The notes below the pieces were generated by a model. That model was not told the origin of the DNA. It saw nothing but the letters and a program-made list of their open reading frames with translations, and did not search any database. The position numbers and the translations under genes were made by a program. Shown piece after piece: positions 1 through 64,000 of a stretch of 64,000 nt of DNA. Positions within the stretch are counted from its first letter, which is position 1, and the number at the start of each line of letters is the position of its first letter. Source of the stretch: an uncultured bacterium (GTDB lineage Bacteria; Hydrothermota; Tepidihabitantia; Tepidihabitantales; DTDR01). Where the stretch lies: assembly GCA_938040315.1 (NCBI GenBank), contig CALHQW010000008.1, forward strand, positions 1-64,000. The letters run 5' to 3'.

Positions 1-2
1 AA

Positions 3-347
3 GCAAAAAAGGAATTTTGGAATAGGCATTTGGAAAGTTGTGTAGAATGTTTTGGTTGTCTTTATGTTTGTCCGACTTGCTTCTGTTTTCTTTTGAGTGA
101 TTATCAAGTAGAAAATCATTATGAAAGGATAAAAATTTGGGATACCTGTTATCATCCAATGTATGGAAGAGTAGCCGGTGGATTAAATCCACGGGCAGAA
201 TTTTATAAAAGGGGAAGAAATCGGTTTGAGTGTAAATTTAGGAATTTTTATTTAGATTATAATTTTTATGCCTGTTCGGGTTGTGGTCGGTGTTTTTCGG
301 TCTGTATGGGAAAGATTGATATTAGAAAGATTTTGTTAGATTTATGA
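3..347 (+). CDS. 4Fe-4S dicluster protein, sulfhydrogenase beta (HydB)/AsrA-like, C-terminal part (5' end outside window)
   Basis: Frame is open to the left edge (AKKEFWNRHLESCVECFGCLYVCPTCFCF...); two Cys-rich clusters CVECFGCLYVCPTC and CSGCGRCFSVC; overlaps the following flavoprotein gene. Confidence 0.75.
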   Translation, partial: AKKEFWNRHLESCVECFGCLYVCPTCFCFLLSDYQVENHYERIKIWDTCYHPMYGRVAGGLNPRAEFYKRGRNRFECKFRNFYLDYNFYACSGCGRCFSVCMGKIDIRKILLDL

Positions 348-1159
348 GTGAGTTATTTAAGCCAATAAAGGCAAAGATATTAGATATTATTGACGAGACA
401 CCAACAATTAAAACCTTTGTTTTAGAACCAGAAAGAGAGTTTAATTTCTTAGCGGGTCAGTTTGCTGCTCTAACCTGTTTTGGAATTGGTGAGGGCTTTT
501 TTACTCCCTCTTCTTCGCCTTATGAGAAAAGTAAATTAGAATTTACAATTATGAGAGTTGGCAGGGTAACTAATGGTTTATTTAACCTAAAAAAAGGAGA
601 TTATGTTGGTTTGAGAGGTCCTTTTGGTAAGCCCTATCCATTAGAGAAATTTGAAGGCAGAGAGGTTTTTATTGTTGGTGGTGGTGTTGGTATGGCACCA
701 TTAAGAAGTCTATTTTTGGCATTGCTTCATGATCTTTCTAAATATAAAAAAGTTTATATCAGATATGGTGCTCGGACACCAAAAGATTTGGTATATAAAA
801 ATTCCCTTTTTGAATGGCAGAAGATGGAGAAGGTTGATTTGGAACTTACGGTTGATGTTGGTGATGAGAGTTGGCAAGGAAAGGTGGGAGTGGTTACCAT
901 TCTTCTTGATGAGATTCCTTGCGATGTGAATACTGCTTGTGCGGTTGTCTGCGGACCACCTTTGATGATGAAATTTACCTTACAGAAATTATTAGAAAAG
1001 AATTTTAAAGAAGAGAATATTTATTTGTCAATGGAAAAGAATATGTCTTGCGCAGTGGGAATGTGTGGTCATTGCCGATTGGGAAGATATTTTGTTTGTA
1101 AAGATGGTCCGGTATTAACTTGGCAACAGATAAAAGATATTGAAGATCCCTTTATCTAA
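344..1159 (+). CDS. FAD/NAD(P)-binding oxidoreductase with C-terminal 2Fe-2S site, sulfhydrogenase gamma (HydG)/DHOD electron-transfer-subunit-like
   Basis: FNR-like fold motifs (GGGVGMAPLRSL, CGPPLMM) and CAVGMCGHCRLGRYFVCKDGPV 2Fe-2S motif. Confidence 0.85.
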   Translation: MSELFKPIKAKILDIIDETPTIKTFVLEPEREFNFLAGQFAALTCFGIGEGFFTPSSSPYEKSKLEFTIMRVGRVTNGLFNLKKGDYVGLRGPFGKPYPLEKFEGREVFIVGGGVGMAPLRSLFLALLHDLSKYKKVYIRYGARTPKDLVYKNSLFEWQKMEKVDLELTVDVGDESWQGKVGVVTILLDEIPCDVNTACAVVCGPPLMMKFTLQKLLEKNFKEENIYLSMEKNMSCAVGMCGHCRLGRYFVCKDGPVLTWQQIKDIEDPFI

Positions 1160-1160
1160 A

Positions 1161-2675
1161 ATGATAAAGATAAATTGTCCTTTCTGTTTTTTAAATTGTC
1201 CTTTAACAATCAGGAAAGAGAAATTTAAGTTTGCGATCTTTTATGAAGGACCGCTTTGTGCTCGCGGTAATGCGATTCCTATCTTGTTAGATAGTCCCAA
1301 AAGATTGGCAAACTCCCTTTTTATAAATAATGGAAAGAGAGAAAAGAAAAGTTTTAAAGAGGTGATAGAGGAACTGGTGAGAGATTTAGAAAATTATAAA
1401 AAAGAGGAGATTGCCGTTGGTATCGATAGTTATTTAAAGGAAGAGGAGAAAAAGAGAATATATAGTTTCTTTAAATCCTTAGGAGTAGATAATATTTTTA
1501 GTAGTTATTTAGAGCCTGATTTATTTTTCTCATTGAAAGTGGATGGCATAAAGTTTGGTGATTTAGAAAGGATTGATAAATCAGATTTTATTTTATTGAT
1601 TGGCGATGTCTTTGGTAGTTTTCCGATTGTGGCAAGAAGGGTATTGAAAAGAAAATATGAAGATAAGAATGTTTTATTATATGGAATAGATCTCTTTAAA
1701 AATCGGGTTAGTGGTTTTGCTAATCAATTTTTAACATTAAAGATTGGCACCGAACCATTATTCTTATTTTTGCTTGCCGAAAAAAGTCAGATAATAAAAT
1801 CAAAAGGAATTAATATTAAAGAGATAGAAACTCTTTGTGGCATCAATCCCTCTTTGATTGAATTATATTCCGAAAAAATATTGAATGCCAAAAATGGTTT
1901 GGTAATAATCTCTTTGGAAGGCGGCAAAAGTTTTGAGCCAATTTTATATTCCCAATTAGCCCAAATCCTTTGTAATAGAAAGACCAATTTATATTTCTTA
2001 GGTTTAAGGAATTTCGATTCTTTACCCTTAGATGTTAGTTTTGGTGAAATTTTAGAAAAGATTGAGAAGAGAGAGATAAAATTATTGATAAATTTTGGTG
2101 TTAGTTTACCTTTCTTTTATCCTCAGATTTATGAGAGATTAAAAAATTGTGAGAAGATATATTTTAGTAGTTTTTACGAGATGCCTCTTATTGATTTTTC
2201 TAATACCTATCTTTTGCCTCAAAGTATGCCAATAGAAGATAAAGATTTAATTCCACCTTATTCGGGAAGCAAGTCAATTTCTCAGATTTTAGAAAGTATA
2301 AATCTTTTAATTAAATTAAATATTAAAGATTTTGATTATCCTAAAGAGAGAGTTTATAAAGAGCGTGAGGTTTTAGAAAGATTTAATAATTATCTAAATT
2401 TCTATAAAGAGAATAAAGAAAGATTAGAAAATAATTTGATTATAATTGGAAAGAGGGAACCCTTTTATTTCTTAGATATTTTTGAAAAAGATAATTATTT
2501 ATATGTTGGTAGCGAAAAGGAAAGAAAGTTTTCTTGGGAAAGGAAGATAAAAAGGGAACTTCCCGAAAATATTGGGATTTTAGAATTAGAAAATTTTGAG
2601 AATAGAAAATCTTTCTCCTTTTTTGTTGACGAAAAAGAGAAATTTATTATAATTAAACCTTTAATAGAAGAATGA
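1161..2675 (+). CDS. NuoG/FdhA-like molybdopterin-oxidoreductase-family protein with N-terminal 4Fe-4S motif, probably non-catalytic
   Basis: CPFCFLNCPL...CARGNA (CxxCxxxC-x~27-C); ORF track start 1140 is TTG; ATG at 1161 just after the upstream stop is more likely. Confidence 0.6.
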   Translation: MIKINCPFCFLNCPLTIRKEKFKFAIFYEGPLCARGNAIPILLDSPKRLANSLFINNGKREKKSFKEVIEELVRDLENYKKEEIAVGIDSYLKEEEKKRIYSFFKSLGVDNIFSSYLEPDLFFSLKVDGIKFGDLERIDKSDFILLIGDVFGSFPIVARRVLKRKYEDKNVLLYGIDLFKNRVSGFANQFLTLKIGTEPLFLFLLAEKSQIIKSKGINIKEIETLCGINPSLIELYSEKILNAKNGLVIISLEGGKSFEPILYSQLAQILCNRKTNLYFLGLRNFDSLPLDVSFGEILEKIEKREIKLLINFGVSLPFFYPQIYERLKNCEKIYFSSFYEMPLIDFSNTYLLPQSMPIEDKDLIPPYSGSKSISQILESINLLIKLNIKDFDYPKERVYKEREVLERFNNYLNFYKENKERLENNLIIIGKREPFYFLDIFEKDNYLYVGSEKERKFSWERKIKRELPENIGILELENFENRKSFSFFVDEKEKFIIIKPLIEE

Positions 2676-3145
2676 GCGAGAGAAGATATTTATATTTGGA
2701 TTTAGATTTATGTATTGGTTGTCGGTCTTGTGAATCGGCTTGTCGAAGTTATTTTGAGAATGAAAGAAGGATAACAATAAATGAGATTAAGCCAGGAGTT
2801 ATTTTATCCCATGCTTGTAAACATTGTGAAGAGCCTTTATGTTTGGCAGCCTGTCCTTTTGGAGTGATAAGAAGGGATGAAGAGCGAAATATTGTTTTTC
2901 AAGCAAGTTTTCATTGTGTTGGCTGTAAAAGTTGTGCCTTGGCTTGTCCTTTTGGAGTGATAGAAGATAGTTTGCTTAATCATGTTACCCAGAAATGTAA
3001 TCTTTGCTACCAAAATGAACAAGGTCCGAGGTGTGCCAATTCTTGTGTTACTGGTGCCTTGAAATTTATCACGGAAAAGGAGATTGAGAAAGTAAAAGTT
3101 GGCGTGAGATATTTATCCCGTTCACCCTATTGGCGAAGGGTATGA
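2672..3145 (+). CDS. Polyferredoxin, HycB/CooF-like electron transfer subunit
   Basis: Four Cys clusters (CIGCRSCESAC, CKHCEEPLCLAACP, CVGCKSCALACP, CNLCYQ...C). Confidence 0.85.
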   Translation: MSERRYLYLDLDLCIGCRSCESACRSYFENERRITINEIKPGVILSHACKHCEEPLCLAACPFGVIRRDEERNIVFQASFHCVGCKSCALACPFGVIEDSLLNHVTQKCNLCYQNEQGPRCANSCVTGALKFITEKEIEKVKVGVRYLSRSPYWRRV

Positions 3146-4059
3146 ATATTTTAACTATTTTATTTCACTTCTTTATTTTTCCCGGCTTTCTCTTTTTAGT
3201 AATTTTCGGAATGTTTTTAACTTTTCTTGATAGAAAGATAAGTGCGCGGATTCAATGGCGGGTTGGTCCTCCTTGGTATCAGCCCTATTTAGATTTTCTT
3301 AAATTACTATTAAAAGAAGTGATTGTTCCGATTAATAGTAGTAAATTTCTATTTTTGTTTGCTCCGGTTTTATCTTTTTTGAGTGCAGTAATCAGTGGCA
3401 CAATGATTTACTATTTTCTTTTGTATCCTCAGAGGTCCTTTTTAGGAGATATTATTGTTATTTTATATTTTCTCACCTTAGTGCCGGTTGGCTTTATTTT
3501 AGGTGCTTCTTCTTCGCGAAATCCCTTAAGTGGTTGTGGTGCCCAAAGAGAGATGATGCTATTAATTGGTTATGAACTTCCCTTTATCTTTGCCTTACTT
3601 ATTTCTATTGTGAAGGCTGGTGGTAAGATTAAATTGGGAGAAATAATTATGGCACAAAATAATTTATCCTTTCTCTATTCTTGGTCGGGATTAATTAGTT
3701 TTCTAACTTTACTTTTTGTTTTTCAGGCGAAATTGGGATATGTTCCTTTTGATATTGCGGAAGCGGAGCAGGAGATAATGGCGGGCACAATTCTGGAATA
3801 TTCGGGAGTTTCTTTAGCACTTTTCAAATTAGCAAAAGCGATTTTACTTCTTTCTTTGCCCGCATTATTAATTGCCCTTTTGTGGCCGGCAAAAAGTATT
3901 TTTAGTTTTATTATCAAATTTTTCTTCATCTTCTTATTAATCGTTTTAATGAAGAATACTAATCCCCGATTAAGAATTGACCAGGCATTAAAATTTTTCT
4001 GGTTTATTTTAGGGCCTTTTTCAATTTTAGGAGTTATTTTGGTTTTAAGTGGTTTATGA
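3130..4059 (+). CDS. Hydrogenase membrane subunit, NuoH/HycD-like
   Basis: Multi-TM protein; RIQWRVGPPWYQPYLDFLKLL and PFDIAEAEQEI motifs typical of NuoH/HyfC/MbhM; start may be ATG 3142. Confidence 0.9.
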   Translation: MAKGMNILTILFHFFIFPGFLFLVIFGMFLTFLDRKISARIQWRVGPPWYQPYLDFLKLLLKEVIVPINSSKFLFLFAPVLSFLSAVISGTMIYYFLLYPQRSFLGDIIVILYFLTLVPVGFILGASSSRNPLSGCGAQREMMLLIGYELPFIFALLISIVKAGGKIKLGEIIMAQNNLSFLYSWSGLISFLTLLFVFQAKLGYVPFDIAEAEQEIMAGTILEYSGVSLALFKLAKAILLLSLPALLIALLWPAKSIFSFIIKFFFIFLLIVLMKNTNPRLRIDQALKFFWFILGPFSILGVILVLSGL

Positions 4060-4469
4060 GTATTAAATTAAAAGCGCTAAAAAAATCTCCCTGGGTTTTC
4101 CATGTATCAGCAGCCTCTTGTAATAACTGTGATATTGAAATTTTAGCAGCATTAACGCCGCGTTTCGATGTTGAAAGATTTGGCATTCTTTTGGTTGGTT
4201 CTCCAAGGCATGCGGATGCCTTATTAGTTACCGGTGTGATTAATAGGAAGAGTTTGCCAAGAGTTTTAGAGGTTTATAATCAGACACCAAAACCTTGTTT
4301 AGTGATTGCGGTGGGTACTTGTGCTTGTGATTGTCATATGTTTAAAGATTCTTACAATGTTGTTGGACCTTATGATAAATATTTTCCTGTGGATGTTTAT
4401 ATTCCTGGCTGTCCACCAAGGCCAGAAGCAATAATTGCCGGTGTTGTTAAAGCATTAAGTAAATTATGA
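4056..4469 (+). CDS. [NiFe] hydrogenase small subunit, group 4, NuoB-like
   Basis: SAASCNNCDIE, GTCACDC, PGCPPRPE 4Fe-4S ligands. Confidence 0.92.
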   Translation: MSIKLKALKKSPWVFHVSAASCNNCDIEILAALTPRFDVERFGILLVGSPRHADALLVTGVINRKSLPRVLEVYNQTPKPCLVIAVGTCACDCHMFKDSYNVVGPYDKYFPVDVYIPGCPPRPEAIIAGVVKALSKL

Positions 4470-4897
4470 AGGATTTGCTAACTGAGATAAAAAATAGATT
4501 TAAAGAAATAGAAGTTTATGAACATAACAAAAGAAGATTATATTTAAAGATTGGTAAAGAAAGAATAAGAGAGATTGCCCATTTTTTACATAAAGAAAAA
4601 GGTTTAAGGTTATCAATTATGACCGGTGTTGATACACGAGAGGGAATAGAAATTCTTTACCATTTTTCTGATGATAAGACTGGAACTTATTACACGATAA
4701 GAATTATTACTGAAAGGGATGATCCAAAGGTTGATACCATTTCTGATATTACCAAAGCAAGCGAATGGATTGAGAGAGAGATTTGGGAACTTTTAGGTGT
4801 GGAATTTGTTGGTCATAAGAATTTAAAGCCTTTATTAACGAGCGAAGATTGGCCAAGGGATAAACATCCTTTAAGAAGGGATTACGAGGGAATATGA
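4466..4897 (+). CDS. Hydrogenase/NADH dehydrogenase 30 kDa-like subunit (NuoC-like)
   Basis: WIEREIWELLGVEFVGHKNLKPLLTSEDWPRDKHPLRRDY signature of NuoC family. Confidence 0.92.
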   Translation: MKDLLTEIKNRFKEIEVYEHNKRRLYLKIGKERIREIAHFLHKEKGLRLSIMTGVDTREGIEILYHFSDDKTGTYYTIRIITERDDPKVDTISDITKASEWIEREIWELLGVEFVGHKNLKPLLTSEDWPRDKHPLRRDYEGI

Positions 4898-6072
4898 GGA
4901 GAGTTATTCCTATTGGTCCTTATCATCCTTTGCAAGAGGAACCAGAATTTTTTAAATTGATTGTTGAAGGAGAAAAGGTTGTAGAATTAGAGATAAATAT
5001 TGGTTATAACCATCGGGGGCATGAGTTTTTATCGCCAAAGATGACCTATGAACAGATTGCTTATTTGGTAGAAAGGATATGTGGTATTTGTTCCAATTCT
5101 CATCCTTTGGCTTTTGTGCAGGCAGTAGAAGATGCGGCAAATATTAAAGTGCCAGAACGGGCATTATATATTAGAACAATAAATCATGAATTAGAAAGAA
5201 TTCATTCCCATTTTCTTTGGCTGGGACTTGCCGGTCATTTTATTGGTTATAATACTGTCTGGATGTGGGCATGGAAATATCGGGAGCCAATATTAGACAT
5301 TTTTGAAATGGTTACTGGAAATAGAAATCATTATGCAATGAATAAAATTGGCGGTGTGAGATGGGATATAAAAGATGAGCAGATACCAATCATTGAAAAT
5401 ATATTATTAGAAGTAGAAAAGGCAACCTGGATGTTTACCAAGGCAATTTTAGATGATCCGGTAATTTTAGCCCGGTTAAGAGATGTGGGAGTTTTGCCCA
5501 AGGAGGTAGCGATTGATTATGGAGTTGTTGGTCCAACTGCTCGGGCAAGTGGTGTAAATATTGATGTGAGAAGAGATGATCCCCATGCTGCTTATGATAG
5601 AATTGAATGGGATGTAATTGTGTTTGAAGAAGGAGATGTATTGGCAAAAGCAAAAGTAAGATTATTTGAATGTTTAGAATCAATAAAGATAATTAGGCAA
5701 TGTTTGAGAAAGATGCCAAAAGGTGAGATTGAGACAAAAGTTGATGAGATTCCCATGGGCGAAGGAATTGGTCGGGCAGAAGCGCCAAGAGGCGAAGTTT
5801 TTCATTATGTAAGAACAAGTGGAATGAACCATCCGATTAGACATAAAATTCGGGCACCCAGTTATATGAATATTGCTTCTAATGCCTATGCCTGCGTTGG
5901 TTATTCCATTGCTGATGCGGCATTAACTTTGGCAGCAGTTGACCCTTGTTATTGTTGTACCGAAAGAATTTTTGTCTATGCTGATGATAAGAAAATTATG
6001 GGATATGAAGATATTCTAAAACTTTCGTGGGAATTGACAGAAAAATTAAAAAGAAAATATAATAAAATATGA
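4894..6072 (+). CDS. [NiFe] hydrogenase large subunit, group 4 (NuoD-like)
   Basis: N-terminal RICGICSNSH and C-terminal DPCYCCTER, both CxxC pairs for Ni-Fe ligation present. Confidence 0.93.
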   Translation: MRRVIPIGPYHPLQEEPEFFKLIVEGEKVVELEINIGYNHRGHEFLSPKMTYEQIAYLVERICGICSNSHPLAFVQAVEDAANIKVPERALYIRTINHELERIHSHFLWLGLAGHFIGYNTVWMWAWKYREPILDIFEMVTGNRNHYAMNKIGGVRWDIKDEQIPIIENILLEVEKATWMFTKAILDDPVILARLRDVGVLPKEVAIDYGVVGPTARASGVNIDVRRDDPHAAYDRIEWDVIVFEEGDVLAKAKVRLFECLESIKIIRQCLRKMPKGEIETKVDEIPMGEGIGRAEAPRGEVFHYVRTSGMNHPIRHKIRAPSYMNIASNAYACVGYSIADAALTLAAVDPCYCCTERIFVYADDKKIMGYEDILKLSWELTEKLKRKYNKI

Positions 6073-7193
6073 TTTTAGATAAAAATTTTATAAATCAATA
6101 TTTATTATTTACTTTTCTTTTGCCTTTTTTGGCAACTTTAATCTATTCTTTTAAAGACAAATTAGTAAGAAATTGGGAATTTTATCTATTTTTGGTTTTG
6201 CTTATTTTTTCGAGTTATTTTATCATTTTTTCTAATAATCTTTTATTAATTTATATTTTCTTTGAAATTTCTACATTAGTTGCTTGGCGATTAGTATTAA
6301 TAAAAAGAGAGAATATTAAAGCGGGCAATTATCTTTTATATTTCAATTTTGCTGGTGCGGTATTGATGTTAATTGGAATTTTACTTATTTTAGTAGAAAA
6401 TGGTGTAGAAAAGATTAATTTTTCTGCTTTTAATTTAGAAAACCTTTATAATATCTCTTTGATATCAGGAATTTTATTATCTTTTGGTATTTTTACCAAA
6501 TCGGCAATTATTCCTTTCTATAGTTGGCTACCGGTGGTTTATGAGGTTTCGCCTGTTCCGGTAATTGCTCTTCTTTGTGGGATAGCAGAAAATTTAGGTT
6601 TAGTTATCTTTTATAAGATATTTATTGCTCCTTTATTAAATGTGGAAAGTAGTTTTTATTATTTTATTATTATTTTAGCAATCTTCACTTCAATAATTGC
6701 TGGTGGAATTGCCTATTTTGAGAAAAAATTAAAAAGGATATTGGCTTATTCAACAATTAGTCAACTTTCTTTAATTCTTTATGGTTTGGCTTTAAAAAAT
6801 GATTATGGAATTTTAGGTGCCTTAGTCTTAATTCTTTCCCATGCTCTGGCAAAATCGGGATTATTTTTCAGAATGGAAGCCAAAGAAGCGGTAGGAGTTG
6901 GTTTCGGATACACCCTTTTATTCTTATCTTTATCTTTAATAGGTATTCCGCCTTTTTTGGGATTTGTTGGTAAAATATTAATTATTATTGGTAGTTTAAA
7001 AATAAATATTTTCTTAGGAATGTTAACAATTATTAGTTCGCTTTTTACCTTACTTTATACTTTAAAATTTTATCTAATATTAAAAAAAGAGAAAGGTGAA
7101 AATATTATTGCTAATTTTATTGTTTATCTCTTTGCAATTTTATTATTAATATTTGGCGTAATATTTTTAATTTACTCTTTTAAAATTTTATGA
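6069..7193 (+). CDS. Proton-conducting membrane transporter/antiporter-like subunit (NuoN/MrpD-like, short)
   Basis: Multi-TM; KSAIIPFYSWLPVVYEVSPVPVIALL, LKRILAYSTISQLS. Confidence 0.85.
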   Translation: MILDKNFINQYLLFTFLLPFLATLIYSFKDKLVRNWEFYLFLVLLIFSSYFIIFSNNLLLIYIFFEISTLVAWRLVLIKRENIKAGNYLLYFNFAGAVLMLIGILLILVENGVEKINFSAFNLENLYNISLISGILLSFGIFTKSAIIPFYSWLPVVYEVSPVPVIALLCGIAENLGLVIFYKIFIAPLLNVESSFYYFIIILAIFTSIIAGGIAYFEKKLKRILAYSTISQLSLILYGLALKNDYGILGALVLILSHALAKSGLFFRMEAKEAVGVGFGYTLLFLSLSLIGIPPFLGFVGKILIIIGSLKINIFLGMLTIISSLFTLLYTLKFYLILKKEKGENIIANFIVYLFAILLLIFGVIFLIYSFKIL

Positions 7194-9082
7194 GTAGTTT
7201 TGAACTTTTGATTATATTACCGATAATTTTGGGATTTTTAGGTTATTTAATTAGTTTTCTAAGAAATGAGTTTTATTTCTTAGGAGCGATTTTAAACTTC
7301 TATTACGCGATAAGAATTTTCCTTATTTCCCGAAAAATAGAAGTTACGAGGAAGATTTTTAATATATTAAATTTCAGTGTTGATAAATTGAGTGGATTTG
7401 TCTTGTTATTTATCTCCCTTTTTACGCTTCTTATTTTAATTTATTCTATTCGTTATTTAAAATATTATGAAAAGAAAAAAGAATACTTTTATTATTTTCT
7501 TTTAATTGGTGCTATTGGTTGTGGAACTGTGTTAGCAGGTGATATTTTAACATTAATAATCTTTTGGGGAATTCTACTTTCTTTAATCTCTTTAATCTTT
7601 GGCTTTTTCCAATATGCCACGAAAGAAGGAGGTGAATTTGCTTTTGTAAAGAGTATTTCTATTTTAGGCTTTAGCGATTTTCTATTGATTCTTGGACTTG
7701 GTTTATTATTTATTTCTTATGGTAATCTTTCCTTTAATTTAAAATTACCTTTAAATAATACTATAAATATTTTATCATTTATATTAATTACCATTGGCTG
7801 TTTTGCGAAGGCCGGTGCTATTCCGCTTCATTCTTGGATACCGGAGATTAGCAAAGTTGCACCAGCACCGACAATGGCGTTTATTCCCGCATCTTTGGAT
7901 AAACTTTTGGGAATTTATCTTCTTTTAAGAATAAGTTATTATCTCTTTGATTTAAATACCAATTTTGTATTAAAGAATTATTTAATGATAATCGGTTCAA
8001 TAACGATTTTGGCAGCGGTATTAATGGCTTTAATCCAAAAAGAGGTGATGAAATTGCTTTCTTATCATACAGTATCTCAAGTTGGGTATATGGTGTTAGG
8101 AATTGGTACGGGAATTCCGATTGGTATTGCTGGTGGGCTTTTTCATATGCTTAATAATGCAATCTATAAAAGTTGTCTCTTTTTAACTGCTGGACAAGTG
8201 GAATTTTGGACTAAAGAGACAAAGATTGAAAAACTTGGAGGTTTGGCACCAAATATGCCAATAACCTTTACTTCTTTTTTAATTTCTGCTTTAGCAATTT
8301 CCGGAATTCCCCCATTAAATGGCTTTTTCTCAAAATGGATGGTTTATCAAGGAGTGATCTATTTATATAAAGAAGGAAATTATCTCTTTCCTTTATATTT
8401 ATTATCAGCAATGCTTGGTAGTATTCTTACTTTGGCTTCCTTTTTGAAATTAACCCATTCAATTTTCCTTGGAGAAAGACCAAAGGAATACGAAAAGATA
8501 AAAGAGGTTAATTTCTCATTATGGTTTCCTTCTGCCTTATTAGCCTTTTTATCTCTTTTGTTTGGTATATTAGCAATTCCTTTACCAATAAAAGGACTTA
8601 TCTATCCTTCTTTACCATTTAGAATTGAAGAATTTGGTTTTTGGCAACCCTTATTAGCATTTATTTTGATTGTTTTAGGAGTTATTGTTGGTTTTGTTAT
8701 TTATCTGTTTGGTGCGGTAAAAAAGGTTGAAAGAAAAGATATTTTTGTTGGTGGTGAATTATTAAAGGAAGAAGAACGACATTTTTCTGGCGACCAATTT
8801 TATTCACCAATCAAAGAAGCGCCATTACTAGAAAAAGGATATGAGTTTGGTGAAGAAGGAAGTTTTGATTTCTATAACTATCTTACTGCGATTTTTAGTG
8901 GCTTCTCTTTATTATTTAAGGAAGTGATTGATTATATTTTAGAATTAATCTATCACCAAATCGCCTATTTTTCAGAAATCTTTGGTGGTTTATTGAGAAA
9001 AATTCAGTCAGGAATTTTGAGTGATTATTTGTTTGTAATATTTATTGGAATTATTATAATTTTATTAATTTTAATTTTATGA
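7190..9082 (+). CDS. Antiporter-like subunit, NuoL/MrpA N-terminal-like
   Basis: KAGAIPLHSWIPEISKVAPAPTMAFIPASLDK, MKLLSYHTVSQVGYM; long C-terminal extension. Confidence 0.87.
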   Translation: MSSFELLIILPIILGFLGYLISFLRNEFYFLGAILNFYYAIRIFLISRKIEVTRKIFNILNFSVDKLSGFVLLFISLFTLLILIYSIRYLKYYEKKKEYFYYFLLIGAIGCGTVLAGDILTLIIFWGILLSLISLIFGFFQYATKEGGEFAFVKSISILGFSDFLLILGLGLLFISYGNLSFNLKLPLNNTINILSFILITIGCFAKAGAIPLHSWIPEISKVAPAPTMAFIPASLDKLLGIYLLLRISYYLFDLNTNFVLKNYLMIIGSITILAAVLMALIQKEVMKLLSYHTVSQVGYMVLGIGTGIPIGIAGGLFHMLNNAIYKSCLFLTAGQVEFWTKETKIEKLGGLAPNMPITFTSFLISALAISGIPPLNGFFSKWMVYQGVIYLYKEGNYLFPLYLLSAMLGSILTLASFLKLTHSIFLGERPKEYEKIKEVNFSLWFPSALLAFLSLLFGILAIPLPIKGLIYPSLPFRIEEFGFWQPLLAFILIVLGVIVGFVIYLFGAVKKVERKDIFVGGELLKEEERHFSGDQFYSPIKEAPLLEKGYEFGEEGSFDFYNYLTAIFSGFSLLFKEVIDYILELIYHQIAYFSEIFGGLLRKIQSGILSDYLFVIFIGIIIILLILIL

Positions 9083-9612
9083 TTGAACTTTATATTTTAT
9101 TGATAATTTCAATTGGTGCGGGAATTGTAGCGGTAGAGATAAAAGATTTACTTGCTTCAGCAATTTCTTTAGGAATTGTGGGGTTTTCAGTAGCGATTAT
9201 GTTTATTTTAACTCAAGCACCTGATTTAGCGATTGTCCAAATAGTTGTAGAAGTTTTAACAGTAGTTATCTTTGTTGGAGTGATATTAAAGACCACGCAT
9301 ATCGATACCACTTTAGAAGATAAACTAAATGTAAGAGATTATTTAACAAAAGGAATTTTTGCTCTTTTTGGAATATTTTTCTTGCTTTTTTCTATTTTGG
9401 CATTAAAGGAACTACCTCAATTTGGAATGCCAATTATGAAAATTGCCTCTCACTATTTAGTAAAAGGTTTTGAAGAGATAAGGGCGGCCAATCAAGTTGC
9501 TGCAGTGATTTTAGATTTCCGAGGATATGATACCTTAGGAGAAGCGACGGTTCTTTTTACCTCAGTAATTGGAGTATTAACAATTTTAAGAAAAATTGGA
9601 AAGATAAAATGA
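9079..9612 (+). CDS. MbhD/E-like (MrpA C-terminal / DUF4040 plus MrpB-N-like) subunit
   Basis: LTQAPDLAIVQIVVEVLTVVIFVGVI and AANQVAAVILDFRGYDTLGEATVLF motifs. Confidence 0.85.
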   Translation: MIELYILLIISIGAGIVAVEIKDLLASAISLGIVGFSVAIMFILTQAPDLAIVQIVVEVLTVVIFVGVILKTTHIDTTLEDKLNVRDYLTKGIFALFGIFFLLFSILALKELPQFGMPIMKIASHYLVKGFEEIRAANQVAAVILDFRGYDTLGEATVLFTSVIGVLTILRKIGKIK

Positions 9613-10043
9613 AAGGAATGACAATTATTGTAAAAACAATAACTAAAATTTTAGTTGGGCTAATTTTTCTTTACGGAATTTATATTATTACTCATGGCCA
9701 TTTAACACCTGGTGGCGGTTTTGCCGGTGGAGTGATAATTTCTGCTTCTTTTATTCTTTTGATCCTTGCTTTTGGTAGCGAAGAGATTAAAGAGAAAATC
9801 GGTTATATTTATTCCTCAATTTTTGAAAGTATTGGTGGGCTTTCATTTCTTCTTATTGCTTTATTTGGTCTTATTTTAGGTTCCTATTTCTTTTACAATT
9901 TCTTGCCTAAGGGAAAGGTTTTTATGCTCTTTTCTTCTGGAATAATTCCTCTTTGTAATATTGCTATTGGAATAAAAGTAAGTGCTGGACTTTTTGCTAT
10001 CTTTTTAGCGATTGCAGCCACAAGATTTATAATGAAGGAGTAG
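9609..10043 (+). CDS. mnhB: Na+/H+ antiporter subunit MnhB-like
   Basis: YIITHGHLTPGGGFAGGVIISASF. Confidence 0.88.
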   Translation: MKGMTIIVKTITKILVGLIFLYGIYIITHGHLTPGGGFAGGVIISASFILLILAFGSEEIKEKIGYIYSSIFESIGGLSFLLIALFGLILGSYFFYNFLPKGKVFMLFSSGIIPLCNIAIGIKVSAGLFAIFLAIAATRFIMKE

Positions 10044-10045
10044 TT

Positions 10046-10384
10046 ATGCTACCTTATTTAGGTTGTATAATACTTTTCTTAATAGGCATCTATGCAATAT
10101 TAACAAAAAGAAATTTAATTAAAATCGCTATTGGCTTTTGTTTATTGGAATATTCGGTAAATCTATTTTTTGCTTTTATTGGCTATAAAAAAGATGCATT
10201 AGCACCAATTTACGCTAATCTTTCCCAGGCAAGAAATTTTGTTGATCCAATACCCCAGGCATTAGTTTTAACAGCGATTGTGATCGGTTTAGGAACAACC
10301 GCCTTACTTTTATCAGTTGCTTTAAGGATTTATGAAAAATATAAAACTTTTGATATTAAAGAAATAAAGAGGTTGAAAGAATGA
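10046..10384 (+). CDS. mnhC: Na+/H+ antiporter subunit MnhC-like (NuoK-like)
   Basis: NLIKIAIGFCLLEYSVNLFF...DPIPQALVLTAIVIGLGTTALLLSVALRIY. Confidence 0.88.
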   Translation: MLPYLGCIILFLIGIYAILTKRNLIKIAIGFCLLEYSVNLFFAFIGYKKDALAPIYANLSQARNFVDPIPQALVLTAIVIGLGTTALLLSVALRIYEKYKTFDIKEIKRLKE

Positions 10385-11880
10385 ACTATTTGCCATTATT
10401 TACTGCTTTGCCTTTACTTGGTGCTTTTTTAATTCCTCTGCTTTCTAAAATATGGGAAAGATTGTCAGATATTATTAGTAATGTTATTACTACGCTACTT
10501 TTGATTTTAAGTGTTTATTCTCTTTTCTTATTGCCAATTTTTGGAAAGGTCTATGTTTATGAGATTGGTAAATGGGCAATAAAACCAATTCCTTTGGGAA
10601 TCGTTTTCACTTTTGATAATTTATCGTTGTTGATGGTTTTGGTTATTAATTTATTAAGTTTTGCTTGCTCTCTTTATTCAATTACTTATTTAGATAATTA
10701 TACTGCTCGTTGGAAATTTTGGACATTATTTTTATTAATGGTGGCTGGTTTAAACGGTGTTGCGATTACCGGTGATTTATTTAACCTTTTTGTTTTTATA
10801 GAAATTTCAGCAATTTCTTCGTATGCCTTGGTTGCTTTTGGTGTGGAAAAAGAAGATTTGGAAGCCAGTTTTAAATATCAGATAATTGGTGAAATTGCCG
10901 GTTTGACTATTCTTTTGGCGATTGCTCTTATTTATGCAAAAACTTCAACCTTAAATATGGCTGATATTGCTAATACCTTTGCTAAAGAAAGTAAAGGACC
11001 TTTATTTTGGTTTATTATTTCTCTCTTAACTTTTGGATTTCTTATAAAATCTGCCCTCTTTCCTTTTCATTTCTGGTTACCCGATGCTCATTCTCAAGCA
11101 CCAGCACCGATATCAGCAATGCTTTCCGGAATATTTATTAAAGTAGTGGGTGTTTATGCCCTTTCCCGTTTAATTTTTAATATATTTGGATTAAATAGAT
11201 TAAATGCTTCCCATTATTTTAATTTACTACTTATTTTAGGAATCTTCTCAATTGTTATCGCTGGTTTTATTGCTTTAAAACAAGAAAATTATAAAAGATT
11301 GTTAGCTTATTCTACTATTAGCCAAGTTGGTTATATTTTTGTCGGATTAGGTCTCGCTAATTTTTGGAGTATTACGGGTGCTCTATCGCTAATTTTTGCC
11401 CACGCTTTGGGCAAAGGTTTGTTATTTTTAACTGCTGGTCCGGTAGAAAAGGAAGCCGGTAGTTTAGATATTCACCTACTTTCTAATTTCAAAAAACGGA
11501 TGTCTTTTTATGGAATAGTATATACTTTAGGTGCTCTTTCTTTAGCGGGAATTCCGCCTTTTTTAGGATTTTTTCCGAAAATATTTTTAATTTTGGGAGC
11601 AATAAAGGGAAAAAGATTTGAGGTGGCGATTATCTTAGGAATATTTTCCCTATTGACTTTGGCTTATTTATTAAAAATTACCAACAAAGTTTTTACAAAA
11701 AAGGAAGGCGAAGAAGTGAAAGGAGTAAGTTCAATAGTAATTAGTTTTCTATTTTTAGTTTTTTTGATTTTTATTCTTGGTCTTTTTTATTTAAATTACT
11801 TGGAGCCGAATTTGATTAGTAAAGCAACTGAGGCAGTGATTAGTGGAGTTGAATACGCAAGATTAGTATTGATAAAATGA
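10381..11880 (+). CDS. mnhD: Na+/H+ antiporter subunit MnhD-like
   Basis: KSALFPFHFWLPDAHSQAPAPISAMLSGIFIKVVGVYAL; YKRLLAYSTISQVGYI. Confidence 0.9.
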   Translation: MNYLPLFTALPLLGAFLIPLLSKIWERLSDIISNVITTLLLILSVYSLFLLPIFGKVYVYEIGKWAIKPIPLGIVFTFDNLSLLMVLVINLLSFACSLYSITYLDNYTARWKFWTLFLLMVAGLNGVAITGDLFNLFVFIEISAISSYALVAFGVEKEDLEASFKYQIIGEIAGLTILLAIALIYAKTSTLNMADIANTFAKESKGPLFWFIISLLTFGFLIKSALFPFHFWLPDAHSQAPAPISAMLSGIFIKVVGVYALSRLIFNIFGLNRLNASHYFNLLLILGIFSIVIAGFIALKQENYKRLLAYSTISQVGYIFVGLGLANFWSITGALSLIFAHALGKGLLFLTAGPVEKEAGSLDIHLLSNFKKRMSFYGIVYTLGALSLAGIPPFLGFFPKIFLILGAIKGKRFEVAIILGIFSLLTLAYLLKITNKVFTKKEGEEVKGVSSIVISFLFLVFLIFILGLFYLNYLEPNLISKATEAVISGVEYARLVLIK

Positions 11881-12365
11881 GTAGGAAGATTGTCTTTTTT
11901 ATTGTTGCTTTAATTTTATGGCTTTTGCTTACTTTTAGTTTAAATTACGATGAGATTATTGTCGGTGTTATGGTTTCCTTTTTAAGCGCTGTTATTTTTG
12001 GTGGTTATTTTATTGAAAATCCAATAAAACTTTTCCAAATTCATCGGTGGTTTTGGTTTTTGGTTTATATCCCCATATTTGCCTATAAATGTTTAGAAGC
12101 AAATTTAGATGTGGCTTTAAGAGTTTTACATCCTGGGATGCCTTTAAAACCAGGAATTATAAAAATAAAAACTTCTTTAAAGACGGAGATCGCTAAAACC
12201 TTTTTAGCCAATTCTATTACTTTAACACCAGGCACAATGACTTGCGAGATTGATGGCGATATCCTCTATATTCATTGGATTTGGATAAAAGAACAGGATG
12301 AGGAAAAAGCAAAAAAAATAATTGCTCAGACCTTTGAAAAATATTTAAAAAGGATTTTTGAATAA
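11877..12365 (+). CDS. mnhE: Na+/H+ antiporter subunit MnhE-like
   Basis: TFLANSITLTPGTMTCEIDGDILYIHWI. Confidence 0.9.
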   Translation: MSRKIVFFIVALILWLLLTFSLNYDEIIVGVMVSFLSAVIFGGYFIENPIKLFQIHRWFWFLVYIPIFAYKCLEANLDVALRVLHPGMPLKPGIIKIKTSLKTEIAKTFLANSITLTPGTMTCEIDGDILYIHWIWIKEQDEEKAKKIIAQTFEKYLKRIFE

Positions 12366-12367
12366 AT

Positions 12368-12622
12368 ATGAATGTTTTAATTACTCTTTTATCTTTGGCT
12401 GCTTTTTTTAGTCTTTATCGGGCATTAAGGGGACCTTCCATTTCTGACCGAGCAATTGCTGTTGACATAATGTCAATTCTTTTTTGTGGGATAACTGCTT
12501 TGATGGCTTTTCGTTATAACTTACCTTATTTGTTAGATCTTTCTATTACAATCGCTATCTTAGCTTTTATTGGAACTTTGGCATTAGCAAAATATTTAGA
12601 AGGAAGAAATTTAGATGATTAA
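12368..12622 (+). CDS. mnhF: Na+/H+ antiporter subunit MnhF-like
   Basis: YRALRGPSISDRAIAVDIMS; YLLDLSITIAILAFIGTLALAKYLEGR. Confidence 0.9.
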   Translation: MNVLITLLSLAAFFSLYRALRGPSISDRAIAVDIMSILFCGITALMAFRYNLPYLLDLSITIAILAFIGTLALAKYLEGRNLDD

Positions 12623-12634
12623 AAAGGGGCACCT

Positions 12635-13000
12635 ATGTTTTTTTATTATTTAGGTTGGATTTTTATCGTTGTGGGAGTAATTTTCGATCTGTTAGGTGCT
12701 TTAGGTTTGGTGAAATTTCCTGATTTATATAATCGCATGCAGGCATCAACAAAATGTGTGACTATGGGAACCTGTGGTATTATGCTTGGTATTTTTCTTA
12801 TCAGTGGTTTTACTCAAATGGGAATTAAAGCATTAATTTGTGGTTTATTTATTCTTTTTACTATGCCAGTGGCTGCTCATGCTTTATCCCGGGGTTCATT
12901 ATTTTTTGGAACAAAACTTTGGCATAAAAGTATCGTTGATAAGTTTGGCGAAGATAAAAAATCTTATCCTCAAATAAGTAAAGAAGATGAGACAACCTAA
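12635..13000 (+). CDS. mnhG: Na+/H+ antiporter subunit MnhG-like
   Basis: LGALGLVKFPDLYNRMQASTKCVTMGTCGIMLG. Confidence 0.9.
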   Translation: MFFYYLGWIFIVVGVIFDLLGALGLVKFPDLYNRMQASTKCVTMGTCGIMLGIFLISGFTQMGIKALICGLFILFTMPVAAHALSRGSLFFGTKLWHKSIVDKFGEDKKSYPQISKEDETT

Positions 13001-13595
13001 ATTAAGAGAATTAAAAGAAGCAATCAAAGCAATTTTTAAAGGTCCTTATACAATAAAATTTCCTCATCAACCAGCAAAAGTTTTTCCTAATTTTCGCGGA
13101 AAGATTGTGTTTAATCCTGAAAAATGTGTTGGTTGCGGTGCTTGTGCCGAAGTTTGTCCTTCAAAAGCACGAGAGATAATTGACGATAAAGAAAGAAAAG
13201 TTAGAAGGGTTATCCATTACCAAGAAAAGTGTATTTATTGTGGTCAATGTGTGAGATACTGTATAACTGGAGAAGGAATTAAACATACTCCAGAATTTGA
13301 TTTAGCCTCTTTAAAAAAAGATAATTACAAAAATGAAATAGAAAAGGAGTTGGTATTATGTACCTCCTGCGGTGAGGTAGTTGCTCCTAAAGAACAGATT
13401 ATTTGGATTGCTAAAAGAGTTGGCACTTTAATTTCAGCCAATCCATCTTTATTTTTAACTTATTATAAAGACCTTGGTTTAGTTTATGAACCAAGAAAAA
13501 AAATAGGAGACTTTCCTTATCGGGCCTCTCATTTACAAATTCTTTGTCCTGCTTGTCGAAGAAAAGTCTATATAGAGGAAGTTTGGGGTTATTAA
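12987..13595 (+). CDS. NuoI/HycF-like 2[4Fe-4S] ferredoxin subunit with C-terminal zinc-ribbon-like CxxC pair
   Basis: CVGCGACAEVCPSKA, CIYCGQCVRYC; then CTSCGEVV...CPACRRKVY. Confidence 0.88.
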   Translation: MRQPKLRELKEAIKAIFKGPYTIKFPHQPAKVFPNFRGKIVFNPEKCVGCGACAEVCPSKAREIIDDKERKVRRVIHYQEKCIYCGQCVRYCITGEGIKHTPEFDLASLKKDNYKNEIEKELVLCTSCGEVVAPKEQIIWIAKRVGTLISANPSLFLTYYKDLGLVYEPRKKIGDFPYRASHLQILCPACRRKVYIEEVWGY

Positions 13596-13669
13596 GAGAT
13601 TTTTATAAAGGCACGAGGATAACCGAAACAATTAGGTAAATTTTTAAACATATGTAATAAATAATTTAC

Positions 13670-13697
13670 TTGATTTTTTTATTCCTTTTATTATAAT
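13670..13697 (+). promoter_or_regulatory. Sigma-70-type promoter TTGATT-N16-TATAAT, 8 nt before ATG 13706 (leaderless candidate)
   Basis: -35 13670-13675, -10 13692-13697. Confidence 0.6.
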
Positions 13698-13705
13698 TTA
13701 TCATT

Positions 13706-14029
13706 ATGAAAAAAGAAAAATTTGATTATAATAAAATTAAAAAAGAATATGAGAAAGTTGGGTTTAGTGTTGCACGGTTGGCTGAAAAGTTAGGAATTTC
13801 TTATAAAAAAGCCTATTATCTTGTTCATTATAAATCTCTTCTGATTGAAGACGAAAGCACCTATGAAAAGATTAAAAAACTTCTTAATAAAGGAGTAGGT
13901 TCCATTAAGGAACTGGCAGATAAAATTGGAGTAAGTCAAACAGTAATTCGTTGGCATCTTAAGAAATATCCTAATTTAAAAGAAAAATTTCTAAAAAATC
14001 AGAAGAAAGAGATAACTAATAAAAAATAG
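13706..14029 (+). CDS. Small DNA-binding protein with two helix-turn-helix segments
   Basis: SVARLAEKLGISYKKAYYLVHY and SIKELADKIGVSQTVIRWHLKKYP. Confidence 0.6.
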   Translation: MKKEKFDYNKIKKEYEKVGFSVARLAEKLGISYKKAYYLVHYKSLLIEDESTYEKIKKLLNKGVGSIKELADKIGVSQTVIRWHLKKYPNLKEKFLKNQKKEITNKK

Positions 14030-14042
14030 AATATTCTAATAG

Positions 14043-14492
14043 ATGAAAATTGTTGCCCAAAACCGAAAGGCAATTCATAATTATTTTATTGAAGAAAAAT
14101 ACGAAGCGGGAATTGAGTTAAAAGGAAGTGAAGTGAAGTCAATAAGAGAAGGAAAAATTTCTATTGAAGAAGGTTATTGTACAATTGAAAAGGGCGAAGT
14201 GTTTTTAAAAGATGTTCATATTGCTCCCTATGAAAAAGGAAGTGTTTTTAATCCTGATCCAAAAAGAAAGAGAAAGTTGCTGCTTCATAAAAATGAAATA
14301 AAAAGATTGATTGGTAAAGTGGAGAGAAGAGGTTATACCTTAATTCCTTTGAAAGTCTATTTTAATGATAAAGGAAAATGTAAAGTTGAAATTGCTTTAG
14401 CAAAAGGGAAAAAAAGTATCGATAAAAGAAAGGAATTAAGAGAAAAAGCGCTTAAAAGAGAGGAGCGCTATTACCATAAATATAAATGGTAA
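14043..14492 (+). CDS. smpB: SsrA-binding protein SmpB
   Basis: NRKAIHNYFIEEKYEAGIELKGSEVKSIREGK; ERYYHKYKW C-terminus. Confidence 0.95.
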   Translation: MKIVAQNRKAIHNYFIEEKYEAGIELKGSEVKSIREGKISIEEGYCTIEKGEVFLKDVHIAPYEKGSVFNPDPKRKRKLLLHKNEIKRLIGKVERRGYTLIPLKVYFNDKGKCKVEIALAKGKKSIDKRKELREKALKREERYYHKYKW

Positions 14493-15850
14493 TAAAAAAA
14501 ATCTTTTTCCTCTTTCTTTTATTTTTTAATTTTCTTTTTGCCCGAAAAATTATTATCGGTAATGAGTCAATAGAAACCATTGTTTTTGAAGATAAAGAAT
14601 ATTTGTTATTAACAGATTTTATTAAAGGATTAGGTGCTCAATCTTGGCTTATTGAAAACAAAGTTTTTTTAATTCTGAATGACTCTCTAAAGACAGAAAT
14701 TATTATTGATTTAGAAAAGCCAATAATAAAAATAAATTTTGAAGAAATAAAAGTTCCCTATCCAGTTTTGAAAATTGGAAATAATTACTTTGTATCCCTC
14801 TTCACTTGTGAGAAGATTTTGGAAAAAGTAGGCAAAAAAAAACAAGAAATATTAACAGAAAAAATAATACTTATTCCGGAAATAACCGAGATAAAACTTC
14901 ATGAAAGAAGGGATACTACAATAATTACTTTTTATCTAAACTCGGATGTATATTTTTTCACGAAAAGTTCTTCTTATTTTGATTATGAAATAAATTTTCA
15001 GGCGAAATCAAAGGTTAATAAAATTCCAATTATTGGTTATTTAAAAAATTACGAAATAAAAAAAGAAGATGGTTTTAGTATTAAATTTTATCTTAAAAGA
15101 GAATGTGATGTTCGGCTTATTAAAGAAAAAAATATTGTGATATTAAAATTTTTGCCTCGTTTGAAACAGGGAATAAAATTAGTAGTATTAGACCCAGGAC
15201 ATGGTGGCAAAGATCCAGGAGCAATTGGTAAGATGGGAACAAAAGAAAAAGATTTGAACTTATCAATTGCTAAAAAGTTAAAAAAATATTTAGAAAAATT
15301 TGGTTTGGATGTCCTTTTAACAAGAAATAGTGACGTTTTTCTCTCATTAGGGGAAAGAACAAAAATCGCTAATGATAATAAAGCAGATATATTTATTAGC
15401 ATTCATTGTAATTCGGCAGCCAAAAAAAATTCTTATGCTAGTGGTTTTGAAGTCTATTTTCTTTCGGAGGCAAAAACTGATTGGGAAAGGGCTGTTGCTC
15501 AAGCCGAAAATGAAGTAATCAAGTACGAAATTAATAGGAATGAGATTAATGATGATTTTTTAGCTTTTATTCTTGCTGATTTGGCTCAGCAAGAATTTTT
15601 AAAAGAATCCCAGGAATTAGCAGTTGCTATTCAAGATGCGGTGTGTGAAGTTTTAAATATTGAAAATCGGGGAGTAAAACAAGCAGGTTTTTATGTTTTA
15701 AAAGGTGCCTTTATGCCGGCTGTTTTAATTGAGTGTGGTTTTTTAAGTAATCGGGAAGAAGAGATACTTCTGCGAAAAGATTGGTATCAAGAAAAATTGG
15801 CAAAGGGGATTGCTGAAGGAATAAAAAGATTTATTAACCAAAAGAGATGA
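14486..15850 (+). CDS. N-acetylmuramoyl-L-alanine amidase (Amidase_3), secreted
   Basis: Signal peptide; VVLDPGHGGKDPGAIG...ISIHCNSA...VLIECGFLSN. Confidence 0.92.
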   Translation: MVIKKIFFLFLLFFNFLFARKIIIGNESIETIVFEDKEYLLLTDFIKGLGAQSWLIENKVFLILNDSLKTEIIIDLEKPIIKINFEEIKVPYPVLKIGNNYFVSLFTCEKILEKVGKKKQEILTEKIILIPEITEIKLHERRDTTIITFYLNSDVYFFTKSSSYFDYEINFQAKSKVNKIPIIGYLKNYEIKKEDGFSIKFYLKRECDVRLIKEKNIVILKFLPRLKQGIKLVVLDPGHGGKDPGAIGKMGTKEKDLNLSIAKKLKKYLEKFGLDVLLTRNSDVFLSLGERTKIANDNKADIFISIHCNSAAKKNSYASGFEVYFLSEAKTDWERAVAQAENEVIKYEINRNEINDDFLAFILADLAQQEFLKESQELAVAIQDAVCEVLNIENRGVKQAGFYVLKGAFMPAVLIECGFLSNREEEILLRKDWYQEKLAKGIAEGIKRFINQKR

Positions 15851-16629
15851 TCGGCGTTTTTGATTCAGGTTTAGGCGGTTTGACAGTGGTGAAAGAAATA
15901 AAAAGATTGATGCCCCCAATAAAAATTTTATATTTTGGTGATACTGCTCGCCTACCCTACGGTGAGAAATCTGAAGAAATTATAAAGAAATATACGCTTG
16001 CTGCTTGTAATTTTTTAAAAAAAAGAAAAGCAAAGGTTATTATTCTTGCCTGTCATTCAGCCTCTTCGGTTGCTCTTAATTATGTAAGGAGTAAAATTTC
16101 TTTACCAATAATTGATGTGATCCAAGCCGGAGTAAAAGCCGCCCTGGAAAAAACAAAGACTAAAAGAATTGGTGTAATCGGTACACGAGCAACAATCAGA
16201 TCCGGCACTTATGAAAGAGTTTTTAAAAATTACGATAAAGAGGTAGAAATAATTGCTCGAGCCACACCTTTATTGGTACCCTTAGTAGAAGAAGGTTGGA
16301 TAAATCATTATATCACAAAGGAAGTTTTAAAAATTTATCTTCAACCTTTTAAAGAAGAAAAAATTGATACCCTACTTTTAGGATGTACTCATTACCCCTT
16401 ATTAAAAAAACTTATAAAAGAAATATTTCAAAATAAAGTTACCATTGTTGATTCTTCTGAAGCGTTGGCAAAATCAATAATTAATTTTTCTTCCTATAAA
16501 AAAATAAAAAAAAGGAAGGAAGAATTAATAATTTATCTTACCGATATTCCACCAGAGTTTGAAAAAATTGCTCGTAATTTTTTAGGTCTTTTGCCCGACA
16601 AAATTATGCGGGTATCTCTTCGAGAATAG
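15847..16629 (+). CDS. murI: Glutamate racemase
   Basis: MIGVFDSGLGGLTVVKEI; ILACHSASSVAL; LLLGCTHYPLL. Confidence 0.95.
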   Translation: MIGVFDSGLGGLTVVKEIKRLMPPIKILYFGDTARLPYGEKSEEIIKKYTLAACNFLKKRKAKVIILACHSASSVALNYVRSKISLPIIDVIQAGVKAALEKTKTKRIGVIGTRATIRSGTYERVFKNYDKEVEIIARATPLLVPLVEEGWINHYITKEVLKIYLQPFKEEKIDTLLLGCTHYPLLKKLIKEIFQNKVTIVDSSEALAKSIINFSSYKKIKKRKEELIIYLTDIPPEFEKIARNFLGLLPDKIMRVSLRE

Positions 16630-17354
16630 TGATGATAATAAGAAAGGATGGTAGAAGATATGATGAAATAAGAAAAATAGAGATAAATATTGGATATTTA
16701 GAAAACCCTTTGGGTTCTTGTTTAATAAAAGCAGGAAAGACAATTGTTTTATGCACGGTTTGTTACGAAAAAAGGGTTCCGTCTTTTTTATTGGGAAAAA
16801 ACAGTGGTTGGCTTACTGCTGAATATTCCTTATTACCAGGTTCTACTTTACAAAGAACTCCAAGAGAAATAACAACTTTACGAGTAAATTCTCGTGCCCA
16901 GGAAATAAAAAGATTTATCGGTCGTTCTTTAAGAGCAATTATCGATCTATCGGTATTAAAAGAAATAACTATTTTTGTTGACTGTGATGTTTTACAAGCT
17001 GATGGTGGGACAAGAACTCTTTCTGTTACCGGAAGTTTTTTTGCTCTTATGGAAGGAGTAAAGAAACTTCTTGCTATGGGAATAATTGAAAAAAACCCAG
17101 TTATTGATTATTTGGGAGCAGTTTCCGTTGGAATTGTTGATGGGGAAATGCTTTTAGATTTAAATTACGAAGAAGATTTTAATGCGGAAGTGGATATGAA
17201 TCTGGTTATGACCGGTAGTGGGAAAATCGTAGAAGTTCAAGCAACTGCTGAAAAAGTACCTTATTCTTTTGAAACCTTTTCACAACTTTTCCAATTAGCA
17301 AAAAAGGGAATAGAAGAGATTATTAAGTTGGAGAAAGAATATTTTACCCTTTGA
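16629..17354 (+). CDS. rph: Ribonuclease PH
   Basis: RKDGRRYDEIRKIEI; GWLTAEYSLLPGSTLQRTPRE; DCDVLQADGGTRT. Confidence 0.95.
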   Translation: MMIIRKDGRRYDEIRKIEINIGYLENPLGSCLIKAGKTIVLCTVCYEKRVPSFLLGKNSGWLTAEYSLLPGSTLQRTPREITTLRVNSRAQEIKRFIGRSLRAIIDLSVLKEITIFVDCDVLQADGGTRTLSVTGSFFALMEGVKKLLAMGIIEKNPVIDYLGAVSVGIVDGEMLLDLNYEEDFNAEVDMNLVMTGSGKIVEVQATAEKVPYSFETFSQLFQLAKKGIEEIIKLEKEYFTL

Positions 17355-18004
17355 TAAATATTGAATCTTTAAAAAAAGAACAAGAAGAAATTGCTCAAAA
17401 AATAAAATTAATTGATGTAATAAAAGAAGTAAAAATAATCGGTGCTTCTGATGTGGCTTTTTCTTTTACTTATGGTTATGCTTGTTTTGCTACTTTTACT
17501 TATCCTGAGTTAAAATTTTTAGAAGAGGTAATCGTTAAAGATAAAGTTGATTTCCCCTATCTTCCAGAATTCCTCAGTTATCGGGAATTAAAATTTATCA
17601 TTAAGGCTTATCAGAAAATAAAAAAGAAACCCCAAGTAATTTTAGTAGATGGTCAAGGAATCCTGCATCCCCGGAGAGCCGGTATTGCATCTCATTTAGG
17701 AGTAGTTATTAATAAGCCAACAATTGGTGTTGCTAAGTCCTTATTAATTGGTGAAATAAAAGAGAATTTAAAAGAAGATAGATTTTCCTATTTACCAATT
17801 TTCTTTAACAATGAGACTTTGGGTTTTGTGTTAAGATCACGGGAGAAAGTAAAACCGATTTATATTTCTCCTGGGAATTTGATTACTAAAGAAAAAGCAT
17901 TAGAAATTGTTATTAATTGTTGTAAAAAATTTCGAATTCCCGAACCGTTGAGATATGTCCATGCAAGAGCAAAAATGGCAAAATTTAAAGATGAAAAAAG
18001 TTAG
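17351..18004 (+). CDS. nfi: Endonuclease V
   Basis: VLVDGQGILHPRRAGIASHLGVVINKPTIGVAKSLL. Confidence 0.93.
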   Translation: MINIESLKKEQEEIAQKIKLIDVIKEVKIIGASDVAFSFTYGYACFATFTYPELKFLEEVIVKDKVDFPYLPEFLSYRELKFIIKAYQKIKKKPQVILVDGQGILHPRRAGIASHLGVVINKPTIGVAKSLLIGEIKENLKEDRFSYLPIFFNNETLGFVLRSREKVKPIYISPGNLITKEKALEIVINCCKKFRIPEPLRYVHARAKMAKFKDEKS

Positions 18005-19103
18005 TTTAAAGGAACTGGCTTTTAGTTTTTTTAAAATTGGTCTTTTGGGTTTTGGTGGTGGAATGGCAATGTTGTCTTTAATAAGAGAATATTTTGTAAG
18101 AAAAAAAAATTGGATTAGCGACGATGAATTGCTAACAGCAGTTGCTATTGGTCAAATGCTGCCAGGACCTTTTGTACCTAATTATGTAGAGTTTATTGGC
18201 TATTCTTTAAGAAAGGTTAAAGGAATGGTCCTTTCCGTTATATCTTTTTTATTGCCTACCTATTTCATTACCTTAATTTTGAGTATTTTATATTTTCGTT
18301 ACCAAGAATTAAAAGTAATAGAAAAAATTTATAAATATTTATTGCCGGTAATTCCAGCAATTTTATTTTGGGGTGGATTAAATTTAATAAAAATTTTCTT
18401 TAAAAAGAAAGAAATTGGCAATTGGCTTTTTTCAGTAGGAATAATTATTTTGGCTTATTTATTATTAAGTTTAAAAATAGAAATTTTTTTTATAATAATT
18501 ATTTGTGGTTTTTTAGGAATAATAACAGAATGGTTAAAAGATAAAGAATCCTTACATTTCTTTTTTTCTTTATTGCCATTATTTATCTTATTTTCTCTTT
18601 TTTTTAAAATCGGCGCTTTAACTTTTGGTGGTGGTTATGCAGCAATCCCTTTTATTAAACAGGAGTTTGTTGATTTTCGTCATTATCTTTCAGAAAAAGA
18701 ATTTTTGGTAGGAGTGGGTATCAGTCAAATTACTCCCGGCCCAGTGGCAATAATTGCTACTTTTATTGGCTATAAATTAGGAGGAATTTTGGGAAGCCTT
18801 ATTGCCACAGTTGCTATTTTTTTGCCTTCGGGAATAATGCTTTATTTTGTAATAAAACTTTATCAAAAAATTAAAAAAAATTTTTATATTCAAAGTTTTT
18901 TATTAGGTGTTAAACCAGCAATAATTGGATTTATTTTCCAAACTGGTTTATTTTTCTTTTTGAAAATTATTAATAATTGGTGGTTGATCCTTTCTTCATT
19001 AATAACCTTTATATTTTTAATAATTACTAATTTAGAACCTTTTTATATAATTATTTTTAGTATTTTTTTAAATTTCCTTATTCATAAATTTATTAATTTT
19101 TAA
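17991..19103 (+). CDS. Chromate transporter family protein (two-domain ChrA)
   Basis: Duplicated LGFGGGMAML / LTFGGGYAAIPFI and GQMLPGPF / SQITPGPV motifs; ATG 17991 preferred to ORF start 17955. Confidence 0.88.
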   Translation: MKKVSLKELAFSFFKIGLLGFGGGMAMLSLIREYFVRKKNWISDDELLTAVAIGQMLPGPFVPNYVEFIGYSLRKVKGMVLSVISFLLPTYFITLILSILYFRYQELKVIEKIYKYLLPVIPAILFWGGLNLIKIFFKKKEIGNWLFSVGIIILAYLLLSLKIEIFFIIIICGFLGIITEWLKDKESLHFFFSLLPLFILFSLFFKIGALTFGGGYAAIPFIKQEFVDFRHYLSEKEFLVGVGISQITPGPVAIIATFIGYKLGGILGSLIATVAIFLPSGIMLYFVIKLYQKIKKNFYIQSFLLGVKPAIIGFIFQTGLFFFLKIINNWWLILSSLITFIFLIITNLEPFYIIIFSIFLNFLIHKFINF

Positions 19104-19117
19104 AGTATGTTGATTTA

Positions 19118-19146
19118 TTGACATAAAGAAAAAAATAGATTATAAT
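19118..19146 (+). promoter_or_regulatory. Perfect consensus promoter TTGACA-N17-TATAAT, 6 nt before GTG 19153 (leaderless candidate)
   Basis: -35 19118-19123, -10 19141-19146. Confidence 0.8.
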
Positions 19147-19152
19147 TTTATC

Positions 19153-19686
19153 GTGAGAAAAAATGGTTTCACTTTAATAGAGTTATTAGTAGTAATAATG
19201 ATATTAGGTATTTTACTCTCTTTACAAATACCTAATGTTAATGTGATGCGGGAGAGAGCTAGGCAAACCGCTGTAAAAGCAAATATGCATTTTTGTCAAG
19301 TTGTGATTGAGACTTACCATTTGGAGCAGGGTCATTATGCTGATGATTTTTATGAAGATGGTTATGGTTCCTATTTTCCAGGTGGAGTTTTTGAAGTAAA
19401 ATTAGGAAAGTTTCCTACCAATCCTTATACTGGTAAGGAATTGACGCCAGAGGATTTTGATGAAGAAGATTATGATAATAAAGAAGATTGTTTTGATACT
19501 CGAGAGGATGGTCCTAATGATGTTTGGGGATATGATCCAGGGACAATTAGATATGGAGTATGGTATCCACCAGGTTCTCAATATCCTTCTAATTATGCAT
19601 TAATCGGTTTTAATATCGCTGGCGAGTCAATAAGAAGTTATAATCCGGAACATGATGAAGTGATAATTTTTGTTTTACATAATTAA
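19153..19686 (+). CDS. Type IV pilin/GspG-like prepilin
   Basis: MRKNGFTLIELLVVIMILGIL class III signal; GTG start. Confidence 0.9.
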   Translation: MRKNGFTLIELLVVIMILGILLSLQIPNVNVMRERARQTAVKANMHFCQVVIETYHLEQGHYADDFYEDGYGSYFPGGVFEVKLGKFPTNPYTGKELTPEDFDEEDYDNKEDCFDTREDGPNDVWGYDPGTIRYGVWYPPGSQYPSNYALIGFNIAGESIRSYNPEHDEVIIFVLHN

Positions 19687-19689
19687 ATT

Positions 19690-20202
19690 ATGAAAAACAG
19701 AGGAGTTACTTTAATTGAATTATTAGTAGTAATTTTTATTATTGGCATTTTAATAAGTTTTTTCGTTCCTCCCATTGTTTCACGGGTTACGCAGAATGCT
19801 CGGATTACAGTGGCTAAAAATCGATTATATCAATTGAAGAAGGCTATTGTTGGCGAGGTAGGAGCAAATTACATTGATTATGGTTTTAAAGGTGATGTTG
19901 GTAGATTTCCAAGACATTTAATTGAGTTAGTAACAAATCGTCCAGATACATTAAGAGAATTTAATTATCCAGGAAAAGAATCAATCCCTGCATGGAATCC
20001 TTTTACAAAAAAAGGATGGAATGGACCTTATGTTCGGGATGATCCAGACCATTCTTTTTTATATGATCCATGGGAAACTCCAATTATGTATCATCTTGGT
20101 CCGAATGGTGAAACTTTGGGGTTAAAAAGTGCTGGTCCAGATGGTGAATGGTATGATCCTCAAAGACATCAAACAAATGATGATATTATAATTTTATTTT
20201 AA
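19690..20202 (+). CDS. Type IV pilin-like prepilin
   Basis: MKNRGVTLIELLVVIFIIGIL. Confidence 0.88.
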   Translation: MKNRGVTLIELLVVIFIIGILISFFVPPIVSRVTQNARITVAKNRLYQLKKAIVGEVGANYIDYGFKGDVGRFPRHLIELVTNRPDTLREFNYPGKESIPAWNPFTKKGWNGPYVRDDPDHSFLYDPWETPIMYHLGPNGETLGLKSAGPDGEWYDPQRHQTNDDIIILF

Positions 20203-20973
20203 ATGAAGAATCGAGGAGTCACGCTTTTAGAATTATTAATCGTAATGGTAATAATTGGAATATTAGCTTCAGCAGCCGTAAAGACTTGGGATGTGACATT
20301 AGAAAGACAAAGAATTGAAGAGACGATAAAAGAATTAGACGAAATTGGAAGAGCAATTGTTGGTGATGAGCGATTAACTTATTTAGGAACAAGGGTGGAT
20401 TTTGGCTTTGTTGGTGATTGTGGAATGTTGCCTAAAGGGTTAATAGATCTTACTAATAGACCAGATTATATAGATTCTTCTTTATGGAAAGGACCTTATG
20501 TGAAACCAACCTTTGCAGAAAATCCAAGGGGATTTTTAACTGATGCTTGGGGAGATTCTTATAAATATTATCCAGAAAGTTTAATTATCAGAAGTTATGG
20601 AGGTAGTGGCGATGTGGGTTATCAAAAATGGCTCACTAAAAAATTAGCGGGTTCTTTTTCTGATCTTTTTAATAATGAGGTAAGTGGAATAGTATACGAT
20701 GCTTTTGGCAATACACCAGATTCGATAAAAACTATTAATATATTAATAACTCTTTTTTATCCTCGTGAAGGAAAATTAGTTGTTGATTCACTTCATCCGC
20801 GCAGTGGCGGTAATTTTATATATTCTGGTATTCCTATCGGTAAAAGAAAATTAGTATGTGTTTATCGAGATACACTTCAGTATGATTCTATTGAAAAGAT
20901 TGTCACTGTTTATCCTCGAATTGGAGCAAAAAATATTGAACTGAAATTTAGTCGGGTTAATTTTCAAGAATGA
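20203..20973 (+). CDS. Type IV pilin-like prepilin with C-terminal carboxypeptidase-regulatory-like beta domain
   Basis: MKNRGVTLLELLIVMVIIGILA; C-terminal VSGIVYDAFGNTP...IYSGIPIGKRKLVCVYRDT. Confidence 0.85.
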   Translation: MKNRGVTLLELLIVMVIIGILASAAVKTWDVTLERQRIEETIKELDEIGRAIVGDERLTYLGTRVDFGFVGDCGMLPKGLIDLTNRPDYIDSSLWKGPYVKPTFAENPRGFLTDAWGDSYKYYPESLIIRSYGGSGDVGYQKWLTKKLAGSFSDLFNNEVSGIVYDAFGNTPDSIKTINILITLFYPREGKLVVDSLHPRSGGNFIYSGIPIGKRKLVCVYRDTLQYDSIEKIVTVYPRIGAKNIELKFSRVNFQE

Positions 20974-22091
20974 TTATGAAAGAGAAAAAAGGGGTCACGT
21001 TGTTAGAAATGATTGTGGTGATGGTAATTATTGGTATTCTTGCTGGTATTTCATTAAGTGCAATTGATCGGGTTCGTGAGCGCTCACAAATCGATGAGAC
21101 AATGGAAGAGTTAAAAAGAATTGGCAAAGCGATTACTGGCGATCCAGAATTGATTGCTGATGGAAAAAGAATAGATTTTGGTTATGTTGGTGATATGGGG
21201 AAGTTACCAGACAGTTTGGGTGCTTTGGTAAATAATGAAGGTGGTTTATGGAAAGGTCCTTATCTAAAATTAGATTTTTTAGAAGATAAAGAGAGTTATA
21301 AAATGGATGCTTGGGGAAGATATTATCAATACACACCCGAAGATTTAGCAATTAGAAGTTTTACTAACGGTCGTTTTACCTTAACTTATAAAATTGCCGA
21401 AAACTATGATGATTTGTTTAATAATAAAATTTATGGCTATATTTATGATAGTGAAAAAAATCCTCCAGGAAATAGGGCGATTAATTTCCGAGTCCTTTGT
21501 GAATACCCGAAGGATGGAGAAATAGTATATATAGAATCGATACCTCATCAAGATGGTTTTTTTTCTTTTGGCAATATTCCAATTGGTATTCATTTAATTA
21601 AAGTTTATTCTCAAAAAGAAACATTACAAAAACATGTTACTGTTTTACCAAAATCTCAAGTTTTTGTTGAATTTAAATTTCCTGGTATTTTCCGAGGTAA
21701 TTTAGTTTATGTTGCTAATTCAGCCTCCTCTTTTCCTATTCCTCCAGATACTGCTTTTAATAATTTCTCTTTTGAGTTATTTAACCCCACAACCGAAACA
21801 ATAAAAATTAATAGTCTTAATTTACTTTCCTTGTCTACTGATACTGTGTTTTATGAATTTATTGTGATTGATAAGGATACGGTGGCTGATTTTGGCGGTG
21901 GTATTAGATTTAGAGTTAATCAAAATGTGGAATTTGATAGTATAGTGGTTTTTGTGCCTTATAGTAAAAGGATGTTTACGTTGTTAGGATTTTATGATAG
22001 TCCAAGTGGAGGTGTTCCAAAGAGTGTAAAAGATAAATTGGCAAAAATTAGAACCAGTGATGGTTCAGTGAACCAATTTTTAATTCCTTAA
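20970..22091 (+). CDS. Type IV pilin-like prepilin with C-terminal beta domains
   Basis: KKGVTLLEMIVVMVIIGILAG; C-terminal IYGYIYDSEKNPPG...FGNIPIGIHLIKVYSQ. Confidence 0.85.
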   Translation: MIMKEKKGVTLLEMIVVMVIIGILAGISLSAIDRVRERSQIDETMEELKRIGKAITGDPELIADGKRIDFGYVGDMGKLPDSLGALVNNEGGLWKGPYLKLDFLEDKESYKMDAWGRYYQYTPEDLAIRSFTNGRFTLTYKIAENYDDLFNNKIYGYIYDSEKNPPGNRAINFRVLCEYPKDGEIVYIESIPHQDGFFSFGNIPIGIHLIKVYSQKETLQKHVTVLPKSQVFVEFKFPGIFRGNLVYVANSASSFPIPPDTAFNNFSFELFNPTTETIKINSLNLLSLSTDTVFYEFIVIDKDTVADFGGGIRFRVNQNVEFDSIVVFVPYSKRMFTLLGFYDSPSGGVPKSVKDKLAKIRTSDGSVNQFLIP

Positions 22092-22104
22092 AAGGAGGTA
22101 AAAG

Positions 22105-23715
22105 GTGAAAGGAATTGATTTTAAAAAATTATTCAAAACCGAAGGGAAAGGTGCTTTATCAATTGATATTGGCTCCCAGTCAATTAAATTTGTATATATG
22201 GAAAAAGACAAAGTTTGTGCTTATGGTTTAAAAGAATTTGCGGAAATTCCTGATATTAGTGGCATTATTAGAGAATTAATTAAAGACCTGAAACCAGCAA
22301 AAGTTTATTCTTTTGTTAGCGGTCCTTCAGTAAGTTTGCGTCAGGCGCCTTTTCCTAAAATGTCAAAAAAAGAATTGAAAGATGCTATTCTTCTTCGTTT
22401 GGATAAATATTCACCTTTTACTATTGATGAAGCAATTTTAGATTATAAAACCTTAGGAATAATGACCGAAGCAGGTAAAGAGGCTAATAATGTTATGGTG
22501 GTTTCAGTAAGAAAAGATATTATTGCTGACCATATCGCTACTTTAAGAAAAGTTGGTTTAGAACCTTCAGCCATTTCGGTTATTCCTTTTGCCTTAGCAG
22601 CAGCGGTAAAGAAATTTGGAAATCTAAAAGAAGAAGAAACTGTCGCTCTTTTAGATATTGGTGCTGAATTTACTGATATAATATTTATGAGAAACAAACA
22701 ATTAGAATTTACTCGGACCGTTACTACCGCAGGAAATTCAATTACTGAAGCAATGACCGTCGCAATTATGACTGAAGAAGGAGAATTGGCTTTAAGTTTG
22801 GAAGAGGCAGAGAAGTATAAAAGAATGTACGGTATTCCTGAAGAGACAAACGAAGAGGTTTTACCTAATGGAGTAAAAGTAAAAAGATTATTAAGTTTAC
22901 AACGTCCGGCGTTAGAGAGATTTTTAGGAGAGGTAAATCGAACTTTTGATTTTTATAAAAGAGAATATAATGTTCCGGTAATAAATCGAATTCTGATTTG
23001 TGGAGGTGGTGCTGAGTTAAAAAATTTTAAAGAATTTTTAGAAGAAAATTTAAAAATTAATGTTGAATTCTTTGATCCCTTTAAAATCCATAATCTTTAT
23101 CTGCCCAATTACCCTCAGAATATTGGTCACCGGTTGGTTGCCTGTTTAGGACTTCATTATGATCCCGAAGCAGTAGACCTTTTACCTTCGGAACTTAAAA
23201 TTAAAAGATATACTGCTAAAGACTTACAAATAGTGGGTGCAATTGCGGTTGTTTTAATTCCTTTACTTATTCTAATAAACATTGGTTTGGAAGTTCAAAG
23301 AGCCTTAGAACAAAATCAAATAAAAAGACTTCAAAAAGAATTAAAGGAAGTAGAAATAATCTCTCAGGAATATACTAACTTTAAAAATAAATTTGACGAA
23401 TTAGAGGCTCAACAAAAATTATTAAAAAGCATCGTTGGTGAAAGTGAAGTGGTTACCCCATTACTAAGATTTTTCTCAAAAGAAGTGCCAAGTAATATTC
23501 AACTTAATACTCTCACGTTCACCGGACTTTCAAAAATTAATCTCAAAGGAATTGTTACTGGTAAACCAGAATATTTGGAAGTGGACCTGGCGGATTTCAT
23601 GTGGAAATTAGAAAATAGTAAGGTAGTAAAAAATGTGAATTTGATTAGTAAAACAAAAACTTATCTTATTGGAGAAGAAGTTTTGAATTTTGAATTAGAA
23701 TGTCTTTTGGAGTAA
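22105..23715 (+). CDS. PilM-PilN natural fusion protein
   Basis: N-terminal actin-like PilM (SIDIGSQSIKFVYME; LLDIGAEFTDIIFM; ICGGGAELKNF), then VDLLPSELKIKR plus TM helix and PilN-like periplasmic region. Confidence 0.85.
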   Translation: MKGIDFKKLFKTEGKGALSIDIGSQSIKFVYMEKDKVCAYGLKEFAEIPDISGIIRELIKDLKPAKVYSFVSGPSVSLRQAPFPKMSKKELKDAILLRLDKYSPFTIDEAILDYKTLGIMTEAGKEANNVMVVSVRKDIIADHIATLRKVGLEPSAISVIPFALAAAVKKFGNLKEEETVALLDIGAEFTDIIFMRNKQLEFTRTVTTAGNSITEAMTVAIMTEEGELALSLEEAEKYKRMYGIPEETNEEVLPNGVKVKRLLSLQRPALERFLGEVNRTFDFYKREYNVPVINRILICGGGAELKNFKEFLEENLKINVEFFDPFKIHNLYLPNYPQNIGHRLVACLGLHYDPEAVDLLPSELKIKRYTAKDLQIVGAIAVVLIPLLILINIGLEVQRALEQNQIKRLQKELKEVEIISQEYTNFKNKFDELEAQQKLLKSIVGESEVVTPLLRFFSKEVPSNIQLNTLTFTGLSKINLKGIVTGKPEYLEVDLADFMWKLENSKVVKNVNLISKTKTYLIGEEVLNFELECLLE

Positions 23716-23724
23716 GGAGGTGAG

Positions 23725-24297
23725 ATGAATATTTTACAAAGGAAATGGTTATTTGGTGGATTAATTGTTCTTTTGGTAATCGTTATCATTTTTGTCCTTT
23801 TCCTTTATCAACCAAAAATAGCAGGTCGAACAAAATTAAAGGCCGAAGCCAAGGCGTTGAAAAGCAGAATTGAAGAATTAAGAAAATTAGCAAAGGAGAC
23901 AGAGATTTTGAAATTAAAAATTGCTAAATTAGAAGAAGAGAATAGAGAATTTGTTGCCCGCATTGCGCCCCGCAGTGAAATTTTAAATTTGGCTAAACAA
24001 TTATCAGAAGAGGCTAAAAAATATAATATAAGATTTATTAGTATCCGTCCACCAGGTTTAGATACCCTTTTAACTCAAGAAACAAAAGAGACTCCTTTAA
24101 GACCAATTCCTTTTGAAATCACTTTGCAAGGAAGATATTTAGATATTGGAAAATTTATTGCCGATTTAAGAAAATTTCCTTATTTTATTAAAGTTTACGA
24201 ACTGGAATTTATTGGCAAAGATGAAATTAAACCATTAATTGAAGCAAGGATTTTGGTTAATATATTTGCTTCCAGTCTGGTAGGAAAAATTTTGTAG
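23725..24297 (+). CDS. pilO: PilO-like type IV pilus inner-membrane protein
   Basis: TM + coiled coil + PIPFEITLQGRYLDIGKFIADLRKFPYFIKV. Confidence 0.8.
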   Translation: MNILQRKWLFGGLIVLLVIVIIFVLFLYQPKIAGRTKLKAEAKALKSRIEELRKLAKETEILKLKIAKLEEENREFVARIAPRSEILNLAKQLSEEAKKYNIRFISIRPPGLDTLLTQETKETPLRPIPFEITLQGRYLDIGKFIADLRKFPYFIKVYELEFIGKDEIKPLIEARILVNIFASSLVGKIL

Positions 24298-24306
24298 GAG
24301 GTTTTT

Positions 24307-24840
24307 ATGAGGAAAATAATAGGTATTTTGATTTTGGTCTTCCTTTTGATTTTTGTTGGCTCTCGAGTTCTTAAGAAAAAACCAGTTCAACGAGCAGTTA
24401 GGAAGACTCAAGAAGTTGCTGAAGGAAGTAGGCGAGCAAGAAAGGCAGGAAAGAAAGTGGGTGGTTTAGAAAGAAGGGAAAAGAAAAGTAAAGAAGAAAG
24501 AAAAAGGGAAAGGGAATTAAGGAAATTAGAAAAAAAACGACTAAAAGAAGAAAGGAAAAGGCAACGACAATTGGAAAAATTAAGAAGACAAAAAAAGAAA
24601 AAGTCAAGAAAAAAGAAGGTTGGGATGTATATTTTGCAGGCAATTGTGATGGTGGAAAATACTCCTTATGCTTTAATTGATGGCAAACAATATAAAGTGG
24701 GCGACGAAATAATGGGGAGAAGAATTGTAAAAATTGAATCTGACAAAATTACTCTTGACTACTTTGGTGAAATTACTACGGTTCGGGTTGGCGAAGGTTG
24801 TGTTCCTTTGGGAACGTTAAAAACTACTAAGAGAAAATAA
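24307..24840 (+). CDS. PilP-like protein with TM helix and Lys/Arg/Glu-rich linker
   Basis: TM N-terminus; KSKEERKRERELRKLEKKRLKEERKRQRQLEKLRRQKKKK linker; C-terminal AIVMVENTPYALIDGKQYKVGDEIMGRRIVKIESDKI. Confidence 0.65.
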   Translation: MRKIIGILILVFLLIFVGSRVLKKKPVQRAVRKTQEVAEGSRRARKAGKKVGGLERREKKSKEERKRERELRKLEKKRLKEERKRQRQLEKLRRQKKKKSRKKKVGMYILQAIVMVENTPYALIDGKQYKVGDEIMGRRIVKIESDKITLDYFGEITTVRVGEGCVPLGTLKTTKRK

Positions 24841-24841
24841 G

Positions 24842-24869
24842 TTGACATTTTTGTTTTTTTTATTAATAT
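24842..24869 (+). promoter_or_regulatory. Promoter TTGACA-N16-TAATAT, 7 nt before ATG 24877 (leaderless candidate)
   Basis: -35 24842-24847, -10 24864-24869. Confidence 0.55.
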
Positions 24870-24876
24870 AAATAAT

Positions 24877-25404
24877 ATGCGGCAAAGATTAATTGTATTA
24901 ATTGGAATTTTAATAGTAGTTTTAGTCCTTTTTACTATCTTAAGACCGAAACCTAAATCAAAAGCGGCAACCATAGCAAGAGAAATTAAACCCAAAGTAA
25001 AACAGGAGACTTTAGCCCCATTACCTAGTAGGGAGATAAAAGAAGAGATAAAAAAAGAATCAATAGTTTCTTTGCCGGTTAAAAAGGAAACTTTAACTAT
25101 TGCTAAGCCATTAGCAAAAAAAGAGACTTTGGGATTGAAACCAATTACTACCCAAGAAGTAATGGAAGATACCGAAAAGTGGGGCGAAGATCCTTTTGTA
25201 AGAGATTTTTCTTATCTTGCCGAAATGAAATCGTTAGTTGTTTCAGCAATTACTATAAGCGAAAATGAAGCCTACGCAATAATTAACAATCAGATAGTCC
25301 ATGTTGGCGATGTGGTGGATGGAAAGAAAGTGGTTGCCATCGAGAAAGATCGAGTAGTTGTAGAAAAGGGTGGAAAAAGATTTACGATTTTTTTAGGTGA
25401 ATAA
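24877..25404 (+). CDS. PilP-like protein
   Basis: TM N-terminus; C-terminal AITISENEAYAIINNQIVHVGDVVDGKKVVAIEKDRVVV. Confidence 0.7.
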   Translation: MRQRLIVLIGILIVVLVLFTILRPKPKSKAATIAREIKPKVKQETLAPLPSREIKEEIKKESIVSLPVKKETLTIAKPLAKKETLGLKPITTQEVMEDTEKWGEDPFVRDFSYLAEMKSLVVSAITISENEAYAIINNQIVHVGDVVDGKKVVAIEKDRVVVEKGGKRFTIFLGE

Positions 25405-25433
25405 TTTTAATAAATAAAAGGGGAGGAAATATT

Positions 25434-26987
25434 ATGAGAAAATATATTTTTATATTAATAATTTTAATAACCTTTTCTTTTTCGCAAGATAACTTTTTAA
25501 GAAATCTTTATTACGAGGAACTTTTGGAAAAAGTGAGAATCACTTTAAGTTGCGATACTTTTTGCAAATTTCAGACTTTCCTTAATTTATCTCCGCCAGC
25601 GATTAATGTTACTTTATTTGGTGTAAAATCTTTGGTAAAAGAGACGATAGAAGTAGCAAAATTTGGTATAAAAAATTTTATAATAAAAGAAGATGAAGAA
25701 GGGACAAGAATAAATATAAATTTAGAAGCTCCTTATACCTATAATGCTTTTCGACAAAATAGTTTAATAATTTTGGAATTAAGTAAAGAAACCGTCTCGC
25801 CACCTACTGAAAAGAAAATGGTAGAAAGAACAGTTTCCTTAGATGTGAAGGATGCTGATATTATTGATGTATTAAGAATGCTTTCACGCTTAGGAAATAT
25901 TAATATAATTACTTCGCCAGAAGTAAAAGGAACGGTGACAATGCGTTTTGATAATGTGCCTTTTTCCGTAGCCTTTTCGGCTATTTTACGGGCAGTTGAA
26001 TGTAACGCAGTTGAAATTAGTGAAGGTGTGATTATGGTAAAACCTTTTAAAAAAGATGTGGAAGGTGAACTTCGTACTCGAGTTTATAATTTAAATTATG
26101 CCGAAGCCAGTGATATTAAAAAAGTAATAGATAAATTTCTTTCTTCCAAAGGAAGAGTGGAAGCAGTGGAAAAGAAAGTTGGTGAAGGTGGAGGAAGTAA
26201 AAGAACTTCTTATTTAATTATCACCGATGTCCCGGAAAAATTGGCAGAGATTGAAAGATTGATTAGTGAGATTGATCAGCCAGCACCCCAAATTTCTATT
26301 GAGGCTAAATTTATTGAAACAACAATATCTTCAGATAAAATTTATGGAATTGACTGGTCAATAAGAACATCAGCCACTGCTACTGTTCCTGATATCGGAG
26401 AAGAAATAGCAATACCAATAATGTTTAAGCATTTAATAGTTGGTAAACTTTCTTTTGCTCAAATGTCTGCTGCTTTGGAATTATTACAATCAGAAGGTAA
26501 AGCCAAGTTACTTGCTAATCCCCATACCTTAACAATGGATAATCAAAAAGCAACAGTAGAAATGGTTACGAAAGTTCCTTTGTTAGAAGTTAGAGTTGAC
26601 CCAGAAACTCGGGAAAGAGTATATAGTTGGCGGGAGAGGTCAATAGGTATCGTCTTAACTGTATCACCTCATTTAACAAAAGATGGAACAATTACAATGG
26701 AGATAGAACCAAAAGTTGAGGCGATTATTGGTTGGCGAACTGCCGGTGAGCAAGAAGTGCCGATAATTGCTACTCGGGAAGGAAAAACACAAGTGGCAGC
26801 AAAAGATGGTGAAGTTATAGTAATTGGTGGTTTAAAACGAGAACAAGAAACCAAAGCAGAGACAAAAGTTCCCATCTTAGGTTCCCTACCGATTTTAGGG
26901 AAATTATTTACTCGAACATCAACAAAAAAAGAAGAAAGCGAACTGCTTATTTTTATAATTCCCCGAGTTATAGAAAGTCAAGGATAA
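25434..26987 (+). CDS. pilQ: Type IV pilus secretin PilQ
   Basis: Signal peptide, secretin/TonB-short N domain (VKDADIIDVLRMLSRLGNINII), secretin domain VIVIGGLKREQETKAETKVPILGSLPILGKLF. Confidence 0.93.
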   Translation: MRKYIFILIILITFSFSQDNFLRNLYYEELLEKVRITLSCDTFCKFQTFLNLSPPAINVTLFGVKSLVKETIEVAKFGIKNFIIKEDEEGTRININLEAPYTYNAFRQNSLIILELSKETVSPPTEKKMVERTVSLDVKDADIIDVLRMLSRLGNINIITSPEVKGTVTMRFDNVPFSVAFSAILRAVECNAVEISEGVIMVKPFKKDVEGELRTRVYNLNYAEASDIKKVIDKFLSSKGRVEAVEKKVGEGGGSKRTSYLIITDVPEKLAEIERLISEIDQPAPQISIEAKFIETTISSDKIYGIDWSIRTSATATVPDIGEEIAIPIMFKHLIVGKLSFAQMSAALELLQSEGKAKLLANPHTLTMDNQKATVEMVTKVPLLEVRVDPETRERVYSWRERSIGIVLTVSPHLTKDGTITMEIEPKVEAIIGWRTAGEQEVPIIATREGKTQVAAKDGEVIVIGGLKREQETKAETKVPILGSLPILGKLFTRTSTKKEESELLIFIIPRVIESQG

Positions 26988-27021
26988 AAATAATTCGCTT
27001 TAATAATTTAATTTGATATAA

Positions 27022-28146
27022 ATGGAAGAAAAGGAAGAGAAATTCGTTAAAAAAATTGATGAATTATTGAAATATGCGGCGGCTTATGGTGCTTCGGATT
27101 TACACATCACTGCTAATAATCCACCAATAATCAGAGTAAATGGCGAATTAAAAAAAATTCCCGGACCTCCTTTAAAAAAGGAAGATACTAAAGAAATAAT
27201 TTATTCAATTTTAAATAAAGAACAGATTGAGGCCTTAGAAAGAAAAAGAGAGATAGATTTTTCTTATACTTGGGGTGAAGCAACCGAAGGAATGAGATTA
27301 GAATATGTAAGCAAAGACCGAATCCGAGCACGAGTAAATGTCTTTTTAGATATGAACGGAATTGGTGCTGCCTTCCGGATTATTCCCGCAAGGATTAGAA
27401 CCTTAGAAGAATTACCGGCTCCACCAATCGTAGCAGAATTGGTAAGAAAAAAAAGAGGGTTAATTTTGGTTACCGGTCCTACCGGTTGTGGCAAATCAAC
27501 TACTTTAGCAAGTATGATTGATTTACTTGATAGAGAAAAGGCTTTAAGAATAATTACCATTGAGGATCCGATAGAATATGTTTTTAAAGGAAGGAATTGT
27601 TTAATAAGTCAACGAGAAATCGGAGTTCATTCTCGTAGTTTTTCTTCGGCTCTTCGGGCCTGTTTGCGGGAGGATCCCGATGTAATATTAGTTGGTGAGA
27701 TGCGCGATTTAGAAACTATCTCTTTGGCTCTCACTGCTGCCGAAACGGGTCATTTAGTCCTTTCTACCCTTCATACTAATAATGTCGCCGAAACCGTTGA
27801 TCGAGTAATCGATGTTTTTCCGGCTGAACAACAAAATTTTATTAGGCATATTTTTGCTAATGTGATTCTTGGTATTATTTCGCAAATTTTGGTTCCAAGA
27901 AAAGAAGGTGGTCGGGCAGCAGCGATGGAAATTCTTGTTGGCAGTCCAGCAATAAAAAATCTTATTAGAGAAAATAAATCTTATCAAATTCCTTCACTAG
28001 TTCAAACGGGCAATGAACTGGGAATGCAAACCTTAGACCAATCTTTAATTAAACTCTATCAACAAGGAATAATTACTCGGGAGACTTTATTGGAATACTG
28101 TATCGATGAAAAATTTGTTAGGAGCGTTTTGAGTGGAACTTTTTAA
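27022..28146 (+). CDS. pilT: Twitching motility ATPase PilT
   Basis: GLILVTGPTGCGKSTTLASMID, EDPIEYVF, AETGHLVLSTLHTNNVAET. Confidence 0.93.
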   Translation: MEEKEEKFVKKIDELLKYAAAYGASDLHITANNPPIIRVNGELKKIPGPPLKKEDTKEIIYSILNKEQIEALERKREIDFSYTWGEATEGMRLEYVSKDRIRARVNVFLDMNGIGAAFRIIPARIRTLEELPAPPIVAELVRKKRGLILVTGPTGCGKSTTLASMIDLLDREKALRIITIEDPIEYVFKGRNCLISQREIGVHSRSFSSALRACLREDPDVILVGEMRDLETISLALTAAETGHLVLSTLHTNNVAETVDRVIDVFPAEQQNFIRHIFANVILGIISQILVPRKEGGRAAAMEILVGSPAIKNLIRENKSYQIPSLVQTGNELGMQTLDQSLIKLYQQGIITRETLLEYCIDEKFVRSVLSGTF

Positions 28147-28897
28147 TAGAATTTTTACTTTTATTATTGGTTTAGTTTTCGGTAGTTTTTATAATGTCTT
28201 AATTTATCGCACGCCCCGAAAAATTTCCATTATTAAACCAAGTTCCTTTTGCCCCCATTGTCAAAGAAAGATTAAATTCTATGATAATATTCCTTTAATA
28301 AGTTTTCTTATTTTAGGTGGTCGATGCCGTTTTTGTAAAAAACCAATCTCTCTTCGTTATCCAATTGTTGAATTGTTAACAGGCTTTATTTTTCTATTTA
28401 GTTATGAAAAATTTAATTTCTCTTTAAAAACAATTTTTTTAATATTTTTATTAAGTGCCTTATTAATAATCTTTTTTATTGACTGGGAATTTCAAATAAT
28501 ACCTGATTGGTTAAATTATCCGGGTATATTATTAGGTTTTTTATTTAACATTGAGAGATTTCCTTTATTTTCTTTCTACGGAATTATTGCTGGGATGGGC
28601 TCTTTATTAATTTTAAAGTTAATATGGTTATTATTAAGAAAGAAAGAAGCAATTGGTGGCGGTGATATAAAAATGGCAGGATTTTTAGGTAGTTATTTAG
28701 GTTATAAAAAGGTTCTCTTTATTATATTTTTAGGAGCTCTTTTAGGATTAATTATCTTTTTAATCTTAGTAGCAATCAGAAAAAGAAATATAAAAGATTA
28801 TGTACCTTTTGGTAGTTTTTTAGCAATTAGTGGAGTTATCAACCTTTTCTTTGGAGAGTATCTTTTCTACTGGTATCTCAATCTTTTTAAAAGATAA
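28133..28897 (+). CDS. pilD: Prepilin peptidase
   Basis: CPHCQRKIKFYDNIPLISFLILGGRCRFCKKPIS; IDWEFQIIPDWLN; GGGDIKMAGFLGSYLG. Confidence 0.93.
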   Translation: MELFNRIFTFIIGLVFGSFYNVLIYRTPRKISIIKPSSFCPHCQRKIKFYDNIPLISFLILGGRCRFCKKPISLRYPIVELLTGFIFLFSYEKFNFSLKTIFLIFLLSALLIIFFIDWEFQIIPDWLNYPGILLGFLFNIERFPLFSFYGIIAGMGSLLILKLIWLLLRKKEAIGGGDIKMAGFLGSYLGYKKVLFIIFLGALLGLIIFLILVAIRKRNIKDYVPFGSFLAISGVINLFFGEYLFYWYLNLFKR

Positions 28898-29315
28898 TCC
28901 TTTTCTTTTCTAATTTAAACTTACCTTCAATTTCCCTATACTCTATGAAAGAATCAATTTTAATATTTTTGCAAAGTTGGCGAACTTTAAATTCATATCC
29001 TTGGGGATAAAAAAGGGCAAAATGGGAAGAAAGATGACAAAAGTTTTTCCATTCTTCGGCTTCTATTTCGTTTAAAGTAGATTTAGTTTCCACTTCGGCA
29101 ATCATAATTACCTTTTCATTCCTCAAATCAATTACTAATATATCAGGATAATAATAGTTACCATTTATACTATATACCCCTCGATGCTTCTCTGGATGAT
29201 TGGTGTAAGTTTTTAAATAAGGATATTTTTCATTAGGATAACGATAAACAGTCTGTTTTAAACTAATAATTAATTTATCATGAATTACTATTTCCTCGTA
29301 AGGCCTCTCAATCAT
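28887..29315 (-). CDS. Hypothetical protein, possible PD-(D/E)XK nuclease-like fold
   Basis: YYPDILVIDLRNEKVIMIAEVETKSTL resembles PD-xn-ExK; overlaps pilD 3' end by 11 nt, convergent. Confidence 0.5.
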   Translation of the reverse strand: MIERPYEEIVIHDKLIISLKQTVYRYPNEKYPYLKTYTNHPEKHRGVYSINGNYYYPDILVIDLRNEKVIMIAEVETKSTLNEIEAEEWKNFCHLSSHFALFYPQGYEFKVRQLCKNIKIDSFIEYREIEGKFKLEKKRIIF

Positions 29316-29467
29316 CTACTAAAATATGATGTAAAAAAATTTTTTTGTCAATAATTAAGATTTATAAACTATTCTCCATACAAAAGAGGAAAGATAAAAA
29401 TAGTTGAGATATAAAAGAAACGGAGATCTTTTATAAGTTATTGATTTTAAGGTACTTACATAATTTT

Positions 29468-29499
29468 AAAGTTTCCTTATAGGAAACTTTTTTTATTTA
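29468..29499 (+). terminator. Rho-independent terminator
   Basis: AAAGTTTCCT-TAT-AGGAAACTTT 10-bp perfect stem followed by TTTTTATTT. Confidence 0.75.
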
Positions 29500-29540
29500 G
29501 GAATTTTTATTTAAGTAATATAAAATCAATAATTTAGATA

Positions 29541-29595
29541 AATTTACCCCTTTGGATAGGGGGCTATCTCCTATACCGCCTAGGAGAGTGCTTTA
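29541..29595. other. GC-rich structured intergenic element, candidate ncRNA/cis-regulatory motif
   Basis: CCCC-TTTGGATA-GGGG and TCTCCTA-TACCGCC-TAGGAGA hairpins inside a strongly AT-rich intergenic region. Confidence 0.35.
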
Positions 29596-29624
29596 TGGAT
29601 AATTTTTAAGAAAGTAATTAAAAA

Positions 29625-29652
29625 TTGACAATTATTTATTTTGTTTTATAAT
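29625..29652 (+). promoter_or_regulatory. Promoter TTGACA-N16-TATAAT upstream of yebC
   Basis: -35 29625-29630, -10 29647-29652; leadered, with GGAGG before ATG 29677. Confidence 0.75.
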
Positions 29653-29676
29653 ATTTATAGAATAAATGGAGGAATT

Positions 29677-30435
29677 ATGGCTGGTCATTCTAAGTGGGCA
29701 CAAATAAAACATAAGAAATCAAAGGTAGATAAGATGAAAGGTAAATTATTTTCTAAATTAGCAAGAGAGATAACGACGGCTGCTCGGTTAGGAGGGGGTA
29801 ATCCTGAGTTTAATCCCAGATTAAGGGTAGCGATTGAAGCGGCTAAGGAAGCAAATATGCCGAGTGAAAATATTGAGCGAGCAATTAAAAGAGGAACTGG
29901 TGAAATCCCGGGCGTCCTTTATGAAGAAATTGAGTTTGAAGGTTATGGTCCAGAAGGAGTAGCAATTATTATTAAGACATTGACGGATAACCGAAATCGA
30001 ACAGTTAATGATATTCGCCATATCTTTTCTAAATATGGTGGAAATTTAGGACAGACGGGTTCTGTCTCCTGGCAGTTTAAACCGAAAGGAGTAATTATAG
30101 TTAATAAAGATAAAGTGGATGAAGAAACGATTTTTAGCATTGCCTTAGAAGCTGGTGCGGAAGATATAAAGACCGATGAAAGTTCTTATCAGATAATTAC
30201 CTCGGTCGAAGATTTTTCTAAGGTTAAAGAAAAATTAAAGGAAAATAATATTCCGATTGACCATTCAGAATTGACAAAGTTACCTTTAACAACGATTACC
30301 ATAACCGATGAGAAAGTTGCCGAAAAGATATTAAAATTGATTTCCGCCTTTGAAGAATTAGAAGAGGTTCAACAGGTTTATTCTAATTTTGATATTAATG
30401 AGAGTATTTTAGAAAAGTTTGCTGCTAAAGAATAA
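29677..30435 (+). CDS. yebC: YebC/PmpR family regulatory protein
   Basis: MAGHSKWAQIKHKKSKVDKMKGKLFSKLAREI; ATG 29677 with SD preferred over ORF start 29641. Confidence 0.95.
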   Translation: MAGHSKWAQIKHKKSKVDKMKGKLFSKLAREITTAARLGGGNPEFNPRLRVAIEAAKEANMPSENIERAIKRGTGEIPGVLYEEIEFEGYGPEGVAIIIKTLTDNRNRTVNDIRHIFSKYGGNLGQTGSVSWQFKPKGVIIVNKDKVDEETIFSIALEAGAEDIKTDESSYQIITSVEDFSKVKEKLKENNIPIDHSELTKLPLTTITITDEKVAEKILKLISAFEELEEVQQVYSNFDINESILEKFAAKE

Positions 30436-30444
30436 GGGGTCAAA

Positions 30445-31902
30445 ATTTTAAAATTTCCTAAATTCCTCTGGAAAATAAAACTAAAATTATCTTTTCTTTT
30501 TACTATTCTTTTGTTTTTAATTTTAATATTTTTACCAATTTTTTTTAATCTCAATTATCAGTATTTAGGAAAAAGTGTGAATATTACCTATCGCACTATG
30601 TTTCAATATTTTATAAAATTATCGCCTCCTTCTTATTTCTTACCAGAAACACCAAAACCATTAATTGCTTTTCTTTCTTATCTTTTTCCACCTTTTTTTA
30701 ATTACCTTTTTATATCTTTATTAATATCATTAGGTTTTTTCTATTTTTTAAAAATTAGTGAATATTTTTCTAATTCCTTTTTTACTGGTTTATTAGCCTT
30801 TCTTTATGCTTTTTTTCTTTTTGAAGATAGTTGGCAGAATTTGCTTACTGGTTATTGGGTCTTTATCTATATTCCGGTAATGATTATTGTTATTTATTAT
30901 TTTTTAATAAAAGATTATTTAAAATATGGCATATTAAATCTTTTTGCTGGTTTAATTAGACCAGATAGTTGGTTTGTGGCGATTATTTTTCTTTTATTAA
31001 CATTTTTTTGGAAAGAAAAGAAAAACCGCTTTTTATTATTTCTGCCTTTTTTGGCACCAATTATTTGGCTCTTTTTTGATTATCGTGCTTTTTCTAATCC
31101 TTTTTATTCTTTCATTATCACTGCTCGGTATCCAATAATTACCGGAATTCCTTTAATAAAACCAAAAGATTTTTTTGGGATTGTTCTTAGAGATATAAGT
31201 AACCAAACGGGTTGGCTCTTTTTAATAATAAGTTTTCTGGCAATTATTTTAATAATTTATTCTCAAAGGAAAAGTCTCAAAAATTATTTAATTTTACTTA
31301 CAATTATTTTTTCGCCTTTTGTTTTTTATTTCTTTCTTTCCTTTCGGGGAGGTGTTTTACCGATGAGAAGATTTTTCTTGCTCTCTTTATTTTTCTTAGC
31401 CTTTTTTTTGTTTCACCTTTTTGATATATTTTTGAAAAAGAAAATTAGTAAGAGTTTATTACCAACGATTTTATTTTTATTTCTCTTTTTTATAAATTTC
31501 CCAGTTAATAAAATCCAAGAGATTAAATGGAATTTAAAGGATGAGGAAGAAAAAATAATAGCAATAGAAACATCCATTCCCGTGATAAAAAATTATTTTT
31601 TGAGTTTAAAACCAAAATATTTAATTATTCCTTTTAGAAGGAAAGTTCTTTTTGAATATTATCTTCCCGAGGCAAAAGAGAAATTGGAAAGTTTTCGGGA
31701 AATAGTTGCTTTAAAGAAAGATATCAAGGATTATGAAAAATCCTTGGCATTTTATTTGATAAAAGATTTTGCTGGGTTAGAGATGTATTTTGATTTTCTT
31801 TCCCAATTTCGCGCCCATTTATTGAAAGAAGAGAATTTAATATTTGAACCTTTATTTTCCCATCCCTGGTATCGACTTTATTTTCTTAAAAGAATTGAAT
31901 AA
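30445..31902 (+). CDS. Multi-pass membrane protein (glycosyltransferase-39-like topology), probable ATT start
   Basis: ORF track begins at TTG 30511 inside the first TM helix; in-frame upstream I/LKFPKFLWKIKLKLSFLFTI from ATT 30445 preceded by AAGGGG at 5-nt spacing. Confidence 0.55.
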   Translation: MLKFPKFLWKIKLKLSFLFTILLFLILIFLPIFFNLNYQYLGKSVNITYRTMFQYFIKLSPPSYFLPETPKPLIAFLSYLFPPFFNYLFISLLISLGFFYFLKISEYFSNSFFTGLLAFLYAFFLFEDSWQNLLTGYWVFIYIPVMIIVIYYFLIKDYLKYGILNLFAGLIRPDSWFVAIIFLLLTFFWKEKKNRFLLFLPFLAPIIWLFFDYRAFSNPFYSFIITARYPIITGIPLIKPKDFFGIVLRDISNQTGWLFLIISFLAIILIIYSQRKSLKNYLILLTIIFSPFVFYFFLSFRGGVLPMRRFFLLSLFFLAFFLFHLFDIFLKKKISKSLLPTILFLFLFFINFPVNKIQEIKWNLKDEEEKIIAIETSIPVIKNYFLSLKPKYLIIPFRRKVLFEYYLPEAKEKLESFREIVALKKDIKDYEKSLAFYLIKDFAGLEMYFDFLSQFRAHLLKEENLIFEPLFSHPWYRLYFLKRIE

Positions 31903-32301
31903 TTAACTACTGAGAAGATAGATAGCTATTAAAGTAAAGATAAATCCTAAAAGATGTTTAAAAGTTATTGGTTCTTTTAAAAAGAAATAGCCCAAAATTA
32001 CTGGAAAAACAATATAAAGTGATGTGATTGGAAAAACAATGGAAGCCTCTCCTTTACTTAAAGCAAAATAGAATCCAAAGGTACCGATACCAGCAATCAT
32101 GCCATTTATTAAAGCATATAAAGAAAATTTATTAAAAGGTAGCGAGAATTTAAAAATAAAGAAAAGAAGAAAAAGCACAGTGCCAACATTGGAGAAAAGG
32201 GATAAATGGAAGGGATGAAAATATTTTCCCAGTATTTTACTACCAAATCCCCAAAAACCCCAGCCTAATAAAGCAATTAAACAGTAAATCCGATAATCCA
32301 T
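31903..32301 (-). CDS. Single-EamA-domain membrane protein (DMT superfamily half-transporter)
   Basis: Multi-TM; GEASIVFPITSLYIVFPVILGYFFLKEPIT. Confidence 0.8.
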   Translation of the reverse strand: MDYRIYCLIALLGWGFWGFGSKILGKYFHPFHLSLFSNVGTVLFLLFFIFKFSLPFNKFSLYALINGMIAGIGTFGFYFALSKGEASIVFPITSLYIVFPVILGYFFLKEPITFKHLLGFIFTLIAIYLLSS

Positions 32302-32307
32302 ATATTC

Positions 32308-33243
32308 TCAAATATACTCAATCGTGGAGGGTGGCTTATCAGTTATATCATATAAAACTTTTACACAAGAGGGGATTTCGCTAATTAAAGAATCACGGAT
32401 TTTTATTAATAATTTATAGGGTAATCTTTTAGCCTTCGCCGACAAGGCATCCTTAGATTCAACCGAACGGATAACAATGATATCACCGAGTACTCTTTGA
32501 TAATCCTTTATTCCCGTTGCCTGGTCGCTTAATAATACTGGAAAAGTTTGGAAACTGCTAATTTTTTCTGTTAATTTTTCAACAATTTCGGTTGCCTTTC
32601 TAATGATTGCTACTCTTTCTTCAGTCACCTCACCAAGCACTCGACAAAGCAATCCTGGTCCAGGAAAAGGTTTTCTTTGATAAACCTCTTTTGATAAACC
32701 CAGTCTTTTTGCTACTCTTCTCACTTCTGGTTTCAATAAATCCTTTAATGGTTCAATTATTTTTAGACCATATTTTTGGGGATTGATGCCAATTTGGGAT
32801 AATACATTATGCTGAGTTTTTATTTTTGCTTCGGTTTCAATAATATCAGCCTTAATAGTCCCTTGGGCTAAAAATTCTGTTTTTTCTTCGTTTATTATTT
32901 TTTTGAAAACCTTATAAAAGGTTTCACGAAAGGCGATTCTTTTTTCCTCAGGATCGGTTAACCCTTTTAAAGCCTTAAAAAAAGTATCCGCTTCGTAATA
33001 TACTTTTACTTTAATACCGAATTTTTCCAATTCATCCTTTACAAATTTTTCGTCATCTTTTCTCATCAAGCCGTCATCAATAAAAACTGCGGTTAGATTA
33101 TCACCAACTGCTTTATGAACGAGCACAGCGGTTGTCATTGAATCAACTCCACCAGAAACTGCACAAATTACTTTTTTATCACCGACAATATTTTTTATTT
33201 CACTAACTTTTTGATAAATAAATTTGACAACATTTTTTAACAT
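32308..33243 (-). CDS. guaA: GMP synthase ATP-pyrophosphatase subunit (stand-alone, no glutamine amidotransferase domain)
   Basis: VICAVSGGVDSMTTAVLVHKAVGD; FPGPGLLCRVLGEV; C-terminus DITDKPPSTIEYI. Confidence 0.92.
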   Translation of the reverse strand: MLKNVVKFIYQKVSEIKNIVGDKKVICAVSGGVDSMTTAVLVHKAVGDNLTAVFIDDGLMRKDDEKFVKDELEKFGIKVKVYYEADTFFKALKGLTDPEEKRIAFRETFYKVFKKIINEEKTEFLAQGTIKADIIETEAKIKTQHNVLSQIGINPQKYGLKIIEPLKDLLKPEVRRVAKRLGLSKEVYQRKPFPGPGLLCRVLGEVTEERVAIIRKATEIVEKLTEKISSFQTFPVLLSDQATGIKDYQRVLGDIIVIRSVESKDALSAKAKRLPYKLLIKIRDSLISEIPSCVKVLYDITDKPPSTIEYI

Positions 33244-33248
33244 GTATA

Positions 33249-33276
33249 ATTATAGTAAATTAATAAGAGATGTCAA
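33249..33276 (-). promoter_or_regulatory. Promoter TTGACA-N16-TATAAT, 5 nt before ATG of guaA (leaderless candidate)
   Basis: -35 33276-33271, -10 33254-33249 on minus strand. Confidence 0.75.
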
Positions 33277-33661
33277 ATTTGGGAAATCGGCCGGATACTG
33301 AGAAAAGATTACCTTTATCATCTATTAAAGTTAAAGTATATTTGCCTTTCGGTTTACTTAAAGAAGGCGGTGAAGGAAAAATCCATAAGAATTGTTTATA
33401 TTCATCCGGTTTTAATTCCAAAACTTGGTGATTAGTACAATGCAAAGTTAAATTTTCTATTTTTAAAATAATATCTTTTAAAATAAATCCCTTTTTACCT
33501 CCATTATATACTCCTACTAAGGCTTGATAAGAACTTTGGTGATTAGGAATCTCAATTACAATTGAGTGTTTATATTCGGTTTTTGGGAAAAAATAATAAA
33601 GTTTATTTACAGTAATTTTAATTTTTGGTTTAGAAAAGAATGAAAAAATACCAAAAGTCAT
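33260..33661 (-). CDS. Hypothetical protein
   Basis: Open frame without recognised motif. Confidence 0.5.
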   Translation of the reverse strand: MTFGIFSFFSKPKIKITVNKLYYFFPKTEYKHSIVIEIPNHQSSYQALVGVYNGGKKGFILKDIILKIENLTLHCTNHQVLELKPDEYKQFLWIFPSPPSLSKPKGKYTLTLIDDKGNLFSVSGRFPKFDISY

Positions 33662-33718
33662 CCTTTTTAAAAAATAACAAAAATTTCTAAAATGTCAAGA
33701 ATTAAAATTTTTATCAAT

Positions 33719-33746
33719 TTGATTTTTTCTTTAAAAGTTTTATAAT
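33719..33746 (+). promoter_or_regulatory. Promoter TTGATT-N16-TATAAT, 5 nt before ATG of lipA (leaderless candidate)
   Basis: -35 33719-33724, -10 33741-33746. Confidence 0.65.
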
Positions 33747-33751
33747 TTTTT

Positions 33752-34597
33752 ATGGATTCCTATTTTGCTAAAATATCTTCTTTGCCCGGTGGAAAGGAAT
33801 ATTCTTTTTTAAAAAGTATTTTAAAAAAGTATAATTTACACACTGTTTGTGAAGGTGCGAAATGTCCCAATTTGGGTGAATGTTTCCGTAGAAAGTCTTT
33901 AACTTTTATGATTTTGGGTGATATCTGTACCAGAAAATGTCTTTTTTGTGGTGTGAAGAAAGGGGTGCCTAATAAAATTTTAAAAGATGAACCAGAGAAA
34001 ATTGCTTTGGCGGTGAAAGAACTTGCTCTTAATTATTGTGTAATCACTTCGGTTAGTAGGGATGATTTAGCCGATTATGGTGCGGAAATTTTTGCCCAAA
34101 CAATTGAGAAGATAAAAGAGGCATCTCCAAACATCTTGGTTGAAGTTTTAATTCCTGATTTTATGGGTGATTTAGCATCTCTTAAAAAAGTAGTTTTAAA
34201 AAGACCAAATGTTTTGGCTCATAATATTGAGACAACTAAGAGATTAACCAAAATTATTAGAGATAGGAAAGCCGATTATTTTCGTTCTTTATGGATTTTA
34301 AAAAAGGTAAAAGAGTTGGATGAAAGGATTATTACTAAAAGTGGTTTTATGGTCGGTTTGGGAGAGGATGAAAAAGAAATTTATGAGACTTTGCTTGACT
34401 TAAAAGAAGCAAAGGTTGATATTGTTACCATTGGACAATATTTGATGCCCTCCAAAAATAGTTATCCAGTAAAAAAATATTATAAAGAAGGAGATTTTAA
34501 AAAATTTGCTTATTGGGGAGAAGAAATTGGTATAAAAAAGGTTATTAGTGGTATCAAAGTTAGGAGTTCTTATTTAGGAGAGACTTATTTCCATTGA
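33752..34597 (+). CDS. lipA: Lipoyl synthase
   Basis: CEGAKCPNLGEC and CTRKCLFCGV radical-SAM motifs; C-terminal RSSYLGE. Confidence 0.93.
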   Translation: MDSYFAKISSLPGGKEYSFLKSILKKYNLHTVCEGAKCPNLGECFRRKSLTFMILGDICTRKCLFCGVKKGVPNKILKDEPEKIALAVKELALNYCVITSVSRDDLADYGAEIFAQTIEKIKEASPNILVEVLIPDFMGDLASLKKVVLKRPNVLAHNIETTKRLTKIIRDRKADYFRSLWILKKVKELDERIITKSGFMVGLGEDEKEIYETLLDLKEAKVDIVTIGQYLMPSKNSYPVKKYYKEGDFKKFAYWGEEIGIKKVISGIKVRSSYLGETYFH

Positions 34598-34646
34598 AAT
34601 TTACCTTTAAATTATTATAATTTAAGTTTAAAATAGGAGGTTGATA

Positions 34647-35201
34647 ATGGAAATTAAAAGAATTATGCCTCCCTTAACAGATGAAGTAGTAGAGAGTTTA
34701 AGAGCGGGAGACCGGGTCTTAATAAGTGGAATTATTTATTCAGCAAGAGATTTGGCTCATAAAAGATTAGTAGAAGCGATTGAGAAAGGAGAAAAATTGC
34801 CTTTTGAATTAAAAGGAGCAATAATTTATTATGTTGGTCCAGCACCAGCAAAACCAGGTTATCCAATAGGTCCTGCCGGACCAACTACTTCGGGTAGGAT
34901 GGATCCCTATACACCAATTTTATTAGCCCATGGTTTAAAAGGAATGATTGGTAAAGGTAATCGGAGTGAAGAAGTAAAGAAGGCAATGATGAAATATAAA
35001 GGGGTTTATTTTGGTGCGGTTGGTGGCGTGGCGGCTTTAACAATGAAAAAGATAAAACAGGTTAAAATAATTGCCTATGAAGACTTGGGTCCCGAAGCAA
35101 TTTCTGAGTTAGTGGTGGAAGATTTTTCGGTAATTGTGATTAATGATATTTATGGGAATGACTTATATGAATTAGGTGTTAAAAAATATGCAAAAATTTA
35201 A
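34647..35201 (+). CDS. Class I fumarate hydratase beta-subunit-type protein
   Basis: YVGPAPAKPGYPIGPAGPTTSGRMDPYTP; AGGAGG SD before ATG 34647. Confidence 0.9.
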   Translation: MEIKRIMPPLTDEVVESLRAGDRVLISGIIYSARDLAHKRLVEAIEKGEKLPFELKGAIIYYVGPAPAKPGYPIGPAGPTTSGRMDPYTPILLAHGLKGMIGKGNRSEEVKKAMMKYKGVYFGAVGGVAALTMKKIKQVKIIAYEDLGPEAISELVVEDFSVIVINDIYGNDLYELGVKKYAKI

Positions 35202-35209
35202 ATAAGATT

Positions 35210-35884
35210 ATGAAAGAAATAAGAATTTATGTAATGGGAAAAGAATATTTAGTGCCTGAAGGTTTAACAATTATGCGGGCATTAGAGTATTGTGGATTTC
35301 TTTTTGTTCGTGGTGCTGGCTGTCGGGGTGGTTTTTGTGGTGCCTGTTCAACAGTTTATCGTAAAAAAGATTCTTTTCGTTTAAAAGTTGGTTTAGCCTG
35401 TCAGACAGTGGTAGAGGATGGAATGTATCTGACCCAAATTCCCTTTTATCCAGGTAATAAAGCAATTTATAATATTGAAGAACTTCTTTATGATACCCAG
35501 GTGTTTATAAAATATTACCCTGAAATTTTAAGATGCCTTTCTTGTGGTAGTTGTAATCGAGTTTGTCCCCAGGATTTAAAAGTTATGGAATATATCAATG
35601 CAGCAATAAGAGGAGATGTTAAAAAAGTTGCCGAACTTTCTTTTGATTGTATTATGTGTGGTCTTTGTGCTTCCCGCTGTCCGGCAGAAATTGTTCAATA
35701 TTATGTTGGTCTTTTAGGAAGAAGAATTTATGGCCGTTTTATTCAAAAGAAAGCAAAAGAGTTAGAAGAAAGAATAAAAGAAATTGAAGAAGGAAAATTT
35801 GAAAAGGAACTAAGAGAATTAATGGCGATGCCTACCGAAAGATTAAAAGAGTTATATGAAAAAAGAGATATCGAACCTGAATAA
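35210..35884 (+). CDS. Succinate dehydrogenase/fumarate reductase iron-sulfur-like subunit
   Basis: 2Fe-2S motif CRGGFCGAC...C, and CLSCGSCNRVCP, CIMCGLCASRCP. Confidence 0.85.
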   Translation: MKEIRIYVMGKEYLVPEGLTIMRALEYCGFLFVRGAGCRGGFCGACSTVYRKKDSFRLKVGLACQTVVEDGMYLTQIPFYPGNKAIYNIEELLYDTQVFIKYYPEILRCLSCGSCNRVCPQDLKVMEYINAAIRGDVKKVAELSFDCIMCGLCASRCPAEIVQYYVGLLGRRIYGRFIQKKAKELEERIKEIEEGKFEKELRELMAMPTERLKELYEKRDIEPE

Positions 35885-35897
35885 ATAGGAGGTTATG

Positions 35898-37535
35898 ATG
35901 TATCCTGATTATATGGAAGAATCAATTAAGAAAGTCGAAAGTACTCGCGAGAGAAGGATTAAAGAAATTTTTACTAAATTAAAAACTGAAGAAAAAGAGG
36001 AACTTTTAAAAAATTATCATCCTGATTATAAACCCGGAACTGTCCGGGAAATTAAGATTGGAGTAAATAAAGGTGATTTAGTGGTTAATGAGATTGCTGA
36101 TATTTTGGAAAGTTATTCTTATTTAAATCCTGAGAATTTTAGAATAAAGAATATTGATTATGATGTTGATGTGTTAATTATTGGTGGTGGCGGAGCCGGA
36201 GTAGCAGCAGCGCTATCGGCTTATGAATATACTAACAATATTCTTTTAGTAACAAAATTAAGAATTGGAGATGCTAATACAGTGATGGCGCAAGGAGGAA
36301 TTCAATCTGCAGACAAAGAAAATGATTCACCAATTATTCATTATTTAGATGTGATAGGCGGTGGCGGATATAAAAATATTCCCAATTTGGTTTATGCTTT
36401 AGTTAGTGATGGTCCAAAGATTATCCAATGGTTAGAAGATTTAGGAGTGATGTTTGATAAAAAAGAAGATGGTAATATGATTACTATTCATGGTGGCGGT
36501 ACCTCTCGTAAAAGAATGCATACTTGTAAAGATTATACGGGAATGGAAATTATGCGAGTAATTAGAGATGAGTTTTTAAATAAGAAAATTAATTATTTAG
36601 AATTTACTTGTGCGATTGAATTATTAACGGATGAAGATGGAAAATGTTGCGGAGCAGTATTGTTAAATTTAGAAAATGGGAAAATAATTATTGTTAAAAG
36701 TAAGGTAACAATCTTAGCAACGGGTGGTGCCGGTAGATTACATGTTCAAGGTTTTCCTACTTCTAATCATTATGGCGCCACCGCAGACGGTTTAGTATTA
36801 GCCTATCGGGTCGGAGCAAAGTTTATTTATCTTGATACTATTCAGTACCATCCTACTGGTGTAGCTTTTCCGGAACAAATGTTGGGACAACTAATTACTG
36901 AAAAAGTTAGAAGTCTCGGTGCTCAATTAGTAAATTATGATGGCGAGCAATTTATTTACCCTTTAGAGACAAGAGATGTGGTTGCTTCAGCAATAATTAG
37001 AGAGTGTTGGAAAGGAAAGGGTGTAAAAACACCCAGCGGTTATTATGGAGTTTGGTTAGATACTCCTTTAATTGAGATTTTAAAAGGTGAAGGAACAATT
37101 GAAAAAGAATTACCAGCGATGTTCCGCCAATTTTTAAGATTTGGAATTGATATGAGAAAGAAACCTGTTTTAACCTATCCAACCCAACATTATCAAAATG
37201 GTGGGATTTTAATAAATGAAAATTGCGAAACAAATGTTTTAGGTTTATTAGTTTGTGGTGAAGTGAGTGGTGGAGTTCACGGAAGAAATCGTTTAATGGG
37301 AAATTCTTTATTAGATATCCTTGTATTTGGTAGAAGGGCCGGTAAACGAGCAGGTGAACTTTTAAAAGAATTGCCACCGATTAAGAACTTAACTTTAAAT
37401 CATTTAATTACTTATCATGAAGAACTGAAGAAAATTGGTGTTGAGGAAAATCGAAAGTCACCAAAAATTTTACCTGATTACCGTAAAGAAGAATTTCAAC
37501 AAAAATTTCCATTTTTAATAAACTTATTAAAGTAA
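35898..37535 (+). CDS. Succinate dehydrogenase/fumarate reductase flavoprotein-like subunit
   Basis: IIGGGGAGVAAALSA; IHGGGTSRKRMHT; TGGAGRLHVQGFPTSNHYGATADGL; QHYQNGGI; GRNRLMGNSLLDILVFGR. Confidence 0.88.
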   Translation: MYPDYMEESIKKVESTRERRIKEIFTKLKTEEKEELLKNYHPDYKPGTVREIKIGVNKGDLVVNEIADILESYSYLNPENFRIKNIDYDVDVLIIGGGGAGVAAALSAYEYTNNILLVTKLRIGDANTVMAQGGIQSADKENDSPIIHYLDVIGGGGYKNIPNLVYALVSDGPKIIQWLEDLGVMFDKKEDGNMITIHGGGTSRKRMHTCKDYTGMEIMRVIRDEFLNKKINYLEFTCAIELLTDEDGKCCGAVLLNLENGKIIIVKSKVTILATGGAGRLHVQGFPTSNHYGATADGLVLAYRVGAKFIYLDTIQYHPTGVAFPEQMLGQLITEKVRSLGAQLVNYDGEQFIYPLETRDVVASAIIRECWKGKGVKTPSGYYGVWLDTPLIEILKGEGTIEKELPAMFRQFLRFGIDMRKKPVLTYPTQHYQNGGILINENCETNVLGLLVCGEVSGGVHGRNRLMGNSLLDILVFGRRAGKRAGELLKELPPIKNLTLNHLITYHEELKKIGVEENRKSPKILPDYRKEEFQQKFPFLINLLK

Positions 37536-38674
37536 AAGTAAAACCCGAAGATTTTATTGTTAAAGAAGTAGTAAATTTATCTTTTAAAGAAAAAGGTGAA
37601 TATGGCGTCTATTTATTAGAGAAAAAAAATTTTAATACTTTAGATGTTATTTACTTTTTACAGAAAAAATATAAATTTAATAAAATTTATCGTTTAGGTT
37701 TAAAAGACCGTTATTCTTATGCTTTTCAATACTTGGTTTCTAGAACAATAAAAAAAGAGAGTATAAGGGAAAAGAATTTTTCTCTACACTTTCTTGGTTT
37801 TTTAGAAAGGCCTTTAAGAAAGGAAGATTTATTAGGAAATTATTTTCAAATTACTATTAGAGATTTAAAGAAAGAAGAAGGGGAGAGGATGATTAATAAT
37901 TTTTGGGAGGTTGGTGTTAATGGCTTGCCAAATTTTTATGACGAACAAAGAATGGGTAGTGCTCGCCATAAAGAAGGTTTTATTGCTTACTATTTAATAA
38001 AAAGAAATTACGAAAAGGCTTTAAAACTTTTTTTAGCGACTCCTTCTGGTTTTGATGAAAGTAAGATTAAAAGATTAAAGGAATTTTTAAAAGAAAATTG
38101 GGGGCAATGGGAAGAAGCAAAAAGGTTAGCAATTCGCGAATACGTTCCCGTGATTAATTATTTAATAGACAATAAAACAGATTACAAAGGAGCAATAAAA
38201 AAAATTCCTTTTGAACTTTTGAATATTTTTATAAATGCCTATCAAGCCTATATTTGGAATGAAACTTTAAATTTATATTTTAAGAAATTAGAAATTCCTA
38301 TTTTCCCTGTAAAGTATCGTTTTGGTAAATTATACTTTTATAAAAATTTACCTTTTTTTCTTAGAGAAAAATTATTCAATCTTTTTATTCCTGCACCTTC
38401 TTCCAAAATAAAAGAGAAAAATGAAATTATTGAAATTATGGAAGAAGTTTTAAAAAAAGAAAATCTCTCTTTAAAAGATTTTAAAATAAAATTGAAAATA
38501 CGGGGTCTCTATTTTAAACCCTATTTAAGGAAGGTTATTGTGTTGCCAACACAAATGAAAGTTAGCGATTTATTAACTGACGAATTGTATAAAGGGAAAT
38601 ATAAACTCACTTTAAACTTTCTTTTACCGGCTGGTTCTTATGCTACAATTCTTATTAAAAGATTAATAATTTAA
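37526..38674 (+). CDS. truD: tRNA pseudouridine(13) synthase TruD, probable ATT start overlapping upstream stop
   Basis: Upstream in-frame KVKPEDFIVKEVVN...GLKDRYSYAFQYLVSR contains TruD N-terminal and catalytic-Asp motifs, all before the first canonical start TTG 37733; C-terminal half matches TruD. Confidence 0.75.
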   Translation: MKVKVKPEDFIVKEVVNLSFKEKGEYGVYLLEKKNFNTLDVIYFLQKKYKFNKIYRLGLKDRYSYAFQYLVSRTIKKESIREKNFSLHFLGFLERPLRKEDLLGNYFQITIRDLKKEEGERMINNFWEVGVNGLPNFYDEQRMGSARHKEGFIAYYLIKRNYEKALKLFLATPSGFDESKIKRLKEFLKENWGQWEEAKRLAIREYVPVINYLIDNKTDYKGAIKKIPFELLNIFINAYQAYIWNETLNLYFKKLEIPIFPVKYRFGKLYFYKNLPFFLREKLFNLFIPAPSSKIKEKNEIIEIMEEVLKKENLSLKDFKIKLKIRGLYFKPYLRKVIVLPTQMKVSDLLTDELYKGKYKLTLNFLLPAGSYATILIKRLII

Positions 38675-39150
38675 ATTTCTAAAATATTAACTTGATTTTC
38701 TTTAATATCAAGAAGAGCAATTGTTGCTTTTTCTGTTAAAAGACCACAGGCTTCACCAGGATTAATGAAAAGAATATTTTCTTTTTTTATAATTTCATAT
38801 TTATGGGTATGACCATAGATAACATAATCTACATCATTTTTAATTTCTTCTTTTTTTAATTTATGGAAAATGAGAAATTTTTTATTACCCAAAGATATTT
38901 CTAAAGGTGCTTCCGAAAGAATAAGATTATTTTCTTTTGCTACCTTTAATAAACCTTCCTTTTCGCCGTCGCAATTACCAAAAACTCCATAAAATTTAGT
39001 TTTTAGATTAGCAAATTCTTTTAAAGTGAAAGGAGCAACAAAATCTCCACAATGGATAACACCGAGTACCTTATGCTGATTAAAAATTTCTAATGCTTTT
39101 TTAACTTTTTCAATGTGATCATGGGTATCAGAAATAATCCCTAAAAGCAT
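38671..39150 (-). CDS. YfcE/MJ0936-type metallophosphodiesterase
   Basis: GIISDTHDH, HCGDF, GNCDGE, YGHTHKY. Confidence 0.92.
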   Translation of the reverse strand: MLLGIISDTHDHIEKVKKALEIFNQHKVLGVIHCGDFVAPFTLKEFANLKTKFYGVFGNCDGEKEGLLKVAKENNLILSEAPLEISLGNKKFLIFHKLKKEEIKNDVDYVIYGHTHKYEIIKKENILFINPGEACGLLTEKATIALLDIKENQVNILEI

Positions 39151-39156
39151 TATTTT

Positions 39157-40551
39157 TTATTCAAATGATAAAATTTTTATTTTTATTTTTCCAAGGATGT
39201 TTAAAACTTTAACTTGTTCTTCTACATCACCAACTTTTAAAATTAAATGCACCGGAGAGGCCGGAAATTCACCAAAAGTAGGATCGCAAGAAATCCATTC
39301 ATTTAGATAAACTTGATTCCATGCATGATAATAAAAGCCATTGCCGGCGTATACTAAACCAACAACCACTCTTGTAGGGATTCCTAAGGATCGACAAAGA
39401 GCGGCATACAGAGTAGCATGTTCATTACAATCACCTTCAAGGTTTCTTAGGATTTCAATTGCCGAAGGATAAGAAGTAGTGGCTTTCTTTTTAAGATTTC
39501 GGAAAACCCAAATTAAAATTCTTTCCGCAATTGTTTGAGGATGTGCAAGGTTACCAATAATTTCTGATGCTTTTTTCTTAATCAATGGGTGATCAGATTG
39601 AATAGTCGGAGTAGACTTAAGATAAATTTTTTCTTTTTCTGAAATTTTAAGTTGTTTAATTTTGGTTAATTTCGGTCTAGTAATTTCAATTATTAACGGA
39701 TTTTTACTTATAACTTTTTGATTAGGCAAATCAAGGTCTAAATATTCAAAGGAATCTATTCCTTGAATTTCCAATTTTAAAGATTTAAGTTTTGCTGGTT
39801 CAGATAAAAAAGTATCTACGGGAATAGAAAAAAAAGAAAGAATATCTAAGAAATCTTTATTCCATTCAGCCATCGCTTTTTGGGGAGATTCTTTAATGCC
39901 AATAATTCCACCAGCAGAAATTTCCTTCAATAAGTTTCCTAAGGAATCTAAATAATAAAAAGATTTTACATTTGCCATGGTAATTTCATAAACTAATGTT
40001 TTATAAACAGTATCATTTATAATTACGGTATCCCTTTTTTGAAAATTTATTTCCGTCGGTAAAATTGAAAAAAGAGTGAAATCTAAAAGATTGCCTTTCC
40101 AATTTTTAAACCCCTGAGAAATGATTAAATAGGGTAATACTCCTATAGGATAAGTATTTTGAGGTAAAATTAAGTATTTTTTAATAATTTCTGAACCAGT
40201 TTGGAGAGTGTAGTAAAGAGTGTCTTTTTTAACTTTACCATTTATCTTTAAAACATTTTTCTCAGAAATTTGTTCTGATTCAAAATTCTTTAATTTTAAC
40301 TTTAAATCGGTTAAAAGAAAGGTATTTACGGTAACTTCTTTTAATTCACACCCAACTTTTAATATTAATTTAATTCGATTGTAAAATTTTATTAAAGAAT
40401 CGCCCACATTAATTTTTGATAAGGAATAACCAATTTTTGTCTGATTTAAATAATAACTTAACCAATTTTCAACATTTTTAGAAACCGAAACTTTCTTTTG
40501 ACAATTTATTAATAATATTAAAAAAAATACAATTTCTCTTTTTTTTAACAT
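39157..40551 (-). CDS. Lipoprotein with transglutaminase-like domain
   Basis: LINC lipobox; LEGDCNEHATLYAALCRSLGIPTRVVVGLV...YHAWNQVYLNEWISCDPTFGE. Confidence 0.85.
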   Translation of the reverse strand: MLKKREIVFFLILLINCQKKVSVSKNVENWLSYYLNQTKIGYSLSKINVGDSLIKFYNRIKLILKVGCELKEVTVNTFLLTDLKLKLKNFESEQISEKNVLKINGKVKKDTLYYTLQTGSEIIKKYLILPQNTYPIGVLPYLIISQGFKNWKGNLLDFTLFSILPTEINFQKRDTVIINDTVYKTLVYEITMANVKSFYYLDSLGNLLKEISAGGIIGIKESPQKAMAEWNKDFLDILSFFSIPVDTFLSEPAKLKSLKLEIQGIDSFEYLDLDLPNQKVISKNPLIIEITRPKLTKIKQLKISEKEKIYLKSTPTIQSDHPLIKKKASEIIGNLAHPQTIAERILIWVFRNLKKKATTSYPSAIEILRNLEGDCNEHATLYAALCRSLGIPTRVVVGLVYAGNGFYYHAWNQVYLNEWISCDPTFGEFPASPVHLILKVGDVEEQVKVLNILGKIKIKILSFE

Positions 40552-40587
40552 AGATTTAGTATTTATAATAATTTTGTGCCCGAAGAT

Positions 40588-41703
40588 TTATGAGCGATGT
40601 CTTCGACCACCGTATTCGATTAATTCTCTTAACGCTTTAGGATCAAAGGCATTTTGCATTGCTGTTTCATAAGTTATTTTACCCATTTTATAAAGTTCAG
40701 CAAGATAGGCATCAAAAGTAATGCTTCCTTCTGCCGAGGCAGTTTGAATTGCCGAAGGAAGATGTTCAATTTTTTTCTCCCGAATTAAATTTCTTACTGC
40801 GGGTGTCGCCATCATTATTTCAAAACAAGCAATTCTACCTTTTCCTTCGGCTCTTAAAAGTAGTCTTTGAGAAAATACCGCTAATAAAGAAATTGAAAAC
40901 TGTATTCTAATTTGATCACGGATTTCTGGAGGGAAAATATCAATAAAACGAGTCACTGTTTCTGTAGCATTGGTAGTATGCAAAGTTCCGATTACCAAAT
41001 GTCCTGATTCTGCAGCCCAAACCGTTGCTTCAGCAGTAGCTAAGTCTCTAATTTCCCCAACCAGAATGACATTAGGATTAGATCGTAATCCTTTCATTAT
41101 TGCTTCCCGAAAAGAAGAGACATCAACGCCAACTTCTCTCTGAGTAATAATGCCTGCTTTATGGTCATGAACAAATTCAATAGGGTCTTCAATCGTTAAT
41201 ACATGTCTTGGTGAATTAAGAATATAATCAATAAAGCATGCCTGAGTCGTTGATTTTCCTGAGCCAGTTGGCCCGGTTACTAATATTAAACCATGTGGTC
41301 TATCTAATAATGCTTTAATCTTAGGAATGAGGTGAGGAAGAAAACCAATTTCTTCAAAACTCATAATATGTTTAGGAATTAAACGAAGAGCAAGTCCAAA
41401 AAAACCTTTCTGTTTATAAATCGCTACTCTAAATCTTCCATATTCTCCAAAATCTAATCCAAAATCTCCTCCACCACCATCATTAATTTGTGCTCTTAAA
41501 TGTTTAGCATGTTGAGCAGCAATATCTTTAAATTTTTCTGTCATTTCCGGAGTTAAAATTGGTTCGCCTTCAATAGGATAAAGTTTACCATCAATTCTTA
41601 ATGTGGGTGGGCGTCCAACAGTTAAATGAATATCCGAAGCTTTTCTTCGGACACATTCCATTAATAATCTATTAAAATATTCTTCTACATTTTCTACTTT
41701 CAT
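40588..41703 (-). CDS. Second PilT/PilU-like twitching ATPase
   Basis: GLILVTGPTGSGKSTTQACFID, EDPIEFVH, AESGHLVIGTLHTTNATET. Confidence 0.92.
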   Translation of the reverse strand: MKVENVEEYFNRLLMECVRRKASDIHLTVGRPPTLRIDGKLYPIEGEPILTPEMTEKFKDIAAQHAKHLRAQINDGGGGDFGLDFGEYGRFRVAIYKQKGFFGLALRLIPKHIMSFEEIGFLPHLIPKIKALLDRPHGLILVTGPTGSGKSTTQACFIDYILNSPRHVLTIEDPIEFVHDHKAGIITQREVGVDVSSFREAIMKGLRSNPNVILVGEIRDLATAEATVWAAESGHLVIGTLHTTNATETVTRFIDIFPPEIRDQIRIQFSISLLAVFSQRLLLRAEGKGRIACFEIMMATPAVRNLIREKKIEHLPSAIQTASAEGSITFDAYLAELYKMGKITYETAMQNAFDPKALRELIEYGGRRHRS

Positions 41704-41742
41704 AATTATTTATACTAAATATTTTATTTTATTATTCTAATT

Positions 41743-41771
41743 AATTATAACTCGAAAATATTAATAAGTCA
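41743..41771 (-). promoter_or_regulatory. Promoter TTGACT-N17-TATAAT upstream of the second PilT
   Basis: Minus-strand ttattgacttattaatattttcgagttataat; approximate coordinates. Confidence 0.6.
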
Positions 41772-41799
41772 ATAATTTTGATTTTTAAATTAGAAATAT

Positions 41800-42108
41800 T
41801 TACTTATGACGAATAATGATTTTTATATCTTTTACTACCTTTAAACCTATTTTTTTATTAATTTTATTAATTAATTCATTTTTAAAATAATTCAATTCTG
41901 TTTTCCATTCAGGAGAGGGGACTTTAAGATAGAGAATTTTCTTTTCTAAATCAATTGGCTGTATTTGGGAAGGAAAATTTTCGCCAACGATATCTTTCCA
42001 TTTAAAGATCACCTCTTTTTCAACTAATTTATCCCAAAGTCCTAATTTTTTAATAACTACTGGCAAAAATTCTTTCAAAGAAGTTAGTTTTTCAACTTTT
42101 TCCCTCAT
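41800..42108 (-). CDS. DUF721/DciA-like protein
   Basis: [48 protein letters not shown]. Confidence 0.75.
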
Positions 42109-43688
42109 TTTTCTAACAATTCTTTTAAGAAAGAAAATTCTTTTAGAATTGCTGGATGGCGAAGTTTTTTTAAGGCTTTTGCCTCAATTTGTCTTACTCG
42201 CTCACGGGTTATATTAAAGATTTGCCCAACTTCTTCTAAAGTTCTTTGAATACCGTCGCCAATTCCGAACCGGAGTTTTAAGATTTTTTCTTCTCTTTTT
42301 GATAAATAAATTTGTAATACTTTTTCTAACTTTTCATTTAACAAAGAAATCCCAGCCTTTCTTGCGGGAGAGGTTGTTTTTTCGTCAGCCATAAAGTCGC
42401 CAATAAAACCAGATTCTTCATCATCTATAGGTTTATCTAAAGAGACACCGTGTTGGATAATTTTTAGATACCTTTCAATTTTTTCTTTACTAATTCCTAA
42501 TCGTTGAGCGATCTCACTAATTGTTGGTTCTCGGCCAAAATTTTGTAAAAACTTTTGACGCGCATGAGTAATTTTATTAATTGCATCCTGGATATGGGAT
42601 GGTATTCTTACTGTTCTTGACTGTTCGGCAAGTGCTCTTGTAATTGCCTGTTTAATCCACCAAGTAGCATAAGTGGAGAATTTATAGCCCTTTTTATAAT
42701 TAAATTTTTCTACCGCTTTTATTAATCCGACATTTCCTTCTTCTACTAAATCTGAGAATTCTAACCCACGATTAGCATATTTTTTAGCAATTGAAACAAC
42801 TAAACGCACATTACCGTTTATCATTTTATCTCTTGCGGATAAAATTTTATTTTTGTATCTTTCTATATTTCTCCAGGTTTCTTCAACCTTTTCGTAATTT
42901 TGACCAAAAAAATTTTCATACTCCTTTAACTTTTCTTTTAAATTTTTAATTTCATTTTTATCTTTTGTGTTTTTTATCTGGTTAAAGATTTTTTGGGCTT
43001 CAACCATTTTACGATGAAATTCCTCGACAAATTCATTAATAACAGAATGTTGCAAACTTAAATTTTGGATTCTTCGTAAAATACTTTTCTTTTTTTCTTC
43101 AATTTTCTTTAAAACCACTGGTGTCGGTTTTTTCCCCAAGAGTTCTTTAAGGGTAGTAATTAATTTTTTTAAAGCCTTTGTACGACGAATAAAAAGGTAT
43201 CTTTTGTGAGACATTGCCCAACGGTTAATTAGATATTCATATTCTACTCGGACAATTTGGTCTAAATCTTTTTCTCCTCTTTCTACCGACTCACAAAGTT
43301 CGATTAATTTTTCAATAAGTGGCACGCTATTAAAAAGGCAAGAAGTAATCTCCCGATAACCTTCTTCCATTATTTTAGAGTATCTTATTTCTTCTTCTTT
43401 AGTTAAAAGGGGTAATTTTGCTAAATCACGAAAATAAAATTTGGTAGCACTCTCAAAAGGTTCTATCGGAACTTTTTTTGGCTTTCTTGAGACAACTTCT
43501 AATGGTTCTTCTTCGACAACTTCAATTCCCATTTTATTGAGGTTTAATAAAATTTCTTCTACATCTTCAGCAGTATTTAATTCTTCAGGTAGAAGCAAAT
43601 TTAATTGGTCGTAAGTTAATTTTTTATTTTTATATTTTAAAATCTCATTATAAAATTTTTCTAAGATAGCTTTTTTATTGTTACTCAT
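42105..43688 (-). CDS. rpoD: RNA polymerase primary sigma factor RpoD
   Basis: [64 protein letters not shown]. Confidence 0.96.
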
Positions 43689-45340
43689 TTTCCTCCTTTA
43701 ATTAAATTTTTTTTGATTTCAACAATTTTTCTTAAAATATTCTCGTTGCTTTCTCCCGAAGTTAGTTTATTGTAAAGATATTCATAAAAATATTTATCTA
43801 ATAACCGTTTAAAATCTTTTTCTTTTATATTACTGATTAATACTTCTGATGAAAAAGATAAAGAAGCGCATTTCTTTTTGAATTCTTCATTTTTAATTTC
43901 TTCTAATATTAGCCCAGTATTTATTTTTTCTTTATCTTTAAAATCTTCAATTATTTTTATTAACTCCTTTATTTCTTCAGGAAAGATTTCTAATGGATAT
44001 TCTTGAATAAGTGAAGAATATTTGGGATAAACTAATAATATATTAATTATTTGGTCTTCTAACTTTTTTATTTCTACATTAAAAACAGAAAAACTTTTTT
44101 CTTTAAAGATATTTAACACTTGTTCTTTCTTAATATGAAAAATTTCACTTATTTTATTTAAATATAGTTCTTTTAGGGTTGAATCGCAAGTAAAATTTAT
44201 AATTTCTCCAAGTTTTTTTAAAATATTCCTTTTTTCAGAAATTGTTTTGGGATGAGAAATTTTTAGGTAAAAATCAATAAAATCGTAGGGAAAGCAGATA
44301 ATTTTTTTAAGTTCCTTTACCCCTTTTTCCTTTACATATTTATCAGGATCGTAATTATCTGGGAGAAAAGCAATCAAAGGATTTATCCCCACTTTTAAGG
44401 CAATTTCCGCAGCTCTTTTTGTTGCTTCTCGGCCGGCATTATCGCCATCAAATAAAATTATTATTTCTTCACTATATTTTTTTAATAACCTTGCTTGGTC
44501 AATCGTAAAACCAGTGCCTAAAGGTGCCACTAAATTTTTAATTCCTTTATCAAAGAGTGAAAGTAAATCAAAATATCCTTCTACTAATATAGGTTTATTT
44601 TCTGCTAAAAAATTACGTGTTTGATAAAGACCATAGAGATTTTCTCCTTTTTTAAAAATTGCTGTTTCTGGTGAATTAAGATACTTGGGTTCTATTTTTT
44701 CATCTAATACTCTTCCTCCAAAACCGATAACCTTTCCGCGAGAGTTAAAAATTGGAAAAATAATACGATTAAAAAACCATTCATGGATATCCTTTTCTTT
44801 TTTATAAGCCAAACCGCTTTTAATTAATAACTCTTCTGAAAAACCTCTTTTATAAAGAGTTTTAATTAAAAGATTTCCAACAGGAGCATAGCCTAATTGG
44901 AATTCTTTTATTGTTGTTAACGATAGTTTTCTCTCTTTAATTAAATAATTTAAAGCTTGCGGATAAATAAAAAGTTGTTCTTGATAAAACTTGCTTGCCA
45001 ATTTAATAACTTCGTAAATTTCTTTATTTTTTTTCTCTTCTTTTTCATCTGCTAAACTTATTTCTATTCCCTCTCTCTCTGCTAAAGATTTTACTGCCTC
45101 AAGAAATCCAATTTTTTCATATTTCATTATAAAATGAATGACGTTACCACTCTCTTTACAACCAAAACAATGAAATAGTTGTTGCGACGGATTGACATAA
45201 AAAGAGGGTTTAGTATCATGATGAAAAGGGCATAAGGCTCGATAATAATTGCCAACTTTTTTTAAAGGTAGATAGGAATTAATTAATTCTACAATATCAC
45301 AATTTTCTAAAATTTTTTCAATAATTTCCCTTTTAATCAT
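43685..45340 (-). CDS. dnaG: DNA primase
   Basis: [46 protein letters not shown]. Confidence 0.96.
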
Positions 45341-47357
45341 TTTCTTTTTTTAATAATTTTACCTCCTCTTTTGGAACAGTGATTAAAAATTTTTGGGTCA
45401 AAATCTTTAAAAAATTATTTTTAATTTCTATAATTTTACCGACTCTTTTTAATTTTTCAATATATACTTCATCCCCAATTTTTAAGTTCTTTTCTTCATT
45501 AAAAGAGTAGAGAAGATTTTTTTCTTTTTGAATTTCTGATAAATTAGTCTCAATAAATTTTTTAGCTTCGCTTATTGCTCCCTTTTTTTGTGCTTTAATT
45601 GTTTTTATAAAATTCTCCAATTCTTTTCGAGCGTTTAAAAAGAAGTTTTCTTTTTCTTTTAGAAATTCTTTTTTGTAGTTTTTTAAGATTATTTGTAGTT
45701 CTTTGTTTTTTTCTTCATAATTTTTTATTAATTTTTCTAATTTTTCCTCTTTCTCCTTTAATTCTTCAATTTTCTTTTGATATTTTTTTATTTCTTTTTC
45801 CCATTCATTTAATTTTGTTTTTATGGTAAAAAAATCAGTTTTTAAATAGTAATGGGCTCTTTCAATAATTGATTTTTCTAAACCGATTGTTTGAGCAATT
45901 TCTAAAGCACTTGATTCGCCAGGGATGCCAATAATCAATCGATATGTGGGTTTTTCTTTATATTCCATAGAAGCATTTAAAATTTTTGATGAGTTATGGG
46001 CAAAAATTTTTAAACGAGGCAAATGAGTAGTAGCGAAGACGAATGAGTTCTTTTTAGATAATTCTTCTAAAATAGCGATAGCCAAAGCCTCGCCCTCTTC
46101 CGGAGAAGTATCTCTACCTAATTCATCTAATAAAATTAATGAATGAGCATCTGCCTTTTCGAGGAATTCTTTTATCTTTTTTATATGAGCGTGAAAAGAA
46201 GAAAGCCCTTTTTCCAAAGATTGTTCGTCTCCGATATCAGCAAAAATTTTTTTGAAAAAAGGAATTTTACTATTTATTCCTACTGGAGGATATATTCCTG
46301 ATTGGGCGAGTAAAGAAATTATTCCGATTGTTTTCAGAACAACTGTTTTGCCACCAGCATTTGGTCCAGAGATTAGAAGAATTCTTATTTTTTGGGGTAA
46401 TTGAAAGGAAAGGGGGATTACCTCTTCTTTTATTTTCAACAAAAGAGGATGGCGAGCAAAGTTTATTTGAAATTCATTTTTTTCAGAAAATTCAATTTTC
46501 TGGCAATGATAATCTTCTACAAATTTTGCTTTAGCATTTAAAGCATCTAAATAAGCGATTGTTTCGCAAGTTTTATTTATATCAGAGTATCTTTTAATTA
46601 TTTCTTCCGTTAGTTCTTTTAAAATTCTTTTCTTTTCTTCGGCTAATTGGTGATTAATTTTTATAAATAAATTGTTGTCTTCAACAATTTCTAAGGGTTC
46701 ACAAAAAGCAGTTTTTTTTGTTTCTGAATAATCATGAACAATTCCAGGAAATTTACTAATTAGATTGGTTTTAATTGGTAATACATATCTTTCTCCGCAC
46801 AAAGTGTAATTATCAATTGTTAAAAAATCTTTTTTTTCTTTAATTATTTTTTTTAATTTATTAATAATTTTTTCTCTTAACTCTTTTATTTCCGAAAGAA
46901 TTTTTAAAAGTTGTGGAAAGGCTTCATATTTAATTTCGCCGTCTTCTTCAATTTTATCTTCAATTAAGGATATCAATTGTTGATAATTATTAAGATTATT
47001 TAAATAAAATGCGAAAGAGGAAGGAAGATTTTTTAAAGGGAAAAAAATTTTGAGTTTTTCTACATTTTTTAAAAAGTTTTTTATTAAAATTAAAATTTTC
47101 CCATTAAAATAATAGTTCTTTTTTAGTTCTTCCTTTAAAAACTCTGCTAAATTAAAAAAATTTTTGTAGGATGGTTTTTCTTTTAAAGAAAGATAATATT
47201 CCAAATGGCTGAATTCCTTTCTAATTGTTTCTATTTTAGAAAAAGGTAAAGAGTTTAAAATTAATTCCTTTCCTAAAGGAGTTTCACAATAATTAGCAAT
47301 TAAACTAAGTACTTTGTGATATTCTAAATTTAGTAAAGTATCTTTATCGCAAACCAC
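45333..47357 (-). CDS. mutS2: MutS2 family protein
   Basis: LLISGPNAGGKTVVLKTIG; LDELGRDTSPEEGEALAIAILEEL; no clear C-terminal Smr domain seen. Confidence 0.9.
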   Translation of the reverse strand: MVCDKDTLLNLEYHKVLSLIANYCETPLGKELILNSLPFSKIETIRKEFSHLEYYLSLKEKPSYKNFFNLAEFLKEELKKNYYFNGKILILIKNFLKNVEKLKIFFPLKNLPSSFAFYLNNLNNYQQLISLIEDKIEEDGEIKYEAFPQLLKILSEIKELREKIINKLKKIIKEKKDFLTIDNYTLCGERYVLPIKTNLISKFPGIVHDYSETKKTAFCEPLEIVEDNNLFIKINHQLAEEKKRILKELTEEIIKRYSDINKTCETIAYLDALNAKAKFVEDYHCQKIEFSEKNEFQINFARHPLLLKIKEEVIPLSFQLPQKIRILLISGPNAGGKTVVLKTIGIISLLAQSGIYPPVGINSKIPFFKKIFADIGDEQSLEKGLSSFHAHIKKIKEFLEKADAHSLILLDELGRDTSPEEGEALAIAILEELSKKNSFVFATTHLPRLKIFAHNSSKILNASMEYKEKPTYRLIIGIPGESSALEIAQTIGLEKSIIERAHYYLKTDFFTIKTKLNEWEKEIKKYQKKIEELKEKEEKLEKLIKNYEEKNKELQIILKNYKKEFLKEKENFFLNARKELENFIKTIKAQKKGAISEAKKFIETNLSEIQKEKNLLYSFNEEKNLKIGDEVYIEKLKRVGKIIEIKNNFLKILTQKFLITVPKEEVKLLKKEND

Positions 47358-47358
47358 T

Positions 47359-47550
47359 TTACATTTGCTGCATTTTTTTTCGCCATCTTCTTATTGCTTC
47401 AGCCAGGCGTTTTTTTCTTCTTTCGCTGGGTTTTTCATAATATTCTTTTCTCTTAATATCTTGCAAAATTCCAGCTTTTTCTACCGCCCGGCGAAAACGG
47501 CGGATAAAACTTTCGAATGGTTCACCATCATGGACCTCGATTTTTGTCAT
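47359..47550 (-). CDS. rpsU: 30S ribosomal protein S21
   Basis: ESFIRRFRRAVEKAGILQDIKRKEYYEKPSERRKKRLAEA. Confidence 0.95.
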   Translation of the reverse strand: MTKIEVHDGEPFESFIRRFRRAVEKAGILQDIKRKEYYEKPSERRKKRLAEAIRRWRKKMQQM

Positions 47551-47583
47551 TTTTTCACCCTCCTTTTTATTTTTTGGTTAATT

Positions 47584-48333
47584 TTAAATATTATTAAATT
47601 CATATAAAATTAAACTAATTGCTACAATTCCTGCTGTTTCACTTCTTAATCTTCTTTTTCCTAAGGTAAAAAGATTTGCCCCTTTTTCTTCAGCTATTTT
47701 TATTTCTTTTAGTGTAAAACCACCCTCTGGGCCGATTATTAATAAAATATTTTTAATATTATTTTTTTTATTTTTATTAATAATGTTAGCTAATTTAGTA
47801 TCGCTATTTTCATAGGCTAAGAGAACTAAATCATAAGAAAAAAAGTTATTAACTAATTCTTCAAAAGTTATTGGTTTATAAATTTCTGGCAATATAGTAC
47901 CAGCAGATGTTTTTAAAGAAGCAATAGAAATTTTTTTTAATCTTTTCAATTTATTTTCATTTAGCTTAACTACCGTATTTTGAAAATACACAGGAATAAA
48001 ACCACCGATTCCTAATTCCGTTGCTTTGGCTAATATTATTTCTGTGTTTTCACCTTTTAATGGTGAGCTGGCCAAGGTAATTTTAATAGTAGGTTCCCTT
48101 GGTAAAAATTTTTTATTTAAGACTTCTCCGATTAGGTTCTTCTTTTCTATTTTTTTTATTAGAACTTCATATTCATAACCCAAACCGTTAGTTAATTTTA
48201 TTTTATCACCAATTTTATGTCTCATTACTTTTAAAATATGCTTTGCTTCTTCATTCTTTATTATTATTTTCTCGCCGATTTCTAATTTTTTAGGATAGTA
48301 ATAAATTTCACAGGATAAGAAATCTCTATTCAT
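47584..48333 (-). CDS. rsmE: 16S rRNA m3U1498 methyltransferase RsmE
   Basis: LRHK-like [40 protein letters not shown]. Confidence 0.93.
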
Positions 48334-49481
48334 TTTGTTTCTTCTATAGGATATCTCGGTGGTGGAGGGGGTTCAGAAGATAGTTTTCTTAATTCTTCTA
48401 ATAATCTTTTTTCTTCTTCAGAAAGAGAATGGGGGAAAAAAATTTTAATTTTTACTAATAAATCACCGCAAGAGTTGTATCTTCTTAATCCTAATTCTTT
48501 AATTCGGAGTATTTGTCCATCTTGGATGCCAGGATTAATTTTAATTTTTTTATTACCCTTTAGAGTGGGAACTTCGATTTCACCGCCAATTAAAGCAGTA
48601 GTATAATGAATGGGAACCTCCACCATTAAATCAAGTCCTTTTCTTAAAAAGAGAGGATGAGGAATTTCTTCAAATTCAATAATTACATCTCCCTTTCCAT
48701 CTTCACCATAATGACCTTCGCCTTTTAAAATTAGATAATTATTTTCAATAATTTCTTTTGGAATTTTAATTTTAAATATTTTTTTCTTTTTAATTCGACC
48801 GCTTCCTCCACAGGCTTTGCAAGATTCCTTTACAATCTTTCCAGTTCCGCCACAATAATGACAAGTAGCAATTTTGATTATTTGACTAAAGGCACTTCTT
48901 TGAATTTGTTGGATTTCTCCTTTACCTTTGCAAACCGGACAAATAGTTTTTCCTTTGCCACCGATTCCTTGACAATCAGTGCATTTTTCATAACGTTCTA
49001 ATTCAAAAGTTTTTTCTTTACCATCAGCAATATCTTCTAATGTTAATTTCATTTTTACTCTTATATTACCACCAACAACCTTCCTTTTTCTTTCTCTAGT
49101 TGGTCTTGTCCAAATATCAAATATTGATTCTTCTTCAAAAAATCTTTTAAGAAATTCAAAAGGATCAAAACTTTCACCAAAGATATCTCGCCATTCGTCG
49201 GTATGGGTAAAATGTTTCCAAGTGAAACCGTCAGGGCCAAATTTTTGAGAGACCCCTTCGTGACCATAAAGATCGTATAATCTTCTTTTTTCATCGTCTA
49301 CTAAAACTTCATAAGCTTCAGAAATTTCTTTAAATTTCTCTTCGGCTTCTTTTCGATTATTGGGGTTCATATCTGGGTGATATTTTTTTGCTAAACGACG
49401 ATAAGCCTGTTTAATTTCTTCTTTAGTGGCATTTCGAGAAACGCCTAAAATTTCATAATAATCTTTTTTTGTCTTTTCCAT
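48330..49481 (-). CDS. dnaJ: Chaperone DnaJ
   Basis: J-domain with HPD; four CxxCxGxG repeats; C-terminal domains. Confidence 0.96.
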
Positions 49482-49538
49482 AAGAAAACAAATAAGATGT
49501 TTTCTTTATTAAAAATAAAATTTTTAGAAAGTTTTTAT

Positions 49539-49991
49539 TTAACTAACTTTTACTCTTTTTGCTTTTAGTAACGGTTGGGCAGCTTCTTCTAACTCTTTTA
49601 TCGTTAAGTTAATTTTTTTTGGGTCTTTTTTAATCAGTGCTTTTTTTAGTTTTTCTAGTTTACCTTCAATTTGTTTTCTTTCCTTAACACTCAAGGAGTC
49701 GCCATATTTTTTAAGTTTATTTTGGATAGTAAAATATTTAATCCGACCTCGCATCAACGGTTTTTTAAGTGCTTTTAGAGCCCCAATCAGCTCTTTGCTT
49801 CCGAATCTCCTTAAAATCCTTTCTTCGATTTGTCTTACTCTTTCTCTGGTGATATTGAGTTTATTGCCAATCGCTTGGAGAGTATGAGGAATTTCACCGC
49901 CCAAACCGTATCGTAACCGAATCACTTCTTCTTCTCTTTTTGTTAATGATTTTAGTATTTTTTCAAGTTTTCCATCTAAATTACTTACCAT
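49539..49991 (-). CDS. Sigma-70 region 4 domain fused to DnaK C-terminal lid-like helical bundle
   Basis: N-terminal LTKREEEVIRLRYGLGG...[18 protein letters not shown] (region 4.2); C-terminal FTIQNKLKKYGDSLSVKERKQIEGKLEKLKKALIKKDPKKINLTIKELEEAAQPL aligns ungapped with the DnaK lid encoded next door. Confidence 0.85.
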   Translation of the reverse strand: MVSNLDGKLEKILKSLTKREEEVIRLRYGLGGEIPHTLQAIGNKLNITRERVRQIEERILRRFGSKELIGALKALKKPLMRGRIKYFTIQNKLKKYGDSLSVKERKQIEGKLEKLKKALIKKDPKKINLTIKELEEAAQPLLKAKRVKVS

Positions 49992-50003
49992 ACTTTCTCC
50001 TTT

Positions 50004-51866
50004 TTAAGATTTATTATCTTCATCATAAACTTCGTAATCTTTTTTATCTTTTTCTTCTTTTTGAGTTTGGGTTTCTCGGTACATCGTTTCTGCTAAACGA
50101 TGGCTTGCCCTTTGTAACTCATCAATTGCTTTTTCTATTTCTTCTTTATTATCTCCTTTCATTACTTCTTTTAACCGATTTAATTTTTCTTCTATTTCTC
50201 TTCGATCATTCTCAGAAATTTTATTCCCAAACTCTTTTAAATTTTTTTCAATGGTATAAGCTAAAGTATCAGCTTTGTTTCTTGTTTCTACTAACTCCCG
50301 TTTACGTCGGTCTTCTTCTCGATACATTTCAGCTTCTTTAATCATTCTTTCAATTTCTTCCTTTGTTAAACCCGAAGAAGGAATAATTCTCATACTTTGT
50401 TCTTTTTTAGTGGCTAAATCCCTTGCAGTCACATGTAAAATTCCATCGGCATCGATATCAAAAATAACTTCAATCTGAGGGACACCTCGTGGAGCTGGTG
50501 GAATGCCATGAAGTTCAAATTTTCCTAAACTTTTATTATCGGCAGCCATTGGTCTTTCACCTTGTAAAACATGAATTGTGACAGCTGTTTGATTGTCTTC
50601 TGCAGTAGTAAAAATTTGGCTTTTTCTTACGGGGATAGTAGTATTTCTTTCAATAATTTTAGTAAATACACCGCCAAGAGTTTCAATACCTAAAGAAAGA
50701 GGAGTAACATCTAAAAGAACAATATCTTTAATTTCACCGGCTAGTACCGCTCCTTGAATAGCAGCACCTATCGCTACCACTTCATCAGGGTTAATTCCCT
50801 TATGAGGTTCTTTGCCAAAAAAATCCTTTACTACTTCTTGAACTCTAGGCATTCTAGTTTGACCGCCCACTAAAATTACTTCGTCAATATCTTCTGGTTG
50901 CAATTTGGCATCGGCCAAACAATTTTTAACTGGTTCTAAAGTTTTTTGAATTAAATCTTCCACCATCGCTTCTAAACGGGCACGGGTTAATTTTAATTCT
51001 AAATGTATAGGTCCTCTTTCGGGATCAGAATAAATAAAAGGTAAACTTATTAAAGTTTCATATTTGGTAGAAAGTTCTCGTTTTGCTTTTTCCGCAGCCT
51101 CTCTAATCCTTTGTAAAGCAGTTCGATCCTTAGAGAGATCTACTTTAAATTCTCTTTTTGCTTCTTCTAAAATCCATTGAACAATTCTCGCGTCAAAATC
51201 GTCTCCGCCTAAATGAGTATTTCCGTTGGTAGCAATTACTTCAAAGACCCCTTCGCCGATTTCTAAAATAGAAATATCAAAAGTACCGCCCCCTAAATCA
51301 TAAACAGCAATTTTTTCATTCTTTTTCTTATCTAAACCGTAAGCAAGCGAAGCAGCGGTTGGTTCATTAATAATTCTTAATACTTCTAAACCAGCAATCT
51401 TACCAGCATCTTTGGTAGCCTGTCTTTGGGCATCATTAAAATAAGCGGGCACAGTGATGACTGCTTTATCAATTTTTTCGCCAAGATATTGTTCAGCAGC
51501 ATTTTTTAAATATTCTAATATAAATGCGGAAATTTGGGGTGGTGAATATCTTTTTCCTTCTACCTCTACCCACGCGTCTCCATTATCCGCCGGAACTACT
51601 TTATAAGGAACCAATTTTATCTCTTCAGTAACTTCCGAATATTTTCTTCCCATAAAGCGTTTAATAGAATAGATTGTTTTATCAGGATTTATTATTGCCT
51701 GTCTTTTTGCAAGGGTTCCAACTAATCTTTCTTTCCCAAAGGCAACTACTGAAGGAGTAGTTCGTTCTCCTTCAGGATTAGGAATAACTACTGCTTGTCC
51801 TTTTTCCATTACCGCTACCACAGAAAAGGTTGTTCCTAAATCTATCCCAATTACTCTTTTTCCCAT
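50004..51866 (-). CDS. dnaK: Chaperone DnaK
   Basis: [53 protein letters not shown]. Confidence 0.97.
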
Positions 51867-51901
51867 TTTACCTCCTTTTGTCTTTTATTTATTAGACTCA
51901 T

Positions 51902-52369
51902 TTAACCTTCCGAAGGATTTTGTTTTTCTTTACTCACAATTACCTGGGCAGGTTTTAAAACATAATCTCTGTAAAGATAGCCTTTACCTACTTCTTCTAC
52001 TATTTTATCGGGCGGAACTTTGTCTGTTTCTACATATCCTACTGCCTCTGCATATTTTGGATCAAAATCTTTTCCCAATAAAGAATATTCTTTTAAACCG
52101 TATTTTTCCAAAATACTTTTTAATTGATTATAGATTATTTCCAATCCTTTTTTTAAACTTTGAAAATTATTATCTAATTGCGAATGAAACAATGCTCGAT
52201 TAAAATTTTCTAAAACCGGAATGATATCAATAAAAAATTCCTTTAAAATTAATTCCTTTGCAATTAACACTTCTTTCTCCTTTCTTTTTCGAAAGTTATC
52301 AAATTCGGCTAATAAACGTAAATAACTATCTTTTAATAAAGTTACTGGTCCTATTTTTTTCTTCTCCAT
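51902..52369 (-). CDS. grpE: GrpE nucleotide exchange factor
   Basis: LAEFDNFRKRKEKE; DIIPVLENFNRAL; KGYLYRDYVLKPAQVIVS; ATG 52369 preferred over TTG 52405. Confidence 0.9.
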   Translation of the reverse strand: MEKKKIGPVTLLKDSYLRLLAEFDNFRKRKEKEVLIAKELILKEFFIDIIPVLENFNRALFHSQLDNNFQSLKKGLEIIYNQLKSILEKYGLKEYSLLGKDFDPKYAEAVGYVETDKVPPDKIVEEVGKGYLYRDYVLKPAQVIVSKEKQNPSEG

Positions 52370-52395
52370 CTTGACTTTTATTATTTTAATATTAT

Positions 52396-52424
52396 AATAT
52401 ACCAAAAAATTTATGATTTGTCAA
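52396..52424 (-). promoter_or_regulatory. Promoter TTGACA-N17-TATATT for grpE operon
   Basis: -35 52424-52419, -10 52401-52396 on minus strand. Confidence 0.65.
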
Positions 52425-52448
52425 CAAATAAAGATTTAAGGAGGAGAC

Positions 52449-52931
52449 ATGGAGATGAGAATAATTGAGATTAAAAAACCGGTTGAAGTAAATGTTATTT
52501 TGGGTCAGAGTCATTTTATTAAAACTGTTGAAGACTTATATGAAATAATTATAAGTACTAATCCGAACGCAAAATTTGGAATTGCTTTTTGTGAATCATC
52601 TGGGCCTTGTTTAGTGCGTAGCGAAGGTAATGATGAAGATTTGAAAAGTTTAGCAATTGAAAATGCTTTAAACATTGGTGCGGGTCATTCTTTTATAATT
52701 TTTTTAAAGGATGCTTATCCAATAAATATTTTAAACGGAATAAAACAGGTTTGTGAAGTCTGTTCAATTTATGCGGCCACAGCCAATCCTTTAAAAGTGA
52801 TTGTGGTTGACGATGGTGAAGGTCGAGGAATATTGGGAGTAATTGATGGTTTGAAACCAAAGGGTATAGAAAAAAAAGAAGATATTGAAAAGAGAAAAAA
52901 ATTTTTACGAGATATTAAATATAAATTATGA
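52449..52931 (+). CDS. Adenosine-specific kinase family protein
   Basis: [70 protein letters not shown]. Confidence 0.8.
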
Positions 52932-54214
52932 TTTGGATAGAAAACATTAATGAATATGAAGGGAAAGAAATTCTTTTGAAAGGTTGGGTTTATAATAAAA
53001 GATCTTCAGGAAAAATAAGATTTTTATTAATAAGAGATGGTACAGGAATAATCCAAGCAGTTTTTGAAATTGGTAAGGTTGATGAAAATTCTTTTGAATT
53101 GGCTGATAAAGTTACTCAAGAATCTTTGGTAGAATTAAAAGGAGTTGTAAGAAAAGATAATCGAGCACCAGGAGGATTTGAAATAGTTGCTAAGGAATTA
53201 AAACTTTTAAGTCCTTCGGAAAACTATCCAATTACTAAAAAAGAGCACGGTATTGATTTTCTTTTACAACATCGTCATTTGTGGTTTCGTTCAAGAAAGC
53301 AGTTTGCTATTTTGAGAATCCGGGCAGAAGTAATTAAGGCTTGTCGAGATTTTTTAGATAATAGAGGTTTTATTTTAGTTGATGCTCCTATTTTGACACC
53401 GACTTCTTGCGAAGGGACTACCACTCTTTTTGAGGTTAATTATTTTGATAGAAAAGTGTATCTCTCACAAAGCGGTCAACTTTATAATGAAGCCGCGGCA
53501 GCGGCTTTTGGTCGAGTTTATTGTTTCGGTCCAACCTTTCGAGCCGAAAAATCAAAAACAAGAAGACATTTAACAGAATTTTGGATGGTTGAACCGGAAG
53601 CAAGTTTTATGGAACTTTTTGATATTATTAATCTGGCAGAAGATATGATTCTTTATATTGTTGAAAGGATTTTGGAAAAAAGAAGAAAGGAGTTAGAAAT
53701 TTTAGAAAGAGACATAAATCCCCTATTGAATATTAAAAAACCATTTCCAAGGATAACTTATGATGAGGCAATTAAAAAATTACAAGAAAAGGGTTTTAAG
53801 ATAAAATGGGGAGAGGATTTCGGTGGCGATGAAGAAACATTTTTATCGAACCTTTTTGATAAACCTTTGATAATTTATTACTATCCTGCCAAATGTAAGG
53901 CTTTTTATATGAAAAGATTAAAAGAAAATCCAGAAATTTCTTTATCGGTTGATATTTTAGCACCAGAAGGATATGGTGAGATTGTTGGCGGCGGACAAAG
54001 AGAAGATGATTTAAAGGAGTTGGAAAAAAGATTAAAAGAATATAATTTACCAAGAGAACCTTTGGAATGGTATTTAGATTTAAGAAAATATGGTAGTTTT
54101 GTCCATTCTGGATTTGGTTTAGGAATAGAAAGAACAGTTGCCTGGTTATGCAAAATTAAGCATGTGAGAGAAGCAATACCTTTTCCCAGAATGATCGATA
54201 GAATTTATCCATAA
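52928..54214 (+). CDS. asnS: Asparaginyl-tRNA synthetase
   Basis: Class II aa[46 protein letters not shown]. Confidence 0.92.
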
Positions 54215-54265
54215 CTAAGGGAAAAAACTTATAAAAATATGATTTTTCTTATCCCTCTAAAAAAA

Positions 54266-54853
54266 TTATTTTAGGAAGGTTTGTAAAAAATTCTTTAATT
54301 GAAAAAGGGCTTTAGCCCGATGACTTATTTTGTTTTTTTCTTCGCCTAAAAGAGCGAAAGTTTTTTTATAACCTTTAGGAATAAAAATCGGGTCATAACC
54401 AAAACCTTTATTTCCCATTTCTTTTTCGCTAATATAACCTTCACATTCGCCCTCAAAAAATTTTACTTTTTTAAATGATAAGGCTAAAGCAATTACGCAT
54501 TTAAATTTTGCCTTTCTTTGCTCCTTTTTTATACCTTTTAATAAACTCAGAACCTTTTTTATATTTTCTTTATTATTTTTCTTTTTTGTAAAACGAGCTG
54601 ATTTTACACCTGGTGCACCCTTTAAATAATCAATCATTAATCCTGAATCTTCACTAATAGTAATATAGCCAGTTTGTAATAAACCAGTAATTGCTTTTTT
54701 GTAGGCATTTTCATAAAAACTATCGCCATCTTCTTTACAAATAAATTTAATTTTCAAATCCCGAGGAGTTAAAATTTCAATATTTAAATCCGAAAGAATT
54801 TCCTTTATTTCTTTTATCTTTCCTTTATTATTGGTTGCTAAAAAAATTTTCAT
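54266..54853 (-). CDS. rdgB: RdgB/HAM1 family XTP/dITP pyrophosphatase
   Basis: ATNNKGKIKEI; SEDSGLMIDYLKGAPGVKSARF; GFGYDPIFIPKGY. Confidence 0.93.
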   Translation of the reverse strand: MKIFLATNNKGKIKEIKEILSDLNIEILTPRDLKIKFICKEDGDSFYENAYKKAITGLLQTGYITISEDSGLMIDYLKGAPGVKSARFTKKKNNKENIKKVLSLLKGIKKEQRKAKFKCVIALALSFKKVKFFEGECEGYISEKEMGNKGFGYDPIFIPKGYKKTFALLGEEKNKISHRAKALFQLKNFLQTFLK

Positions 54854-55935
54854 AAATATTTTTGATATTTTTTATTTTCTTTTAATATCCTTAAGAAACT
54901 TTTTATTTTATCAAATTTCTTCTTATCGCAGACAAAAAGGAGATCCTTTTCTTTTATCAAAATTAAATCCTTTATACCCAAAGAAAAAACTGGCAAATCC
55001 TTTGTATAAAATATTGAGTTCTCTGTTTCCTCAATAAAGATGTTGCCAATTTTTATATTACCCTTTTCATCTTTCTCATAATATCTTTCCAAGGCTAAAA
55101 TCGAACCTACATCGTCCCAATCAAAAGTCGCCTTTACCACCGCAATTCTTTCGGCTTTTTCCAAAATTGCATAATCAACCGAGATGTTTTCGGCTTTTTC
55201 GTAAATATTTCCCAATAATTTCTTTTCTTTTTTTGAACCTAAATATTTTTCTAATAGTTTCAAATCTTCATAAAGGGTAGGCATGAATTTTTCTACCTGT
55301 TTTAAAAAATAACTTGCTTTCCAAACAAACATCCCACTATTCCAAAGAAATCTTTTACTTTCCAAAAATTCTTTTGCTCTTTCATACTCAGGTTTTTCAA
55401 TAAATCTTTTTACTAAATAACAACTCAAGTTCTCTCTTTCTTTTATTAGATTATCAATTTCTATATACCCATAACCAGTTGCCGGATAGGTAGGCACAAT
55501 TCCAAAAGTCACTAAATAATCTTCTTCAGCAATTTGGAAAGCGAAGTTTACACATCTATAAAATTCCTTTTGATTTTTAATCAAATGGTCAGCAGGTAGA
55601 ACGATAATTAAGGCATCATTAGTTTCTTTGGTAATATAAATTGAAGCTAAAGCGATAGCGATTGCAGTATTTTTTGATTGCGGTTCAATTATTAGATTAT
55701 TTTTTTTTAATCTTAGCAAATCTTTTGTATTTTTTGCTAAATCTTTGGGAACGATATATTTTTGGTATTTTAGAGGAAGAAATTTACTTATCCTTTTTTG
55801 GGTTAATTTTAATAAGGATTCATTATAAAAAAGTTTTAAAAATTGTTTTGGTTTTTTAAATCGACTTAAAGGCCAAAATCTTTCTCCCCGGCCACCAGCA
55901 ATAATTAGGGCATATTTTTTTAAATTATTTTTCAT
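54850..55935 (-). CDS. Mannose-1-phosphate guanylyltransferase-like nucleotidyltransferase
   Basis: LIIAGGRGERFWPLSRFKKPKQFL; LPADHLI; FDWDDVGS. Confidence 0.88.
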   Translation of the reverse strand: MKNNLKKYALIIAGGRGERFWPLSRFKKPKQFLKLFYNESLLKLTQKRISKFLPLKYQKYIVPKDLAKNTKDLLRLKKNNLIIEPQSKNTAIAIALASIYITKETNDALIIVLPADHLIKNQKEFYRCVNFAFQIAEEDYLVTFGIVPTYPATGYGYIEIDNLIKERENLSCYLVKRFIEKPEYERAKEFLESKRFLWNSGMFVWKASYFLKQVEKFMPTLYEDLKLLEKYLGSKKEKKLLGNIYEKAENISVDYAILEKAERIAVVKATFDWDDVGSILALERYYEKDEKGNIKIGNIFIEETENSIFYTKDLPVFSLGIKDLILIKEKDLLFVCDKKKFDKIKSFLRILKENKKYQKYL

Positions 55936-56578
55936 AATCCTTAATTACTGCCTTTAAAAGACCGGCCCAAAAATTTGTTTTAATAATTAAAGGTAAATAT
56001 TCCTTCTCTTCTTGAATGTAAATACTTCCTAAAATTTTTGCTTTTGGTTTTGTTTGGGGATAAATTTCCCAAGCATAAAAAGAACCGATAGCGGTATTAA
56101 TAAATAATCTTCTTTTTTTTTCTAACATTACTTCATAATTTTTTTTATTATAATGAAGAAAACAATTTTTAATCATTTTATTTTCCGCAATAATTTTACG
56201 GGTATAAAACCAAAAAGTCAAGATATCTTTCATTTCATTAATTAATGGAAAAATAGTATTATCACTATAAATAATTTTATTTTTTTTATAATCAAAATAA
56301 ATGCTATCTTTCTCTTTAAAATTTTTTTCATTAATACTTTTATAAACAAATAGAGTTTTAAAATCAAAGTCAGCATAACTTATTAAAGTATCAGCAATTT
56401 CTATAAAGGGAAATAAATTTTTATTGGAATTTAAATAACAAGAAAACCGATAGACTTCCTTTTCTTGATAAATTATTTTTTGGCATTCCAATTTTAAAGA
56501 ACCTACTTTAATAAATCCTAAATAAAGATCATAGTAAATTGTTTCATTTAAAAAATTTAATAAGAAAAAGAGAAACAT
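55925..56578 (-). CDS. DUF3108-like exported protein
   Basis: N-terminal hydrophobic segment, YDLYLGFIKVGSLKLE pattern. Confidence 0.55.
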   Translation of the reverse strand: MFLFFLLNFLNETIYYDLYLGFIKVGSLKLECQKIIYQEKEVYRFSCYLNSNKNLFPFIEIADTLISYADFDFKTLFVYKSINEKNFKEKDSIYFDYKKNKIIYSDNTIFPLINEMKDILTFWFYTRKIIAENKMIKNCFLHYNKKNYEVMLEKKRRLFINTAIGSFYAWEIYPQTKPKAKILGSIYIQEEKEYLPLIIKTNFWAGLLKAVIKDYEK

Positions 56579-56583
56579 AAAAT

Positions 56584-56619
56584 AAAAAAGCCCCGAAACT
56601 AATCTCTCGGGGCTTTTTT
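56584..56619 (-). terminator. Rho-independent terminator, 5 nt upstream of the DUF3108-like start codon
   Basis: AAAAAAGCCCCGA-N10-TCGGGGCTTTTTT, 13-bp stem. Confidence 0.85.
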
Positions 56620-56634
56620 AATAAAGATTTTGGT

Positions 56635-57417
56635 TTATTGAGTTTTTAACCAACGAAGTCCTTTAACCTTTTGATAGGCAACTTTGATATCTACACGTTT
56701 TCCGCTAATTGCTTTGATTAAGATTTTACCAAAGTTATCGTTAGTTGTTTGGTTATCATTGTCTCTATCTAACCAAAGATAGTAAACACCATTTATAGCG
56801 ATATCTTTTCTTTGAGTTAAGTAATTTCCTGGTGCAGGAGCAAAATTCTCATCATCAAAATTTCCAGAAGCAAGAGATGAAATAGCATTTCCTTTATCAT
56901 TATAACGAGGAGAGGTATAATCACCAGGGTTAACAATGGACATTGGTGCAAATTCTCCCCGGTCATCAAAGATGTAATCTAAATTTGGCCAGTTTGCTTG
57001 ATTACCAATTGCCAAAGGAATGGCACCATTGTCTGTTAATTGCAAACCACTGGGATGATTTGGGTCTGGATCACTAGCACCCCAAACAGTTACTTCATTT
57101 ACTACCGGAGTTAAATCTAATGACCATTTCTCACTTTCTTCATTCTTTTTATAAGCAGATACTTCAATTAATTTTGCTGGACCGATTACATCATAAGAAG
57201 TAACTGTTGAGGGAAGCGAGGTATCTCTTACACCATCCACATAAATATAATAACCATCAGCATTGGCTACTTGTGTCCAAGTTAAACGAAGTTTTGCTCC
57301 GTTTTCAATTGGTTGATAGGTCACGGTTGGTTTTTCTGGTCTCTCCACTACTTGTTGACAATTAATAAAAATTATAAATAAGAAAACTAAAAAAATAAGT
57401 TTGATATACCTCTTCAT
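56635..57417 (-). CDS. Lipoprotein with fibronectin-III-like domain
   Basis: IIFINCQQ lipobox; LRLTWTQVANADGYYIYVDG FN3-like motif. Confidence 0.7.
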   Translation of the reverse strand: MKRYIKLIFLVFLFIIFINCQQVVERPEKPTVTYQPIENGAKLRLTWTQVANADGYYIYVDGVRDTSLPSTVTSYDVIGPAKLIEVSAYKKNEESEKWSLDLTPVVNEVTVWGASDPDPNHPSGLQLTDNGAIPLAIGNQANWPNLDYIFDDRGEFAPMSIVNPGDYTSPRYNDKGNAISSLASGNFDDENFAPAPGNYLTQRKDIAINGVYYLWLDRDNDNQTTNDNFGKILIKAISGKRVDIKVAYQKVKGLRWLKTQ

Positions 57418-57430
57418 TTCTCCCTCCCTT

Positions 57431-57694
57431 TTACTTTCTTGTTGGTGGTTTTACTTTTGGTGCCGGTGGTTTTGTTGCTGGTGCTACTGGTTTTTTCATA
57501 TGGAATTGTTGATAATGTTCTTCATAAGTAACCTTTAAAGAATCCAAAGTAGCGGTTAGAGTGTTTATCTTTTCCTTTAATTGGGTTATTTCGCTATTTA
57601 ATTTATCTATCTGTTGAGTTATTTGTTGACCCGGCTGACAATTTAAAAATAATAATATACTTAAAAATAAAAAGAAAGTGATTAAATATCTCAT
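57431..57694 (-). CDS. Small lipoprotein with coiled coil and Pro/Lys-rich tail (Lpp-like topology)
   Basis: LLFLNCQPG lipobox; heptad region; KKPVAPATKPPAPKVKPPTRK tail; AAGGAGG SD before ATG 57694. Confidence 0.65.
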   Translation of the reverse strand: MRYLITFFLFLSILLFLNCQPGQQITQQIDKLNSEITQLKEKINTLTATLDSLKVTYEEHYQQFHMKKPVAPATKPPAPKVKPPTRK

Positions 57695-57716
57695 TTTACT
57701 TCCTCCTTTTAAATAA

Positions 57717-58250
57717 TTATTTTTTATCATTAAAATAGAATAGCAAATTTTTCAGATTTGTCAAATAGTTTTTTTTCAAAAATTTTTTCTCAATTATTGA
57801 ATAAAAATGGTTGCCATAATTATATAATTGATAAATAAAAATTGAGTTTTTTATAAAGTTTTCACTTTTTGGATAGATATTTAAAGAAAGAAAGATAAAA
57901 AACCAAATTAAAATCAGACCTTTAACTGTTTCTAAAAACCCACCTAAAAGATTATCTAACCAATTTAAATGAAGAACTTTTAAAATTATTGCGAAAAAAT
58001 AACCGATTAATTTAAAGATAAAGAATAAAATAATAAAGATAGAGAGATAAATTAAAATTTTAAGAAAAAATGAAGGAAGATGATAGGGTTTTAAAAGATT
58101 AAAGAGATAATTATAATGTTTCTCAATAATTTTTATTCCCACAATTATCGCGAGTATCGAAGAAATAGAAAAGAAAAATCCCTTTTTGATTCCTTTTATA
58201 AAAAACCATACTAAGATAATAAAAAAGATTATTGTTATTAAGATTCCCAC
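57717..58250 (-). CDS. CvpA family membrane protein
   Basis: Four TM helices; LGGFLETVKGLILIWFF; GTG start after GGAG. Confidence 0.7.
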   Translation of the reverse strand: MGILITIIFFIILVWFFIKGIKKGFFFSISSILAIIVGIKIIEKHYNYLFNLLKPYHLPSFFLKILIYLSIFIILFFIFKLIGYFFAIILKVLHLNWLDNLLGGFLETVKGLILIWFFIFLSLNIYPKSENFIKNSIFIYQLYNYGNHFYSIIEKKFLKKNYLTNLKNLLFYFNDKK

Positions 58251-58266
58251 CTCCTGCTTATATAAT

Positions 58267-58295
58267 ATTATAATAAAAATTTTTTATTTTGTCAA
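58267..58295 (-). promoter_or_regulatory. Promoter TTGACA-N17-TATAAT for the cvpA-like operon
   Basis: -35 58295-58290, -10 58272-58267 on minus strand. Confidence 0.8.
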
Positions 58296-58310
58296 TAAAT
58301 ATTTTTTTTA

Positions 58311-58338
58311 TTGACTTTTTCTATTATTTTGTTATAAT
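58311..58338 (+). promoter_or_regulatory. Promoter TTGACT-N16-TATAAT for secreted protein gene
   Basis: -35 58311-58316, -10 58333-58338. Confidence 0.75.
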
Positions 58339-58345
58339 TTTTAAA

Positions 58346-58384
58346 AATGTAAAATCTTTGTTAAAGTTTCAAGGATTTTACATT
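58346..58384 (+). promoter_or_regulatory. 5' UTR stem-loop of secreted protein mRNA
   Basis: AATGTAAAATCTTTG-N9-CAAGGATTTTACATT, 15-bp stem with one G-U pair, starting at the predicted transcript 5' end. Confidence 0.7.
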
Positions 58385-58406
58385 AAAGAAAAAAATGGAG
58401 GAAATG

Positions 58407-60008
58407 ATGAAAGTAAAAATTTTAATTATTTTCTTTTTTATTTTTTTAATTCAAAAAAGCGATGCGGGCTTTATTAATGGATTTGATAATTATCAACCAC
58501 CAAGAGAAGTTAGGGCACCTGTTGAACTTTTGGGAACACTTATTAATCAAGAAGTTGAATATCCTTATGATTGGGGAAGGGATGCTTTGATTGATACCTC
58601 ACTACTTTACGATTTTGATGGCGATTATGATGAAGATAACGGTTGGCTTTGGGTCGTTTTAGCACCACCCTATGATTCGGTTTTTAGAATATATCGTTCT
58701 ACTGACCGAGGTATTCATTGGACATTATGTTATGAATTTCGTCACACTCCTAGGAGTTTATATCCAAAAGTCGGCATGGTTCTGGGCAGAGGTGATTCAA
58801 ATTATGTTTATGTGTTTGTTCTTCATAGGGGTTCCAATAATACTGGTGATATTTTAGGTGTAAAAATCAAATTTGATTTATCCGCTTTTGCTGGTTTTAT
58901 AGTTACTTGGGATAATGATACAATAAACGATTTCTCGGTCTGTAAAGATTTTCGTTCTAATTATGGATTATATTGTATCGCCAGTAATGAACATCGGGGT
59001 GGAAATAATACCAAATTTTATCGCTCTTTTAATTATGGTCAAACTTGGGATAGTCAAACCGGTTACAATATTTTTGATCCCCATATTGTCTTTGGAACAG
59101 GTTCCAATCTCTTTTTAACTTCTGTCCGACCAACAAGAGATACTTTATTTTTCCAAAGAAATAATAATTATGGTGCTCCAGGAAGTTGGCGAGATCTCAC
59201 AATTTTACATTCCAGTGCTTCCCGTAAATATTGTCCAAAAGTTTCTCCAGCCTTTACTACTCCTGATAGTTGGGCAACCACTTGGGTTCTTTATGAGATG
59301 GATTGGTTAAATACTGGTGATATTGATATCTGGTATGCGGTTCGTTCCCATGCCTGGGGTGATACCTGGCGAAGGTCTAATATGCTTTCTGTTTCAACAC
59401 TTTTAGATGAAAGGGTTCCCGATGTTAAATATTATAAATCAATAGGTAATATTTATGTTAATGCTAGTTATATTATTTATGATTCCAGTTATACTGAAAC
59501 AAGTTATGTCTATTCCCGTTGGAGTGATGCTAATTCTCCCTTTAATTGGCATGAGATAAATAAAGTTAACGATTCAGGAACTCAAGTAGGCACCTGGTTT
59601 GGTCCGAAGACCTGTGGTCCGAAGATAATCTATTCTCCTGGTGCTCCGGCTCCGGGTGGTGGTGTATTGTATGCAAGGGGGTATGGTTACTATTTACCAA
59701 AAGGTTTATATTTTGATGCTCCTTGGTTTCCAAGTGCTATTGAGAGAGAGAAAGAGTATAAAACAAAAATCTTAAAGATAAATAATATTTCTCAAAAAGA
59801 GATTGCTTTTCAATTTACTAAAGAAGTGAGCGAAATTGCGATTTATAATTTAGAAGGTAAATTGGTAAAATCTTTTATCAATAAGGAGAAACAGATTATC
59901 TGGAACGGTAAAGATAATTTTGGTAGAGACGTCGCAACTGGTATCTATTTGATTAAATTCAAAACTGATAAAAGAAAATTTACTCAGAAATTTATTTACT
60001 TAAGATAA
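58407..60008 (+). CDS. Secreted BNR/Asp-box-type repeat protein with T9SS type A-like C-terminal sorting domain
   Basis: Signal peptide; STDRGIHW and SFNYGQTW Asp-box-like motifs; C-terminal IAIYNLEGKLVKSF...WNGKDNFGRDVATGIYLIKFKTDKRKFTQKFIYLR. Confidence 0.75.
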   Translation: MKVKILIIFFFIFLIQKSDAGFINGFDNYQPPREVRAPVELLGTLINQEVEYPYDWGRDALIDTSLLYDFDGDYDEDNGWLWVVLAPPYDSVFRIYRSTDRGIHWTLCYEFRHTPRSLYPKVGMVLGRGDSNYVYVFVLHRGSNNTGDILGVKIKFDLSAFAGFIVTWDNDTINDFSVCKDFRSNYGLYCIASNEHRGGNNTKFYRSFNYGQTWDSQTGYNIFDPHIVFGTGSNLFLTSVRPTRDTLFFQRNNNYGAPGSWRDLTILHSSASRKYCPKVSPAFTTPDSWATTWVLYEMDWLNTGDIDIWYAVRSHAWGDTWRRSNMLSVSTLLDERVPDVKYYKSIGNIYVNASYIIYDSSYTETSYVYSRWSDANSPFNWHEINKVNDSGTQVGTWFGPKTCGPKIIYSPGAPAPGGGVLYARGYGYYLPKGLYFDAPWFPSAIEREKEYKTKILKINNISQKEIAFQFTKEVSEIAIYNLEGKLVKSFINKEKQIIWNGKDNFGRDVATGIYLIKFKTDKRKFTQKFIYLR

Positions 60009-60015
60009 AATAAGG

Positions 60016-60063
60016 AAGAAGGTTCCGACCAAATTGAGAAATTTTAATGGTCGGAACCTTCTT
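60016..60063. terminator. Bidirectional Rho-independent terminator between convergent genes
   Basis: AAGAAGGTTCCGACCA-N16-TGGTCGGAACCTTCTT, perfect 16-bp stem flanked by T-rich/A-rich tracts. Confidence 0.88.
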
Positions 60064-60068
60064 TATTT

Positions 60069-61211
60069 TTAGGCAATCAAATTTCGGGCAATAACAATTT
60101 TTTGGATTTCCGAAGTCCCTTCATAGATTTCCATACATTTGGCATCGCGATAATATCTTTCTACTGCGTAATCTTTGGTATAACCATAGCCACCGTGGAT
60201 TTGCACGGCTAATCTTGTTGCTTCAACGGCTACTTGCGCAGCAAAATATTTTGCCATACTCGACTCCTTGGAAAATCGGGGAACTCCCTTATCTTTTAAA
60301 GAGGCAGCGTAATAGACAAGCAATCTGGCTGCTTGAATCTTGGTTGCCATATCAGCGAGCATCTCTTGAATCATTTCAAATTCATAAAGGTATTTTCCAA
60401 ATTGTTTTCTTTCTTTACTATAAGCCAAGGCTTTTTCCAAGGCGGCTTGGGCAATTCCGACTGATTGAGCACCGATGTCAATTCGTGAGACATCTAAGGT
60501 ATGCATTGCGATCTTAAATCCTTCGCCAATATTTCCTAAGAGATTTTCTTTCGGCACCTTACAATCCTCAAAAATTAATTCACAATTAGCGGTTGAGCGG
60601 ATGCCCATCAAATCTTCATGTTTGCCAATACTAAATCCTTCGAAATCTTTCTCAACAATCAAAGCACAAATTCCTTTATGTTCTTTCGTTTTATCAATTG
60701 TTCCAAAAACAATAAAGATTTTTGCTTCACCCCCATTGGTGATAAATCTTTTTGTGCCATTTAATAAGAAGTAATCACCCATATCTTTTATTGTTGATTC
60801 TAAATGGGCTGGATCACTGCCAACATTTGGTTCAGTTAAAGCAAAAGCACCAAGTGCCTTACCGGTTGCTAAAAGAGGCAAATATTTTTTCTTTTGTTCT
60901 TCATTACCAAAGGTTAAAATTGGATAAGCACATAAGGAGTTATTAACTGCTACTATCACACCAACAGAAGCCGATGCCTTAGAGATTTCTTCTATCGCAA
61001 TTGCTAAACTGGTAAAATCTAAACCAGCACCACCATATTCTTCAGGAATAATCATTCCCATTAATCCTAATTCTGCCATTTCTTTAACTATCTCGTGGGG
61101 AAATTCGCCAGTCTTATCAATCTCACTGGCAATCGGTTCAATTCTTTCTTGAGCAAATCTTTTTGCAGTATCTTGGATTAATTTTTGATTTTCATTCAAT
61201 TCAAAATCCAT
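60069..61211 (-). CDS. Acyl-CoA dehydrogenase
   Basis: ALTEPNVGSDPAHLEST; RKQFGKYLYEFEMIQEMLADMATKI; QIHGGYGYTKDYAVERYYRDAK. Confidence 0.95.
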   Translation of the reverse strand: MDFELNENQKLIQDTAKRFAQERIEPIASEIDKTGEFPHEIVKEMAELGLMGMIIPEEYGGAGLDFTSLAIAIEEISKASASVGVIVAVNNSLCAYPILTFGNEEQKKKYLPLLATGKALGAFALTEPNVGSDPAHLESTIKDMGDYFLLNGTKRFITNGGEAKIFIVFGTIDKTKEHKGICALIVEKDFEGFSIGKHEDLMGIRSTANCELIFEDCKVPKENLLGNIGEGFKIAMHTLDVSRIDIGAQSVGIAQAALEKALAYSKERKQFGKYLYEFEMIQEMLADMATKIQAARLLVYYAASLKDKGVPRFSKESSMAKYFAAQVAVEATRLAVQIHGGYGYTKDYAVERYYRDAKCMEIYEGTSEIQKIVIARNLIA

Positions 61212-61221
61212 TTTTTCCTCC

Positions 61222-62340
61222 TTATTTTAAATTTTTTAAAACTTCTTTAGCAATAATTAATTTCATTATTTCTGATGTACCTTCGCCAATTTCACAAATT
61301 TTAGCATCTCTAAAAAATTTCTCTAATTCTAATTCTTTACTTATTCCGTAATAGCCGTACAAAGAGAGGGCATAATCACAAATTTTCATAGCAGTTTCTG
61401 AGGCATATAATTTGGCGTTGGCACTCTCTTTATCGGCTCTTTCTCCTTGGTTTTTTAATAATGCTGAATAATAGGTCAAAAGAGTAGCACTTTCAATTAA
61501 GGTATCACATTCAGCAATTATTTTATACACTATTTCTGATTTTGTTTCATTTTTCTTTTCCCATTCAATAATTTTTTGATAGGCTCTTTTGGCAATTCCT
61601 AAGGAAAAAGCAGCAATACTAATTCTGCCACCATCTAATGTTTCCATTATATATTTGTATCCTTCGCCCTCTTTTCCTAAAAGATTTTCTTTTGGACATA
61701 AGCAATCTTCAAAAATAAGTTCACACGTAGAAGAGCCCCGCACACCAAGTTTATCCTCTTCTTTCCCAATATTAAAACCTTTAAAATTCCTTTCAATTAT
61801 AAAAGCAGTGATACCTCTTTTACCCAAAGTTTTATCCAAAGTGCCAATAATTACAAAGATTTCTGCTTCTGCGGAATTGGTAATGTATCTTTTAGTTCCA
61901 TTTAAAATATAAAAATTATTATTTTTCTTTGCTTTTAATTCAATAGCACTGGCATCACTTCCAGCATTTGGTTCGGTTAATCCCATTGCACCAATCTTTT
62001 CTCCTTTTGCCAAAGGTATTAAATATTTCCTTTTTTGCTCCTCATTGCCGTATTTAAAAATTGGAAAAGCACATAAAGAAGTATGGGCAGCAACTGCTAA
62101 ACCAGTAGAAGGGCAAATTTGAGAAATCTCTTCAATAACAATTGCGTAATGTAGGTAATCTAAACCTAAACCACCATATTCTTTTGGGTAAGGAACTCCT
62201 AAATAACCTTTTTCCTTAAGAAGGTTTAGGTTTTCTTTTAATAAAGGAGAATGGTCATCAAGTTCTTTTAAATTCTTTAAATTTTCTTTTACCTCTTCTT
62301 GAAATTCTAAATATTTTTTAAAATTATTGAGTTTTAGCAT
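61222..62340 (-). CDS. Acyl-CoA dehydrogenase family protein (paralogue)
   Basis: GLTEPNAGSDASAIEL; SLYGYYGISKELELEKFFRDAKICEIGEGTSEI. Confidence 0.92.
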   Translation of the reverse strand: MLKLNNFKKYLEFQEEVKENLKNLKELDDHSPLLKENLNLLKEKGYLGVPYPKEYGGLGLDYLHYAIVIEEISQICPSTGLAVAAHTSLCAFPIFKYGNEEQKRKYLIPLAKGEKIGAMGLTEPNAGSDASAIELKAKKNNNFYILNGTKRYITNSAEAEIFVIIGTLDKTLGKRGITAFIIERNFKGFNIGKEEDKLGVRGSSTCELIFEDCLCPKENLLGKEGEGYKYIMETLDGGRISIAAFSLGIAKRAYQKIIEWEKKNETKSEIVYKIIAECDTLIESATLLTYYSALLKNQGERADKESANAKLYASETAMKICDYALSLYGYYGISKELELEKFFRDAKICEIGEGTSEIMKLIIAKEVLKNLK

Positions 62341-62343
62341 CGG

Positions 62344-63105
62344 TTAAATATAAAGTCGGTCTTTATCCACTTCTTCTCTTAAAACCTTTAATTCCTTTTC
62401 GGTTGGTTCTGGTGTGATTTCAATTTCTTTGGGAATAATCAATTCAAAATCAGTATTTTCAATTATCTTTTCAATGGAAACTCCCGGATGCAAAGAGATA
62501 ATTTTCATTCTTTTTGTCTCTTCATCAAAACCAAAAAGTCCTAAATTAGAAATAACTCGATAGGGACCGGTATTAGGTGGCAAACCAATTTTTTCTCGGC
62601 TATCTTTACCATCTAAATAACCGGGAGTTGTCATAAAATCAAGTTTTTTAACAAATCTTTTTTTATCGTGTTGGCGCATAATAATAATTGTTTTCCAGCA
62701 ATGGGAGCCCACATCATTAGCACCGCCGCTTCCTGGTAGTCTTACTTTTGGTCTTTCATATTCACCAATAACGGTAGTGTTTAAATTTCCATACATATCA
62801 ATTTGGGCTCCTCCGAGAAAGCCATATTCAATAAAACCTCTTTGGGCTGTTTCCATTATATCACAAATACCACTCGCAGCAATTCCTTTATAAAAAGTTC
62901 TTGAATCGCCAACTCCTAACGGCAATTTCTCTAAGCGGGCACCAGTGCCACCAAATTCAAATACACAAACTAAATTTGGTGCGTAAAGTTTTTGAGCGAG
63001 GGCGGCGGCCAGCATTGGTATACCAGTGCCAATAAAAGCGGTTTTTCTATCCTCCATCAATCGGGCAGCAACACAGATAATTAATTCGGTCTCACTATAA
63101 TTCAT
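62344..63105 (-). CDS. CoA-transferase beta subunit, glutaconate CoA-transferase B-like
   Basis: GFLGGAQIDMYGNLNTTVIGEYERPKVRLPGSGGANDVGS. Confidence 0.85.
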   Translation of the reverse strand: MNYSETELIICVAARLMEDRKTAFIGTGIPMLAAALAQKLYAPNLVCVFEFGGTGARLEKLPLGVGDSRTFYKGIAASGICDIMETAQRGFIEYGFLGGAQIDMYGNLNTTVIGEYERPKVRLPGSGGANDVGSHCWKTIIIMRQHDKKRFVKKLDFMTTPGYLDGKDSREKIGLPPNTGPYRVISNLGLFGFDEETKRMKIISLHPGVSIEKIIENTDFELIIPKEIEITPEPTEKELKVLREEVDKDRLYI

Positions 63106-63107
63106 TT

Positions 63108-63992
63108 CTACCTCCCTTGAATCATTTTGCTTAATTTTTCTAATCTCTCTTTACCAATTAAATTTAAATATTCCTCGTGATTCTTAACACCATAAACATA
63201 TTTATCAAGATATTCTTTTGTTTTCTTCTCATCTTTGGATAATTCTAAAAATTCTTTAATATGTTCTTCGTCTCGCCAATATTTATAACACATCTCACCG
63301 GGATGGGAACCATAAGGAGCAACAACAACCGCATCAACTAAATAATAGGGGATAATTGTCCTTTCCGGATATTTCCTTATCTCTTCGTTATCAATTAACT
63401 CTTCGCAGGAAATAATCAATCTTTTACAGGCCCGGGCAAATTCAAAGGCAAAACCACTTATTCCATCAATCTGACAATTGCCATATTTATCTGCCCGATG
63501 AACATGGATAAAGCCAACATCTAAATATAAAGCCGGTAACAAAACTACCTTCCTTTTAGTAAAAGGGCACTCAACAATCTTTGCTGCACTATATTTAAAG
63601 GTATCGGTTCCGAGCATAGAGAAAGTGGGAATAAAAGGCACGCCCATGGCAGCAGCCTTAAAGCGCCAAGCAATCGCCGCATTACTCCATTCAACAGTTT
63701 TTACCTTACCGCTTTCAATTGCCCTTCTTAAAATATTGGAAATACCATAAACTTCATAACCAACATAGGTAATATCCATTTCCGAAACCAAATCAGCAGC
63801 CAATAATAAATCAATCTCCAAAATTCCTTGACCAGCAACCCTTAAATTCTTTTTGCCTTGTCTTATAACTTCTCTGATTAAAGACATCGGTGCCCGTACG
63901 GTTCCATAAAGTTCGGTTCCAATATAATCGCCATCTTTCACAAACTTCTCAATCGCCTCTTTTTCACTCATCACCTTTTCTTTCATTGACAA
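63108..63992 (-). CDS. CoA-transferase alpha subunit, glutaconate CoA-transferase A-like
   Basis: VDAVVVAPYGSHPGEM; DVGFIHVHRADKYGNCQI; start may be ATG 63986. Confidence 0.85.
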   Translation of the reverse strand: MSMKEKVMSEKEAIEKFVKDGDYIGTELYGTVRAPMSLIREVIRQGKKNLRVAGQGILEIDLLLAADLVSEMDITYVGYEVYGISNILRRAIESGKVKTVEWSNAAIAWRFKAAAMGVPFIPTFSMLGTDTFKYSAAKIVECPFTKRKVVLLPALYLDVGFIHVHRADKYGNCQIDGISGFAFEFARACKRLIISCEELIDNEEIRKYPERTIIPYYLVDAVVVAPYGSHPGEMCYKYWRDEEHIKEFLELSKDEKKTKEYLDKYVYGVKNHEEYLNLIGKERLEKLSKMIQGR

Positions 63993-64000
63993 ATCCTTAT

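What the first reader, a model, noticed from the sequence alone, without database searches (positions are those of the whole stretch)
49539..49991. Sigma-70 region 4 fused to a DnaK lid-like domain, encoded between dnaK and dnaJ
Seen: the 150-aa ORF begins with a region-4 domain (LEKILKSLTKREEEVIRLRYGLGG...[20 protein letters not shown]) nearly matching the end of this genome's own RpoD ([25 protein letters not shown]...[20 protein letters not shown]). Its second half (about residues 87-143) aligns WITHOUT gaps to about DnaK residues 537-593 of the neighbouring gene: FTIQNKLKKYGDSLSVKERKQIEGKLEKLKKALIKKDPKKINLTIKELEEAAQPL versus [55 protein letters not shown]. By hand I count 19 identities over 57 positions plus many conservative changes. 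That DnaK segment is the alpha-helical substrate-domain lid/bundle. Established: sigma region 4 contacts the -35 element and the RNAP beta flap, and DnaK/DnaJ/GrpE commonly feed back on heat-shock transcription (for example E. coli sigma32). Inference: a chaperone-coupled transcription factor that lacks regions 2/3 and may sense DnaK/DnaJ/GrpE or unfolded protein through the lid; no hrcA or alternative sigma gene is visible in the operon. I know of no described protein with this architecture, but I cannot search.
Basis: partly seen in the sequence, partly recalled or inferred. Interest (0 to 1): 0.92.

Follow-up and report, generated by a model that had tools for sequence, protein, structure and literature searches.

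The report
Sigma-DnaK-lid hybrid gene in chaperone operon
Three related hot-spring bacteria carry, between their dnaK and dnaJ chaperone genes, a small and strictly conserved gene that joins the promoter-reading end of a sigma factor to the helical lid of the Hsp70 chaperone DnaK; this protein architecture is not described in anything I could search and probably links transcription to the chaperone machinery.

Summary
Confirmed and strengthened. Window 49539-49991 (minus strand) encodes a 150-aa protein, X, in a grpE-dnaK-X-dnaJ-rsmE-mutS2-dnaG-rpoD gene cluster of a WOR-3 (Caldifarciminota) bacterium. Residues 2-80 are an RpoD-type sigma region 4 with an intact -35 recognition helix. Residues 87-144 are a real DnaK lid: a DnaK-lid profile built without this genus, run over 61 whole genomes, finds DnaK once per genome and then X (E about 1e-7). 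Template-free AlphaFold2 models of X match sigmaA region 4 and DnaK in the PDB; for the isolated C-half the top 39 hits are all DnaK. X is present in all 3 genomes of the genus and in none of the other 144 phylum genomes searched, under strong purifying selection (dN/dS 0.03-0.07). The X lid has changed charge (+8/+9 against -1 to -4 in 38 DnaK lids) and lacks the DnaK latch and GrpE-contact segment, so simple 'DnaK mimicry' is not supported. Best guess: a chaperone-operon-encoded, -35-element or RNAP-flap-binding regulator, probably feeding back on the dnaK operon, with the lid as a repurposed interaction or nucleic-acid-binding bundle. Architecture is well supported; function is inferred (about 0.4).

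The parts
49539..49991 (-). gene X, 150 aa: sigma region 4 joined to a DnaK lid-like bundle
   Evidence: ORF; orthologues of 149-150 aa with 89-93% identity in two further species; dN/dS 0.03-0.07
49800..49988 (-). X residues 2-64: sigma-70 region 4 (HTH with TRERVRQIE recognition helix)
   Evidence: Pfam PF04545 E=1.3e-14; NCBIfam RpoD models; 98-100% aa identity between species
49734..49799 (-). X residues 65-86: counterpart of the C-terminal tail of RpoD, running into lid helix B as one predicted long helix (65-99)
   Evidence: BLAST of X to RpoD reaches X79 / RpoD525, two residues before the RpoD C-terminus; helix 65-99 in the model
49560..49733 (-). X residues 87-144: DnaK lid helical bundle (end of helix B, C, D, E)
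   Evidence: lid-profile hit E about 1e-7; Foldseek top 39 hits all DnaK; PDB phmmer hits in the same register
49542..49559 (-). X residues 145-150: short basic C-terminal tail, predicted disordered
   Evidence: pLDDT below 50; sequence
49997..50001 (-). Shine-Dalgarno AGGAG of X, inside the 12-nt dnaK-X gap
   Evidence: identical in all three species
50085..50258 (-). lid segment of the neighbouring dnaK (DnaK 537-594), the paralogous counterpart of X 87-144
   Evidence: reciprocal BLAST
50004..51866 (-). dnaK
   Evidence: Pfam HSP70 E=4.5e-264
48330..49481 (-). dnaJ
   Evidence: Pfam DnaJ, DnaJ_C
51902..52369 (-). grpE (start set at MEKKK, as in the other two species; the listed TTG start at 52405 is probably wrong)
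   Evidence: Pfam GrpE; species comparison
42114..42350 (-). region 4 of rpoD (RpoD 447-525) at the far end of the cluster, counterpart of X 2-79
   Evidence: search hit
52396..52424 (-). promoter-like site of the grpE-dnaK-X cluster, TTGACA-17-(TG)-TATATT; candidate target of the X region 4
   Evidence: conserved in all three species; joint best match in 5.3 kb, 11 of 12

Best explanation
X is a real, genus-specific regulator that arose by joining a copy of the 3' end of rpoD (region 4) to a copy of the 3' part of dnaK (lid bundle) inside the dnaK operon. SHOWN by computation: the two-domain architecture, its conservation and selection, and the intact recognition helix. INFERRED: X is co-expressed with GrpE/DnaK/DnaJ and uses its region 4 to engage -35 elements (TTGACA, as at the grpE promoter) and/or the beta-flap of RNA polymerase without being a sigma factor, so it competes with or modulates RpoD region 4. 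The strongly basic lid bundle acts as a fused accessory module (oligomerisation, extra nucleic-acid contact, or docking to the acidic chaperones) that ties this activity to chaperone status. The most likely net effect is feedback on the dnaK operon, in logic like HspR-DnaK of actinobacteria.
For: Region 4: PF04545 E=1.3e-14 and RpoD models. All 9 residues of the recognition segment TRERVRQIE, and the counterparts of sigma70 R554, R562, R584, E585 and Q589 (residue roles from general knowledge), are kept; 23 of 38 positions conserved in RpoDs are kept. Lid: sequence; fold. Selection: dN/dS 0.03-0.07 for the whole gene, 0.012-0.019 for the region-4 half. Operon: X sits 12 nt after dnaK with a conserved Shine-Dalgarno; the cluster starts with a near-consensus RpoD-type promoter in all three species. 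No HrcA, no CIRCE in the window, and the genus's only MerR over the cut-off lies next to gpsA, not in a chaperone locus. The X lid is +8/+9 against -1 to -4 in 38 DnaK lids, so it is a repurposed bundle. Precedent for the logic: HspR controls the dnaK operon that encodes it, with DnaK as corepressor, and GrpE overexpression derepresses the mycobacterial operon (PMC2687793, PMC10803776).
Against: No binding partner, DNA target or expression has been tested. Isolated region-4 domains of primary sigma factors usually bind -35 DNA weakly on their own (general knowledge). No operator shared with the hsp20 or groES upstream regions was seen, and a 13-bp grpE-promoter motif is not enriched at chaperone genes. 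HrcA is absent in X-less relatives too, so X does not fill an obvious regulatory gap of this genus alone. Operon position alone could reflect where the fusion happened rather than what it does. The lid half evolves faster (78-85% identity) than region 4, so its contacts may be loose.
Confidence: 0.4

Rival explanations
1. RNAP-associated general factor: X docks its region 4 on the beta-flap (like phage T4 gp33) and the basic bundle contacts DNA or RNA near the exit channel, acting on many promoters or on elongation rather than specifically on the dnaK operon.
For: RpoD-type region 4 with near-complete conservation between species; Foldseek hits headed by sigmaA region 4, several of them sigmaA-r4/beta-flap chimeras; strongly basic bundle; no operator shared among chaperone promoters.
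Against: Location in the chaperone cluster and the lid origin would then be incidental; the -35 recognition helix is fully conserved, which a pure flap-binder would not need.
Confidence: 0.25
2. Chaperone tether: the lid pairs with DnaK or its cofactors (for example lid-lid contacts) and region 4 brings the DnaK system to RNA polymerase or to promoter-bound RpoD, to protect or remodel transcription complexes at high temperature.
For: Lid fold retained with DnaK-like geometry; encoded with DnaK, DnaJ and GrpE at a fixed place in all three species; lid core positions (L93, G97, L115, I127, L134) shared with DnaKs.
Against: Surface charge reversed and a position invariant in DnaK changed (E to K at X143); the early helix-B segment that contacts GrpE in mortalin-GrpEL1 (PMC11685456; placed by my own recall of the mortalin sequence) is not part of the shared segment; I know of no Hsp70 partner that binds the lid bundle alone.
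Confidence: 0.2
3. Region-4 decoy or anti-sigma-like protein: X occupies -35 elements or the flap and lowers RpoD transcription under stress; the lid is only a stabilising, nucleic-acid-binding appendage.
For: Lacks regions 1-3, so cannot initiate on its own; recognition helix identical to RpoD.
Against: Constitutive co-expression with chaperones behind a strong RpoD-type promoter would make a global inhibitor costly.
Confidence: 0.1
4. The lid similarity is only coiled-coil convergence, or the ORF is a decaying chimeric fragment.
For: Sequence identity is low (31-36%); each half is a fragment of a larger gene.
Against: Reciprocal profile search, shuffle controls, gapless register in PDB hits, Foldseek of the isolated half, dN/dS of 0.03-0.07 and unbroken length in three species.
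Confidence: 0.03

Closest known systems
HspR (MerR-type repressor encoded in the dnaK operon of actinobacteria, DnaK as corepressor)
   Same: Small DNA-binding-type protein encoded inside the dnaK operon; plausible chaperone-coupled autoregulation
   Different: HspR has a MerR helix-turn-helix and a hydrophobic C-terminal tail on which DnaK dependence rests; X has sigma region 4 and a DnaK lid
RpoD / primary sigma-70 factors, region 4
   Same: Residues 2-80 are homologous, with the recognition helix identical
   Different: No regions 1.2, 2 or 3; only 150 aa; an extra bundle follows region 4
DnaK/Hsp70 SBD-alpha lid
   Same: Residues 87-144 are homologous, gapless, with the same helix order
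   Different: No ATPase domain and no SBD-beta; net charge reversed; latch residue counterparts changed
Phage T4 gp33 (flap-binding coactivator), stand-alone region-4-like proteins such as YlxM, and the split sigma SigO/RsoA of B. subtilis
   Same: Sigma-module proteins separated from a complete sigma factor
   Different: None of these carries an Hsp70 lid; their sequence families were not the best hits of X; the comparison rests on general knowledge

Membership tests
sigma-70 factor (RpoD family) | region 4 (PF04545) | tested here: met
   E=1.3e-14, 53.9 bits against a cut-off of 24.1
sigma-70 factor (RpoD family) | region 2 (-10 recognition, core binding) | tested here: not met
   No Sigma70_r2 match in X; PF04542 in the own genome hits rpoD and other loci only
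Hsp70/DnaK | SBD-alpha lid | tested here: met
   the full-length Pfam HSP70 match stays below its cut-off (11.4 bits, E 0.09)
Hsp70/DnaK | nucleotide-binding domain and SBD-beta | tested here: not met
   150 aa, fully accounted for by region 4 and lid
HspR | MerR-type helix-turn-helix | tested here: not met
   no MerR match in X
HspR | represses its own dnaK operon with DnaK as corepressor | not testable with these tools
   needs DNA-binding and genetic assays
HrcA | HrcA domain PF01628 and CIRCE operator | tested here: not met
   no HrcA in 61 genomes; no CIRCE in the window with up to 3 mismatches
T4 gp33-like flap-binding coactivator | binds the RNAP beta-flap tip | not testable with these tools

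The most novel reading that the evidence does not exclude
A bacterial lineage built a new heat-shock regulator by joining the 3' ends of its own rpoD and dnaK: an Hsp70 lid detached from Hsp70 works as the sensing or coupling module of a promoter-binding protein that controls the chaperone operon encoding it.
Probability: 0.3. Interest if true: 0.9.

Novelty: categorically new. Interest (0 to 1): 0.74.

Why it matters
Among the 61 genomes searched it is the only strong case of an Hsp70 lid outside an Hsp70, and it is physically joined to a transcription module and fixed inside the chaperone operon. If it couples chaperone state to promoter recognition it would be a new route to heat-shock control, in a lineage without HrcA or a recognisable HspR, and a clear example of a regulator born from two housekeeping genes of one cluster. 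It is small and directly testable.

Tried and rejected
Chance or coiled-coil convergence: rejected. Misannotated or decaying ORF: rejected. Wider distribution: X was not found outside the genus in 147 genomes of the phylum, in a pattern-based scan of 84,980 species (which reaches close relatives only), in viral contigs or at 80% coverage in plasmids. X as replacement of a lost HrcA: weakened, because HrcA is absent in all 61 relatives. A common operator: the grpE -35 motif TTGTTGACAAATC is rare and not found upstream of hsp20 or groES; exact hits are the grpE promoters plus one other, non-chaperone gene. HspR: the genus's only MerR over the cut-off is a gpsA neighbour. GrpE docking through the known GrpE-lid contact: not supported, as those residues lie before the shared lid segment (plus placement by recall). 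A joint alignment of X with region-4 and lid fragments placed the lids on the wrong half and was discarded. Literature searches found no such fusion (open-access papers only).

Full report
OBSERVATION. The ORF lies on the minus strand at 49539-49991 (150 aa) between dnaK (50004-51866) and dnaJ (48330-49481), in the order grpE-dnaK-X-dnaJ-rsmE-mutS2-dnaG-rpoD. X starts 12 nt after dnaK with a Shine-Dalgarno AGGAG that is identical in three species. Pfam finds Sigma70_r4 at residues 13-62 (E=1.3e-14), and HSP70 at residues 88-143 on profile positions 540-595 of 599, but only at E=0.09. The closest NCBIfam families are RpoD.

TAXON AND DISTRIBUTION. The genus-mate contig JANXBG010000001.1, which matches G001 contig 11 in length, is labelled candidate division WOR-3 bacterium SKYB26; NCBI now calls the phylum Caldifarciminota. 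'Hot-spring' is my reading of the isolate name and of the clade, not a tool result. X is present in all three genomes held of the genus (89-93% identity) and in none of the other 144 genomes searched in the phylum; those match only with RpoD or other sigma factors (N-half) or with DnaK (C-half). The gene cluster itself, without X, is found in the order (L035, L036, L041). So X was inserted in, or on the stem of, this genus; the family holds no other genus in the collection. The own RpoD has a one-residue insertion (IYLSKRE) that X and the other RpoDs listed lack, and X region 4 is closer to other RpoDs of the order (53-57%) than to the own one (44%), so the copy was probably made before this change.

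THE LID IS REAL. (a) X 87-144 and DnaK 537-594 are mutual local hits in the three genomes, without gaps. (b) A DnaK-lid HMM from 30 DnaKs outside the genus gives X 31 bits; the best of 20,000 composition shuffles reaches 17.5. With a far stricter control that keeps the hydrophobic/polar pattern and every Gly and Pro, 2 of 20,000 shuffles reach X. (c) Over 61 whole genomes in six frames, an 11-row lid profile without the genus finds one DnaK per genome, then the three X proteins at E of 7e-8 to 9e-8, then one partial hit at 4e-4. (d) phmmer of X 63-150 against the PDB: 7 of 10 weak hits are DnaK SBD chains, all in the same register. (e) AlphaFold2 on the three X sequences, no templates: pLDDT 76, helices 65-99, 102-121, 124-137, 139-142, as lid helices B-E; the 50 PDB matches listed by Foldseek are nearly all sigmaA region 4 or DnaK. 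The isolated C-half (pLDDT 82.5) gives 39 consecutive DnaK entries, TM-score over the query about 0.70-0.84 and rmsd mostly 1.1-1.9 A. Foldseek E-values stay above 0.001, as expected for so small a domain.

THE REGION 4 IS RPOD-TYPE AND LOOKS COMPETENT FOR -35 BINDING. The homology covers RpoD 447-525, almost to its C-terminus at 527. TRERVRQIE is identical; the counterparts of sigma70 R554, R562, R584, E585 and Q589 are kept (residue roles from general knowledge); 23 of 38 positions conserved in RpoDs are kept, the losses lying outside the recognition helix. Regions 2 and 3 are missing, so X cannot be a sigma factor on its own.

SELECTION. dN/dS is 0.03-0.07 between species; residues 1-64 are 98-100% identical (dN/dS 0.012-0.019), residues 87-144 78-85% (dS is near saturation, so the ratios are rough). 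As a whole X is conserved about as well as RpoD and GrpE, and better than DnaJ, RsmE and DnaG of the same cluster. The gene is functional.

THE LID HAS BEEN REPURPOSED. Net charge over the lid segment is +8/+9 in X and -1 to -4 in 38 DnaKs, the own DnaK included, so it is not a composition effect of the genome; a Glu invariant in DnaKs is Lys at X143. The counterparts of the DnaK latch are not kept (R83 and F87 against D540 and H544 of E. coli; numbering by recall). The early helix-B arginines that touch GrpE in the mortalin-GrpEL1 structure (PMC11685456) lie before the shared segment, where X has the tail of region 4. Thus X keeps the bundle fold but not the surfaces by which a lid is known to work in Hsp70.

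CONTROL REGION. All three species share TTGTTGACAAATC...TG-TATATT before grpE, an RpoD-type promoter (11 of 12) and joint best in 5.3 kb; it lies face to face with the promoter-like site of the divergent adenosine-specific kinase gene. No HrcA, no CIRCE in the window, no HspR candidate. The hsp20 and groES upstream regions show no common operator.

MECHANISM. The economical reading is a promoter- or RNAP-binding protein produced in step with the chaperones, with a fused accessory bundle. By logic, not by homology, it resembles HspR, which sits in the dnaK operon and represses it with DnaK as corepressor (PMC2687793; GrpE overexpression derepresses the mycobacterial operon, PMC10803776). I give 0.4 to regulation of this kind, 0.25 to a general flap-binding factor, 0.2 to a chaperone tether and 0.1 to a sigma decoy. 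Shown: architecture, homology, fold prediction, selection, distribution. Inferred: DNA or RNAP binding, chaperone coupling, direction of regulation.

NOVELTY. Both modules are textbook; their union is not described in Pfam, NCBIfam or the open-access literature searched. X fails defining features of sigma factors, Hsp70s, HspR and HrcA, so it is filed under none of them. 'Categorically new' refers to the protein architecture, not to its components, and would fall to 'new variant' if it proves to be an HspR-like autoregulator.

Noticed in passing
window 45333-47357 (-); L036:4614-6959: MutS2 of this genus (674 aa; 674 aa also in L033) lacks the C-terminal Smr domain that MutS2 of an order relative (781 aa, L036) carries.
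   Followed up: partly
window 52370-52448: Two RpoD-type promoter-like sites face each other and overlap in the short intergenic region between grpE (-) and the adenosine-specific kinase gene (+).
   Followed up: partly
window 42300-42350; L002, L033, L034: RpoD of this genus has a one-residue insertion in the first helix of region 4 (LQIYLSKRE) that the RpoDs of other WOR-3 genera listed lack.
   Followed up: partly
L039 (G031:C1:224500-230500), about 2450-2690: In a single-contig class relative the RpoD-type region 4 lies in a 129-aa frame beside a run of N, so its rpoD is interrupted by masked or missing sequence.
   Followed up: partly
G000:C17:63214-63417, C34:19362-19559, C37:7766-7960 (outside the window): The genome has at least three further short ORFs (174-214 aa) with sigma region 2, probably ECF-type sigma factors; the two genus-mates also have a 266-275 aa alternative sigma factor.
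   Followed up: no
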